Origin: Arabidopsis thaliana
Lineage: Eukaryota; Streptophyta; Magnoliopsida; Brassicales; Brassicaceae
Length of the DNA: 64,000 bases
Assembly (NCBI RefSeq): GCF_000001735.4
Contig: NC_003071.7
Span: 1,685,001 to 1,749,000 of the forward strand
Direction of reading: 5' to 3'
Part shown: piece by piece, positions 1-64,000 of the stretch
Layout of the letters: each line of letters starts with the position of its first letter
How positions within the stretch are numbered: the first letter of the stretch is position 1
Notes under the pieces: model-generated
Database searches by the model: none
What the model saw: only the letters and a program-made list of their open reading frames with translations
What the model was told of the DNA's origin: nothing
Translations under genes and position numbers: made by a program

Positions 1-910
1 TTAGAAGATAGTGATAACAGATTTATAAATTATAGCAGATTTAATTTGATTGACATATTTTTAATTTATTCAACCATAAATTTCATATAATTTGACAGAG
101 TTATTTTTTTGTGGATGTTTTTTAACGATAAGTGATGGCAGATTTATAATTTTGTTAAAACAATCTGGCACATTGTAACAGATTTGTTGTCAAAAAACTA
201 ATTACTAGAGTGACGTCTAACGATAACCAATTTTTTTAATGTTATGACAGACTTGTTTTATGTTATAACAGATTCTTGTAATATTACACAATATCTGTCG
301 TTTGATGGGAGATTTGTTTTCTAAAAATATAATGTTTTATGTTATGACAGAGTTGTTTTATGTTGTGACAGATAAATTTATATTACCATAAATCTGTCAT
401 TTGATGGCAGGTTTAATAAAGAATAAAATAAATTCCTGAATGACCTTTAAAATATTTTATGTTACGACAGATTTGTAATTTGAAATCCTTATGGTGGCCG
501 ATTTATAGTTTTCTGTTTCCATGATTTTTTTAATAGAATAATACTAACTATTGTAACAGTTTTTTTATTTTCAAAATCATATTATGACAGATTTAATTTT
601 TTTTTGTCAATTGTTTTTAGAAATTCTTTTAAATACCACTAAAATGAGTTTTTCCAAAAACAATACTATAATGAATTTTATTTTTCAAAAATACTACAAA
701 TCTAAAACTTAATTTAATATTCAAAACTAATTTTTACATCCTAAACACTAAACCTTACAACTAAAAACTATACCGTAAATATATATAGTCAACCCAAATA
801 TATAAAAAAATTCTATAACTTCAAAAATCAATTATGGTTTTTTTTGCATATTTTTTTGTTATATTAATATTTACAGTGGTGACAATTTTTTTTCCTTGTA
901 ATGACAGACT
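1..910. repeat. Degenerate short-motif repeat region (CAGATTTGT-like)
   Basis: About fifteen imperfect copies of a short motif near GACAGATTTGTTTTATGTTA occur, for example near 16, 45, 136, 177, 245, 265, 345, 366, 466, 585 and 902. Spacing is irregular and a few copies are inverted (ATCTGTC near 290 and 392). No coding potential is visible. The pattern resembles the motif-rich non-coding part of a DNA transposon, but I see no terminal repeats, so no family is assigned. Confidence 0.45.
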
Positions 911-2365
911 TATTAGAGAAATTACCATATTTATCACTAAAACATTAAATATCGACATCTAGGGTCAATTGGTCTTTTTACACAAAATTTGTGTTAGTAT
1001 ATTTATCCATCATTAATGAGAGTCATTTTAGTTATTATTGCCTAGTTTTGAGTCAATCTAGGCAATTTTCAGTTATAAGATATGTAACCTCACATTTCGG
1101 GGTGGCTAATGGCGAATTTAATCATGTTAAAGAAAATTACAACGTTGTCTTTCATTCAAGAAGTTTTTACCGAAAGAAAAAACCAATTTTTGACAACAAA
1201 TCAGTCAGAAATGACTCTATCCGATAGGTTTTTAAAGGATTTTGTCCCTCAATTTTAGATTCTCGAAAATCAGTAAGAAATTTTTTGTGATAGATTTTTA
1301 GTTTTTGATCATTTTTTCCAACATATTTTTGATAAAAACCGAACATATCTTTCTTGTTCTGAATCTGGTCAAAGTATGAAATATTTATTTTGTTCAAGAC
1401 ATAAAGCGAATATCTAAGTTTTGATCCACTTATTTTTTTAAGTGTATGTTCTTCACAAAATTATATTGATGAACTAAAAGTATTTTTGAATTAGAATCCT
1501 TAAGCTTGTTGCCTAAGGAATAGTGTGGAATCAGGTTTCGTGATCTCCATTGCTTCAAACAAGCCCTTCTTGCCAAAAAGGTTTGGAGAAAATTAATAAT
1601 AGGAACACCTGCATTAAAGCACCATTTATAGTGTTGTCCAAAGAGACCTCTAGAGCAAAGTGAAAAAGGCAATAGGATCACAAAATAGATTTTGATATGG
1701 TTAGTGAGATTATTGTATACCATGATTTGTCATTTCGGTATGTGAAGTATGAAAATGTTAGAGGTAGAGCGATGCAGCGAAGATACAAGATTCGAGGACG
1801 AAGATACAAGATATATTGAAGGAAAAAAAAATTCTTGGCAGACGAGACCTGATGTATTTCCAAATATCTATTATTTTTATCTTTTAATTCAGTATTATTA
1901 TTATTTTACAATATTCTATGGATTTTAGGATTTTATGCTTTTATTATATATAGCCTTTTTTGGCCTCCTATTGTATTTAGTTGTTGATTTGATTAATAAA
2001 ATGAAAGAGCTTTCGATAAGCAGTGAGAAGAGTATTCTCAAACGAAGTCTTTGAAGTCTTTGTTTATTGGAATCCATTGAACTCCAATAACATTAGAATT
2101 CCGAGCTACGATTTTCCTGCTTGAGATCCATTGATACTCGATATTACTTATGTATTCTATCCTAGAAGCTTCCGCTACGTCATAGAGATCAGATTCAAAC
2201 CAAATCAAATCCAAGTTTATAATCCATACAACACATCATATTCAAGTAGACAAGCACTCGTATATAAACAATGAACATGAAACATATTCGACAATATCAA
2301 ACTCAAGCACAACATCTTTCACAAAAACAAATCCAAAAACATAAAAACATAGATGTTTTAAGCTT
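911..2365. other. AT-rich intergenic DNA, possible LTR remnant
   Basis: No convincing gene. The stretch from about 1920 to 2110 (TATA-like sequence, an AATAAAATG polyadenylation-like signal, then a CA-ending segment followed by ATTCCGAGC) is loosely like the 3' part of a Copia LTR followed by a primer-binding site, but no pol coding sequence follows. The short ORFs here show no family similarity. Confidence 0.3.
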
Positions 2366-2602
2366 TTAACTATAAAACCGTGTCATTTCTGGGACCATGG
2401 AAGCTTTTGTCTTGTATTTAAGATAATCAAGCTTACATCCTTCTGTTAGTCCATAAAATATGGCTCGTGAAACCTCATCTTTTGCAAGGAGTTCTATAGA
2501 TTCCCAGTAGAGGGGGCACCAAAAAACCATCCCCATAACCTTGTCTACTTGCTCAACAATAATGGCTACTTCATCAGCCAGCGAGCTAGGTTTAGATCCC
2601 AT
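2366..2602 (-). CDS. Small hypothetical protein, Myb/SANT-like C-terminal helix resemblance
   Basis: A 78-residue ORF starting MGSKPSSLADEV. It has an amphipathic pattern (a V-x-M-G-M segment, then Y-W-E-S-I-E-L-L, then R-A-I-F-Y-G-L and K-L-D-Y-L) that resembles the C-terminal helical region of plant Myb/SANT-like (L10-interacting type) proteins. A splice-acceptor-like TTGCAG lies about 15 bases upstream of the ATG on the minus strand, so this may be the last exon of a gene with a non-coding first exon near 2650-2870. The N-terminal Myb/SANT part is absent, so if the homology is right this is a truncated remnant. It could also be spurious. Confidence 0.35.
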   Translation of the reverse strand: MGSKPSSLADEVAIIVEQVDKVMGMVFWCPLYWESIELLAKDEVSRAIFYGLTEGCKLDYLKYKTKASMVPEMTRFYS

Positions 2603-2852
2603 GTGTGATACAAAATCTGCAATTTTATAAGAAAAAGAAACAGATTTTAGTTTATCAAAGTATTGAGACGGATAGATCTACGGATTTTTCCAAAAACAAT
2701 AACAGTCTAAGTTCATCTAACCATAGAAACTTAAGAAAGAATTGTAGTTGAGTGAAAAACAGAACTAAGCAAGAGAGCAAAAATAAACCCGAACAAACAG
2801 ATCTGAGAGAAAAGCTGTGAGGAAGAGAACAGATTTTTTTTTGATCATACAA

Positions 2853-3232
2853 ATATTCTTTCTGATCCGATCAATACATATTTAAACATTAATTAGCGGG
2901 CCGTAGCATGAAGTGATTAGTGTAGTGGACACTGGACAGTTTAATTTGTATTTTAAGACTGAACAGAAAAAGCCTCACTACAACGAAATGTAATAAAAGA
3001 ATGGTAGTGTCTCTTCTCACACGTATGAACCACATCTTTATTTTTGTCCAGATTAGAATTTAGTAACTAACTACATCTTCTATTTGACAATTTTAACTAA
3101 CTACATCTTCTATTTGATGATTTTAGAGTATATGTAAAATACAATTAGTAACGTAATTTGTTAATTGTGGTTCAATAAGCGACAATAATCTTTTCTATAT
3201 TGAAAATCAAAATCATTAACACCAAGTTGTAT
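2853..3232. other. Intergenic, nothing recognised
   Basis: AT-rich sequence. The only feature seen is a short direct repeat (AACTAACTACATCTTCTATTTGA) near 3065 and 3094. Confidence 0.4.
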
Positions 3233-3304
3233 TAAAGATCAAATCATAACCATGTGATCTCTTCCACGATTCTTCAATTATGTTTCTAACAATTTCACCC
3301 TTTG
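3233..3304 (-). pseudogene. Relic of a ThrRS exon (duplicated fragment)
   Basis: About 60 of these bases match the threonyl-tRNA synthetase exon at 14746-14816 almost exactly. The shared run includes the bases around TTCCACGATTCTTCAATTAT and continues through TTTCTAACAATT. A short internal deletion replaces the segment after AACCATGT. The fragment sits just upstream of the first F-box gene. The sequence after it (near 3345, CTGTCAATTTCAGTAATT) resembles sequence upstream of the third F-box gene (near 11660), so it belongs to the same duplication history. Confidence 0.7.
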
Positions 3305-3688
3305 ATGAGGGTATTCAATTTGCTGTTTCAGTAGTTTCTTTTTTTTTTCACTGTCAATTTCAGTAATTTATTTAAAAATAATTATTGCTATTCACATTGT
3401 ATTTCTCAATTAATACTATACATGTTTCTATTGGATCCTTGGTCCATGTATACGCCAACTCCGTATTTGAGTTTGTAGCTTCTGAATGTTGTACCAAAAA
3501 AGAAGAAAAAAAAACGACCAAGAGCTTTTGTATATATATTTGATATTTTAATTTGTTATATATAGTAAAATAAATGCCTCGGTAATTTCCATCAAGAGCT
3601 TTTGTATATTGGATGCTACGATCATAATATATAGTAAAATAAAAACATATCATTTACAAAAAAAAAAAAGAGGAAAACTAAAACGCAA

Positions 3689-3718
3689 AAACCCTAGTGT
3701 ATTTGATACAAAACCCTA
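3689..3718 (+). promoter_or_regulatory. Telo-boxes upstream of the first F-box gene
   Basis: Two AAACCCTA telo-box elements at 3689-3696 and 3711-3718, 55-85 bases before the ATG, followed by a TATATAAAG TATA-like sequence. The same arrangement recurs upstream of the second (7694-7701) and third (11896, 11933, 11975) copies. Telo-boxes are common in promoters active in dividing plant cells. Confidence 0.55.
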
Positions 3719-3772
3719 GTATATATAAAGAACAGAAAACCCCTCGCATGATTGGTAAAGTAGTCTGAAGAC

Positions 3773-4966
3773 ATGGAGACGTGTAACGGCTTGATGAGAA
3801 AGAATAAGAGACAAAAAGTGTCTAGAAATAGTGATTGGTCCAAGCTTTGTCCCGATGTTTTGCGGAAGATATACGAAACCTTAAGGAGCCCTGTTGATTC
3901 TCACCGCGCAAAAATCGTTTGCTCGAATTGGTATTCCGTTTGGAAAACATGCGTGAAGAGGCCTCTATGTCCACTGAGGATAATTCACCAAGGCGATTCT
4001 CCCACCGTAGGAGACGGCAACAGAAAACTCATGGGATTCTCCTACAACAGCTATTGTATGGCTAGCTCCGGAAACTGGCTCCTGATGGTTGATCGTTGTC
4101 TCAAATTCTATATTTATAACTTGTTGACGAAGGAAAGGATCGATCTTCCATCGATGGAGTCAAAAATACGTGGCGGGCAAGTAAGCTTCAAATCTAAAAG
4201 CAACAATTACAATTTTGGATACTTGGTCGGGCCTTCTCGTAAGGATGATATAGTGCCGTATGACTATGAAGCCGTTGAATGGAAAAAATCATTAGCTGTT
4301 CTGTGGGTAGACGAGACAACAGGAGATTATGCAGTTGCTTGGACTTTTATGCGACAATACTTGTTCTCATACATAAAAGGAGATTATTCTTGGTGTAATC
4401 TGAATCATAATGGGAAAAGTTTGGTTTTGTTTGATATGGCTTGTGAGAACAATAAGCTTTATTTGTTGACAATGGATCATCACATCAAGATTTTCAATTT
4501 CTATGGAGATTTTTTAACAGGAGAACAAAACCTGTATCCGTTTAACTTCGTTGAGGATCCGTCGGAATACGTTTGGAAGAGGAAGATAGTGATTCGGAGA
4601 TCAGGAGAGGTACTGATAGTCTTGAGCTTGAAAAAAAAAGTGCAAAATGAAGAGAAACTTTTGTTTTACATCTTTAAGATGAATCTTGAGAGTCGCAAGT
4701 GGGAAAGAGTTTATTGTATTGGAGATGAGATGTTGATTTTTGGTCGTGGGGTTACAGCTCTTGCTCTTGAAGATCTTGATGATGGGATAAAGAGTAATTC
4801 AATCTATTTCGTCGGCGAAGATGTTTGGCCAGATCATCAAGAACATGAGCATCGTGTTTCAAATTGCGGTTTCTTCGATATTGCCACAAGTAAGATCGAA
4901 TGGCCTAAGAAAATCTATTGTTTCATTAATCAAAATCAGTGGTTTGTTGGGGGAGTTGCTTATTAG
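3773..4966 (+). CDS. F-box protein with DUF295 domain, intact copy
   Basis: Single-exon protein of 397 residues. An F-box-like segment lies at about residues 21-62 (SDWSKLCPDVLRKIYE followed by S-x-V-D-x-H-R-A and C-x-N-W-Y-S-V-W). The rest is the DUF295 beta-propeller-like region. Family hallmarks include the LAVLWVDETTGDYAVAW block near residue 178 and the C-terminal SNCGFFDIATSKIEWPKKIY block. F-box proteins of this class are presumed substrate receptors of SCF ubiquitin ligases; no substrate can be inferred here. It is the only undamaged member of a three-copy tandem array (the others start at 7728 and 12009). The ATG chosen is the first in frame after the telo-box promoter. Probably AT2G04810. 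Confidence 0.9.
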   Translation: METCNGLMRKNKRQKVSRNSDWSKLCPDVLRKIYETLRSPVDSHRAKIVCSNWYSVWKTCVKRPLCPLRIIHQGDSPTVGDGNRKLMGFSYNSYCMASSGNWLLMVDRCLKFYIYNLLTKERIDLPSMESKIRGGQVSFKSKSNNYNFGYLVGPSRKDDIVPYDYEAVEWKKSLAVLWVDETTGDYAVAWTFMRQYLFSYIKGDYSWCNLNHNGKSLVLFDMACENNKLYLLTMDHHIKIFNFYGDFLTGEQNLYPFNFVEDPSEYVWKRKIVIRRSGEVLIVLSLKKKVQNEEKLLFYIFKMNLESRKWERVYCIGDEMLIFGRGVTALALEDLDDGIKSNSIYFVGEDVWPDHQEHEHRVSNCGFFDIATSKIEWPKKIYCFINQNQWFVGGVAY

Positions 4967-6100
4967 GCTTTATTGAATGTAGGAAGCTGATATAATTTTA
5001 TTAAAATTTCTAGTGTTATTCAATGATTTTTGAACTCTATTTATTCTTCTATATTCTAATGTTTTTCAGTTTATTGATATTTTGAATTCTATTAGTTATA
5101 TGGTTTTGATGGTAATCTCATTCGAAAATTATTTAATAGAAAGTTTAAGGATATATTTACTTGACCCTTCCAATCTTTAGAGAGGTGATGGACCATTTAT
5201 TGATTATCACCTAGACGTTAAAACGGCACCGGATTTGTCATAGGGATGCATAAAAGTTGTAGGTTCTGATTTCATTGAACAATAGAGAACAAAAAAACTG
5301 ATAAGATGGGTGATCATTAACAGAAATAAGAACAACATATGATGGATATAGAATAAGAGAAGGATTACAACGATGATTAGAAATTTGTGTAAGGTTGCAA
5401 TGATCTAAAGCTTCATTGCTTGTTTTTCTTCTTAAGCTCCTCTTTGCTATCTTACTTTCGCCTCTCCTCTGTGTGGTAGTAAGAGTTAATGTAGATATAT
5501 ATAGAAGAACCATCTTCGTGCTCTTTTATTTATTTTCAGCTTTGACACAAAAGTTTCATGATTTCACAAGTATTATATGTTATCTTTCATCTTTCAACAA
5601 AACTTCGCCAACGGTTTATACAAATTATTTAGAGTTGATTGATGCGTTGAGATTTGAAAAACAGAGTGTGTCTGGTCTAGTGTTGAATATGAGGTGGTTG
5701 TTATTTTTTTGTTGCAAGAGAAGTTTTATATGTTCCTGAATTGATTGTGATATTTATTGGTACTGCATTAAGAATCTTATATGTTCCTGAACTAGTGAAT
5801 ACTGCCAATTTTTTTATCTCCTTATGTGAAGTAAACCGTCTTTGCTCATATATTTTGGTTTCTCTTTCACTGAGCAAAGTCGATGAACTGATCAAGAGTC
5901 TCTTGGATTTGTGCTTCTGCACTTCTTAAGAGGAAGGTGTGTTGACTTTTCGACTTGTTCTTTGTGTTCTTGGATATATGTTCTTTTCGACTTTTATACT
6001 TCTTAAGAGAAAAAAAACTAGTTAACATTGTTTCTTTAGCAAGGTAGTGATTTTTTTTTTTGAGATTTAGAGATTGTGGAAAACAATTTGTATACTACCG
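4967..6100. other. Intergenic DNA between F-box gene and Helitron
   Basis: The first 180 bases are the 3' flank shared with the other F-box copies (TTTTGATGGTAATCTCATTCG followed by TTTAATAGAAAGTTTA). The rest contains only short ORFs without family features. A short direct repeat, CTTATATGTTCCTGAA-like, occurs near 5727 and 5776, and CTTCTTAAGAG occurs near 5920 and 5999. No gene is supported. Confidence 0.4.
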
Positions 6101-7151
6101 TTGGATAATGATTTTTGTTTCAAAAATAAATACATACAAGCTCTCTTTTTATAAATTTTTCCAATCATATATATGAAAGTTGACGAAGTCTCTCCATATG
6201 AGTAACACATCATCACACAAGAAAATGACATGTGTCATTCTACATTAATGAAATAAAAAGATTAACAAAACTATTTGAGGAAAAATCAAAAGTTTTTGTT
6301 GTGTTAAACCCTCCATTAATCTCACTCTTAAATAATTTTTCTAAAATATTAATAGATAAAAAATCATAAATATGCATCAAACACTATTTTTATTATACTC
6401 AACTTATTTTATTGAATTTTGTTTATTAATAGTCATTAATCCATAATGGCTAATAATTTACCTGTGTTGTAGATTTACTTTTGTTGTTGTTTAAATACTT
6501 GCTACCTAATCTCATAATAATTTAGTAATCTTACTTGGATATTTTCTAATTATTACGTTTTGTAAATATGATTTATCATATGATCTTCTTTCTTTTCATT
6601 TTTGTGCGTTCTAATAACTTGGTAACATTGACATACAATTTTTTCACGTAATGGTCCTTTGAGACGTTAAAAATACCAAAAAAAAATAAAATAAATGAGA
6701 CTCTATATGACTATATTTAAGGGATGAGATCTAAAGTGTTGACTTAAATTACTATCATATTAGGATGTGGTTGGTGTACTAGATGACGAAGGAATATATG
6801 AAATAAAGAATTGTTTGTTACAATTAAGTTAGACAAGTTTCAAACGACATAAGTAACATAACGACATACATTGGATCAATATATCATATATTATTGTTTT
6901 ATGTGTTCATGATAGTGAAAAATTAAGATAATAGATATATAAATATCCATATAGTAGTAAAAGTGATATTTCGAGTTATAGATGAATTTAATCATAAAAA
7001 CTTATAATTATATAAAATAGATATGAATTTATTAATTACATAATAACACAAACATAAAATAAAGATCAAAATCAACAAAAAAAACTATAATCATAATTTT
7101 TTTGACAACTTTAAAAACAAAAACCCATGCGTAGCATGAATGTTCATCTAG
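6100..7151 (+). mobile_element. Non-autonomous Helitron, 3' end clear, 5' end approximate
   Basis: The right end has the Helitron signature: a CATGC-GTA-GCATG hairpin at 7126-7138, ten bases later CTAG at 7148-7151, followed by T, as expected for insertion between A and T. The interior is AT-rich, non-coding and contains GACATGTGTCATTCTAC near 6228, which resembles AtREP-type Helitrons. The left end is not certain. A CTCTCTTTTTATAAA stretch near 6141 resembles a degraded 5' end but lacks a clean A/TC junction. Confidence 0.55.
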
Positions 7152-7690
7152 TTAATATTAAAGAATGGTAGAGAGCCCATGAGAAGGCTCTCACCATTGG
7201 AGATGGTCTTAGAACTTTACCTTGTCGTTTTGGCATGACATTAAATAGTGTAACTAACTTGTCATGCATTAGTTTATTTCCGTCGTTGGTGATCTCTTAT
7301 GATCTTATTTGGATTTTTAAAATAATCATTTTATTATTATTGTTATGATTTGTAGTAAAGTCCTTCTAAATCTCATCTAAAAGACTAAAACCAAGAGATT
7401 TTGTTTTGTGTGTATTAAATTAAAGACATCCTCTAAAGTCCTTTAAAGTCATTAAAGAATCTAATGCTTATAATGTTCTCAAGAAAGTTAGATTTTAAAT
7501 TACTTTTTAAATCATTAATTCAATACTTTGTTATGGTTTATATTTTTACTTTCTTTTATTGGCCGCTATCTTTTAACAATTTGCTAAAAAATGCATAGTG
7601 TTATGTTCCAAACGTAACTTAGACGAAGGTATTACTTGGTATAATAAATGAAAACCAAAACCCTTTGGTCTTATTTCATGCTTATATAAT
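7152..7690. other. Intergenic DNA upstream of the second F-box copy
   Basis: AT-rich with no ORF of note. It holds the presumed promoter of the broken second F-box copy, including the telo-box at 7694-7701 just beyond it. Confidence 0.4.
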
Positions 7691-7727
7691 TGAAAACCCT
7701 AGTGCGATCGGTGAGGTAGCCGAAACC

Positions 7728-10700
7728 ATGGACATATCTAGAAATAGTGATTGGTCCAAGCTTTACCCCGATCTTTTACGCAAGATATTAATAAAATCTT
7801 GAAGAGCCCTGTTGATTCTCACTGAGCAAAAACCGTTTGCTCAGATTGGTATTCCGTTTGGAAAACATGCTCGAAAAGGCCTCGATGTCCATTGTGGATC
7901 ATACATTATGGTGATTCTAAGACCAAACAAAGGAAAACAAAAGTCGCCGGACTCTCAAAGACAAGCTATTGTATGGCTAGCTCTGGATATTGGGGTTTGA
8001 TGGTTGATCGTCGTCTCAAATTCTATATTTTTAACTTGTTTACGAAGGAAAAGATCAATCTTACATCAATGGAGTTGAAGATCCGTGGCGATAAAGTAAG
8101 CTTCCAAGGAGGAAACAAAAACTCAAGAGTATGGATATATGGTCGGGCCTTCTGGTAAGGATTATGTGTCGTATGATGATGAGACAGATTATTGGAAAAA
8201 CTCGTTAGCTGTTTTGTGGATAAACGAGACAACAAGAGATTATGTTGTTGCTTGGACATTCAAACAAAAGTACTTGTTCTCACACAAGAAAGGAAATGGT
8301 TTCTGGTTTAATATGAATCTCAATGGAAAAAATATGGATGTTTTGGATATGGCTTGTGAGAAGAGTAAGCTTTATCTGTTCACAAGTGATTATTACATCA
8401 AGAGTTTTTATTTCTCTGAAGGTTCCCCTATAGAGGAAGAAAACCCGTATTCGAATCATCCGTTTATAATTGTGAGCAGAATGAATTCATTAATAGAATG
8501 ATTTACAATATATATAGGTTCCACATTAGGGCTTAATGCATAACTAATTACACTTATGTCCTTAATCTACACTTCTCCTTTACACACCCCCTCAAGATGG
8601 AGGCAGTTCCTTGACTCCAATCTTGTAATTGAGCTCTTGGAATCGTGGCCGATGAAGCGGTTTGGTGAGTGCATCGGCTAATTGATCTTTTGTTGAGAGA
8701 TGAGAAACGCGAAGAGCTCCAGTCTGAATGTTACCTCTAACAAAGTGATAATCAAGAGCTACATGTTTCATTTTTGAATGGAACACCGGATTGGCGCAAA
8801 GATAAGTAGCACCCATGTTGTCACAGTAAACAACTGGTGCCACAGGTAAGGAGATCCCCATTTCTGAGAGGAGAGAACATATCCACTGAAGTTCGGAGGC
8901 AGTGTTGGCTACTGCACGGTATTCGGCCTCCGTAGATGACCGCGAGAATCTTCGTTGTTTCTTTGATGACCAAGAAATGGGACTGCCACCAAAGTAAACA
9001 ATATATGCATTGGTCGAGAGGCCGTCTCCGAGATCTCCTGCCCAATCCGCATCTGAAAACGAATGAACTGTGAGTGGAGCATCAGATCGAAGGAAAATAC
9101 CATGTGATTTCGTTCCCGCAAGATATCGCAAAACTCGTTTTGCGGCCTGCCAATGTTCATCGGTTGGTTTATGCATGAACTGGGAGAGACGATTCACCAC
9201 GAAAGCAATGTCTGGGCGAGTGAAAGACAAATATTGAAGACTCCCAATAATCATGCGGTATTCTTTGGCATCGTCGAGAATCGTACCAGAGTGTAGTGAA
9301 AGCTTCGGTGTTGTAGCCATTGGCGTAGAGATTGGTTTTGCATCTAGCATGTGCGTCTTAGCCAAAAGATCTGTTATATATTTCCTTTGCATCAAGTGTA
9401 GGCCTTTCTTAGTGCGTGTTGCCTCAATACCCAAGAAATAGCTCAATGCACCAAGATCCTTTAAGGAGAATCGATCTGCAAGAGAAACATTAAAGTTTTT
9501 GACAAGCGAAGCATCTCCGGTAATGATTATGTCATCGACATACACCAAGACATAAAGATATGAATTTGCCCGCTTGTAAATGAATAACGATGTGTCAGCC
9601 AAGGAGTTCGTAAAGCCAGCAGCAAGGAGATAATTTCGGAGTTCTTGATACCATGCCCGAGGCGCCTGTTTTAGACCATAGAGAGCTTTGTTCAAGCGGC
9701 AGACATGTGTGGGGCGATCTCTATCAAGGCCAATATGATTTCGGAACAGAGGCATGACTGAGAAGAGTAAGGCCAGTCTCAACAATATGGCGATGCTTTC
9801 TCTCCGATATCCCGTTGTGTTCGGGAGTGTGTGGTGGTGTTGTAAGATGAGAGATGCCGTGTGTTGTCAAAAACGATCGCATGGCCACAAATTCACCACC
9901 ATTATCAGAATATAGGGTGCGGATTCTACACTGAAACCGGTTTTCCACTAATGCCTTGAAAGCAACAAACACTTCTTTGACTTCCGATTTTTGCTTCAGT
10001 GGATATAACCATGTATATCTAGTAAAGTGATCGACAATTACCAGATAATACTTGTAGGAATCCATTGACATAATGGGAGAAGACCACACATCGGTATAAA
10101 GATATTCAAGAGGTTGAGTGGAGGTAATTTGTGACTTTTATTGATAAGACAATCGGAACACGACCATTGTTTTTGCTGGGAATTTGAAAGTGGTAACGAA
10201 AATTGAGAGACAACAGAATTAAGAATTGGTAAAGATGGATGACCAAGCCTAGAATGCCATGACGAGAGGTCAGGAGAATAGCGATTCAGGAGAATAACTT
10301 CGTTGGGGAGCCTTCGGAATCCGTTTGGGGGAGGAAAATAGCGATTCAGAGATCAGGAGAAGTACTTATAGTCTTGAGCTTAAAGGAAATAGTGAAAAAT
10401 GAAGAGAAACTTTTGTTTTACATCTTTAAGATGAATCTTGAGAGTTACAAGTGGGAAAGAGTTTACTCTATTGGAGATGAGATGTTGATTTTTGGTCGTG
10501 GGGTTACAGTACCTCTCGCTCTTAAAGATCTTGGTCACGGAATCAAGAGTGATTCAATCTATTTCGTCGACGACGAAGATGTTTGGCCAGATCATAAAGA
10601 TTGGCCAGATTATAAAGATCATGTATCGAATTGCGGTGTCTTCGATATTGCCACAAGTAAGATCGAATGGCCTAAGAAGATCTATTTTTCCGTTAATAAA

Positions 10701-10733
10701 ACTCAGTGGTTTGTTTGGGGAGTTGCTTATTAG
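7728..10733 (+). pseudogene. Broken DUF295 F-box gene split by a Copia fragment
   Basis: Second member of the F-box array, alignable to the intact copy at 3773-4966 over its whole length. It starts ATG GAC ATA TCT AG at 7728, with shorter 5' coding sequence than its sister. Damage is multiple: a net two-base insertion near 7790-7797 (AAGATATTAATAAAATC where the sister has AAGATATACGAAACC), a TGA where the sister has CGC near 7823, further frame changes before 8139, and a Copia insertion from 8471 to about 10300. The 3' part resumes at about 10297, and its ORF 10374-10733 still encodes the C-terminal SNCGVFDIATSKIEWPKKIY block. No full-length product is possible. Confidence 0.88.
8471..10300 (-). 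mobile_element. Truncated Ty1/Copia retrotransposon with one short LTR
   Basis: Minus-strand order: GAG-pre-integrase segment (about 10260 to 10130, with a WHSRLGHPS block and CSDC zinc motif residues), integrase core (10089-9724), reverse transcriptase C-terminal half and RNase H (9702-8592, with NKALYGLKQAPRAW, YVDD and the RNase H block), a G-rich polypurine tract, then a 114-bp LTR (8471-8584, TG...CA). Gag, protease, the 5' LTR and a stretch joining integrase to reverse transcriptase are missing, and a frameshift separates pre-integrase from integrase. It is an inactive remnant inserted in antisense inside the second F-box copy. Confidence 0.88.
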
Positions 10734-10924
10734 AGAGGAGGCTATGGAGTGTAGGAGTATTCTTATATTTTGTTTTTAATGAATTCAAGTTTCCCTATAA
10801 TTCTAGTGTTATTCAATCAATTGATTTTTGAATTCTATATATGTATAAATGTTACCATGGTTTTGATGTTAGTGCTCATTCGAAAGAATTTAATAGAAAA
10901 TTCATTACAAAAAATTATGATCTA

Positions 10925-10974
10925 TGTGGTCTTTCTACTCTTACGTGAAAGTTATAGAGCAGTTCTGGTTATTT
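10925..10974 (-). pseudogene. Relic of the ThrRS 3' end behind the second F-box copy
   Basis: GTGGTCTTTCTACTCTTACG and the following GAGCAGTTCTGGTT match the start of the ThrRS final exon and its 3' flank at 13440-13482 with few changes. This places a copy of the ThrRS gene end directly downstream of the second F-box copy, as in the third (real) location, and shows that the duplicated unit extended beyond the F-box gene. Confidence 0.65.
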
Positions 10975-11460
10975 AAGGATCCCAGGATACAACCTCTATA
11001 AACTGGTTTTGCAACACTCGAAAACACAGTTCTAACAAACATAGTTTCTACGATACTCTCGAGTTTAAGACATAGAGAGGTTGTTGGAGATGTTTTACTT
11101 TCAAAATATGTGTGAACGTTCAAGTGGTGCTCTGCTAGTGTCCACAAAAACTTGAACTGTAACCTTCTTCTATAGGTTTGATATACTTAGGTTTTAATTT
11201 GTTTCTTCGCAAAATCAAAACCATGTCAAACAAAAATATAGGAGGTAGTGGGTGACTTGATACTTCAACGACTCCTATTTTTAAGGAGTTGAGGAAGCGA
11301 AGAAGACCTGTTCTTTAGCAACGTGGAGTACAGAGCGACTTGTTTCCTCTTTTCAAGACCCGACCCGACAACCACCAAAGCTCCAACGTGAGCTAGACCA
11401 TCTCTTAAACCCATTTCTTTAATTTAATTAAGCCCATTAGCTTAAGTAAAATTTTGGTCC
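10975..11460. other. Intergenic, nothing recognised
   Basis: Between ThrRS relics. No ORF or repeat that I can name. One degenerate internal inverted arrangement (ACAACCTCTATAAAC near 10989 against ATAGAGAGGTTGTTGG near 11073) may be a decayed foldback. Confidence 0.35.
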
Positions 11461-11461
11461 A

Positions 11462-11612
11462 ACACAACTCAGCCAGTCAGCCCTCACTCCACTAGCTCTC
11501 GTAACCATGTTCTGATTGTTGATGTACATCGTTTCAATTAAGCTTTTTTTTTTTATAAATAATAATTTAACCCTTTGGATGCCAAAACATTATTCCTCCT
11601 CCAGAAATTGTA
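11462..11612 (-). pseudogene. Further ThrRS relics upstream of the third F-box copy
   Basis: Two patches resemble ThrRS. CACAACTCAGCC...CAGCCCTCACTCCAC at 11462-11500 matches 13666-13705 in the last ThrRS exon, with a small insertion. GGATGCCAAAACATTATTCC at 11578-11597, with the following CTCCTCCAGA and TAATGCAAC, matches 14818-14877 in the catalytic-core exon. They are joined out of their original order with the middle deleted. Together with the fragment at 3233-3304 they mark broken copies of ThrRS between F-box genes. Confidence 0.65.
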
Positions 11613-11895
11613 AGCTAATGCAACATTTAATGTCAGTTTTTTTAAATAGTTTTTTTTCAATGTCAATTCCGGTAATTATTTTTAAACTATAGGGTTTTTA
11701 AAATGTATTGATCGATGTTGCCCATTGGTGCAATGGTCCATGTTGTATGTACGGTAAGAGTATATTTGTATACAAATGTTTTGTTGTTATGGCCATAAAG
11801 TAATATAAAATTAATGACTCGATAACTTCACTTAATATGTTTCGTTATGGCCCATAGATAAACCATATCAACTAAAACAAAAAATGGAAAATAAA

Positions 11896-11982
11896 AAACC
11901 CTAGCGTTATCTCTCTCGCTTTTCTAAATAGAAAACCCTAGCGTTATCTCTCATGCTTTTCTACAGAACCAAAAAAACCCTA
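11896..11982 (+). promoter_or_regulatory. Duplicated telo-box promoter of the third F-box copy
   Basis: Three AAACCCTA elements at 11896-11903, 11933-11940 and 11975-11982. The first two lie in a direct duplication of about 37 bases (ACCCTAGCGTTATCTCTC repeated), so this copy has gained extra telo-boxes compared with its sisters. Confidence 0.5.
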
Positions 11983-12008
11983 GTGTGATCGGTAAAGCAG
12001 TCGGAGAT

Positions 12009-13240
12009 ATGGGGAACGGCTTGATGAGCAAGAAGAAGAAGAAGAAGAACAACAAGTACAAGAAGAAGAGACCAAACGTGTCTAGAAATTGCGATTGGTC
12101 CAAGTTTTGTTCCGATGTTTTACGCAAGATTTTCGAAACCTTAAAGAGCCCTATTGATTCTCACCGCGCGTTTGCTCGAATTAGTATTCAGTTTGGAAAA
12201 CATGCGCGAACAAGCCTCCATGTCCATGGCGATTCATACACCAAGGTGATTCTCCCACCGTAGGAAAAATCACAAGAAGAAACCTCTCCGGACTCTCAAA
12301 AACAATCTATTGTATGGCTAGCTCCGGAAACTGTCTCCTGATGGTCGATCGTCGTCTCAAATTCTATATTTTGAACCTTTTGACGCGGACAACGATCAAT
12401 CTTCCATCAATGTCACTAATACGTGGAGGACAAGTATTCTTTAAACCTCAAAATGAATGGTCCAATGATTCTGGATGCTTCTTCGGGCCTTCTCGTAATG
12501 GTAACGTGTCATATGACTTTGACTCTGTTGAATGGAAAAACTCGGTAGCTGTTCTATGGATAAACGAGACAACAGGAGATTATGTCGTTGCTTGGACATT
12601 CATACAGCATTACTTGTTCTTCTACAAGTCAGGATATTGGTCTTGGTGTAATCTGAATCATAATGGGAAAAGTTTGGTTGTGTTTGATATGGCATGTGAG
12701 AACAATAAGCTTTATCTGTACACAGCTAATCATCATATCAGGATTTTTGATTTCTCTGGAGCTTATCCTATGGAAAAGAAAACCGAAAACCCGTATTGGA
12801 AATATCTGTTTAACGCGGTTGAGGAACCGTGGGAATACGTTTGGAAGAGGAAAATAGCGATTCAGAAATCATCAGGTGAGGTTTTGATCATCTTGAGCCT
12901 TAAACAAGTGTTTTACGAAGCAGAGAGACTTTTGTTTTACATCTTTAAGATGAATCTTGAGAGTTTCAAGTGGGAAAGAGTTTATTCTCTTGGAGATGAG
13001 ATGTTGGTTTTTGGTCAAGGTGTTACAATACCTACTGCTCTTAAAGATCTTGGTGATGGAATCAAGAGTGATTCAATCTATTTCGTCGATAAAGACGTCT
13101 GGCCAGATCATCAAGATCATGATCGTCGTGTTTCGAATTGCGGTGTCTTCAATATTGCCACAAGTAAGATCAAATGGCCTACGAAAAAATATCGTTCCGT
13201 AAATGAAACTCAGTGGTTTGTGCTCGGAGTTGCTTATTAG
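12009..13240 (+). pseudogene. DUF295 F-box gene, frameshifted; DUF295 part open
   Basis: Third array member. The N-terminal frame from 12009 encodes a lysine-rich start and the F-box block (NCDWSKFCSDVLRKIFETLK). It then shifts frame because seven bases are missing near 12167 (CGCGCGTTTGC where the intact sister has CGCGCAAAAATCGTTTGC), ending at a TAG near 12261. The sister frame is open from the lesion onward, and an ATG at 12314 begins a 308-residue ORF covering nearly all of DUF295 and ending VLGVAY. Translation from 12314 would give a DUF295 protein without an F-box, as database annotation may show. I call it a pseudogene of the full-length family, with a possible truncated product. Confidence 0.8.
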
Positions 13241-13465
13241 GTATTACTCATTTATCTATATCATAGACATTTTTTAAAACTCTTGTTCAATTCAGTTTCA
13301 ATTTCGAGTAAATGTTAGTGTTATTCAATATTACTAACTGTTTTGATGGTCATGTGATTTGGAAATGATCTAATAGAAAGTTGAATAAAAAATGTGAATA
13401 ACGAAAGATAAATAATGTAAATGCTTAACAGAGATCTGTGTGGTCCTTCTACACTTACATGAAAG

Positions 13466-16271
13466 TTACAGAGCAGTTCTGGTTTCAACTGCAATGTTGA
13501 TTTTGTTGATGAGGTCATCAACAGGAATGGTTCCAAGCTCTCCTCCAAACCTCGATCTAACGGTAACAGTTCCGGTCTCGACTTCTTTGGGTCCAACAAC
13601 CGCCATTAACGGGATCTTCTGCGTCTCTGCGTTCCTTATGAGCTTAGGCAGTCTCTCCCCATGGCACAACTCAGCCCTCACTCCACAAGCTCTCAGTTTC
13701 TTACTCACTTCCTTACAAAACTCCAACTGCATATCCCCTCATTAAGTCAGTTACATGGATTTCAAAAAGAATTTAAACAGAAGACTCGAGAGACAGCACA
13801 AGTTAAACCTGATTGTCTGTGACAGGTAAGACCCGGACTTGAACAGGAGAGAGCCATAACGGGAAATCCCCTGCGTAGTGTTCTATGAGAACACCGAAAA
13901 ATCTTTCTAATGATCCTAAAACCGCTCTGTGGATCATTATAGGACGTTTCTTATCTGAGTTTGTGTCTACATAGGTAATGTCAAATCTCTGAGGAAGATT
14001 GAAGTCGACCTGCGTGCCAACCAGAACCCGTTAATAGAGAAGTAGCATCAGGTATTTGTAAGAGTATATGAAGCTTTCTTACCTGAATAGTTGAGCACTG
14101 CCATTTTCTACCCAATGCATCTTCAATCTTAAGGTCGATCTTTGGGCCGTAAAAGGCGCCACCTCCTTCGTCAACCTCATAGCTCCATCCCTTATCATCT
14201 AAAGCATCTCTAAGGGCACAGGTCGCCTTCTCCCATATATCATCACCTCCAACTGATTTTTCAGGTCTAGTTGATAAGTTAACCTCATACTTGTTGAATC
14301 CAAACCTCGACAATATCTCTTCTGTGAGATCTAGAACACCTCTGATCTCATCTTTGATCTGATCCTCTAAACAAAATATGTGTGCATCGTCCTGGAAGTA
14401 AAAATGTCAACTAAGTTAATCCTAGAACTTCATAAGAACAGGGTTAGCGTTTAGATTAAAGACGTCTAAGTTAACCTGTGTGAACCCTCTGACACGGAAG
14501 AGACCGTGCAAGCTACCAGACAACTCATATCTGTAAACTGTACCGAGCTCTGCAACTCTTATGGGCAAATCTCGATATGATTGACGCTTTCTTTGGTAAA
14601 GCAAGATGTGGTAAGGGCAATTCATTGGTCGGAGTTGATAAAGCTCATCCTCGATCTCCATTTGATCATACATATTCTCTCTGTAGAAGTCCAAGTGACC
14701 ACTGATCTTCCACAGGTCAGCTTTGGCAACATGAGGAGTATAGATCAAATCATAACCATGTTCAACATGCATTTTCTTCCACGATTCTTCAATTATGTTT
14801 CTAACAATTGCACCTTTCGGATGCCAAAACACTAACCCTCCTCCAGCTTCATCCTGCAGTTGAACAGCTTATGCAACGATCTCCCGAAAGTAAAATATCA
14901 TTCCGAACTGAAAAAAGAGGCTATACCATACCTGGATAGAAAACAGATCAAGGTCTTGGCCGATGCGTCTATGATCCCTGCGTTTAGCTTCTTCTTTAAA
15001 ATGAAGATATGCTTTCAGTTGCTCTTCGCTCTCCCAAGCTGTTCCGTATATCCTCTGAAGCATTTGCCTCTTTTCATCTCCTCTCCAGTATGCACCAGCA
15101 ACAGATTCTAGTTCAACTGCTTTCTTGTTTATCTTCCCTGTGGTCTCGACATGAGGACCCGCACAAAGATCCCACCATTCATTACCTAGATGGGCATTCG
15201 AACTGGCATAAGATGGAGACAAGCTATTACCAAACTTAATACGAACAAATTACAGAACTGAAAAGCAAGCAGGAGGCTACAGCGTACCGATATGATAAAC
15301 GGTGATGGGTTCTTCCTTAATACCATCCAAAATCTCCATCTTATAAGGCTCATTTATCGCCATGATCCTTTTCTTCGCTTCTTCTCTAGATACTTCTTCT
15401 CTTAAAAGTGGTAAATTCCGACTAATGATACGATCCTACCAGATAAAGTACAAAGAAAACCATGAATACTCTTTTAAATTCTTCCCTCAAAGACTTTATC
15501 AGAAACTCACCATCTCTTTCTTGATCCTCTTAAGGTCTTTATCTGTTAAAGGCTCCATATCAAAATCATAGTAGAAACCATTATCAATCCAAGGACCTAT
15601 CGTCACTTTTGCATCCGGGAAGAGTTTCTGAACTGCCATTGCCATTACATGCGCACACTGAATCCACATCAATTACACTATTCAGCTCAACAACAACATT
15701 TATACCAAAATCTCAAAACTTTCTCATGAAATTGAATCAAAATTCAAACTTTAGCAAAAACATACTTCACTAAAAGCATAAAATTACAGAACTCTCCTAA
15801 ATTCCCACATAAACAGAAACAGAGCTCTGCATAAAACATCAACCTTTATCCCAAAACCACATACTAAAATTCCAAAAATTTCTTATTAGATTGAAATCAA
15901 AATTCAAACTTTTGCAGAACCCAACTTCACTAACAGCATTAAAGTTAACAACTTGAATAAATTTTTCATAATTCTCTTAAAATCACAAAACAAAAACAGA
16001 GCCAAAAGAAGTGTACCGTGTGTCGAATTTTGAGAAGCTTATCAGATGATTCATTACTAGGAAGCACGACCGTCGATGGCTCTGCTTTCTTAGGACCGCT
16101 GCTGGAGATAGCTGGCTCGGTGGCGACGGCGAAGACGGTAGAGAAACCATGTCGCTGCCTTGGCCAAAATTGGCGAGTGGGAAGGTAAACAAACCGTCTC
16201 AGAGAAGAAGTGAAAGAAGAGGGTTTAGAGAGGAAGGAAGAAGAAAAGAGAAGAGAATGAGAAGAGGCCAT
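13466..16271 (-). CDS. EMB2761: Threonyl-tRNA synthetase, organellar
   Basis: Eight exons: 16271-16017, 15657-15511, 15435-15288, 15185-14932, 14853-14476, 14391-14083, 14009-13809 and 13726-13466. They join in frame to 650 residues. It charges tRNA-Thr with threonine. The first ~60 residues are Ser/Arg-rich without acidic residues, as in plastid/mitochondrial transit peptides. Next comes the editing domain with HTCAH (HxxxH) and DLCAGPHV, then the class II core. Motif 2 lies around [21 protein letters not shown]. The zinc ligands are Cys in PMNCPYH, His in DDAHIF and His in IHRAVLGS. The anticodon-binding domain closes the protein. The bacterial N-terminal TGS domain is absent. The locus name comes from memory of an embryo-defective gene. 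Its 3' end lies 225 bases behind the third F-box copy. Confidence 0.95.
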
Positions 16272-16488
16272 TACTGCGAGTATTCGCAGAGATTTTTCGG
16301 ATTATGCAAGAATCAGTGGTGGAAGTTTCTCCTATGAGTGGATTCAAGTTTTATTCACGTTTGCGTTTGCGTTTGCGTTTGCGTTTTGTTTACAATAATG
16401 ATAAAAATTGCGTTTTGTTCAGTTTGGAAGTGTATCATAGGAAAAATAGAATGGTCGCTAATTATATTTATCCCTGTATAGGCTCAAG

Positions 16489-17189
16489 TAGGCCTGGACG
16501 TTCGGTTCGGATTTGGATCGGATCGGGTTTGGATTAGTTTTTTTTGGTTTTTTTTGGGTTTGGTTATTTTGGATTTGGAAATCTAAGATTCGGTATTTTA
16601 AGATTTTGGGTTTGGTTCGGGTTCGAATTTAGGTTTACCCGGAATATCCAAAACTCAAAATTTTGTATAAAAATATATTCAAATTACTTGAAAATACACA
16701 ATTTTTTTGAAAAACTTGAGTATTTATATCCTAATATAGCTAAAAGTAGGTAAAGTATTCAAAAATATACAAAATAAGTTAAAATACAAATGTAAATGTA
16801 AATGCAAATGTAAAAGCGGATAGCTTGGCGCGAAAAGTTCGCACTGAACTGCTTCATATCACTTATGTAAACAACATTCCTCAGTTTTGGCTCGTTTGAG
16901 CTCTAATTATAATCGGATGACAAAAAAAAAAAAAAAAAAAACTTAAAATCCAAATATTTTAAGCACTTGAGTTGTTGTAAATATGATTATTACTAATAAA
17001 TTGTTTTTATATTTATATATTTCAGATATGTTAGGTATTTGATTGGGTTCAGGTTTGGATGGGTTTGGGTTGGGGTTTTCGAGTTTTGAAGTTTAGAATC
17101 CCTTCGGATATTTTAAAATTTTGGGTTTGGGTTCGGGTCGGGCCGGGTTCGGTTCAGTTTTTTGGATTCGGGTATTTTTCCCAGGCCTA
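16489..17189. mobile_element. Non-autonomous hAT-like element, 701 bp
   Basis: The ends are inverted (TAGGCCTGG at 16489 and CCAGGCCTA ending 17189). They are flanked by an 8-bp target duplication with one mismatch, GGCTCAAG (16481-16488) and GGCTCAAC (17190-17197). An 8-bp duplication and a TAGGCCTGG end fit the hAT superfamily. Both subterminal regions are rich in GGTTCGG/GGTTTGG words in opposite senses. There is no transposase. A SINE-like copy is nested inside. It lies in the spacer between the ThrRS start and the acetyltransferase 3' end. Confidence 0.75.
16815..16940 (+). mobile_element. SINE-like copy nested in the hAT-like element
   Basis: The 3' half (CTTCATATCACTTATGTAAAC, then GGCTCGTTTGAGC, then CGGATGAC and a run of about 20 A) is the same family as the minus-strand copy at 24587-24809. 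The A-tail marks it as a retroposed sequence in plus orientation. The 5' boundary is unclear. Confidence 0.6.
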
Positions 17190-17340
17190 GGCTCAACAAA
17201 TAGTAGGACTCAACTTTGAATTGAAACAATGGACCATGTATATTAGTAATCATAATTTATAAACTCATACATGCTACAATGATTTCAAATTCTTTCCCAA
17301 GTTGAAGAGAAAAATAACAATAAACACTGAAGAAAATGCT

Positions 17341-19023
<1,683 letters not shown>

Positions 19024-19038
19024 TCAATCAGAAATAAG

Positions 19039-19052
19039 AAACGACGTCGTTT
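19039..19052. promoter_or_regulatory. AAACGACGTCGTTT palindrome in acetyltransferase promoter
   Basis: The palindrome ACGACGTCGT flanked by AA and TT lies about 45 bases upstream of the acetyltransferase ATG, at a position expected for a core promoter element. Close relatives occur at 31142-31151 and 37424-37433. Confidence 0.45.
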
Positions 19053-19297
19053 ACTGTTATCCGAGCTGGCATATTTTATCCACGTCATATTTTATCATAA
19101 TTAAAAAGATGTCCAAATATTACACAACCAACCAACTGTGTTGTGGAGAGTGTTTGAGTTTCACTTAGCTTCAAAGCAAAGACTTCAATGAAAAATCATA
19201 ATATCAACTTTTACAATCACAATCATATTTCTTAAGTTTCACTACACATATAAAAAGTCTCGACTCTATTAACAAAAAAAACAGAGATGATCAAACA

Positions 19298-20608
19298 ATG
19301 GCGACTTTGATTCTATCATTCTTGCTTCTTCTTCTAGCAACAAAGCTTCCTGAATCACTAGCTGGTCACTGCACCACCACGACGGCGACGAAAAGCTTCG
19401 AGAAATGTATCTCTCTTCCAACACAACAAGCGTCAATCGCGTGGACATACCATCCACACAACGCTACTCTCGACCTTTGTTTCTTTGGAACTTTCATCTC
19501 ACCTTCCGGGTGGGTTGGATGGGGGATTAACCCGGATTCCCCGGCGCAGATGACTGGTTCTCGTGTCCTCATCGCCTTTCCAGATCCGAATTCTGGTCAG
19601 CTCATCCTCCTTCCTTACGTTCTTGACTCTTCAGTCAAGCTTCAGAAAGGTCCTCTGCTTTCCCGTCCGCTTGACCTTGTCCGTCTCTCTTCCTCCTCTG
19701 CTTCTCTCTACGGTGGTAAAATGGCCACTATCCGTAATGGTGCTTCCGTTCAGATTTATGCCTCTGTTAAGCTCTCCTCGAACAATACTAAGATCCACCA
19801 TGTTTGGAACAGAGGTCTTTATGTCCAAGGTTACTCTCCCACCATTCATCCTACTACTTCCACCGATCTCTCCTCCTTCTCCACCTTTGATGTCACTTCA
19901 GGTATCCAAATTCTTTCTCAACCTTTGATCTCTCATACTACCACCAAATTCTTTCTCACTTCAGCAAGGTTTGATCTTACACTGTTTCTTTCTATAGGAT
20001 TTGCAACTGTTAATCAAAACAGCGGTTCCCGAGCTTTAAAAGTGACTCACGGAGTAGTCAACGCGATATCGTGGGGTTTTCTCCTCCCGGCGGGAGCAGT
20101 AACAGCTAGATACCTCCGCCAAATGCAATCAATAGGACCCACTTGGTTCTACATCCACGCAGCAATACAGCTAACCGGTTTCCTCCTAGGAACCATTGGC
20201 TTCTCCATTGGAATCGTGCTCGGCCATAATTCCCCTGGAGTGACCTATGGGTTACATCGGAGCCTCGGGATAGCTACTTTCACAGCAGCGGCGCTGCAAA
20301 CACTGGCTTTGCTGTTCAGACCAAAGACGACCAATAAGTTCCGGAGGTACTGGAAGTCTTACCATCATTTTGTCGGGTACGCGTGTGTGGTGATGGGCGT
20401 GGTGAATGTGTTCCAAGGGTTTGAGGTTTTAAGGGAAGGAAGGTCGTACGCAAAGCTCGGTTACTGTCTATGTCTGTCGACGCTGGTTGGTGTCTGCGTG
20501 GCCATGGAAGTTAACTCGTGGGTTGTGTTTTGTCGAAAGGCTAAAGAGGAGAAGATGAAGAGAGATGGTTTGACCGGTGTCGATAGATGCAGTGGGAGTC
20601 ATAGTTAG
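19298..20608 (+). CDS. DOMON and cytochrome b561 domain protein
   Basis: A 96-base in-frame intron (19902 to 19997, TTCAG/GTATCC...CTATAG/GATTTG) splits an otherwise continuous frame. Spliced, it gives 404 residues; unspliced, 436. The N-terminus is a signal peptide (MATLILSFLLLLLATK, cut near AGHC). A DOMON domain follows at about 45-165. The C-terminal half is a cytochrome b561 core of five membrane helices, with haem-ligand histidines seen in KVTHGV, YIHAA, GLHRSLG and YHHFVG. Proteins of this type (often called auxin-responsive/CYBDOM) carry electrons across the plasma membrane, with DOMON binding haem or sugar outside the cell. Probably AT2G04850. Confidence 0.92.
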   Translation: MATLILSFLLLLLATKLPESLAGHCTTTTATKSFEKCISLPTQQASIAWTYHPHNATLDLCFFGTFISPSGWVGWGINPDSPAQMTGSRVLIAFPDPNSGQLILLPYVLDSSVKLQKGPLLSRPLDLVRLSSSSASLYGGKMATIRNGASVQIYASVKLSSNNTKIHHVWNRGLYVQGYSPTIHPTTSTDLSSFSTFDVTSGIQILSQPLISHTTTKFFLTSARFDLTLFLSIGFATVNQNSGSRALKVTHGVVNAISWGFLLPAGAVTARYLRQMQSIGPTWFYIHAAIQLTGFLLGTIGFSIGIVLGHNSPGVTYGLHRSLGIATFTAAALQTLALLFRPKTTNKFRRYWKSYHHFVGYACVVMGVVNVFQGFEVLREGRSYAKLGYCLCLSTLVGVCVAMEVNSWVVFCRKAKEEKMKRDGLTGVDRCSGSHS

Positions 20609-21786
20609 GTCTTGGGTCCTAATTATAAGACAGAAAAAGAGACACAATATCATTTATATATCTTTGCTTAGTACCCTCATGTACAATGTAACTTGTTGGT
20701 TCAAAGTTGACTTACCTAAAGTTGTGGATCCATCATTTGCATCATATGTAGAGCTCAGACGAAGGAGATATCAGCCAATTAATACAGATAACCATCCCCT
20801 TTGAAATGGCAATTCGAAAGATTTACATGAACACATTTTAAGATAACTACAACAAAAACATCAAGACAATGATCTAAACAAATGACGTCAGGAAATCGGC
20901 ATAAATATTGTTTGAACTTGAGAAAGATCATTTGGATTCAGAATAAACACTCAAAAGCATGTACTAAGCGGCTGAGTCATGAAGATTGTGCTTAATATCA
21001 GTATTACCTACTACTACCTTATTGACTGATAAAGAAAATTCATGACAACTCAAGAAACTCCAAGCCCATTAGTGTCACAATAGAGAGACTGATGTCAAAT
21101 AAATGGCAACCATAAAACTAAATATGAATGCAACATTCTGAGAATGACCTATGTAACTAACCTAGCCATCAAATTCGAATGTTGAACCCAACAGATATGC
21201 AAATACAACATTTTTGAGTCTGCATATGCTGAGAGAGTTCTTCACCAGTTGCAACAATGTTTTTTCTAGCCAGGAAAACAAAACTAGAACATGAAAAATC
21301 ATTCTAATATCTTTAAAGGGCTAACATATACTTGCTTTTGTCAATGCTTGAGGTCTTTTAGAATACATACAATTCAAGCTTCGAAGATAAGAACTCAAGA
21401 GGACAGTAAGAAAACTCACATTATGCTCAAGGACAGTAGGACACTAACTGGAGCGCCTTGGTCACCAATTCCAGTGAATAGCTCTAAGTAGTCCTGCATG
21501 TTCTATGTATTTGCAGCTCCCACAAGAAGTCATCTAAAAATCAATCACAACTAGTTTCTATACTCGTTTTCAGCCGGATAGAGATATGGTCGATGATCTA
21601 TAATAAATTCTTCAAGGCTTTATCAAGGATTCTAAGAAACCTTCATCAATGAAGCTTGAACAACAAATATTATGTTCGAACACTCCAGTTAACTCTCCTC
21701 ACCATCGCAAAGCAATCAGGTAAAAATACTGAGGTATTAACAGAACGTATAAGTAACCTGTTCTGTTGTTTCACAGATTCAAATTA
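20609..21786. other. Intergenic region between b561 and PPR genes
   Basis: Holds the 3' untranslated region of the cytochrome b561 gene (up to about 20820) and the likely 3' untranslated region of the PPR gene. The short ORF at 21291 shows no family features. No repeat recognised. Confidence 0.4.
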
Positions 21787-23865
21787 TTATATTTGGCTAA
21801 CTCCCAAATAACCATCGTATCCATTATCTTTCATCATATTCCTGACTCTAACTACGTCGTCCCACATTGCTTCTGTTGCATATAGGTTTGACATCAATAC
21901 ATACAGCCCTCCATTCTTGTAATCCAGCATAAACATTTTCCTAGCTACATATTCCCCAACCTCCAACTCTCTGTGAATAATGCACGCGCTAAGTAGAGCA
22001 CCCCATACTGCAGAATCCGGCTTTATATCCATCTTCCAAATTAAATACAATGCCTCAGTAAATAAACATGCTCTTCCCAACAAGCCAACCATAAGTGCAT
22101 AATGCTGTAAAGTTGGAGATATTCCAAACTCTTTGATCATTGCTCTGAAACATATTTTTCCTTCATCGACAAAGCCTCCATGGTTACATGCAGACAGAAC
22201 CCCCAAAAAGGTGATCTCGTCAGGTTTCAACCCCTTCTCTCGCATTTCCAAGTAACAAGAAAGAGCTCGATGTTGTAACCCCGATAAGCTGTATCCTGAT
22301 ATCATTGAGTTCCATGTTGCTGTACACGGAGCTTTTATACTCTTGAACACACTTTCCGCTTGTACTTCGTTTCCACATTTGGCATACATATCTATCAGAG
22401 CAGTGCAAACAAAGTTCTCATTTTCAAAATTGTTCCTAAGAGTATAGCCATGAAGCTCCTTCCCCAAATTCAAGCAACAAAGCTGGGAACAGCCAGCAAG
22501 CAAACTGGCTATCGTAATGGCATCCGGCAAAAGTCCACCAGTTAACATCATCTGATGGAACACCTCAAAAGCTGTACTTGCCCTTCCAGACTGTACACAC
22601 CCGGATATCACTGAGTTCCAGCTAATTAAAGGAGTCTCCTGCAGTTGCTCAAACAAAAACAGGACAGTCTCTACATCATCAAACTTAGAGTACATAGTTA
22701 TCAGTCCATTCACAACCAGTGTTTTTGTGCACAATCCGCTTTTGATCGCATAACCATGTAACGACATTCCTATGTCAATATGGGAAGACTTTTTACATCC
22801 ATGGAGAATTCCAACTAAAGCTACAGCATCAATTTTCATACACAACTGACGCGTTTTAGAAAAATACACAACTGCTATATCCATATCTCCTTTCTCCGCA
22901 TAGCATGAAACAATCGAAGTTAAGCCGACAATACTATCTTGTTTAGCAGACGCATAAAGACGCTCTGCTGAAACCAAACACCCACACCTTGAATATGCAC
23001 AGACCAAAGAAGTAACCACAGATATATCATTCACCATTCCACATTTAACAACAAGACAATGTAGTGGCTCGTGACTAACATGAGCAGAAAGAAGATTGAT
23101 GATAGTGACTGGACTAATTTCCACATTCTTCTCAAACATATTCTTGAAAACAGTGATGGCTTCTTCCTGTAAACCACTCTGGCTATAGGCACCAATCATT
23201 GTATTCCAAGAAACTGTGCTTTTATCTTTCATTTCTCTAAACAAGACTTCTGCTGAACCCAACTCTGCACACTTTGAGTAAAACGAAATCAACGCATTCT
23301 TCACCTGAGAATCCAACTCAAGGCCAGACTTTGCAGCAACACCATGAACAGATCTCCCTTGAGATACAAAACCACATTGTCCACAAAAAGGTAACAAATT
23401 CACAAGTGTAGTAGCAGATGGAGAAAACCCTTGCTGAAGCATTACGATAAAAAGCTTCCACGCATCACACTCATAACCATTTCGTGAATACCCACAAATC
23501 AATGCATTCCAAACAACTGTATCTCTCTCAGGCATTTCATCGAACAACATTTGTGCACTCGTTACGCAACCCTTCTTCAAGTAGAGATTAAGAAGAGATG
23601 TTTTCACGTATACGAACCGATCAAGACCTGATTTTGTGAGATGGGTTTGGACTTGTTCGACTTGTAACTTGAAGGAATTGAAAGAGGTAGTAGTGGCTTG
23701 GAGAAAGATAGACATAGTGAAATGATTTGGTGTAAGAGAGGAACGGAGTAAGTCACGGAAGATAGTGATTGGAGAAGAAGAGATTTCACCATGGATACAA
23801 GATTTTAGTAGAGAATGGAAGTAAGAAAGGTCTCTATATAGAGTTATGGGTTTGGTAATGCGCAT
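21787..23865 (-). CDS. PLS-class pentatricopeptide repeat protein with E domain
   Basis: Intronless, 692 residues. About 16 tandem PPR motifs of 31-36 residues cover residues ~50-600 in P, L and S spacing. Recurring cores include VVWNALICGYSRNG, VSWNTMIGAYSQSG, ISWNSVISGCVQSG, CTAT-WNSMISGYSLSG and VWGALLSACIIHRE. The C-terminus is an E-type extension (G-x-Y-V-L-M-S-N-L-Y-A) without a DYW deaminase domain, ending GYLGVSQI. Such proteins bind organellar RNA, usually as C-to-U editing specificity factors. Targeting would be plastid or mitochondrial; the N-terminus is basic but short. The RNA target cannot be read here. Probably AT2G04860. Confidence 0.93.
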   Translation of the reverse strand: MRITKPITLYRDLSYFHSLLKSCIHGEISSSPITIFRDLLRSSLTPNHFTMSIFLQATTTSFNSFKLQVEQVQTHLTKSGLDRFVYVKTSLLNLYLKKGCVTSAQMLFDEMPERDTVVWNALICGYSRNGYECDAWKLFIVMLQQGFSPSATTLVNLLPFCGQCGFVSQGRSVHGVAAKSGLELDSQVKNALISFYSKCAELGSAEVLFREMKDKSTVSWNTMIGAYSQSGLQEEAITVFKNMFEKNVEISPVTIINLLSAHVSHEPLHCLVVKCGMVNDISVVTSLVCAYSRCGCLVSAERLYASAKQDSIVGLTSIVSCYAEKGDMDIAVVYFSKTRQLCMKIDAVALVGILHGCKKSSHIDIGMSLHGYAIKSGLCTKTLVVNGLITMYSKFDDVETVLFLFEQLQETPLISWNSVISGCVQSGRASTAFEVFHQMMLTGGLLPDAITIASLLAGCSQLCCLNLGKELHGYTLRNNFENENFVCTALIDMYAKCGNEVQAESVFKSIKAPCTATWNSMISGYSLSGLQHRALSCYLEMREKGLKPDEITFLGVLSACNHGGFVDEGKICFRAMIKEFGISPTLQHYALMVGLLGRACLFTEALYLIWKMDIKPDSAVWGALLSACIIHRELEVGEYVARKMFMLDYKNGGLYVLMSNLYATEAMWDDVVRVRNMMKDNGYDGYLGVSQI

Positions 23866-24117
23866 ACTATCTCTGTTCTGTCTCCTCTAGCTTTATTTCC
23901 TTGTGTCGGAATTATTAGAACTTGTGTATATCAAGTTGACAAATGACTTGTGTATCTCAAGTCAATGTTTTGAACTATCGACTACTGTAATTTATTGTTA
24001 CTGTTGACTAATTTTTTTTTCCCTTGAGATATTTTAAAACAGTCCACTTAGGCATTTATGCTTTCTCTCGTTGATTTTTAATATCCAGTAGTTAGTTTTT
24101 CTAATGGCAAGAATATC

Positions 24118-24960
24118 ATGAAAATCCTGAATTTACTAGAAATATTAATTTAAATCTTGAACTTTCGAACAAAATGAAACAAATATTAAATTTTTGTTGA
24201 TTTTTGAAATTAATATCAATTTTTCGTCGACCAATCTATATTAGACATGACGTTAAATAGATCAACATATCTTATTAATGGAGTTAATTTTCTATCAATG
24301 TACTTATTAATTGAAAACAACATTGTTTCATACAACAACATATAACAACACAATGAATCATAGCAATTGAACTAATTCCAAAAATTCAATCTTAGTTCCC
24401 CAAATCAAGCAAAATTCATAACATTAAAACTTCATATAATTTGAAAATTAGATTTTTATTGAGCGATTACGACAAAGCATTGTCGTTTTATTATTCGAGG
24501 GAATGATGTGGTTTTCAATTAACAGATCTGTTAACAGTAAATTAACCTTATTAACATAGTTTGTTAACCCACGTCACGTCATGTCTTTTTTTTTGTCATC
24601 CGAAAATTAATTAGGGCTCAAACGAGCCAATCCTGAAGAATGATGTTTACATATGTAATATGAAGCGGTTGGGTACAAATTTTTCGTGCCAAAATATCTG
24701 GTTTAATATTAGCACTACGAGAGATGAAAGATAGAGAAAAGCTTGTGAACTCATCCTTGTCGCTCTGTAACTCTTCCAAATATGATGAGAAAGTCGGCTA
24801 TAGCACTTAACGTCATGTCTAATATGACTAATTCAACGAAAGTTTGGTATTTATTTGGAAAGTCAACATAAATTTGATATTTATTTCATTTTGTCGTGAA
24901 TTGAGTATTTAAGTTAACGTTTTCAATAAGTTGAGAACTTTAAAGACATTTTCCCCGTTT
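24118..24960. mobile_element. Inverted-repeat (foldback/MULE-like) element interrupted by a SINE
   Basis: The left arm at about 24118-24258 and the reverse complement of the right arm at about 24806-24960 align over roughly 130 bases. They share AACGTCATGTCTAATAT (inner end) and an AAATGAAA-AAATAT block, at perhaps 75% identity by eye. The loop is non-coding and AT-rich. No clear target duplication was found, so the superfamily is unassigned. The SINE-like insertion at 24587-24809 sits at the inner edge of the right arm. Confidence 0.55.
24587..24809 (-). mobile_element. SINE-like retroposon with 11-bp target duplication
   Basis: Flanked by perfect copies of ACGTCATGTCT (24576-24586 and 24810-24820). 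On the minus strand it ends in GGATGAC followed by an A-run, and contains TTCATATTACATATGTAAAC and GGCTCGTTTGAGCC. It shares its 3' half with the copy at 16815-16940. At 223 bp with a poly-A end it fits a SINE of the RAthE type. I do not see a clean tRNA-like A box or B box. Confidence 0.7.
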
Positions 24961-25585
24961 TTTGAACTGTTGGACTTGATTTTGTTTTTCATCGATTTAT
25001 ATAATTTTTTATGTCCACTTGTTTATTTGATGTATACTTACCTCATTCTACATGGACTTATATATAAGGTCGACTCTTTGAACTAACGACTTATATTTCA
25101 TTTTTTCGACTTAATTTATGTTCAGTCGACTTATTTTAAAATAGTAGATTTATATTCAGGTTGACAGATTTTTAACCATGTCGACTTTTGTAAAATGTTG
25201 ACTTTTTTTCTTGATTGTTGATTTTATATTTTTTTTTATACCGACTTGTTTATCCTAATAGACTTATTTTATTTATATTAATTTATTAATATGGTAGAAT
25301 TTTTGAACTGTCGACTTATTTTTCTTCTCTATCGACTTATATTAGAACAATCAACTTATATTATGGTTACTTGATTTTTTACATTGTCAACTTTTTTGAA
25401 CGATGTGTTTTTAAAAAATTTAAGATAATTGAAGTTAAAATAAAAAAAAAATGTTAGTAAAATTATGTTTGTAATTCATGTGAAAAAAATTAGTTTAAAA
25501 AAATATATATGTGTATATTTTTGAAATTTTTGAATAAATTAATTAAAATATAAACATTATAAGTATATCTTAAATGCTCATTTGT
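24961..25585. repeat. Degenerate GTCGACTTAT repeat tract
   Basis: From about 24960 to 25420 a word near TCGACTTATATTT recurs some fifteen times, at 20-30 base intervals (for example near 25067, 25087, 25106, 25126, 25187, 25244, 25307, 25330). Variants include TTGACTTTTT and CAACTTATATT. Related words also appear near 23935-23990. No ORF. It may be the non-coding tract of an unidentified transposon. Confidence 0.45.
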
Positions 25586-25601
25586 GATAACTAAATAAGA
25601 A

Positions 25602-26406
25602 CTCTCTCTTCTCTCTCCTGGACTTTTTAGAGAGAGGATTGTTCTTTGTTTTTACAGACCGAAATTTTTCCGGTGAACCGCTGTCCTGACTCACTCGGGC
25701 TTTTGTCCGGCATCTTCTAACTCTGTTAGCAGAGATGGCCGACTTTCGTCCAGCGACGCATGACTTCAACTAGTAGCGTTGGCTGGCTTATCTTTTTCCC
25801 TTGCCCGTAGATCGTTTTTTTTTCCGATCTCTTTATATCTTTATCTTTCAATAATTGCCTTGGATATGAGTCGGTGATTATCTATTCAAGATGGGTTTCT
25901 CCGACTTGTTTCCTTTGTGATTGACTGCTTGTGGATTGCATGAATTGTTTCAATTTCACAAATTGAAGAGATTTGAGTATAAAGCTTGATTTGTAGGAAC
26001 AATTTCAAGAGATTGTATATTGGGGTAAAGGATCGAAGAATACTCCGATGCGTACTACAATTCCCTTTCTGCTGTATCTTTCAATTGAAGCTCTGCTCAG
26101 AAAATTTCGGTTACATCAAAAAGAATTTTCGTGCGATTGTTTGTCGGCGACGTTTTTTTTACCGAAATCAGAGCTCGACAGCGGTGGTTGATATCGGTAC
26201 ACTTCTGATGACTCATCAACACGTGTTGCAGTAGTAATTTAAGGTTGACATGTGACTTTGGATCTAGTTTAAACGCTAAAATTCTTTTTGCTTTCTATGT
26301 AAAATTGGTGAGCTATCTTGTTGAGCTTCGTTCTTTTATGTTTGCAAAATCAGTAGGCTTTATGTAACCTTGGGTTGATTAACAAAATACTCTTGAGAAG
26401 AAAAAA
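25602..26406 (+). mobile_element. Non-coding retroposon with 16-bp target duplication
   Basis: GATAACTAAATAAGAA (25586-25601) and GATTACTAAATAAGAA (26407-26422) flank the insert and differ at one base. The insert ends in an A-rich tail (GAAGAAAAAA) directly before the right copy. The insert is 805 bp, more GC-rich in its first half, and has no long ORF. Length, tail and lack of coding suit a Sadhu-type element or a LINE-derived 5' fragment. It is not a product of either SINE family in the window. Confidence 0.6.
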
Positions 26407-26422
26407 GATTACTAAATAAGAA

Positions 26423-27148
26423 TAAAAATGTCATTATAACAATGTTAGGTATATCTCAAATACTTTAAAATGATGGTGTAGAGTTCAAATTTCTAGTAAG
26501 ATTTAAGGTCAATGTATCCTAGTTTTTATACAACTTGTACACATTTTTACAAAGTTAAGCAATTAAGCTCCTGGGCCGGTAAGGCCCATATTTACATGCT
26601 GACACAGATATTTATTTTTGCCTCTTATAACGAAAAAAGCAAAATAAAAGAAAAGAGAGAAGAGAAAAGCATTATCCCTTACGACGAGGAAGCCGTCGTT
26701 TTGAGGGTTCGTACAAATCCTGAGATCTTCCTTCAAACTCTTTCTTTGTCTCCTTTTTTATCTCACTCCGTCGTCGTTTTGATTCTTTCAAAGTTCTTCA
26801 TCCTCTGTTCCGCGCTGTTTTCTGGTTAGTCTATCCCTTCTCCGGCGTCGTTTCGTTGTTTAACGTCTTTGCCTCTCTGATTCTATATTGTTCTTCTCTG
26901 TAACCCAACAATGATAATAAAAATCTAACCTTTTTCTCTGTTAATCGAATTCGTAGTGTCTTTTACATTTGTCTTGAAAGATTGGATATTTTTTATTAGG
27001 GTTTCTTCGATTTCATGGAATTTAATCTATAATTTGCTTCAGGGCACAATTTTTTTTATCAAAATTATTGTTTTTTTTGGTAAAGTTTGAAGCTTTGGAG
27101 TAATTTTTTGATTCAAGTTTGGTTTTGTGCAGGTGAGTGTTGATTCTG
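26423..27148 (+). other. Promoter and 5' untranslated region of the mobile domain gene
   Basis: A transcript start is likely near 26690 (GC-richer sequence with TTACGACGAGG and CCGTCGTTTTGAGGG). A 5' untranslated intron is likely between about 26824 (CTG/GTTAGTC) and 27132 (TGTGCAG/GTGAG). No coding sequence. Confidence 0.45.
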
Positions 27149-29599
27149 ATGGATGTCTTAGCGAATCCAGGTCCACTTAAGGACATTGTGTTATATGATC
27201 AAGAGAAACATGTTTCATCTGCTGTTTGGGATGGCCAGGTTTTAACTCTTATGGCTCTTCTCTATAGTTATAATCGATTTGTTGAAGCTGTGACATTAAT
27301 TGGATGCTTTTGCTTAGTGTTGTTGTTTATGTATTTTGCATTTTGTTTATGTGGTTTAGGAGCGAGGTGCGTTGAGGTGTCATGAGCATACATCAAAGTT
27401 GGGTGAGTGGAAGCTTAAACCAAAGCAGATAGAATTGGTGGAGAGAGCTGGTTTTGGGTTTTTGAGACGGATCCCTGCTATTAGTCTTGATAACCCTCTT
27501 ATCTCTGCGTTGGTTGAGCGATGGAGGAGAGAGACCAACACTTTTCACTTCACTGTTGGGGAAATGACTGTGACTCTTGAGGACATTGCCTTGTTACTGG
27601 GATTGGGGATTGATGGTAAACCTGTCATTGGATTAACGTATACAACTTGTTCTGCGGTATGTGAGAGGTACTTAGGAAAGTCACCAGCATCTAATTCCGC
27701 TAGTGGTGGGATGGTTAAGCTTAGCTGGTTGAAAGATAATTTCTCTGAATGTCCTGATGATGCATCTTTTGAAGAAGTTGAGCGCCGTACACGGGCTTAC
27801 CTTTTGTACTTAGTAGGGAGTACCATCTTCTCTACAACCACTGGAAACAAGGTGCCTGTTATGTATCTTCCGCTGTTTGAGGATTTTGATGATGCTGGAA
27901 CATTTGCTTGGGGTGCTGCTGCTTTGGCTTTCTTGTATAGAGCACTTGGGAATGCTTCTGTTAAATCCCAAAGCACGATATGTGGTTGCTTGACGCTATT
28001 ACAGGTACTTAAGGTTTTTCATTTCCTGTTCTTTAAACTGTTGATCCAAGAGGATATTATTACCGAACCTATCCAGAATGTCTCTGCTAGTTTCAGCATT
28101 GAATACATTGACTTAATCTTCTTTCCTTATCTTCTGTTTCCTGTAGTGTTGGAGTTACTATCACTTAAACATTGGCAGGCCAAAGCTGAATCGTGAGCCC
28201 ATCCATGATCAGTTCCCATTTGTGCTTAAGTGGAAGGGGAAGCAAAATGGTCCTACAGCAAACCGTGATGTGGTCTTTTACCGCAAAGCATTGGACGTCA
28301 TGAAGCCAACTGATGTAAGTTTGTTTATCTTTCATATTCATCAGCTACTCTTCTTTGTGTATACTTCTGTTGATCTAATGTTGCTGATATACCTTGGGAA
28401 TTAGGTGGTGTGGCTTCCGTATGAAAATATGAATGGAGGAGATATGTCAGACCGTATGAGAAAGTCTCTGCTGCTGGGTAGATCGAAAACAATGCTGATA
28501 TCTTTTGACAAGGCGGAGAGACATCTGCCTGATCGCTGTCGCAAACAATTTGACTTGTTTCAAGACATCCCAGCAGATGTGCAAAGGTGGGTAAGAAAGT
28601 CTCGGGGAGTTGATGGAGGGGTTGACCTGTCGAATAAAATGGAATCAGAGTTAAGCGAATGGGAAATGAGGTGGGAAAACATTGTACCTGACGATGTCCA
28701 AGGTGTTGACGAAGCAGACTACATGAGGTGGTATCTGGGAATTACCCGAAAAATTGTAGGAAGGCCCATCTCTCTCTCAAGCGAGTTTCAAAGAACGGTA
28801 ATAGCTAAGAACAAATTTTTTGACCCTCAGGTCATTGTGACAGTATGTATGTAGGTATGACCTTATTACTTTATCCTCCTTGTTATTGCAGATTTCAAAT
28901 GTGAGGGATATATTGGAGTTAGCTGAGAATTTTCAAATACATGATTTGGACCTTGAAAGAGGCAACATGATTTCACGGATTATAGGCCTTGCGCAAGATT
29001 GCTTGAGAGATCAAGTTGGGGTAACGGCTACACCAGAAACCCAGCAGCAGATTGAACTTGGGAAAAGAATGCGCGGTAAAGAAAGGGTGAGAAGGAAGGG
29101 GATGGGAAAGAGAAGAAAAGGTATTGATCCAATGGAAGATTATGGAGGTAGTGAAGATGAATCCCAGTTTGGACCTTTGGTTGAGGTTGGTCAGATGCAT
29201 TTACCGCTTAGTCATACAAACTCGGTTTACGATGGAACACATATGTATGATGCTGTCACCAAAGTTGATGATATGGAGCTTTGCGACACCATCCCTCAAT
29301 TGCCTGAGACTCAAGACATACACAAGATTGAAGGGTCATTGCTAGACGACACAGACAAGTTTGTTGAGGAGAGTAAGTTACAAGAAGAGTTTGATGGCGA
29401 GGAGCCAACTGAGAGCTATGATGTGAAGAAAGAAGATAAAGAATCAAAGGTTGAAGATGATGATGCAGCAAAGGGCTTTAGTGATGTGAGCGGTGAAGAA
29501 AACGCGAACAGAGAGGAAGAAGATGAAACAGAGATGGGAGAAAGTGTTGCAGAGTCGTCTTCTCTTGATAGAAGAGGAGAGAACACTGTGGTGGCTTGA
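27149..29599 (+). CDS. Plant mobile domain (aminotransferase-like) protein
   Basis: Five exons: 27149-27238, 27360-28004, 28147-28314, 28405-28830 and 28892-29599. They join in frame to 678 residues. The plant mobile domain covers roughly residues 45-420. It is recognisable from LVERWRRETNTFHFTVGEMT, then TLEDIALLLGLGIDGKPVIG, and CWSYYHLNIGRP across the exon 2/3 junction. The last exon is basic (RMRGKERVRRKGMGKRRKG, a likely nuclear signal), then long and acidic. The domain also occurs in transposons; host members (MAIL/MAIN type) act in genome stability and silencing. No transposase or terminal repeats flank this gene, so I treat it as a host gene. Probably AT2G04865; the exact start ATG is the first in-frame one after the 5' intron. 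Confidence 0.87.
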
Positions 29600-30119
29600 A
29601 AGTAGTTGGTTTTCTTCTCATCTGTTTAACCAATGAGAATTTCTGCCTCTTCTTTCTCTCGAGTTCATGGAACTGTCAGATTCAATGAGAGTTATACTAT
29701 ACATCAAGGCAAATCAGGATTGATGAAGAAAAGCTGGAGGAGAAGTTGTGTTTAGTTTTTCTGTTGTGTTTTTTTTTTTTTGGTAACTTGTAGTCTTTTA
29801 AGTACTGCCTTTTTTCAAGATTATGTTAAATTATTTGTAGAAGGGTTTACAGAAGAAAGGTAGTTCTTTTGCCAGATATGAAGTTGTCGAATGGTGATAC
29901 CATTTGATCTCTTACAGTCGAATTATGACTCTCTGATTATATAAATTAGGAAGAAATTTCATAAGAGATGGAGTTTTCTGTGCCACTTAGATCTTACCTC
30001 TTTTTTTCCGGTCAAAGTCACCATTTTATTAAGTTATCGGCCTGAAGTTTCAAAAGTTTTTTAGTGTTAAACTTCTACTACAAATGTAAGCCACTCTGGT
30101 AGATTATGTAGAATGGATA
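29600..30119. other. 3' flank of the mobile domain gene
   Basis: 3' untranslated region to about 29870 (T-rich, ending around GTAATCTTTTAAGTACTGCC), then spacer. No gene. Confidence 0.4.
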
Positions 30120-30460
30120 TTAACTCAAACAATCTAAGACAAAGCTAAAATTTATCTTCGAAGACGTGATGAGACACTCCATGGTCCAAAGCAAGGTAAC
30201 CAATTCGGCTTGAAGAGGGGATAACCCCGGACGGGAGCTTCTTAATCCTATAAAGAGAGGTGTCTCTCCATCCATGACAATCTACCCATGTTCACTAAAG
30301 GGGTCGGTTAGACGCCATGAGCCATCAATTTGGCATTCCGGTTGGGTAGTTCAAAGTTTGTAGTGTGATGGGGTGGCTCCAGGTTTACGTAAAGGGCGTC
30401 ATCTTTCCTATTTACCACATGCAATGCAGTCACCTCTTGAGTGGCATGCTCTAGTGTTTT
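30120..30460 (-). pseudogene. LINE RNase H domain relic
   Basis: On the minus strand, from 30336 leftwards, the frame reads CQIDGSWRLTDPFSEHG, a stop in place of Trp, then GLRSSRPGLSPLQAEL and LLWTMECL, ending FVLDCLS. This is the RNase H-like domain found at the end of plant non-LTR retrotransposons (the D-G-S-W, S-P-L-x-A-E and D-C blocks). A further recognisable segment (PPHHTTNFELPNR) lies to the right. The rest of the LINE is absent. Confidence 0.7.
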
Positions 30461-31167
30461 ATGATGATTCTCCCGAGTATTCTCGTAAATAAATCTATTC
30501 TGAATCTTAGGTATCTATGAGAAATAAAACTATCTTCCTCTGCATTCATCATCACCTTTGCTCTCCAAAAAAAAAGCGAAGTTAGAGAAGAGTGAATGAC
30601 TAGGGAAGGAAGAAGGCGACAATGAGAATGACGATAGAACCCAAGTTGTAAGCGCCGATGAACATTCAAAGAGACGGTGATTAATCGTTTCCTACTCAAC
30701 ACCACATCTAGGCAGTTTTTATCTTTACCTTATAAGTTATCAAGTCGAAGATAACGATGTCTGAGCATCTTTATTTCCAAAAAGGGTAGGAAAGTCATTT
30801 CTCTATTAAAGTAAATGAATTTCTGAAAAATTATTCCTAATGTTTTTATTTGTAAAAAAACTACACACTTTTTTAATTATACAAATAATGGATTGGCCGA
30901 ATTTTCCACCCTATACTATTAACAATCTCAACATTCTCAACATTCTCCTCTAAACTTTTGATCCTTTGAAATATCACCATAAACAAATAAATTCTCAAAA
31001 TACATACATATACTTTTGGATTCATGTGAAATACTACGCCTCCAATTGAACCAGTGATTAAACCGGAGTTAACCATAAATTCGTGTTTACTGTACCGCGA
31101 TTGCGATTACCCCGAATAATCACCCATGACCCGAGAAAAAGACGACGTCGTTTTCTCATTTCTTTAA
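30461..31167. other. Intergenic, no gene supported
   Basis: Several short ORFs without family features. An AAGACGACGTCGTTTT palindrome lies at 31140-31155, like promoter elements at 19039 and 37424, but the transcript it would serve is not evident. Confidence 0.4.
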
Positions 31168-31449
31168 TTAATCGAAACGTAAGTCTCTATCACCACCTCT
31201 GTCATCTCTTTCATCGGAATCGTCGTAATCTCCCTTGTCGTCTCCCTCATTCTTAACCACACTATCATCGTCCCCCGAACTTCTGTTTTCACCACCAACA
31301 TTTTCACTCTCGACATCACTCCCCAGATATTCGTACTCGAGATCATCTGGGTCACTCTCATACACTAACCCTTCATCGAAAGACATTGAATAAAGACCCA
31401 GCACACCCAAATTAGAATCGAGAACCCAAAACCCCCAAAATTCGGCCAA
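31168..31449 (-). CDS. Small acidic hypothetical protein
   Basis: 93-residue ORF, or 73 residues from the internal Met in YSMSFDEG. Almost all of the C-terminal 70 residues are Asp, Glu, Gly, Ser and Arg (for example YESDPDDLEYEYLGSDVESE), ending RGGDRDLRFD. No domain, signal peptide or membrane segment. The composition could be a disordered tail of a larger gene whose other exons are lost, or an independent small gene. It lies between a LINE relic and two MITEs. Possibly AT2G04870. Confidence 0.35.
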   Translation of the reverse strand: MAEFWGFWVLDSNLGVLGLYSMSFDEGLVYESDPDDLEYEYLGSDVESENVGGENRSSGDDDSVVKNEGDDKGDYDDSDERDDRGGDRDLRFD

Positions 31450-31613
31450 CCTTACAAATAATACTTCAAGTTTTAAATATCGTTTTTAAGATTGTCACTT
31501 TACAAACATAATTTATCTTTATTCCTTAGTTATTTTTGATATTTTATTAACAGATGGACTTTTCAAAGAAACAAAAAATTTATGAAGTTTTTTCTATTTT
31601 GGAAAATTTTCTA

Positions 31614-31853
31614 CTCCCTCCGTCCTACTAAGATAATATTTTTAAAAAATTTCACATTCTTTAAAAAATATTGTATAATGACAATTTTAACCTCTTAATA
31701 AACTTTAAAAATAATAATAAATATTTAGCTAATTATTTAATAAAGGTAAAACAGGTAAATAGTTTTAAAATTTGCATTGAAAATATAAAACTTCTATCTT
31801 TGTGGGACAAATATTTTTTCTAGAAAATTTATCTTTGTGGGACAAAGGGAGCA
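31614..31853. mobile_element. Stowaway-type MITE
   Basis: 240 bp with terminal inverted repeats beginning CTCCCTCCGTCC (left) and ending GGACAAAGGGAGCA (right), flanked by TA on both sides. CTCCCTCCGT with a TA target duplication is the signature of Stowaway (Tc1/mariner) MITEs. The right end carries a short tandem copy of ATCTTTGTGGGACAAA. Confidence 0.75.
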
Positions 31854-31887
31854 TAAGTTATCTAACAAATATGTTATTTTCTTTTAG

Positions 31888-32264
31888 GAATTTTGTGCAA
31901 AAAAAACCCGTTCAAAATCACCTATTTTTTTTCAAATTTACCTTCAACGTCCAATAAATGCAAAATAATCATATAAATTCATAAATAATATGCAATATAA
32001 CCTATTTATGAAACTTTACATATATTGTAAACGTTTTTATGGTCACATATACTTGTTTTTGAAAATTTTAAAGATATAGTTGAACTCTTCATCTCGAAAG
32101 CTACGATTTGATATATTATTTATCAAAATTTAAAAATTTTACAATAGCAAAAAAGTTATATTGCGTACTATTTTTAACTTTATATAATTATTTTATAGTT
32201 TTTAGATATAAATTGTAAAATTGCAAAAATAGATGATTTTGTGGATTTTTTTTTCAGAAAAATC
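31888..32264. mobile_element. MULE-derived MITE with 9-bp target duplication
   Basis: 377 bp with imperfect terminal inverted repeats of about 50 bases. The left starts GAATTTTGTGCAAAAAAAAC and the right reads GATTTTTCTGAAAAAAAAAT in reverse, followed in both by CAAAATCA-CTATTTTT. Flanks are TTCTTTTAG (31879-31887) and TTCTTTTAA (32265-32273), a 9-bp target duplication with one mismatch, as expected for Mutator-like elements. Non-coding. Confidence 0.65.
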
Positions 32265-32439
32265 TTCTTTTAATATCTCTGTTTTTCTACTCATCTAATT
32301 TCGTTAAAAATGTAGTATTAATCACTACAATTTTCCATTTGTTCTTTTGTAAGGAAAAACAAAAAAACAAAAAAAAAAAAAAAATCGAATTTTTAAAAAA
32401 TTATTACCTAAAGTCGAAAGTGTCTAGATGATCAGTGGT

Positions 32440-33556
32440 TGTTCAACAAATTGACCTTGACAATTCTCCTTTTCATTAAACATTTTCTTACAAACGTACT
32501 CAAGTTCTTAAACAAAAGTAGTCCTAAAAAAAGATATACATCCACTTGTGTAAGAATCAATACTTTTGTTTTCTTCCTCGTAGTTAAGTAATTTACATGT
32601 ATTTGCAAAATCGATCCCCAAAGTTTGATATTACTCACACTTTGTAACCAAGAAACAACAATACTAATGAGACACACGAGATTATTATGCACTGGGTTCT
32701 CTGGGTCCCACTGCTTCTGCTTTTGTCGGCTTGCGTTTTGTGGGTGGAGAATATATGTCATGAGAAACGTATCATCTAACCGTTAGATCAACGACGTCTA
32801 CATATCTTTCAATACACCGCGTAACACTGAAACAAAACCTCTCTTCCCCACTTTCTTCTTCTTCTTCTTTCTCCATAGTCATTTCTAAGTCCAACCATCT
32901 GATTCTTCGACATGACCTTTTGTTCTTCTTCTCTTTTCTCTCTCTCTTAAACCCAATTTGAGATTGTTCGATTTCGATCTACGAGATTCTTACAAGAACA
33001 TAAGCAGCTTCGGTTTTTTGGGATTATCTTATTTGGTCGGATGATGATCTTCTCGATGTCTGTGCTAGGTAAATTCTTTATTTTATTTTGTTTTTGAAGT
33101 TGTATTAAATTCTTTAATTTAGTATTAAATGTTGAATCTTTATGCGAATCTTGTTACTGGGTCGTCTCTTAACTCCGTAGTAAATGGAACAAATTTGCCG
33201 ACTTTTTATGTAATTTGGTTATAAGATTTTAGCAAATGCTTTAATTTTGGGGTTTTGTTTGTTTCAAAGTAAAGTACTTGAGTCTAAAGATCGTTGGTGA
33301 AGCATAGGACTAATCAATTTTGAGTCTTTACTAAGATTGTAATTGATATAGAAATTTCCCAAAAGTGGAGACTTTTAGTGGTTATTCTGCAACATTTTAT
33401 TCCTAATTGTTGTTTCTGTGGAATTTAGTGTGAATTCACTGTAATGATTTGGTTTTTGTTTGTTTTGATTTCTCCTTCAGGCTTTGGGAATTAGATATAT
33501 TTGGGGTTAAGCTCGAGTCTCTCCGGTTTTGAGTTTACTTGAGTTTGTTAGTATTT
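32440..33556 (+). promoter_or_regulatory. WRKY1 promoter and 5' untranslated region
   Basis: A W-box pair (TTGACC then TTGACA) lies at about 32451-32462, suitable for binding by WRKY proteins and for self-regulation. The likely transcript start is near 32840-32930. A 5' untranslated intron runs from about 33069 (GTGCTAG/GTAAATTC) to 33480 (CTCCTTCAG/GCTTTGGG). Confidence 0.45.
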
Positions 33557-35219
33557 ATGGCTGAGGTGGGAAAAGTTCTGGCTAGTGATATGGAGTTAGA
33601 CCATTCAAATGAGACTAAAGCAGTGGATGATGTTGTTGCCACTACTGATAAAGCGGAGGTCATACCAGTGGCTGTAACTAGAACTGAAACCGTTGTTGAA
33701 AGTTTGGAATCTACTGACTGTAAGGAGCTTGAAAAACTTGTTCCACATACGGTAGCTTCGCAGTCGGAAGTAGATGTTGCTTCCCCGGTATCCGAGAAAG
33801 CACCGAAGGTTTCTGAAAGTAGCGGTGCATTATCTTTGCAGTCTGGTTCGGAAGGGAATAGTCCTTTTATTCGTGAGAAGGTTATGGAAGACGGATACAA
33901 CTGGCGGAAATATGGACAGAAACTTGTGAAAGGAAATGAGTTTGTAAGGAGCTATTACAGGTGCACTCACCCTAACTGCAAAGCGAAAAAACAGTTGGAA
34001 CGGTCTGCGGGTGGACAAGTCGTGGATACCGTTTACTTTGGGGAACATGATCACCCAAAGCCTCTTGCTGGTGCTGTTCCTATCAATCAGGATAAGCGAA
34101 GTGATGTCTTCACAGCTGTTAGTAAAGGTGAACAAAGAATAGATATAGTTTCTCTAATTTATAAGCTGTGCATTGTTTCTTATGATATCATGTTTGTAGA
34201 GAAAACATCTGGATCCAGTGTTCAGACACTTCGTCAAACCGAACCACCAAAGATCCATGGAGGATTACATGTTTCAGTTATTCCACCAGCTGATGATGTG
34301 AAAACTGATATTTCACAATCAAGTAGGATAACGGGGGACAACACTCACAAGGATTATAATAGTCCTACCGCAAAGCGAAGGTATTGATGATTGATATGTC
34401 GGTTTGTTTTTCATGGTTCTGGAGGAAGACTTCACCATTGGTGTTCCTTGTTTTTTCTTCTTATGTTGATGTCACTAAATCAGGAAGAAAGGAGGGAACA
34501 TTGAGCTGAGTCCAGTGGAGAGGTCAACCAATGATTCACGCATTGTGGTTCACACTCAGACTCTGTTTGATATTGTGAATGATGGGTACCGATGGCGTAA
34601 ATATGGTCAGAAATCAGTAAAAGGCAGCCCATATCCAAGGTAGTGACTGCTTACATGTTTGAAATATAATGTCAAACTTTTGGTTTCATTCTTCGCTGCT
34701 CACGTTCTTTCTCCATTTGATGTTTTATGTATTAGGAGCTACTATAGATGTTCAAGCCCTGGATGCCCCGTCAAGAAACACGTAGAGAGGTCATCTCATG
34801 ACACAAAGTTGCTTATAACAACTTACGAGGGAAAACACGACCACGATATGCCTCCAGGAAGAGTTGTTACTCATAATAACATGCTGGACTCGGAAGTTGA
34901 TGATAAAGAAGGAGATGCCAACAAGACTCCACAGAGCTCAACTCTTCAATCCATTACAAAAGACCAGCATGTCGAAGATCACTTAAGAAAGAAAACGAAG
35001 ACTAATGGCTTTGAGAAAAGTCTTGATCAAGGTCCAGTTTTGGATGAGAAGCTGAAGGAGGAAATAAAAGAGAGATCAGATGCAAACAAAGATCACGCAG
35101 CCAATCACGCCAAGCCGGAAGCAAAGTCAGATGATAAAACCACTGTTTGTCAAGAGAAGGCAGTAGGAACCCTGGAGAGCGAGGAACAAAAACCCAAGAC
35201 AGAGCCTGCCCAAAGCTAA
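33557..35219 (+). CDS. WRKY1: WRKY transcription factor, group I (ZAP1)
   Basis: Four coding exons: 33557-34127, 34200-34380, 34484-34639 and 34736-35219. Spliced, they give 463 residues. Keeping the 72-base first intron (34128-34199), which is open and in frame, gives 487 residues. It has two WRKY domains. The first (about residues 113-170) has [13 protein letters not shown] and the C-x4-C...H-x-H zinc ligands. The second has [20 protein letters not shown] and the same zinc layout; its intron lies in the conserved PR/SYYR position typical of C-terminal WRKY domains. Group I factors bind W-boxes (TTGAC), mainly through the second domain, in the nucleus. The C-terminal tail is Lys/Glu-rich. 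Identity rests on recall of the ZAP1 sequence. Confidence 0.95.
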
Positions 35220-35574
35220 GCATTCAGTGTTGTACCGAGTGGTAATTTATATGGCTGTTTTAACATAGATTAGTACAGGCGATATGGTTATAGACTGTAC
35301 AGTTGTTGTTCAGGCGGGACCAGATTTAGATTAGTGTTTAATGGAATAGTATGCTTTAATACCTTTATGTAACCACTTCCATTTGGTTCAAATAAGAGTT
35401 ACAGGAAGAGAAGGTAACACAACAAGAGCCCTTCTTTGTTGATGGAGCCTGTGTAATAGTTGTAGCATGGGGATGTATATGATTTGATTCAACCTTATTA
35501 ATGGTTATGAGACAAAACTATCTATTACTTCCAGTTCTGTCTTTTGCATTACATTCTTGGAGACGTTTATTCTT
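35220..35574. other. Convergent 3' regions of WRKY1 and SCL21
   Basis: WRKY1 3' untranslated region, then the 3' end of SCL21, with only 355 bases between the stop codons. The two transcripts may overlap. Confidence 0.5.
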
Positions 35575-36819
35575 TCACTTCCATGCACAAGATGAGACCA
35601 AGATTCGGTCCATCCAACCAAGGTACAGAGCACCATCTCTTTCTTCAATCGCATACCCGTTGCTGTAATCTCTCAAGAGGGCTCTAATGGTGGCTGAAAT
35701 GATTGAGCTCAAGGGGTATGGCTCAAAACCCGCCATGGAAAACCTTGACTTCCATTTCCCGAGAAGCTCGTGTCTTTCGATCCTCTCGGCTCCTTCACAA
35801 GCTATGATGTTGACGACATCCCTTGCCATGCAGTGCTGCTCGATATTGATCCTTTCCTTGTGATTTCTCGGAAGCATAACATCGATAGATTCGAACATTG
35901 CCGTGTAATAACTTAATGTCTCAAGGAACCTAGGAAGGAAAGGGGAAGTGTTCGTGTTGCATTCTTGTTCCACAAGAGTGACTACTTTAGGTGATAGACT
36001 CTTCACCATCCTCAGCAACCGGTCCCTGTGGTTTTCCATGCTTACACTCTCATCTGGCAAATGATGCAGCATGTAAGCAAAGTTCACTCCAAGGGCTTCG
36101 CCATCTCGGACATCAAGATTTTCCACTTCAACTTCACAACTTGGCCTTGAAACCGCATTGAACCTGAATGGAACATCAAACTTCTTTGCAAGTTTCTCTA
36201 GTCTCTTCTTGACTGTAACCAAGACAGATCCATCACCAACTCCGGTAATTCGAATATTTGGAGCCCCACCAGGCCTAGCTGCAAAAGCCTGGATAAGTGC
36301 TATCCACTGGCTCCCTTGTCCAATTTGGAAGTCAATAATGTGAATCCTCTCTTCATCCTTCATTGCTTCTGCAATCGCACCATTCGCTGACATGTATCCA
36401 AACTTGAAATATGGACAAACCTCATGCAGAACATACACATAAGATAAAAATTCATAACTCTCTGGTTCTCTGGACTGGAGAGACTTATATATCGAACTAC
36501 CAGAAGCAGCAAGCCTAGCAACAAGCCCTTCTAACATATAAGCTCCCAATCTCTGGATTGGCTCACCAGAAATCGAAACCATACCGCGCAACTCACCCAT
36601 ACACCATCGTGCCATTAGAAGATTATTCTCAGAAACAGCTTTTGCACAAGCAACAAGTACCAACTTCAAGTCTCCCCTTGATATTGCCTCCACTATCAAT
36701 AACAAATCTTTAGCATCATCAGGCCACATGGAGAGTTCATGGCAGATAGCATCATCGATACTCTCAGCTATCTCTGGCAGTGGCTGCAACATTATTGAAC
36801 CTCTTACATTGTCCATCAC
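35575..36819 (-). CDS. SCL21: GRAS family regulator, PAT1 branch (SCARECROW-like 21)
   Basis: Single coding exon, 414 residues. A full GRAS domain starts near residue 50. The order is leucine-rich region I (LVLVACAKAVSENNLLMARW), VHIID-type motif (IHIIDFQIGQGSQWIALIQA), leucine-rich region II, PFYRE-type block and a SAW block ending WKSRF... to LGWMDRILVSSCAWK. The short N-terminus and the VHIID variant fit the PAT1 subgroup, which acts in phytochrome A signalling together with PAT1. Upstream, a 5' untranslated intron probably ends near 36830 and starts near 37280 (AAACAAAC/CTTGTG in plus). GRAS proteins work as nuclear co-regulators. Confidence 0.94.
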   Translation of the reverse strand: MMDNVRGSIMLQPLPEIAESIDDAICHELSMWPDDAKDLLLIVEAISRGDLKLVLVACAKAVSENNLLMARWCMGELRGMVSISGEPIQRLGAYMLEGLVARLAASGSSIYKSLQSREPESYEFLSYVYVLHEVCPYFKFGYMSANGAIAEAMKDEERIHIIDFQIGQGSQWIALIQAFAARPGGAPNIRITGVGDGSVLVTVKKRLEKLAKKFDVPFRFNAVSRPSCEVEVENLDVRDGEALGVNFAYMLHHLPDESVSMENHRDRLLRMVKSLSPKVVTLVEQECNTNTSPFLPRFLETLSYYTAMFESIDVMLPRNHKERINIEQHCMARDVVNIIACEGAERIERHELLGKWKSRFSMAGFEPYPLSSIISATIRALLRDYSNGYAIEERDGALYLGWMDRILVSSCAWK

Positions 36820-37499
36820 AAATAAGCAAGTAAGAATCTTTGAACATCAACCATTATCCTCAAATGACCTTTTATTTATCTGATCTTCATAACAAACACC
36901 TGTAGAATTCATAGACAAAGTCATTAATCAGAGACTGAATTAGATATCAATATTGAACAATAATATCCATGGAGATCAAAACTCTAACAAGAACTCTAGT
37001 ATCATTGAAATCAACTCATGACTCTATGAATCTACGTCAGCCATGAACTACTTCATCAATAAACAAGGCATACAAGAGTTCCAATCCTAAACAAACTAAT
37101 TTGACAATTTCTCTTCACACTTTAGAGTAAAGCTTGCTAGAAAGAGCAATCATTTACAACAAACCAACATCAAACTTATCAAAGAAGAAATGTTTTCATG
37201 TTTTGTGGATAAGAAGAAGCAGAGCATCAAAATCATCAAGAAAAGAGAATAAAGGTTTGATTTTTATGAGAAAAACAAACCTTGTGTAGGTTAAGAAGTG
37301 ATCTTTCGGTGGAAGTCGATAAGGGATTTGGTTTTGCAAGTGAGAGATCCAACCAAAGCTCGCAGCTGAAGCAAAAGGAAGAATCTTTTTAGTTGCTGTA
37401 GTGAAGAAAATAACACATCACATACGACGTCGTTTTAGGCTTAAACCGAATAAGACCCGATCACCGACTTGACACATCTCGCTTAAAGTCTCTGGTCAA
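36820..37499. promoter_or_regulatory. Divergent promoter of SCL21 and the DUF423 gene
   Basis: About 680 bases separate the two start codons, and much of that is SCL21 5' untranslated exon and intron. ACGACGTCGT with a TTTT tail lies at 37424-37433 near the middle of the likely shared core promoter. Confidence 0.45.
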
Positions 37500-38606
37500 A
37501 TGGGAAATAGTGTAAGAAGCAATCTAAGAGACATCAGAGGACGACGATCGATGGATCCTCGGATGTGGCACAAAGTCGCCGCTATTTCCGGTGAGATTTA
37601 AGATAAAGTAATGATCTTTTGATTTTGATCTTGTGAGGAAAGGTACTGATTCGGATAGAATTGGTTTAGGTATGGCTGCTCTTGGTTTGGGAACTTATGG
37701 TGCTCATGTCTTTAAACCAGAGAACCCTTCTTACAAACAGGTTTAGATTCTTGAAAATTGTTGGAAAATTCGATACTTTGTTGGATTTCTGTGAGAAAGT
37801 TTAGGTTTTTTTGTTGTTGTTCAGGTGTGGCAAACGGCTTCACTTTACCATTTGGTTCACACTGCTGCTCTTGTTTCTGCTCCTAGCACCAAATATCCCA
37901 ACATTGTTAGCTTTCTCTTCTTGTACTCTGTTTCTCTAATCTTTGTCCTTTGAGAGTTGATGGAGCTGACATATCTTTTTCTTGCTTAGTTTGGTGGCTT
38001 GTTGACTGCTGGAATTGTAGCCTTTTCCGGCACGTAAGTTGTTATCTTTTTGTTTCTCAGATTCTTCAGTTTGAGATGTGTATGGTAGAGCTTTTGTGCT
38101 AGATGTTTGTTGGATGTCTTGTCATTGAGGTTATAGTAGTGCATTCATGGATATTTGAGCTATTTAGATATGATTTGGACTTTCTAGAATTCATATCTAA
38201 TCTCTAGCAGTAGCAATACTTGCCACAATTCTTCGTGGCTAGGGAGATTTTATCGATTTCGACATGTGTCCAACTCTGAAGCATTTGGAAACCATTGTAT
38301 CACTTATTTAATAGCATAGGTCTTTGTATTTGAGTTAATGAATGGTATTTGTCCCCTTTGTACTTCCTTTGATATGTGAAGGTATGCTCTTTGGAGAAGT
38401 AACTATATTTTAGATGCTTAGTAGATAACTTTAGTTTTGTGTTCAATAGTCTATTTCCGGGTATGAGTATGTGAGAAGTTTCATGTGTGTTGAAATGTTG
38501 TTGCAGGTGTTATATGGTAGCGCTGCGGGAGGACAGAAAGTTTTCGACATTGGCACCATTCGGAGGCTTTGCGTTCATTGCTGCATGGGCAACTTTACTT
38601 TTCTAA
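37500..38606 (+). CDS. DUF423 small membrane protein
   Basis: Five exons: 37500-37590, 37670-37740, 37825-37905, 37990-38033 and 38507-38606. They join in frame to 128 residues. Four hydrophobic segments are seen: AALGLGTYGAH, TASLYHLVHTAALV, FGGLLTAGIVAFSGT and FGGFAFIAAWATLLF. This is the DUF423/TMEM256 fold. The family's Gly-x-x-Gly-A-H...Y-x-x-H pattern is kept (GTYGAHVFKPE and LYHLVH). Function is not established; relatives occur in bacteria and mitochondria. The N-terminal 30 residues are basic. Probably AT2G04900. Confidence 0.85.
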
Positions 38607-38938
38607 ACAATCTCATAACCATCTATATTGTCAAGTTTGTGGTCAAGCTTATCCTACATATGAACTCACTGTTTTTTTTTGTTTACCTAAGAGATTGCTT
38701 AATAACAATTCTGTGTCGACAACCATTAAGCATCTTCCTTTACTTGTTCAGTTTGTTGCTAAAGGGATTATGTAAATGACGACCATATTAATGTAATCTT
38801 ATTACCATACAATTTATCAAAATTCTACATTACAAGAACTTCCAAGTTCCAACAAAGATTTGTTTATATTGTTCACCGGTAGTATAATTCATCATCTTTC
38901 ATTTCATCTTGGTCTTTCCTTTGAATCATTGGACATAC

Positions 38939-39462
38939 TCAAAATGGCACATACTCAAAATGGCACGAATCGTGACCTATCAAATCATGAGATAATCAGA
39001 AACAGATGGTTCAAGATTTTGATTGATCAAAGAGCTTAAATAACTGTAACAAAAAGGGTTTAGATAAAGTTGCTTACTAGGGTCGGTTTGTGTGATAAAT
39101 GCAGTGCTGTTGAAGTTACAGGAACCGCCGTTGCGCTTATAACGCTGGTAATAGTTATTGAAGACAACAGAGGCATGGTCCTTGACAGTGTTGGGCAAGA
39201 AGCAAGGCTGGTTAGGCTGAATCGTACTGCAGTCTGCTCCACCTGTTTGACAAGCCCAGTCTACGGCTGCTTGTATCACATTATCTGGTATCTGTCCATC
39301 GGCTACACACCATTGTCCGAACTCCGCTTTCGCTACAAAAATAAGATACCCCATGTTATAGAGATCTTTGAGATTATGTGTATGTTACAATAATATTGTA
39401 CCTGAAAACGTTACTGTTATGAAAAGTAGAGCAATTGCTATCCCTAAACAAAAAGTTTTCAT
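38939..39462 (-). CDS. X8 domain (CBM43) secreted protein
   Basis: Three exons: 39462-39402, 39332-39078 and 38976-38939. They join in frame to 117 residues. Exon 1 is a signal peptide (MKTFCLGIAIALLFITVTFS). The X8 domain follows with FGQWCVADGQIP, ACQTGGADCSTI and PCFLPNTVKDHASVVFNNYY. The six cysteines of the family are present if the last exon (SHDSCHFEYVPF) is used. X8 domains bind beta-1,3-glucan; stand-alone members associate with plasmodesmal callose. No GPI signal is seen. A decayed tandem copy lies at 39985-40540. Probably AT2G04910. Confidence 0.85.
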
Positions 39463-39984
39463 CTTTTACAAGAGGCAAGTTGAACTGTTTGAGAGCTTAA
39501 AGATGGTTATAACTCGAGTATTTTATAGTGTTAGTATTCTGTGTTTAGAATGGATTATACTCTGACCAACAAAATAAAGAATGAATTATGTAAGATCTTA
39601 TATTTAGGTGTAAGTCATATCAACTGCCAAATTTTGTTGACTATGAATTTGATTCAAATATATATGAGTTATGTTATATGGAATGTGGTCAAGCTTATCA
39701 TATATAGCTTATTTTGTTTCAGAATGGATAATGTCAATTACCAAATTGATGTAATTTTAATACCATATATCTTATTGAAGTTCTACATTTGAATATAATA
39801 TCTGTTTCATTAGCTGGAGAAGAAGAGAAAAGTGAAACATCTAATCTTTATTGCATGTGCACCAAAAATAACAAATGAGTAAAACAAGATATGTAGGTGA
39901 AATTTATTGCACCACCAACTTTGAAACACAACAATATTGGAAGCAGAACTTTAAGCCTCCTAAAACCAAAGGATTTAGCCAGAA
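39463..39984. other. Spacer containing a duplicated flank of the X8/DUF423 region
   Basis: The sequence near 39685-39790 (GTGGTCAAGCTTATC, GATGTAATTTTAATACCATA, TTGAAGTTCTACATT) matches the DUF423 3' flank near 38638-38835. So the tandem duplication that made the X8 pseudogene copied this flank too. Confidence 0.5.
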
Positions 39985-40540
39985 TTGCATACTAGGGTCG
40001 CAATCCATGATCATTTTTGAGTGGCACTCGGGAGAGAACCATATAAATTAAAATGGTTTGGTTCCCGCCTAAGAGGATGAATGTGCAGACCAAATAAAAT
40101 GTTTTGGTTCCCAGCTTGTGAGAATGTATGTGCTTAGCTCGGAACCTCTTAGTCATAAATAGATAAATGTTTTTAAAAAATCGGTGATGCGCCATTAAAG
40201 TAACTAGAACCTCCATTGTGCTTATAACGCTGGTAATAATTATTGAAGACAACGAAGGCATGGTCCTTGATAGTGTTGGCCTGCTGGCCTTGAAACAAGC
40301 TAAGGTTGGTTAGGCTTTAATCTTATTGCAGTCTGCTCCACTGGCTTGACAAGCCTAGTATATGGTTGTTTGTAACACATCACCAGGTGCCTTTTTATAG
40401 GCTATCACCATTGTTGGTTCTCCACTTCTATTATGAAAAGAAGATTCATAGACATTTGTGAAACTGCGTCTATGCAATAATACTTTTATCTGCGTATCCT
40501 TGTCAAGAAAATTTTCATCTTCTCAACAATGATGCGAAGT
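39985..40540 (-). pseudogene. Decayed tandem copy of the X8 gene
   Basis: The region around 40180-40370 matches the X8 exon closely (TTGTGCTTATAACGCTGGTA and the segment GTCTGCTCCACTGGCTTGAC). It has an extra CTGCTGGCC insertion, a stop and a frameshift. An insertion of about 150 bases (40020-40175) with its own 40-base direct repeat (TTTGGTTCCC twice) replaces the exon end. A remnant of the first exon may persist near 40500-40530. Not translatable. Confidence 0.7.
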
Positions 40541-41137
40541 TGAGTATTTTATAGTTCTCGAAATTCTTTAAAATTTTAGCTTCAAAGTTAATCAAACATT
40601 TGATGCACTACTAGTTGTAAAAATGTTAGTTTTTCTTTAAATATAATTTAATATTAAATTAAAAAAAAAACGAATTAATACACAATTTTGTAATTGATGT
40701 ACATTTATTATTTAATGCAACAATTTTTATGTGAATATGTTAAAAACTAATTATTAAATTTGCCTCATTTAATTTGGGATGTAAAAATCCTATGGGATCA
40801 TTAAATACCGTAAATTTAAGTCATTATATAGTACATTTACATCTGTCATCTTTGATATAAAACTTATGCAATAAATTTTTAAGATTTCTTTTAATTTTGT
40901 TTCTTAAAAGAAAAATAATATGTTATCTATCTAACAAGTTTAGAATATTTATGGTGATGAAAATAATTTATGGTAACATTTATAATTTTATATACAAGTC
41001 TATTTAATATTAATTAATCAACACCCTAATTTTTTGTTTGTATAAAAGACAAAGATTGGTTGAAGGGTGAAAAACTCAAAACCCCAATATCTATACTACA
41101 AGCCTCCGAGTCGCTTTCTTCTTTCACAAGAGAAACA
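40541..41137. other. Promoter and spacer of the FBA-type F-box gene
   Basis: AT-rich sequence with a TATAAAAG box at about 41041-41048, about 90 bases before the F-box gene ATG. Nothing else recognised. Confidence 0.4.
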
Positions 41138-42268
41138 ATGTCTGATCTTCCACCGGATTTGGTGGAAGACATACTCTCTAGGGTCCCAGCCACATCTCTG
41201 AAACGATTACGGTTTACTTGCAAACAATGGAACTCTTTATTCAAAAACCGAAGATTCACAGAGAAGCACTTTTGTAAAGCTCCAAAGCAGTCTCATGTTC
41301 TCTTATGGAAGGATTATACGGTTTGTCCAATGAGCATCAATCTCAACTTTTCTGGTTCGTCTATAGAGTTTAAGAGTGTACTTAGCCTAAAGGATTCACA
41401 TTATAATTCAGAACAAGTCTATATAGCCAAAGTTTTTCACTGCGATGGTTTGTTGTTATGCACCACCAAGGATCATAGACTCTTAGTTTGGAATCCGTGT
41501 TTGGGGGAAACCAGGTGGATCAACTTTGAAAATGATTACAAGCCATATTCTAGGTTTTCTCTAGGATACAAAAATAACAAATCATGCCGTAGCTACAAAA
41601 TCTTGAGGTTTTGGACATCTTATTTGACACCAAACCATATTGGCCTAAGGTATAATATCTATGAGTTTACCACTGATTCATGGAGGGTTCTTATTGATAA
41701 AGTCTCTCTCAACTACTTTCTCATAGAATCAGAGAATGGTGTGTCTTTCAAAGGAAATACTTATTGGCTTGCTTTAGATGAAGAAACAAATTTCTTACTC
41801 GGTTTTGATTTTACAATGGAGAGATTTAAACGTTTGTGTCTTCCCTCAAATAAGAATTGTGATACGATGGTTCTATCGGTTGTTAGAGAAGAAAAACTCT
41901 CAGTATCACATCAGAACTTTTGTTCATCAAAGATGGATATTTGGATGACCAATAGAATTGATAGTGAAACCGCCATGTCCTGGAAGAGGTACTTTTCTGT
42001 GGAGTTTAAAATCCTTAGTATGTGTCATTCTTTACCGTTTTGCAATAGTTTTCTGATCGATGAGGAAAAGAAAATTGTCATATCGACTGTAAGGGGTAAT
42101 GAGAACATGGTAAACATTATTGGAGCGTACAATGCGTATTATGCAGAAGTCCCTGTGGAATCTACAAATTGGCCATGTAGTCCATATTTTGTCAGTTATG
42201 TTCCAAGTTTGGTTCAAATCCAGCAATGTAAAAGCAAAGAAAATAATAAAACTAGTCTTGAAATGTAA
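41138..42268 (+). CDS. F-box protein, FBA_1 (F-box associated) type
   Basis: Single exon, 376 residues from the ATG at 41138. An upstream in-frame ATG at 41060 is less likely because the family starts at MSDLPPDLVEDILSRVP. The F-box is at residues 1-45 (LPPDLVEDILSRVPATSLKR, then RFTCKQWNSLF). The F-box-associated domain 1 begins near residue 90 (CDGLLLC, VWNPCLGETRWI) and includes the FLLGFDFTMERFKRLCLP block. These are SCF substrate receptors in a very large Brassicaceae family; the target is not predictable. Unrelated to the DUF295 F-box array in this window. Probably AT2G04920. Confidence 0.9.
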   Translation: MSDLPPDLVEDILSRVPATSLKRLRFTCKQWNSLFKNRRFTEKHFCKAPKQSHVLLWKDYTVCPMSINLNFSGSSIEFKSVLSLKDSHYNSEQVYIAKVFHCDGLLLCTTKDHRLLVWNPCLGETRWINFENDYKPYSRFSLGYKNNKSCRSYKILRFWTSYLTPNHIGLRYNIYEFTTDSWRVLIDKVSLNYFLIESENGVSFKGNTYWLALDEETNFLLGFDFTMERFKRLCLPSNKNCDTMVLSVVREEKLSVSHQNFCSSKMDIWMTNRIDSETAMSWKRYFSVEFKILSMCHSLPFCNSFLIDEEKKIVISTVRGNENMVNIIGAYNAYYAEVPVESTNWPCSPYFVSYVPSLVQIQQCKSKENNKTSLEM

Positions 42269-42870
42269 GGAAATGTTATCTTGGTGCTTCGTTCTTCGGT
42301 TTTGTTTTTCTAAACAAATGTAACTTTTTTTTTTGTTGAAAATAATATTAAATTATATTCAAAAAGTAAATAACGTTGTTACAACTAGTGCATCATGTGT
42401 TATATAGGAGATAGATTAACAGCAGAGATTATGAGAAAACAAAAATTTAAATCTGACTTTGGAGTCAGCTTTGGAAGCTAGCATCTTATCGACGGTCTTT
42501 CTGTCTTTGAATGCTGATGATTCTGTTACGTATTTGCTTATCTATCCATTGTGTTACGCATTTTTCTTTTTGTAAATCACTTGTTAATTACTTTGTGATT
42601 CCTTTTCAAACGGTTTTGATATACATAACCATCCATTCCACACATGATGCAATTTTCGTTTGTAGCTTAAATCACATCAGCTGTTATAGGCTACATATAT
42701 CAAGAAAAGAAGCTTCGCCGGACTCGGTTTTTGTTTTTTATCTCTTTTTCTAGATCAGAGGCTCTCCTTGTTGCTTTAAATCTGGTCATGTAATAATAAT
42801 AAAAAACAATGATCAGATATTAGCATGAGTCACATTCATGAAAACCAAAACCAAGTATCTAAAAGGTATA
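42269..42870. other. 3' flank and possible internal remnant of a Copia element
   Basis: First 100 bases are the F-box gene 3' flank. The rest is AT-rich and follows the LTR-like segment on its interior side, but no gag or pol coding sequence is recognisable. Confidence 0.3.
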
Positions 42871-43313
42871 GATACCACACAACACAGAGAACTGCTTAAA
42901 AAACTTATTCTTATTGATAATAAACTTCTGTTACAAGTATTATCTCGGTCTTTACTTGATCTATTCTACCCAAAAGATCAACCCCGACTAAGAATAACTA
43001 AGCTCTAATTCTCTTCTCTGTTTATTATCACTAACCCGTGAAGACAAAGAGAACTACACACTCACCTTCAAGCTTTTGCACGGCTTTGAAGTTTTTACTA
43101 AGTATCGAAAAATATCCCAGAGTGCTCAAAGCGGCTCACCCTCTGCTCTAGAATATTTATACCAATTCTCCAGAACCCTAACCTTAGGATCTCCAAGAAT
43201 CTCTCGATATGGAATCTTCCTTGTTTCCAAGCCTATTCCTTTCCTTATTCTTCGATATAATATCTCCTATATTCTTCGATATAATATCCCAGAAAATCCA
43301 GCAGGGAAAGACA
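42871..43313 (-). mobile_element. Copia-type LTR (solo or truncated element)
   Basis: Read on the minus strand it starts TGTCTTTCC at 43313 and contains a TATAAATATTC TATA box (43151-43161) and an AATAAGAATAAG polyadenylation-like region. It is followed by TGGTATC (42871-42877), which matches the initiator-tRNA primer-binding site of Copia elements. A 19-base direct repeat (TATTCTTCGATATAATATC) lies near 43249 and 43272. The terminal CA is not preserved, and no second LTR is seen in the window. Confidence 0.45.
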
Positions 43314-43340
43314 GAAAGTGAGAGAGTGGAAGTACACACT

Positions 43341-43668
43341 TACCTGCATCCAATGCAGCCTGCAGAATACTGACGCCAGTTGGACAGCTGCTCGAAGACC
43401 CAAAGAATTGACTGGTTCTGTTGCGGTTGTACCCCTCCTGCTTGTTGCCTGACTCTGGGAGGCACTAATGGAAGAGCGTTTGAGCATTGAAATGTTCCAC
43501 CATCTTTTCTTTGTCAAGTTTTGCAGGATGAGTTGATGAACTGATACAATGGCATTTTTTTCCCTTAGAGCTTTCCTGCTTGCACAATTGGCGGCATATC
43601 ATTGCATTCTTCTCTGAGCTATTGCGGTTGGTGTACCTAACATCCATACATTTAATGAAACATATCAA
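43341..43668 (-). other. Unidentified exon-like fragment
   Basis: Two overlapping minus-strand ORFs end at a good splice donor (GGATGCAG/GTAAGTGTG at about 43344). One frame reads ...VNSLGLRAAVQLASVFCRLHWMQ, another reads VPPRVRQQAGGVQPQQNQSI. I do not recognise the protein. It adjoins the Copia-type LTR and may be a decayed host gene or captured fragment. Confidence 0.25.
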
Positions 43669-44764
43669 TCCTTACTAAGATATATGCTATGTAGAAATCC
43701 AACAAATGTTTACTTAAACCTTAAGAGACTAGTGAGAGATTATGAAGAGAGAAAGGAGGAAGAGAGATTATTGGTTGTGGTATCATTTTTTATGACTTGA
43801 GTATAAATAATATCAAAGATAAGTCTCCATAACCTTTGCAATATATAGTGTTTATTTGAAATTTTTGAATTTGTTTTTAACATTACTTTGAAGTTAATCG
43901 CTTGTAATTTTTAGATTATTATATTAAAAAGAAATATATCTCATATCAAGTACTATACGTGACATAACAAATTTTCCAAAGACAAATTTTCCAAAGCATT
44001 TTCAAATAAAATATCCACACTTTATTGCATTTCTTCGTTTTAAAGTTTTGTATTTTCATTAATTTATCTATTTCAAAATTATTTAAAAACTAAAATAAAA
44101 GAAAAAATCTTAATCATATTTTCATACAAGAAAAGACAATGAATTTAATGATAAATTACTCAACTAAATATGTGTTATAAAAAGGTAATTAATACCAAAA
44201 AATCTTTAGCAAGAATTCATGAATTAGTTTTTTTTTTTAATTAATATTTTAGAAAAAATTGATTAATTATTTCTCTTTTTTGGTAGATTTTAGTACCATA
44301 CATGTTACACATTCACATATTTTGAGGTTTATTTTTTTCTCCTTCTATATTTTGAAAATACAAAAATTGATTTGGCATTATATTTAACTGGTTATCCTAA
44401 CATTTTGATGTTTTTATAAATATCTGGCTTAGCCCTTGCATTAGAACACATGAACAAACACACTATACTAACCGTATTAATAAAAGGTGAATGCATGATA
44501 TCATAAGACTTGGTTATCAAAAATAGATTACCTTTATAAGCCAAATGTTTTCATACATATCTAAACCTTTATAAAACTTCTCTAAATTCATATCTTTCAC
44601 TTTAAGGTATATCTGCTAACATAGTAGTCAACATGGTTTCAGTCTAAATAGTGCTTATTATTGCGATTATATTCATATCTCGACTATAAGGCTTGGGAAA
44701 TGGATTACCCAATAAAATATTCTATTTCATTAATTAATGCACTATAAGAAAACAAAGCACTTTT
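43669..44764. other. AT-rich spacer, nothing recognised
   Basis: No ORF of note on either strand and no terminal repeats seen. Confidence 0.4.
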
Positions 44765-45141
44765 TTAACAAGTGCAAAATCCTTCCATACAATAAGGACC
44801 TGGAGAGTTTTTGCAACGAACAAGTTTTGGACAATCTTCCTGAATGTCACAACTCATACTGATACATGAATACTTTCCTCCTTTTTTAGGACACCATAGG
44901 CCACCACAATAAGTGTTCGATCCGCACAACGGAATATAGCTACTAAGCTTATTTCTTGATGCATCGGTCTCGAGCAACATGAAAGTACCTACATGATGTA
45001 CAAATAAATTATTTAACAATCACATTTAAACATGTTTCAGAATTAGTGTTGTTTTAGATGCGTATAATAGAGATATAAAGATAAAAACTTACAAGAAATG
45101 AGAAAGAAGAAAATGAAAAGTGATTTTGCTCTTGACGTCAT
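44765..45141 (-). CDS. Defensin-like (DEFL) secreted cysteine-rich peptide
   Basis: Two exons: 45141-45093 and 44988-44765. They join in frame to 90 residues. Exon 1 encodes the signal peptide (MTSRAKSLFIFFFLIS), with the intron in the usual DEFL position just before the mature part. The mature peptide has ten cysteines, ending CKNSPGPYCMEGFCTC with a C-x-C end. DEFL peptides act in antimicrobial defence or in cell-to-cell signalling such as pollen-pistil contact; which applies here cannot be told. Probably AT2G04925. An orphan exon 1 of a second DEFL lies upstream at 45834-45882. Confidence 0.85.
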
Positions 45142-45833
45142 TGATAGATTAGAAGATTAAAAGGTAAATAAGTTTTCTCAAATTTCGTGTGTTTGAGCAA
45201 AGATTTCAGTGACTATATAGCTGTTTGATTGTTCAAATTCTTTTTGTGGTCTTTGTATTATTTCCATTTTTAATTTGGTTGTTCAAAGGTAACCATTTAA
45301 TATTAGATTTTTTTGGTCAACACTACCTTCTAAATACTTTGTAGAAAAATAGAAATAATCATGCAAAGTTGGCACCGGCAATTTCTTTAGCGGATCTGAA
45401 ATATTGATCTAAGATTTTTTTTTTCCTGTTTTCAGTTCAAATTTAAATTGAAAACTTATGAAGCATATAGATATACATAGATGTACATATATATTAGATG
45501 GTAGATATTTATTTTTTCCATTAAAATATAGATCGATATATTTTTAATGTCTTCTGACTTTTTTAATGAAATAATCTGAATATGTTGACTATTAATTTTT
45601 CTTTTTTTTTAATATGGTGACGATCATTGAGTTTGTTTTAAAAGAATATATGTTGATGGTGAAAAACTAAAATTATAGTAATCCATCAATTTCATAGTAT
45701 TCGTTTTTTAATTACCACTACTATTTAAAAAAGATTCAATGTTATAATCTTAAGTTCATATTTTTTTAGATAGAAAATAACAAATCGAAATTTCATATAC
45801 ATAAATTTAAAAGAAAAAAAGGAATAGACTTAC
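45142..45833. other. Spacer between DEFL gene and orphan DEFL exon
   Basis: AT-rich. I searched it for the cysteine-rich second exon that the upstream orphan exon would need and found none. Confidence 0.45.
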
Positions 45834-45882
45834 ATGTAAGAAATAGTAAGATGAACAACAGAAAAAACGCTTTAGATGCCAT
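45834..45882 (-). pseudogene. Orphan signal-peptide exon of a DEFL gene
   Basis: 49 bases, the same length as exon 1 of the neighbouring DEFL gene. It encodes MASKAFFLLFILLFLT and ends at an intact donor (ACAT/GTAAGT) with the same splice phase. No matching second exon follows within 700 bases, so it is the surviving half of a duplicated DEFL gene, or a gene whose second exon I cannot see. Confidence 0.6.
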
Positions 45883-46640
45883 TTGTTTTGGAGTGGATAA
45901 GTTGATAGTTCAAGAACTAGAAAACAAAAAGAATGAATCAGAGGAAGACGAATAAAAGTAATTCTTTAGAAAATAAAAAGAACTTTAAAATTATTAGTAT
46001 TTAAGATTAAATTTAAAGTAATAGATATTGTGGATAGTACTTGAAATTCATAAATTTTATTTCATATAGAAATATATCTTCAAAACTTAATTACTTGTCA
46101 ATTTTAGTTTAAACTTAAATCACAATATTTAACTGAACATGAAATTTTGTTTTAAACACAATTCTATACCTTATAAAAGTTATTTCAAAAATATTAATTT
46201 ATAGTATAATATTCATTTAATCGTTTATGTAAATTTATAATTGCTACAGTATTTTTAATTTTTAATAATTATTTTTTTGTAGATATATTTGGTTCTCTTG
46301 TTCCTCACCAAATTTGGTGAGCAATACTTTTGTTGTATAATCTTCCTTATAAAAAAGAATGATGGCAAATTTTGTGGAGTCCATATGTATTAAATATATT
46401 ACGTACTTCTTTGAAAATTAAAGAAAAACAATGTTCATTTTTTTTTTCTGTTTGATGGTTACCATTTAAAGCTAATATATCGGTAACGAGGGTGTATCAT
46501 ATCTTATTATATAAAATACAGTTTTAAAAATTACTAACTCACGAGATCATGAAACGTGCCAAGTCTAACGATAAGATGTTTACATGTGTTATTAAAGATA
46601 TAACTTTTTATTATCTTAAAAAATAAGAAACTCTAAAAAG
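45883..46640. other. AT-rich spacer with an 18-base palindrome
   Basis: No ORF. A perfect palindrome CTCACCAAATTTGGTGAG lies at 46304-46321. Confidence 0.4.
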
Positions 46641-47010
46641 TAAAGGGGAATTTGCAAAAGTACCTTTTTCTACTACCTTTTTGCAGCAATAACTTTTCTG
46701 TTGTCCATTTTAAAAAATACATGTTCTCTTGAGAAAAATGACCAAATTACCCTCATCTAATGAGAATATGAAATTATAAACTGAAATATTTTGGCGCCAA
46801 AATATTTTTTTTTCTGACAAAAAGAAAATTCTGCCAATTGTTTTCCCGCCAAAAAAAAATTCGCGCCAATTTTTTTTCTCCGTAACAATTTTTTTCCAGC
46901 TAAAAACATGCATTGAAAAAAAACTAGTAAAGTTTTTTAAAAACTTTGTAAAGTTGTTAAAAACCCTCGTAAATCATTTTAAATCCTGTTAAAATCTTTA
47001 TAAAGTTTTC
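46641..47010. mobile_element. Fragment related to the VANDAL-like element
   Basis: It starts GGGGAATTTGCAAAAGTACC and contains CAAATTACCCTCATCTAATGAG. This resembles CAAATTACCCTTAATGAG at 56532-56549 near the left end of the large Mutator-like element. It then shows several words like AAATCCTGTTAAAATC, TCGTAAATCATTTTAAATCC and TTTGTAAAG, related to that element's repeat motif. No coding sequence. Confidence 0.45.
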
Positions 47011-47179
47011 AAATATATATCTGAATCTTCAATCTACGTTTAACCTTATTTTCTTTTAATATATAGAGGATATTATATTTAATTACATCTTTTTTTTGTG
47101 AATGAGTGTAAAATTTGTTCACCAAAAAACCATGTTACAGTACATGTGGATCCGTATATCGAATGTTGTATCAAATGGT

Positions 47180-47440
47180 TTACTGAAAAAACAGACAGAA
47201 GTTGGGTGTTAATTCCATATACTCAGCCCATCTTCCAGTTTGTGAGGGTCATGTAGATGGGTGGAGGAGACTTTGTTGCGTATTAGACGATCCACAAACT
47301 TAATTATTTGGTCTGCATCACTTGGTGGTTCTCCATGTCTGCGTTTATTCCATTTCAACCAAATCATGTGGATAATTGCTTAGAGATTGAGATTGACTCG
47401 TCAACTTAATCAGTTTCTGGATCCTTAAGGGTATTCTTTT
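47180..47440 (-). pseudogene. LINE 3' end (reverse-transcriptase zinc-binding tail) relic
   Basis: On the minus strand a frame reads IWLKWNKRRHGEPPSDADQI, then KFVDRLIRNKVSSTHLHDPH, ending LEDGLSIWN. This matches the tail of plant LINE ORF2 after the zf-RVT domain (W-x-x-R-R-H...P-P...I...V...D...R-x-K-I-S-S). An upstream stop and no flanking RT show a short relic. Confidence 0.6.
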
Positions 47441-47714
47441 GATATCAGAGCATCAGTGAAATTATGTAAAATAGGGTTACAAACTTACAATATCATTGAA
47501 CCAAAAATAAAAATCCTTAATATATAATTTTTTTGTTTGTTTCAGCGTTGCATTATCAATATGCTATTCTATTTGATGTTATAATCTAACGATTTCATCA
47601 TAAAATCATACAAAAGAAAACAGAAAATAGGCGAGAAACTTTAAGATAAATATTATAAAAAAAAAAAAAAAAACATCGGAAGACAAAATAGCTAAGGATT
47701 AATACAAATCAAGC

Positions 47715-47849
47715 TCAGCTAAATAACACATTGGGTTCAATCTTTTCTCGGGGGCGACAGACAAACCATGCATAACCCAACAGCATCATGATGATGATGA
47801 TCAATGCAACGCCCACGATTGCGATAACCTTGATGACTTCATAGGCCAT
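47715..47849 (-). CDS. 44-residue single-pass membrane micro-protein
   Basis: ATG at 47849, TGA at 47715. The sequence starts MAYEVIKVIAIVGVALIIII, continues with MMLLGYAWF and ends with a basic then acidic tail (CRPREKIEPNVLFS). One strongly hydrophobic helix at about residues 6-30 is followed by C-R-P-R, giving a clear N-out/C-in or tail-anchored arrangement. It is GC-richer than its surroundings, and the coding frame shows conservative codon use. Too short for routine gene finders. No family is recognised. Could be a genuine small membrane protein or chance. Confidence 0.55.
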   Translation of the reverse strand: MAYEVIKVIAIVGVALIIIIMMLLGYAWFVCRPREKIEPNVLFS

Positions 47850-48637
47850 ATTGTTTTACAACACACACGAAAAACTTCTTCTTTCTGCCAAAATTTCTCT
47901 CGTCTTCTTTTTCATAGGCCATTTACATATATGTAAACATCCGTAAAAATTTTAAGTTTTACATTTTGTTAAATTAACTAGAAAAAATTAGAACTTTTAC
48001 ATTTATTCATTAAGGAACGTTAACTAGGAAAAAGAGAAATTTTACATTTATTGGTACTTGTTGATCGTCATAAAGGTTTATGCAAGTAAATTTTTTTACA
48101 CACGCTAGGTAAAGTTAAAACTATCACCAAAGCTTAGTAATATTTGACCCAGCAACAAGTGAAAGCTAACATATTTTTTCTTTGGATCAAAGCCAGGATG
48201 GTGTTGGATCCGATTCGGTTCGGTTTTCGGATAAACGAAACAGAATCCAACACAGAACTATTCGGTTCGGTTTCGATACGGATGGTGTTGGATTCAGATC
48301 GGTTTTCGGGGAAACAAAAAAAACTAAAACGTTGTCCAATTTTAATAAAAATTTGTTTAATTTTATTAAAATTTGGTTAAATTTTGCAAGACCATGATGA
48401 ACATTTTTGAGTCTCTCTGTTCAAACACATTAATGTGGAATTTTCTTTGCTATGTAGCATATAAGTTGTGACATTCTCTAAGATTCTCTCTAAGAACGGT
48501 GTTAAATTTAAGAGAAGCCGTGTTGTCAAGGCAGTGATCTCAAAACACATAAAAGATTTCTCAAAAAGATTCTGAGGTTTCTAAAGAACTTCAAAGAGAG
48601 AGGAAGAGATCATCATTCTACAGATTCTTCGTTGTGA
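47850..48637. other. Spacer with GGTTCGG-rich patch
   Basis: 48190-48320 carries GATTCGGTTCGGTTTTCGG and a second similar copy (GGATGGTGTTGGAT twice), resembling words in the hAT-like element at 16489-17189. No terminal repeats found. No gene. Confidence 0.35.
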
Positions 48638-49471
48638 TCAAAGTCTATATCCTTCTTTTAGCAGCGACCTGACGTCCATTGACTCCAGCACCTCCTCGAC
48701 CTCGACTATGAAGAATCTACGGTGAACTTCTCTGAGTAGTTTTAAAACATTCGCCAATCCACCGTCATTTTCACCCTCGTCTGTTTTCTTCTCAGAGTAA
48801 GAATTTGAGTCTAGGCCACTGCGTCTGAAATACTTGTACTTGCGAATCTGTATTAGGTTATTCTTGTGATGGGGCCAAATATCACGCGTATCATCAACAA
48901 TCACCACTCCACGCTCCTCAGCCAAAACCAAATTAAGCGTTTTCATACGAGGACTCTCGTCTTTTGTAATCACTCTATTACCAAAATAGAGTTTCTTCGG
49001 ATCAATCATCTCCAAGATGGCTTTAGCATATATGCGACTACCCATTGTGTAAACAAACATCGTGAACATCTCGTTGGCTTCTTTCAAGAAGTCACGAACA
49101 AAAGGTCGTAGCTTTATCAAGCGATCAATGGGATGTCCTATGGGTCTGAATTTCCATAGATCTTCCCTTGTTCTTGAACTCGCTTCTTGGATTAGATACC
49201 TCTCTGCTTGGGAGAGATTTGAAACTAGTTTAGAGTGCAGAAGTGTGTGGTCTAAGTCAAGGACAAGGTGGAGTTTCTTCTCGTTGAGACAAGAGTGTTT
49301 TGTTGTAAGGGACTTGGTTAATGCCACAGCTTCGTTGCTTAGCTGTAAACCTTTGAAAATATAATCAAATTTTCGGAATTGGCTTTTGTGCACTTTTGAT
49401 TTGCAGCCGATGCAGATTCCTTGAAAAACGTACCAGTGACCACAACAACTACTAGAAGTGGTTACCAACAT
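48638..49471 (-). CDS. CTD-phosphatase-like (NIF/FCP1-type HAD phosphatase)
   Basis: Single exon, 277 residues. The HAD/NLI-interacting-factor catalytic signature [10 protein letters not shown] (D-x-D-x-T) is at about residue 72. The FCP1-type core follows with [30 protein letters not shown], then motif III-type [21 protein letters not shown] Cys-rich N-terminus ([18 protein letters not shown]) resembles the zinc-like start of Arabidopsis CPL4-related paralogues. Such enzymes dephosphorylate Ser/Thr, notably in the RNA polymerase II tail. No BRCT domain, so it belongs to the short family group. Probably AT2G04930. Both catalytic aspartates are present. Confidence 0.9.
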
Positions 49472-51670
49472 GATTTTTGTTTTCTGATCGAGAGAAAACC
49501 CTAGTTTTATCAGAAACCCTAGTTTGACAAAAGAGAGAGAGAATCGTTACTAGTTCTGTATTTATATATATACTAGATTTTAATACCGCGGGACTATTTG
49601 TTTTAGAAAAAAAAAAAACTGAAAAATAATTTGTTTATAAATTATTTATATGTAACATACTGTTTTGTATTTTATAAATATACAATCCTAATTTCTATAT
49701 ATTGTACAATCCCTTGATTTTATCATATAATACACCGTAAGTCGATTTTTAAAATTTAAAATTTAAAATTATATTTTTTTTTGTTAAGATGGTTTGTTTT
49801 GTTATATATTTTAAATTATATAACTGTATTTTAATTGTTAGTTGTATGATTTCACCCGTGGTAAACCATCTCGTTTTAGTATCAACCATACTCTTCCTAT
49901 TATATAACTCCGTCTCGTGAAATTAAACATTATTTTGTTATTTTCTTTTTAATAATATTTTTATTTAAAGACATTGAATATATTTCTTCTTAAATATTTT
50001 TAATTACTATATTAGTTCTTCTTAACATATTCTTAAAATGATCAAGAACTACTAAGAACATCCCAACTGTAATACATAATTTGAAAAATAAAATAAAAGT
50101 AATATCAAAAAACTAAAAAGATAAAATAAATCATATTGATATTTTTCGTGACGATGTTATGAATATTCATGTTATGCAAAAAAAAATATACAAAATAAAT
50201 CGTATTGGTATTTAAAAAAAAAATCCCACACTGCTTTTCAGTTTAAATCTTCTGTCACCATTGTTGTCATCTTCCTCTCTCGTGAATATTTTTTCTTTTC
50301 AAACGTTGCTTCTCTTTCTAAAAGAAAAGAGACACGAATCCAATCTAAAGTAAGACGTTTGTGATATATATTTGGTGATGGGAAATGAGGTTTACGTGTA
50401 TAGTATTTATAAGAAAGCTAGATATGTTTCGTTAATTCATAGCAACCGATCGAAAAAATATAATCATGCAAGATTTTAGGGAGCAAATTATTTTAATTAG
50501 TTTGTGATTGGAATATGCTAGGATCATCCTGTATTCGAGTATTTAATTTATTTTCATAATTTGTTTTTTACAGATATTGAAGGAAAAAATTATAATAAAA
50601 TGTTGTTAGCATAGATCATGTTTTAAATTCTAAACCCGTTGTAGTATTCCGGAAAAAATCTTTAAATAAAAAATATTTTTTGTTAGCATAGATCCTGTTA
50701 TAAATTCTTGAATTGGATTTGATTTTGGGAATTTTGATTAAGATCAAATATTTTATTTGAAGTTTTTTTAGAAACAAACATTTTCGAAGTTGTTTTAAAA
50801 TGTTGTGAATGATTATGTGTAGCTAATTTTAAGGAATTTGATTTGAAGTTTGTTGTTTGGATTAAATTTGAATGATAATGTGATTGATATTTTAAATCAA
50901 GAATTAAAAATCAAATCAAATAATTTAGAGGAAAAGATTTAATGCCAATGACATGTCATTGTAAATAAATGCCAAATACAAGATTTATTTACTAGAATAA
51001 CTGCAAAAATGTATATGTAGATATGGATTCTTAATCCGACCGACTTCTTTCTAGCCATTTACAATTTTGCCTACTTGCTACGTTTCCTTTTTTTGGGAAC
51101 TCTTTGTTAATCTTATGCTAATCGACTACAATTTTAGTTGTAGCTAAGTGTAGAAATAGGAGATGTTTTATTTTAGTCGATTGCCGATATTGATAGGTTC
51201 TGTGAGTTTATCTCCGTATATGATGAATCTTCCGATCCTTCAATTTAAGAGAACATCGTTGAAACAGTAGAGAAGAATCCAGTGGTAGTTGAAAATGGAG
51301 AAACTGGTTCTTGGAAGAGTTAATCAGCTATATCAGATACTTGATCGGCATGGTTACACCACGTCCGGTGTCACCACCGTTACTCCACCCTAACGTGTAC
51401 GTGTGGTAGCCGTTTCCATCACTTGAGAGACAGATCTCGTTCTTTCCCCAGGACACATGTATAGTACATTCTTCTCGACAGATTGGTCATCATCCACAAT
51501 AATCATCATTATATAAACCGATTTATGTCGAATGATTTAAAGTTACATTTACTCTGCATACTCGTATGAGTTGAAACGAGACAGAGAAACACAACACAAG
51601 GCTCAAGTTTTCAGATAGCCACACAAGTCATTACCCGAAACAGAGAGTGTGAAAAACTGAATCCTACCTA
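49472..51670. other. Long AT-rich spacer
   Basis: The CTD-phosphatase-like gene promoter lies at 49472-49600 (two AAACCCTAG telo-boxes, read on the minus strand). The rest is mostly featureless. Around 51230-51395 GC content rises, and a 32-codon ORF (51295-51393, MEKLVLGRVNQLYQILDRHG...) overlaps another short frame (ENIVETVEKNPVVV). This may be a decayed gene fragment, but I cannot assign it. Confidence 0.4.
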
Positions 51671-54600
51671 CTACTCACCCACCGCCATGAATGGGATTCC
51701 CCTGCCAACAACAACCAGTACCATGATTTTTAGATAAAGTCCATTGTCTCATTGTTGTAGTTAATGAGAAACTGAATAAGCCAAAATTTCATACAATGAT
51801 ACAAGAGCGATCGTTATTAGGAAAACTTACCAGCCACCATGTCTTGAAAAGTAATCATTATCTAGTGAAATCGCAAGCGTAAGGACAACAGCTCTTTCTG
51901 ACAAAGTCAATGGCCGTTTCACTTCTAACTCTTCTACCTGTCATGAGTTGCATAAGAAAAGCTCGATCAAATGTCTAATGTTAAAGTAAACAACCAAAAT
52001 TACAAGTACAAGAGTCCACGGCACAGGAGTAAACCCACCAGTGTCGCAGGGCCGGTCTTGGCTGCAGCATCAGCTTTTCCAAATCGGATCACGTACTGCC
52101 CAGCATCTGTGAATATCTGTATCACATATATAAGGAGACATTCAGATTTTTATATTTACGATGTGTCTTCTAGTCTAACATAGATTGCACTGAAAATATT
52201 TCAAAATCTTCAAGGCTTATTGGTTGCCACAATCAACTATGTATTCATTTTTCCTGTAAGAGATTCTTCATTTGGCTGATCTTTAAGTATATAACATTTA
52301 GTTAGAGAAAACAAACCTCAAAGCCAAAACCTCTCCAATCACGATCTATTTGGGCTAAGACTTCCCCATCAGCATCCTTCACTGTAAATGTCCAATTCCA
52401 AAACCCAGGATTTTCTACCACTGCAAACTGGTTGTTCCTGCAAGCATCAAATGTCAGAAATTTTGTTCGTCCAAAGATGTTGATAGATTAACGAAGAGCA
52501 TAACACGTGTTGATTCTTTGTACATAAAAGACGTGCTCTGTAACTGTAAGTCTATGTCATTCTTAATAGTTATACCAGACAAACATACACGGTCTTTTGA
52601 TCCCAAATAACAAAGAAAAGGATATCTAATAGGTCAATGAAGCATTCAAGAAAGCCAATTAAAAAAAGATGCTTAGAAATAAAGTTTACCCCAGGTATAA
52701 ATCATAAATTCTTCTCCATAGATGCCATCGTCGATGAACAACACCAATTTCCTACACCAGTACCAGACATGACAATGAGCTGAAATTAAACAGTTAACAT
52801 TGGAGTACAGTTTAAAGGCTTGAAATCCTACGCAAGTGTACCTCTCCATCAATTTCAGCATATATTGAACTTGTGAGCCACCAGAAAGGTCGACGAACCT
52901 AAACGATGTAGAGGAATTATTTCAGCTCCAAAGAAATTCAACAATTCTCTTGCCGGAAACTTTCAAACAACAGAATGTAAGAAAACCTCACCCGGAAAAG
53001 CTCATTACCCAAAGCATCAGTTATGGAAGCAACAAATGGGCGCCGGGTACGAAGCAGCTGCAAATATATTTAATATCACATGTGAATGGTTTTTATCATT
53101 TAAGTCGACACATATGAAAATCACTGCCAACACAATATGTATCTGAATACAATCTCGGAGGTAGAACAGAATCAGATCTATTCTAAGTTCATGGGGATAA
53201 CTGATAGAGGCGACACAAGCTTTGAGTGAGTAATGTTACATTTACTATTATGAAGACTCAAGAACATGGTTTTTAAGCAAACCTATCATTGCTTGCTTAA
53301 AGTTGCAATATCAGCGCACTTCGTCCAAACATAAAAAATAGGAAACAAAAGACTAGATAAGGAAAACGAAATAGCACATGCAACTGAGGAAAAATAGATA
53401 GCTAGCAACAGGAATTTCAATGAGGAAAAAAATCACAGTATGCACCTTCCTGAGAGAAAGATGTTCAAACAACAAATCAAAAATTTCTACTGGAGAATCT
53501 AACGCGTGAAAAGAAGTGAAGCCTCAACAATCAAAGTTGAACCTAGACAATCAATTATTCAAAGAAAGTTCAAGCCTTCCCATTCATATGCTCATATAAG
53601 GAAAAAAAAAAAGTGCAGACATGCTAACCAAGTATACTCATAACTAGTTAGGAATAGCAATGAATTGTGTTGTAACACGTCAAAACTTAAAAACACTGCT
53701 CATTGGTGACAGCCAATTTAAAGTATTAACACATAATGATATTAGTTGAGGTATGGAGAAAGAAAATTTCAGAGTGAGAATGTAACCTGCCGCGCCAGTA
53801 AATTGCTTTGTTCTCGGATAGACCCCACAGGCTGTCAAGAAAGTGAGAAAAAAGAGGTTTGAAATTCGCAAAATTTTATATGAACTCAAGGTCTTATGTA
53901 ATAGTAGTGCCCTCCACAATCAAAACTTCCGTAAACGAAAGCCTAGAATCTATGCGTTGAGATAGCACTTACTGCCTCAGGATAGCAAACATCTACTACA
54001 ATATAGCGATTTTCCTGCAGAAACAAAAGTAGATTACAAGAGTGGTATATCAGATATATGTGGAGAGGAAGGAGATGAAACGGTAGGAATTAACGGGACA
54101 TTTGATATGTAAAAGTTACAAACATGGTATGATTAGTTCATCAGAAACAAGTAACAACGGTATTACATAGCCAAATGAGGAACATGAGAATTGGCAGAAA
54201 AAATACCTGTTCAAAACCAAGAACCAGATTTGCCCATTCAATATCTCTTGTAACCAGCAAATTCGATCGTGCAAGCAGAGTTGCAATTTTGGCCTAAAAA
54301 GAAAGTGAATAAGATTATGATTTCCAACTCCTACATTTCAAGATATGCAAGGATAACAAGAGTACAATGAGCTAAATTTCCAACCTAATAAACAAAAACA
54401 GAAACTAAAAAGTAACAAAATTTATCTTCTGTAGTAAGTTTCCCATACTTGGTTCCATCTAGTTAACAGAAAAACATTGTATTGTTCAGTTTTAGACTAC
54501 ACTAATGTCACAGAATTAAATGGTACCTAACCAAGTTACAAGAACAATTCATACAAATATGATTTAGTAGCCAAAGGAAAGATAATGAGTCACCTCATCA

Positions 54601-55254
54601 GAAGTTTTAGGCTTCAGAAGACCAGACATAGACTGGCTAACCGGTGGTTGCTCCACTGTAGGCTCAACAGTTTCAAAATGGACATCAAATCCATCATTTT
54701 CAGTGTAGTTCCTATGCTTAGAAGCTTTCTTATATCGCTTTTCCATAGCCTTTAGCTTTTTCTTATCTGCAACCCATAGCTGAGCCAAAAACTTCCGATC
54801 CAAGCTAGGAGGAGAAGTATCACTACCACTGCAGAAACATCGAAACACAGAACCTGAGACTTGTCCTCCTCGTCCAAAAAAGCTTCCTTGAGAACTACAT
54901 AGCTGACTATTTCTCCATAACACTGCATTCCCAGCTCGCGAGTGTAACTTCTTAATCCCACCGTCCTGTGTAAATCACCACACCATCACTAATTCCAATT
55001 CAACAACAAGAAGCCCTAATCCTAATCAATCTCTATCTGATGAAAACAAATTCGAATCTTCTATCCATGGCATTACAAGAGAAGTGATTGTTGAATCAAT
55101 TCGAATGAGAAATTATAAATTTCGAGTGCGAGAGAACACGTACCGCGTCGGAGAAGAGAGAGGAACAAGAGACAGCTGCTGCTGTAAGATCGCCGCGGAG
55201 ATTGAAACCGGATCGGAGAAGAGAAGAGAGTGAGCGTCTAGAGAGGTAGATCAT
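51671..55254 (-). CDS. Phospholipid scramblase family protein
   Basis: Twelve exons: 55254-55144, 54965-54594, 54293-54207, 54014-53973, 53831-53787, 53057-52992, 52898-52842, 52751-52690, 52437-52317, 52116-52039, 51937-51831 and 51701-51671. They join in frame to 392 residues. The N-terminal ~40 residues are rich in Ser, Arg and Leu (MIYLSRRSLSSLLRSG), suggesting a mitochondrial presequence. The scramblase domain starts around residue 165: ENRYIVVDVCYPEAPVG, then RTRRPFVASITDALGNELFR, VRRPFWWLTSSIYAEIDGE, VENPGFWNWTFTVKDADGEV and FTDAGQYVIRFG. The C-terminal membrane helix is short and ends GWGIPFMAVGE. Family members move phospholipids between leaflets; mitochondrial ones affect cardiolipin. 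Probably AT2G04940. Confidence 0.92.
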
Positions 55255-56440
55255 GATTCGCAACTTTGTAGAAACGTCGGAAGTTTTTTTTTTTACCGAT
55301 CAATTCGCCGGCGGCTATAAATAATGATGAGCAAAACGGTCGCTTTGTTTCCCCTGTGGGAGCCGAAGTTTTACAATTTGGAAGTTCTAAAGTGCAATTT
55401 CGTAATTACGTGAATATGTTAGGCAATGTTTACAATTAAATTTTGTAGTTACAAACTATCTTAGGCAATTTGAAAGTTATCGGAAAAATGGTCAAAATCA
55501 ACATAAAATGTGAAGGCTCACCTCTTATGCCACTATTCGAAAATAAAAAATTAGTAGTACCACTCTTATGTTTGAGTTCCAGTCAAGAATGCACCTGAAC
55601 CAGAAATTTGAATTTGGAGTGCCATTTTTTAATCTGTATGCTATTCTATATGTGTTATTCTTATTTCACCATTAATGAATGACTTTTTATTTAATTTTAA
55701 AAAATAAAATAAAAAAATAAGAAAAACATAAATATTCTGTATATGGACCCTACAAAAACGCTGGATTTAATTTAGTGGTTATATTTACTCAACATGTGAA
55801 CCCCACTAAAAAATATTTTGTCTTTTTGCGGCAGAAAATACTCATAGTTGTACTGTTGTACCATCGTGTTCATAGTTGAACTTTTCACAGTTTTCATAAT
55901 TTACAGTTGAACTAGACGGTAAATAATTAATTATAAGTTGAACTCACACTTTGTCTCTATTATTTTGCATTTCCAAAGTTTTCATAATATTACATCGGTA
56001 AAAGCTTAGTTTTCACCTATTTTACTTCATATAAGGTGATCATATACTAAATGTTCCTTGTATTAGAAGGGGTGTATTATATGAAAACAACATTGTTTTT
56101 TAGAAAATATTAAATTTTATTGCATTGATATAAAATTATTTATTTATAGCTTTAGATATTCGTATATAATTTTACGTGTATAATAAATTATCAATTTAAA
56201 AAATTTAAACATTTTAGCGTTACTAAATCGAACTAGTTGAACTAATTATATTAAATGTTACTACGAAAACCAAAGAATAGACATTTGAACTAGTTCAACT
56301 AATTAAATTAAAAATTATCACGGAAACAAATACATACATGTTTTTAATCTAATCCAATAAGTTGAACCAAGTTAAACTAGTTGAATTGTTCATATAAATC
56401 CGAGAAATATAAATTCAAAACACACAAATTAATTTTTGAA
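55255..56440. other. Spacer left of the VANDAL-like element
   Basis: Promoter of the scramblase gene up to about 55350, then AT-rich DNA. Repeated GTTGAACT words (56225-56390) form a loose short repeat. No gene. Confidence 0.4.
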
Positions 56441-57049
56441 TAATTCACTCTAATGCCCTTTTCTCAATGCCCTTTTGCAACTCTACCCTTTTTTGCCATT
56501 TTCATTTCTACCCTTTCTAATACTTTTCTCCCCAAATTACCCTTAATGAGCTACCCACAGACCTAATTCATTTCTTCACTCTCTCTCTTCTTCTTCCATC
56601 GGAAATTGTGAATGTCGTTGAATCCCATGCCGTCGGAAATAGTGAGTTTACTCGCCGTGAAAACCCATCTTCGCCGTCGTAAGTAGAGCTGTGTGTCGCC
56701 GTCGAATCTCTTACGTTTCCCAGGTTTGATTTTATAATGTTAGCTTAAATCTTCGTTTTCGAATTGGTTTATTCGATTTTTGTTGTTGATTATGTGAATT
56801 CGTTATTTGAATCCTGATTCAATCGACAGTTTGACATTTGCTTCAGCTTCGAATTTGAATTTTGTTTGAGATTTGATGATTGAATTTGTTTCTAAAATCC
56901 TTGTACATTCGTTATACTGTTCTAAAATCCTTTTGAATTCGTTATACTGTTTCGTGATAGATTTGCTTATGTGAATTCGTTATACTATTTCGTAATAGAT
57001 TTTGATTCTGATTTAGTGTTTACCTCTTTTGCATATGCTTTCGTGATAG

Positions 57050-57340
57050 ATCTATGCCACTTACGCTTTAAAACGATTTGTAAACCATGTTAACCACTTT
57101 TCAAAGCTTTTAAAATCCCTTGTAAATTATTCTATGCTACTTACTTACGCTTTAAAACGATTTGTAAACCATGTTAACCACTTTTCAAAGCTTTTAAAAT
57201 CCCTTGTAAATTATTCTATGCTACTTACTTACTCTTTAAAACGATTTGTAAACCATGTTAACCACTTTTCAAAGCTTTTAAAATCCCTTGTAAATTATTC
57301 TATGCTACTTACTTACTCTTTAAAACGATTTGTAAACCTT
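57050..57340 (+). repeat. 84-bp tandem repeat upstream of the transposase
   Basis: About 3.4 copies of an 84-base unit starting TCTATGCTACTTACTTA (unit starts at 57131, 57215 and 57299, with a shorter one from about 57050). Each contains AAACGATTTGTAAACCATG and TTTTAAAATCCCTTGTAAAT. It lies just before the transposase ATG. Confidence 0.85.
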
Positions 57341-57408
57341 TCTTCTCTTTGTAGTGACAGTGTTTTTGTGGCTGTTGATTTTGTTGTTATTTATCTTATC
57401 AGGTTATA

Positions 57409-60150
57409 ATGCTAGAATTGTATTCTGTTTGTGCCTTGTGGAAGTTGACAAACAATATGACTTGGGAATTTGAATTAGACATTGAATTAGGAGCTTCTTT
57501 AGTGCTCATTGATGAGCACATTACCTATCACGCGTTGGTTGATATTCTTGTAGAGGATTTTCAAATAGATAGTTCAACCAATTCTTTGAAGCTTAGTTAC
57601 AAGTTAGTCTCCACGTCTACAACCATACAATCTCATCCTCTTTATATTAGGAACGATAGACTGCTTGCAACTTTTATGCACAAATTCTCACAGAGTGGAG
57701 GATTGCTTCAGTTATGTTTGACTGTAGAGCAAATTTCTGTGACAGTTGAGCAGGTTTTTCAATAACCTTCTTGTGTTATAATTTTAAAAATCCTTGTAAA
57801 ATCATTATTAAGTCAGTGATTGTGCTTATTACAGGCTGAGCCTACTTCAAATCCTTTTGTTTCTCATTCTATCCCTAATGCTCAGGTACTAATCGTTTTA
57901 AAAATCCTTGTAAAATCATTATTAACGTTTTTAAACCCCTTTTAAAAATCCTTGTAAAATCATTATTAACGTTTTTAAACCCCTTTTAAAAATCCTTGTA
58001 AAATCATTATTAAGTCAGTGATTGAGTTTATTACAGGCTGAGACGACTTCATATCCTTTTGCTTCTCATTCTGCATCTACTACTCAGGTAATAATCCTTT
58101 TAAAAAATCTTGTAAAATCATTATTAACGTTTTTAAACCCCTTTTAAAAATCCTTGTAAAATCATTATTTAAGAAAGATTGATGTTTGAGGTAAGCTTTT
58201 TATTTTGGCAGCCGAGGTTAACCTCTAGGATTATTGAGGCGTGTGTATCTGAAACATCTAGTATTCTTGATCAACAGTATTCTAGTTCTGCGTTTTCAAC
58301 TGGTCTAAGTGATGCTGATTCTTTGTTTATTGGAAAATTTTTCAAAGACAAAGATGAAATGGTATTCACGTTGCGGATGTCTGCAGTGAAGCACAGCTTT
58401 GAGTTTCATACAGTGAAATCAGATCTCACGAAGTATGTTCTTCATTGTATTGATGAAAACTGTAGTTGGAGACTACGTGCAACTAGGGCTGGTGGATCCG
58501 AGAGTTATGTTATTCGGAAGTATGTTAGTCATCACAGTTGTGACTCTTCATTAAGGAATGTTAGTCATCGTCAAGCATCTGCAAGGACATTAGGAAGATT
58601 GATAAGTAACCATTTTGAAGGAGGAAAACTTCCCCTCAGACCTAAACAGCTGATAGAAATATTTAGAAAAGATCATGGAGTTGGAATCAATTATTCGAAG
58701 GCTTGGAGAGTTCAAGAACATGCAGCAGAACTTGCGAGGGGTTTACCTGATGATAGTTTTGAGGTTTTACCGAGGTGGTTCCACAGGGTACAAGTGACGA
58801 ATCCAGGTTCTATCACTTTTTTCAAAAAAGATTCTGCTAATAAGTTTAAGTATGCGTTTCTGGCTTTTGGTGCATCAATTAGAGGTTATAAGTTGATGAA
58901 AAAAGTCATATCTATTGATGGTGCCCATCTGATATCAAAGTTTAAAGGGACTTTGCTTGGTGCCTCAGCTCAGGATGGGAATTTTAATTTGTATCCTATT
59001 GCTTTTGCAATAGTTGACTCTGAAAATGACGCGTCATGGGACTGGTTTTTGAAGTGTTTGCTGAATATAATCCCTGATGAGAATGATTTAGTTTTTGTGT
59101 CTGATCGAGCTGCTTCTATTGCAAGCGGACTTTCAGGGAATTATCCACTTGCTCATAATGGACTTTGCACTTTTCATTTGCAAAAAAACTTGGAAACCCA
59201 TTTCAGAGGTTCTTCACTTATTCCAGTTTACTATGCGGCTTCTAGAGTTTACACGAAGACAGAATTTGATTCTTTGTTCTGGGAAATCACTAATAGTGAT
59301 AAAAAGTTAGCACAATATCTTTGGGAGGTAGATGTTAGGAAATGGTCTCGAGCTTATTCTCCTTCAAATCGGTACAACATCATGACATCTAATCTAGCTG
59401 AATCTGTTAATGCCTTGTTGAAACAGAACCGCGAGTATCCGATTGTTTGCCTATTTGAGTCAATCAGATCTATTATGACAAGATGGTTTAATGAGCGACG
59501 TGAAGAGAGTAGTCAACATCCGTCTGCTGTTACTATAAATGTAGGGAAGAAAATGAAAGCGTCATATGATACTTCAACACGATGGCTTGAGGTTTGTCAA
59601 GTTAATCAAGAAGAGTTTGAGGTAAAAGGAGATACCAAAACGCATTTGGTTAATCTAGACAAAAGGACTTGCACATGTTGTATGTTTGATATTGATAAAT
59701 TTCCTTGCGCACATGGAATTGCTTCTGCTAAACATATCAATCTGAACGAAAACATGTTTGTTGATGAGTTTCATTCTACTTACAAGTTTTATCTCTATTC
59801 TTCACAACTTTACAGGCATTTTTAAATGTTTTAATATCTCTTTTTATGGTTTTATCTGTGTTTATGTGGTTTTAATCTCAGTTTACATCGCTGTAATTTA
59901 TAGGTGGCGTCAAGCATATTCAAAGAGCATTCACCCAAATGGTGATATGGAATATTGGGAGATTCCAGAAACTATTAGTGAAGTTATTTGTCTCCCACCT
60001 TCTACTCGTGTACCTAGTGGCAGACGGAAGAAAAAGAGGATACCTTCTGTTTGGGAGCATGGACGGTCTCAGCCAAAACCAAAATTACACAAATGCAGTA
60101 GGTGTGGTCAGTCGGGTCACAACAATTCAACTTGTGTTGCTGCAATTTAG
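57409..60150 (+). CDS. MuDR/SWIM-type MULE transposase (VANA-like)
   Basis: Five exons: 57409-57753, 57835-57885, 58037-58087, 58212-59815 and 59904-60150. They join in frame to 765 residues with no stop. The N-terminus is a PB1-like region (about 1-110). Exons 2 and 3 are near-duplicates of 17 codons. The MuDR DNA-binding domain follows (CIDENCSWRLRA, then H-H-S-C). The DDE/RNase-H core has SIDGAHLISKFKG (first Asp) and VFVSDRAASIASGL (second Asp), with a candidate Glu in SNLAESVNALL. The SWIM zinc finger reads CTCCMFDIDKFPCAHG, and a CCHC knuckle (CSRCGQSGHNNSTC) closes the protein. The last intron uses a GC donor (ACAG/GCATTT). All catalytic residues are present and no break is visible, so it may be autonomous. 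Confidence 0.92.
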
Positions 60151-60972
60151 ATATATCTTTATCTCCAAAGAATTGAATATTGTTGGGTTTTTTAATATTT
60201 TCTTCATTGTGTCGTGTCATTACTCTCGTTTGTTAAAATTACTATCAAACTTTTACAAGTAATTTTGAAGGTTATTCCAATATTTTACCTTTTAAAATCT
60301 CTTGTAAGATCCTGTTTAAAACGTCTGTTTAAATCCTTTTAAAATACCTTGTAAATCTTTCGTTATGCCACTTACATATACTTTAAACGATTGTAAATCA
60401 AGTTAAACACTTTTACAAGCTTTTAACTTGAATCTTTTAAAATGTCTTGTAAGTCGTTTACTAAAATTACTATCAAACTTTACAAGTAATTTTAATAGTA
60501 ATTCCAATAATTTACCTTTTTAACATATTTTGTAAAAGCCTGTTTAAAATGTCTTTGAAAATCCTTTTAAAATACCTTGTAAATATTTCGTTATGCCACT
60601 TACATATACTTTTAACAATTGTAAATCAAGTTAAACACTTTTACAAGCTTTTAAAATCTCTTATAAATCAGTTTCTGACATTAACTTATTCTTCTTAAAC
60701 GATTGTTAATCAAGTAAACCCCTTTTAAAAGCTTTTAAAATCCCTTGTAAATCATGCTTTACCACTTTATTATCCTTAAAAACCGATAGCAAACCATGTA
60801 AGCTGTTTATGCCTTTAAAATCACTTGTAAATCATGACAATTCTTATAAAACCATAAACAGTTGACAATAGTAAAGCATTTTGATTAGATTTGACAGTCA
60901 TAATTAAAATACAAGTACAATCATAGATTCCAAATAACAAAAGTAAAATAAACATGTTTGAAATAAGTCAGT
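60151..60972. repeat. Motif-rich spacer between transposase and J-domain gene
   Basis: Two copies of a roughly 228-base unit start near 60238 and 60466 (ATTACTATCAAACTTT... AAGTAATTTT). Each contains several TTTTAAAATnCCTTGTAA words and the phrase CTTACATATACTTT. More single copies continue to 60840. No gene on either strand. Confidence 0.75.
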
Positions 60973-63900
60973 CTAAATAACTAAATCCATTTTTGCCTTA
61001 GTAGCTCTGTCCTTCTCTACCTGCAAATAAAATTCAACCTGTAAGTTATTTTTTGCATAACAATAATATTCAAGTTTTTAAAGATATATCGTTATACAAA
61101 AGAAGAGTTTAACACTAACCATTATTATCTTGCAGATTTGTTCAGCTAGGTATTTCACTTCTGGATGAGCTCGAGGCAGTTTGTCAGGATGAATGAGTAA
61201 CGTTGCTTTCTTTAATGCTAATTTGTATTTCTTCTCGTCCCACATTTCCCAAATTTCGACTTTTTGCCATTTACTGTCGGGCCAAAGAATCTGAAATGTA
61301 AAAATTCCAGAATGATTAGAATTAAAATCTTTTGCAGCAAAACAATGATGTAATTTAACTTACTTTTTCAAGTGACGATAGTAGATCTCTTATTAATTTG
61401 TTTTTCGCCCATTTTTTAACTTTTACGCCAATTTCTTCCATTACTTCCTGACTCAACATGACCGGCGTCAAAGGAGTTTGAACTGATACAAAAAAAAAAA
61501 AAAAAAAAATATTTAGAAGTTGTTTATCAAGGCAAATCATCTGTGAATGTAAAAAGAACTTACGACTGCTCTGTCCCTGGGGGATTTCTTCTTCTTGCGT
61601 AGAGAGTGGTGTTTGATTAACATCTTCATCATCTTTCTTGGTCTCTCTTGGAACCTGTAAACAAAAACATCAAAACAAATTTTTATTTTTTGACAATTTT
61701 ATCATGTCTTTTTAAACAATTAAGGAATGCAGACCTCTGTTGTTTCTTCTTTTTGAGGTTGTGATTCTTTCTCGGTGGGTGCAGTCCCATTATCTTCATC
61801 ATCTGACAAAATTACATATGCTTCTTGATCTTCAGTCTCATCATGTTCATCATGTTCTTCTACGTTTTCTTCTTTTGGAACCTGTAAACCAAAACATCAA
61901 AACAAATTTTTATTTTTTGACAATTTTATCATGTCTTTTTAAACAATTAAGGAATGCAAACCTCTGTTGTTTCTTCTTTTTGAGGTTGTGATTCTTTCTC
62001 TGTGGGTGTAGTCCCATTATCTTCATCATCTGACAAAATTACATATGCTTCTTGATCTTCAGTCTCATCATGTTCATCATGTTCTTCTACGCTTTCTTCT
62101 TTTAAAACCTATAAACCAAAACATCAAAACAAAATTTTTATTTTTTGACAATTTTATCATGTCTTTTTAAAAAGTTAAGGAAAGCAGACATTTGTTTCTT
62201 TTTTTTTTTTTTGTGATTCTTTCTCTATGGGTGCAGTATCATTATTTTCATCATCTGACAAATTTATATACGCTTCTTGATCTGCAACATCATTATATTC
62301 ATCATGTTCTTCTACTTTTTCTTCTTTTCCTTCTTCTCTTTCCATTTCTTCATCGCCTTGTTTGGGATTCTCTTTTTTTTTCTGTTTCTTCAACATTGCA
62401 AGTAGAATGATGATCTCTGTATTCAACCTGTATAAATAATTACAAGTTCCCAAATACAAGCCAGGACACAGTTATTAGTCATGTAAATCACTTTTAAAAA
62501 GCTTTTAAAATCCGTTGTAAAATCTTATCGAACACTGCCTACCCTTTAAAAACGAATTTCAATCTTTTAAAACCCCATTAAGAAGTCTTTAAAATCCCTT
62601 ATAAATACATATCTAACACTGCCTATCTTTTTAAAACGGTTAAAAATCTTTAAAACACGATTTATAAGCTTTTAAAATCCCTTGTAAAAACACATACCTT
62701 TTCTTCTTCCTCTTCTTTTCCTTCTTCCTCTTGCTTTTCTTCTTCCCCTTCCATTTCTTCATCGCCTTGTTTGGGGATTTCTTGTTTTTCTGTCCCTTCA
62801 TCGCCTCTGTATTCAACCTGTATATAAAATTACAAGTTTTATAACTACAAGTTACTCATGTAAATCACTTTTTAAAAAGCTTTTAAAATCCGTTGTAAAT
62901 ACTTATCGAACACTGCCTATCCTTTAAAACGAATTTAAATCTTTAAAACCCCCATTAAGATGTCTTTAAAATCCCTTGTAAAAACACATACCTTTTCTTC
63001 TTCCTCTTCTTTTCCTTCTTCCTCTTGCTTTTCTTCTTCCCCTTCCATTTCTTCATCGCCTTGTTTGGGGATTTCTTGTTTTTCTGTCCCTTCGTCGCCT
63101 CTGTATTCAACCTGTATATGAAATTATAAGTTTTATAACTACAAGTTACTCATGTAAATCACTTTTTAAAAAGCTTTTAAAATCCGTTGTAAATACTTAT
63201 CGAACACTGCCTATCCTTTAAACCGAATTTAAATCTTTAAAACCCCATTAAGATGTCTTTAAAATCCCTTGTAAAAACACATATCTTTTCTTCTTCCTCT
63301 TCTTTTCCTTCTTCCTCTTGCTTTTCTTCTTCCCCTTCCATTTCTTCATTGCCTTGTTTGGGGATTTCTTGTTTTTCTGTCCCTTCGTCGCCTCTGTATT
63401 CAACCTGTATATAAAATTACAAGTTTTATAACTACAAGTTACTCATGTAAATCACTTTTAAAAAGCTTTTAAAGTCCGTTGTAAAATCTTATCGAACACT
63501 GCCTATCCTTTAAAAACAAATTTCAATCTTTTAAAACCCCATTAAGAAGTCTTTAAAATCCCTTGTAAATACATATCTAACACTGCCTATCTTTTAAAAA
63601 CGGCTAAAAATCTTTAAAACACGATTTATAAGCTTTTAAAATCCCTTGTAAAAACACATACCTTTTCTAATTCCTCTTCTTTTCCTTCTTCCTCTTGCTT
63701 TTCTTCTTCCTGCTCCTTTTTTTCGTCCTCTTCTTTTTGTTCTTCTCTAGTATAACTGGCAGGAACTCTTTCGATGCCTAAATAGCCCTCCAGCCTTCCA
63801 ACTTTCTTCTTAAGAACCTCCCAATTTTCATATACCAGTTTTACCTTCTCACCAAAGGACATTGATTTCCTTTTTCTGCTTTGATGCACAACTGTTTCAA

Positions 63901-64000
63901 TTGCAGGTTTCAAGACATGATCAATTCTTCCTTGATGTCCTTGTTCCACTTGAATCCATCTCTGACACCAATCCTTCTTGCTCATTCTATATCCTTTGAT
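60973..64000 (-). CDS. MULE accessory protein with acidic repeats and auxilin-like J-domain, 5' partial
   Basis: Exons in transcription order: 64000(edge)-63662, 63404-63285, 63111-62992, 62817-62698, 62427-62190, 62108-61962, 61881-61735, 61654-61564, 61482-61364, 61290-61120 and 61020-60973. The first visible exon has WCQRWIQVEQGHQGRIDHVL, KVKLVYENWEVLKKKVGRLE and a Glu-rich tail. Three 40-codon exons (VEYRGDEGTEKQEIPKQGDE...) and two 49-codon exons (...DQEAYVILSDDEDNGTAP) are tandem duplicates. The last three exons give VKKWAKNKLIRDLLSSLEK, ILWPDSKWQKVE, LALKKATLLIHPDKLP and VEKDRATKAKMDLVI. This is the layout of the auxilin C-terminal J-domain, including HPD. The exon at 63404-63285 has lost its GT donor (now AT), and the 238-base exon needs an acceptor 13 bases downstream to stay in frame. 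Full function is unknown; the start lies outside the window. Possibly AT2G04970. Confidence 0.72.
61735..62427 (-). repeat. Tandem exon-intron duplication with 227-base spacing
   Basis: The exons at 61735-61881 and 61962-62108 are both 147 bases and nearly identical, and their introns match. A third, diverged copy forms the first part of 62190-62427. Unit spacing is 227-228 bases. In the third copy the unit is fused with a 40-codon-type exon and the intron between them is gone. Confidence 0.85.
62698..63404 (-). repeat. Tandem exon-intron duplication with 294-base spacing
   Basis: Three exons of exactly 120 bases at 62698-62817, 62992-63111 and 63285-63404 with near-identical introns; spacing is 294 and 293 bases. 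Introns contain ACAAGTTACTCATGTAAATC, CTTATCGAACACTGCC and the motif TTTAAAATCCCTTGTAAA. A related, more diverged unit follows to 63661. Confidence 0.88.

Follow-up and report, generated by a model that had tools for sequence, protein, structure and literature searches.

A Mutator-like element of Arabidopsis thaliana with a DUF1985 gene that ends in an auxilin-type J domain

Background

The described systems closest to the locus considered here are the anti-silencing VANC proteins of VANDAL elements, through which a VANDAL family loses DNA methylation, and the Ulp1-carrying VANDAL genes of the Kaonashi/KIU kind. As set out in passages of Hosaka 2017 (PMC5735166), the motifs of VANC21 lie mainly in noncoding DNA, in one orientation and in high-density arrays. 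With VANC as it appears in those passages (PMC5735166) the present element family has in common a DUF1985 domain, a tandemly repeated variable region and same-orientation arrays of noncoding motifs; it differs in that the DUF1985 domain of its J-domain gene (hereafter the J gene) is weakly similar, DUF287 is absent, the motif is its own and the protein ends in a J domain. Most captured host domains are pseudogenes. Sections of a 2026 review (PMC13317346) name the Kaonashi/KIU Ulp1 as the plant case with lasting conservation, and add that KIU-carrying VANDALs recognise their own motifs. The Kaonashi/KIU genes, as those sections present them (PMC13317346), resemble the J gene in that a DUF1985 gene within a Mutator-like element has taken up a domain from the host, and a DUF1985-Ulp1 gene that neighbours the J gene is itself of this kind; in contrast to them, the J gene has captured a J domain, and the Ulp1 found here differs at the three catalytic positions. 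The J domain would be the second such captured domain after the Kaonashi/KIU Ulp1, on a class of genes that contains VANC.

On the host side, excerpts of two reports describe J-domain systems acting at methylated DNA: SILENZIO (SLN), together with MBD5/6 and HSP70s, acts in silencing (PMC8616336), and DNAJ1/2, recruited by SUVH1/3, are activators (PMC11139477). Given that Arabidopsis has J proteins working both for and against silencing at methylated DNA, a DUF1985 protein with a J domain that would draw Hsp70 to the repeats of its own element is a reasonable candidate for an anti-silencing device. The J domain itself is best compared with those of plant auxilin-like proteins, namely PDB entry 3ag7, which we take to be an Arabidopsis-type auxilin-like J domain, and six loci of the A. 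thaliana genome. In host auxilin-type proteins this is the part that recruits the Hsp70 chaperone, whose ATPase it stimulates. The element J domain has the same segment order, the HPD and two introns in common with these, but is 33-39% identical to the host domains in the genome search, has its final helix replaced and is partnered with DUF1985. A description of a J domain in a transposon gene was absent among the matches listed from open PMC text, mostly titles and openings of abstracts, with Hoen 2006 (Kaonashi) and Fu 2013 (Hiun) outside that scope; likewise, the word 'DnaJ' does not occur in the main texts of PMC5735166, PMC10398659, PMC6446971 and PMC13317346, which are VANDAL, MULE or capture papers. 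Here we describe a gene of a VANDAL-like element that codes for a DUF1985 protein with a captured auxilin-type J domain, which, in the reading that we prefer with confidence a little short of even, would bring Hsp70 to the chromatin of the element.

Results and discussion

Identification of the J domain

The window, by which we mean the whole 64,000-nucleotide stretch of DNA analysed (C2:1685001-1749000), contains the 3' part of the J gene, the last exons of which are as follows:

60973..61020, minus strand: last exon of the J gene, with the tail VEKDRATKAKMDLVI and the stop, replacing the final helix of auxilin J domains
61120..61290, minus strand: J-domain exon B, which includes ILWPDSKW, helix II, the HPD and AEQICKIIM in that order, with the intron positions of 6/6 host auxilin-like loci
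61364..61482, minus strand: J-domain exon A, KKWAKNKLIRDLLSSLEK, with PDB and profile matches
61564..61654, minus strand: acidic linker exon, in phase 1 into exon A

The initial annotation had recognised three consecutive minus-strand exons with correct phases, and this is upheld by the splice sites: the exons at 61482-61364, 61290-61120 and 61020-60973 splice in phase, with GT donors on the first two, AG acceptors and a TAG at the end, and the exon at 61654-61564 joins exon A in phase 1 through GT/AG sites. In the window copy the spliced peptide ends in VKVKKWAKNKLIRDLLSSLEK, ILWPDSKWQKVEIWEMWDEKKYKLALKKATLLIHPDKLPRAHPEVKYLAEQICKIIM and VEKDRATKAKMDLVI, joined in this order and followed by the stop. 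The auxilin-like succession of segments that had been noted is likewise real as far as the motifs go, but their assignment to three exons does not stand, as a single exon, the middle one, holds ILWPDSKWQ, KKATLLIHPDKLP and LAEQICKII.

When the PDB was searched with the window J peptide using phmmer, 3ag7_A was recovered with E=5e-13, followed by five sequences from auxilins with E between 1e-6 and 2e-5; the sole further match up to E=10 was a designed protein (0.067). Against a host-auxilin profile, built from the 6 J domains of A. thaliana auxilin-like genes and one mammalian fragment, the spliced peptide scored 59.0 bits (E 6e-17) and the unspliced ORF of the middle exon 43.8 bits; the top score among 2000 shuffles was 9.9 bits and that of any other window ORF of at least 30 aa was 7.1. 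The match to 3ag7, together with 59.0 against 9.9 bits, rules out a chance resemblance, and both searches bear out the auxilin-type identity proposed at the outset, which was to be given up if a profile revealed no similarity to J domains. A search of the window with Pfam DnaJ, the other check then suggested, gave no match at the J exons; however, two host auxilin J domains also fall below the 27.8-bit cut-off (23.3 and 21.4 bits), and this test is thus too blunt.

From these matches we conclude that the exons within 60973..61482 encode an auxilin-type J domain. The HPD between helices II and III is present in the window copy and in 11 of the 13 copies overall. Relative to host auxilin J domains, two loops are each two residues shorter in the element, and the tail encoded by its last exon is unlike the host EAWNKFN.

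The element and its copies

The A. thaliana genome was searched over 119.66 Mb in 7 contigs, and J exons were found at 13 places, with 85-97% identity over query residues 70-129. These copies were surveyed in stretches of ~10 kb, one for each place and two for the window copy. The J gene proved to be part of a recurrent arrangement: a transposase is convergent with it in 12/13 copies (missing from L052), its own DUF1985 exon lies upstream in 11/13 (missing from L041 and L051) and a Ulp1 exon lies further upstream in 11/13 (missing from L048 and L051). Thus, the same fusion, which the initial annotation had proposed to look for in other copies, is indeed repeated among them. Within the window the element comprises, besides the J gene:

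56838..64000, no strand assigned: part of the element within the window (approximate), continuing to about L039:8092
58173..59825, plus strand: main open frame of the Mutator-like transposase (MULE 57.2 bits, DBD_Tnp_Mut 40.6, SWIM 35.2), convergent with the J gene
59898..60150, plus strand: probable last exon of the transposase, with the CCHC knuckle CSRCGQSGHNNSTC, recognised by eye

Exon 1 of the J gene, which encodes DUF1985, and the DUF1985-Ulp1 gene lie in L039, outside the window. The window transposase is 34% identical over about 500 aa to that of L053, which by its position is presumably the Hiun element. Mutator-like and VANDAL elements have a target-site duplication of about 9 bp at defined ends; none of 9-10 bp was detected at the ends of this element, both of which are approximate, the right one being near joined coordinate 72092.

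The J region also matches three A. thaliana proteins, P0001-P0003, at 93-97%, and the gene models of P0002 (At2g14140) and P0001 (UniRef Q9MAQ5) place DUF1985, acidic repeats and the J region in one protein. The Pfam domains above cut-off in P0001-P0003 are DUF1299 (3/3) and DUF1985 (2/3), with nothing else. Whole auxilin has clathrin-binding and kinase/PTEN-like parts, and these are not among the Pfam matches of the three proteins. We take the arrangement of the copies to mean that the J exons belong to a Mutator/VANDAL-like element and not to a neighbouring host gene.

The splice sites of the J exons are intact in 13/13 copies, and the HPD is altered in two, to HPN in L049 and to HRD in L051 (in the frameshifted L044 it was read by shifting frame). 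Stops or a frameshift disrupt the J exons in 5/13 copies (L044, L045, L048, L051 and L052), and L046 has lost the terminal stop, with the J exons open to the stop in 7/13.

Anatomy of the J gene and damage in the window copy

The J gene encodes, in this order, DUF1985, acidic tandem exons with cores resembling SUMO-interacting motifs (SIM-like cores) and the J domain. Upstream of the acidic linker exon the window holds:

61728..61880, minus strand: tandem exon unit that falls within Pfam DUF1299 and has YVILSDDED as its SIM-like core, borders by eye
61961..62108, minus strand: tandem exon unit with SIM-like core YVILSDDED, borders by eye
62189..62427, minus strand: exon with a third SIM-like core, YINLSDDEN, and a one-base frameshift in the window copy, borders by eye
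62698..62817, minus strand: acidic 40-aa tandem exon of a 294-bp exon-intron unit
62992..63111, minus strand: acidic 40-aa tandem exon
63285..63404, minus strand: acidic 40-aa tandem exon, its donor GT lost in the window copy
63662..64000, minus strand: exon 2 of the J gene, extending past the window to L039:105

The window copy accordingly has three of the acidic 40-aa tandem exons (294-bp unit) in addition to a three-copy exon-intron repeat of 227 bp. The frameshift at 62427-62189, judged against the frame of relatives, and the lost donor mean that this copy makes no whole protein unless those exons are skipped, and its J gene is probably non-functional. The anatomy of the gene as described here we regard as practically certain.

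Capture from a host auxilin-like gene

Six auxilin-like loci of the A. thaliana genome (L054-L059) served as the host comparison, their intron positions being deduced from GT/AG sites and continuous homology. At 6/6 of these loci the J domain is interrupted after LLSTLQY (LLSSLHI in L056) and after an EKVFDLLK-type segment, both in phase 0, and the two introns of the element J domain are at the identical codon and phase, whereas the upstream boundary of the domain differs between element and host. As both internal introns are common to the host loci, it was genomic DNA that was captured, and retro-capture of a spliced message is ruled out. In a tree with a midpoint root only, four element rows stand on one long branch apart from six host rows, the capture branch having a length of 2.18 changes per column; we read this as an element J domain that is old, fast-evolving, or both. 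The suggestion that a Mutator-like element had captured or fused a host J domain is thus sustained by the introns matching 6/6 host loci and by 13 copies in the same arrangement, and we conclude from gene structure and tree that the domain was captured with its introns, long ago, from a host auxilin-like gene.

Selection and decay

Comparison of the copies by pN/pS showed no clear departure from neutrality for the J domain, DUF1985 exon 1, exon 2 or the transposase. The J domain has a ratio of 0.92 over 13 copies and of 1.22 over the 12 other than L052; DUF1985 exon 1 gives 0.56 (11 copies) and 0.49 once L052 is removed, exon 2 gives 0.48 (11 copies) and 0.89 once L052 is removed, and the transposase gives 0.67 (10 copies). 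The lowest p, 0.0475, belongs to DUF1985 and was reached with one of the three mutation models. Given that the test is non-significant for the transposase as well, the copies may simply be decaying; the pattern is in keeping with inactive copies that have recently begun to decay, and is hardly informative on an active lineage.

The absence of detectable purifying selection on the J domain among copies is what would be expected if it were a passenger, that is, a transduplicated host fragment, of the kind seen in many Mutator-like elements, which now forms the 3' terminus of a transposon gene and hitchhikes with it, having no Hsp70 function. This is a serious alternative, only somewhat less likely than the reading that we prefer, and it is also favoured by the change of HPD in 2/13 copies, by the replaced last helix and by a J fusion found in A. 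thaliana alone. Against it, the frame is still open in 7/13 copies after ~2 changes per column: of 3000 neutral simulations that started from one host sequence, 3.3% were still free of stops at 38% identity, a chance of ~0.03, and the open frame on the deep branch offers a modest argument for past selection. Also against it, the element keeps 18/34 host-invariant columns, HPDK included, compared with 9-15/55 of the variable ones (p 0.0003-0.014), a comparison that is biased in this direction, as a variable column can fail to match a given host with or without selection. The splice sites of the J exons, intact in 13/13 copies, are a further point against it. An AlphaFold model of P0001 (30 rows) is poor, with a mean pLDDT of 43 and J-region blocks at 32-55, the helices being in plausible order. 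We give even chances that at least one of the intact copies has a J domain able to work with Hsp70.

SIM-like repeats and the Ulp1 neighbour

The 227-bp unit codes for EAYVILSDDEDNGT or EAYINLSDDEDND, inside Pfam DUF1299, and the units number one to three per copy. All 29/29 rows from 12 copies have their core, Y-[VIA]-[IN]-L, and the three rows of L048 are without it. A SUMO-interacting motif consists of a hydrophobic core followed by acidic residues, and the YVILSDDED repeats look like such motifs. In the excerpted account of MOM1 (PMC6084981), its SIM (VVCLS) binds SUMO in yeast two-hybrid, yet is dispensable for silencing. This calls for caution in reading the repeats as SIMs.

The gene next to the J gene contributes one further feature:

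L039:2959-3640: Ulp1 part of the neighbour gene (Pfam 70.9 bits)

An active Ulp1 protease has a His-Asp-Cys triad. Where five other Ulp1 copies of the genome (L060-L064; L065, without a clean ORF, was left out) have H, D and C, the neighbour has C, E and S. The H and D positions are C and E in 11/11 copies with a match, and the C position is S in 10/11 and F in the remaining one (L052). These substitutions suggest that the neighbour Ulp1 is likely to be a pseudo-protease. Comparison of its Ulp1 domain with the PDB gave no useful match.

DUF1985 and the noncoding motif array

The DUF1985 domain of the J gene was detected at 62.9 bits (Pfam cut-off 35.1), and its similarity to the VANC21-like protein of L053 is weak, with E 1e-4 in a two-sequence comparison. 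DUF287, the second domain of VANC, is absent from the J gene in a Pfam search with the same library that, as a positive control, gave 68.3 bits for DUF287 and 104.5 bits for DUF1985 in the L053 gene. Between the DUF1985 gene and the transposase of L053 there is also a short ORF on the minus strand (L053:6497-6934) with a zinc-finger-like stretch, CPCG...CEKF, possibly the VANB of Hiun.

The element has noncoding repeats with motifs of its own:

57059..57338, no strand assigned: noncoding 84-bp tandem repeat with the motif CAAGGGATTTTA
57059-57338, 60226-60760, 62498-63645 and in L039: stretches of the 20-mer motif TTTACAAGGGATTTTAAAAG

The motif CAAGGGATTTTA occurs 20 times in the 15-kb element, 20/20 in noncoding DNA (42% of the element being exonic by a hand-made exon list), and 0 times in the surrounding 58 kb; within each of the 13 stretches it is on a single strand. 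It is absent from L053, where the VANC21 motif YAGTATTAY has 11 matches, and conversely the VANC21 and VANC6 motifs, as defined in PMC5735166, have none in the window element. The 20-mer TTTACAAGGGATTTTAAAAG has 507 exact matches in the genome, and its reversed control 0. This noncoding array resembles the targets of VANC and might supply candidate binding sites. Among the 100 places of TTTACAAGGGATTTTAAAAG listed, many are short islands in both orientations, away from the 13 copies; these are perhaps non-autonomous derivatives.

Proposed function and its alternatives

Recruitment of Hsp70 to element chromatin, the reading that we prefer, would proceed in two steps: the DUF1985 part, the SIM-like repeats, or both would hold the protein at the chromatin of the element, and the J domain would call Hsp70 there to dismantle or re-set silencing or transposition complexes. 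A role of the J gene specifically in anti-silencing is somewhat unlikely, and help with assembly of the transposase may be an alternative role. Several results count against the preferred reading: purifying selection on the J domain is not detected among present copies, the HPD is changed in 2/13 and the J exons are disrupted in 5/13, the final helix is replaced, the window copy is damaged, DUF287 is absent, four diverged relatives (below) have no J match, and the J fusion was found in A. thaliana alone. A J domain carried by a transposon gene might give a mobile element a novel means of acting on the silencing machinery of its host. It also opens to test, in a laboratory plant, the question of whether silencing is contested at the step of Hsp70 recruitment.

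A more elaborate possibility, which we consider improbable, is a recruiter of Hsp70 guided by sequence or SUMO. Here the DUF1985 protein would place the J domain on the motif arrays of the element, Hsp70 would dismantle silencing complexes or mimic the DNAJ1/2 activators of the host, and the dead Ulp1 partner would bind SUMO uncut. If true, a transposon would here be equipped with an anti-silencing system based on chaperones.

We give a still slimmer chance to a degenerate or decoy J domain, with the fold kept and perhaps the binding of Hsp70 or clients, which would compete with host J proteins, such as SILENZIO of the MBD5/6 complex, instead of cycling productively. The presence of host J proteins on both sides at methylated DNA, with SLN silencing and DNAJ1/2 activating in the excerpted accounts (PMC8616336, PMC11139477), would offer such a decoy its competitors, and the neighbouring Ulp1 seems to have lost its activity as an enzyme with its fold retained; the HPD, however, is retained in 11/13 copies. 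Finally, a separate host gene or an annotation artefact beside the element is scarcely credible and is ruled out by the 13 element-linked places of the J exons, 12 of them with the transposase, and by the models P0001 and P0002, which unite DUF1985 and the J domain in one protein.

Relatives within and beyond A. thaliana

A query with the DUF1985 region of P0002 recovered 42 proteins, including the three from A. thaliana, and the organisms, where named, are Arabidopsis, Brassica, Raphanus and Sinapis. The nearest outside A. thaliana are Brassica and Raphanus DUF1985 proteins (P0004-P0025), at 34-43% identity. By precomputed Pfam assignments many of the 42 have Agenet and two have Ulp1, and the HPD is found in 3/42, all from A. 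thaliana, and in 0/39 others. The DUF1985 genes of this group seem, from these domain combinations, to carry exchangeable chromatin- or SUMO-linked domains, of which the J domain would be one. P0004, P0009 and others, from Raphanus and Brassica, are examples of the relatives bearing Agenet.

A search of proteins with the J region (candidates of ~350-1115 aa) returned the three A. thaliana proteins and none from other species, and one with the unspliced ORF of the middle exon (~51-163 aa) returned no candidate protein. Transposon genes are often omitted from annotation, and the absence of the J fusion elsewhere is thus weak evidence.

In the genome search, four diverged relatives of the DUF1985 exons of the J gene were without a J-domain match:

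C3:13340018-13341932 and C3:13464088-13465573: diverged relatives, DUF1985 pieces 69-94% identical, no J match
C2:4371632-4374964: diverged relative, 68-73% identical where pieces are full-length, matches to linker and SIM, no J match
C1:15795717-15796214: diverged relative, 57-65% identical, no J match

These J-less relatives could represent the state before capture or a loss of the J domain. A further region, C4:4572241-4587602, contains an array in which fragments match exon 2 of the J gene at about 58-72% identity.
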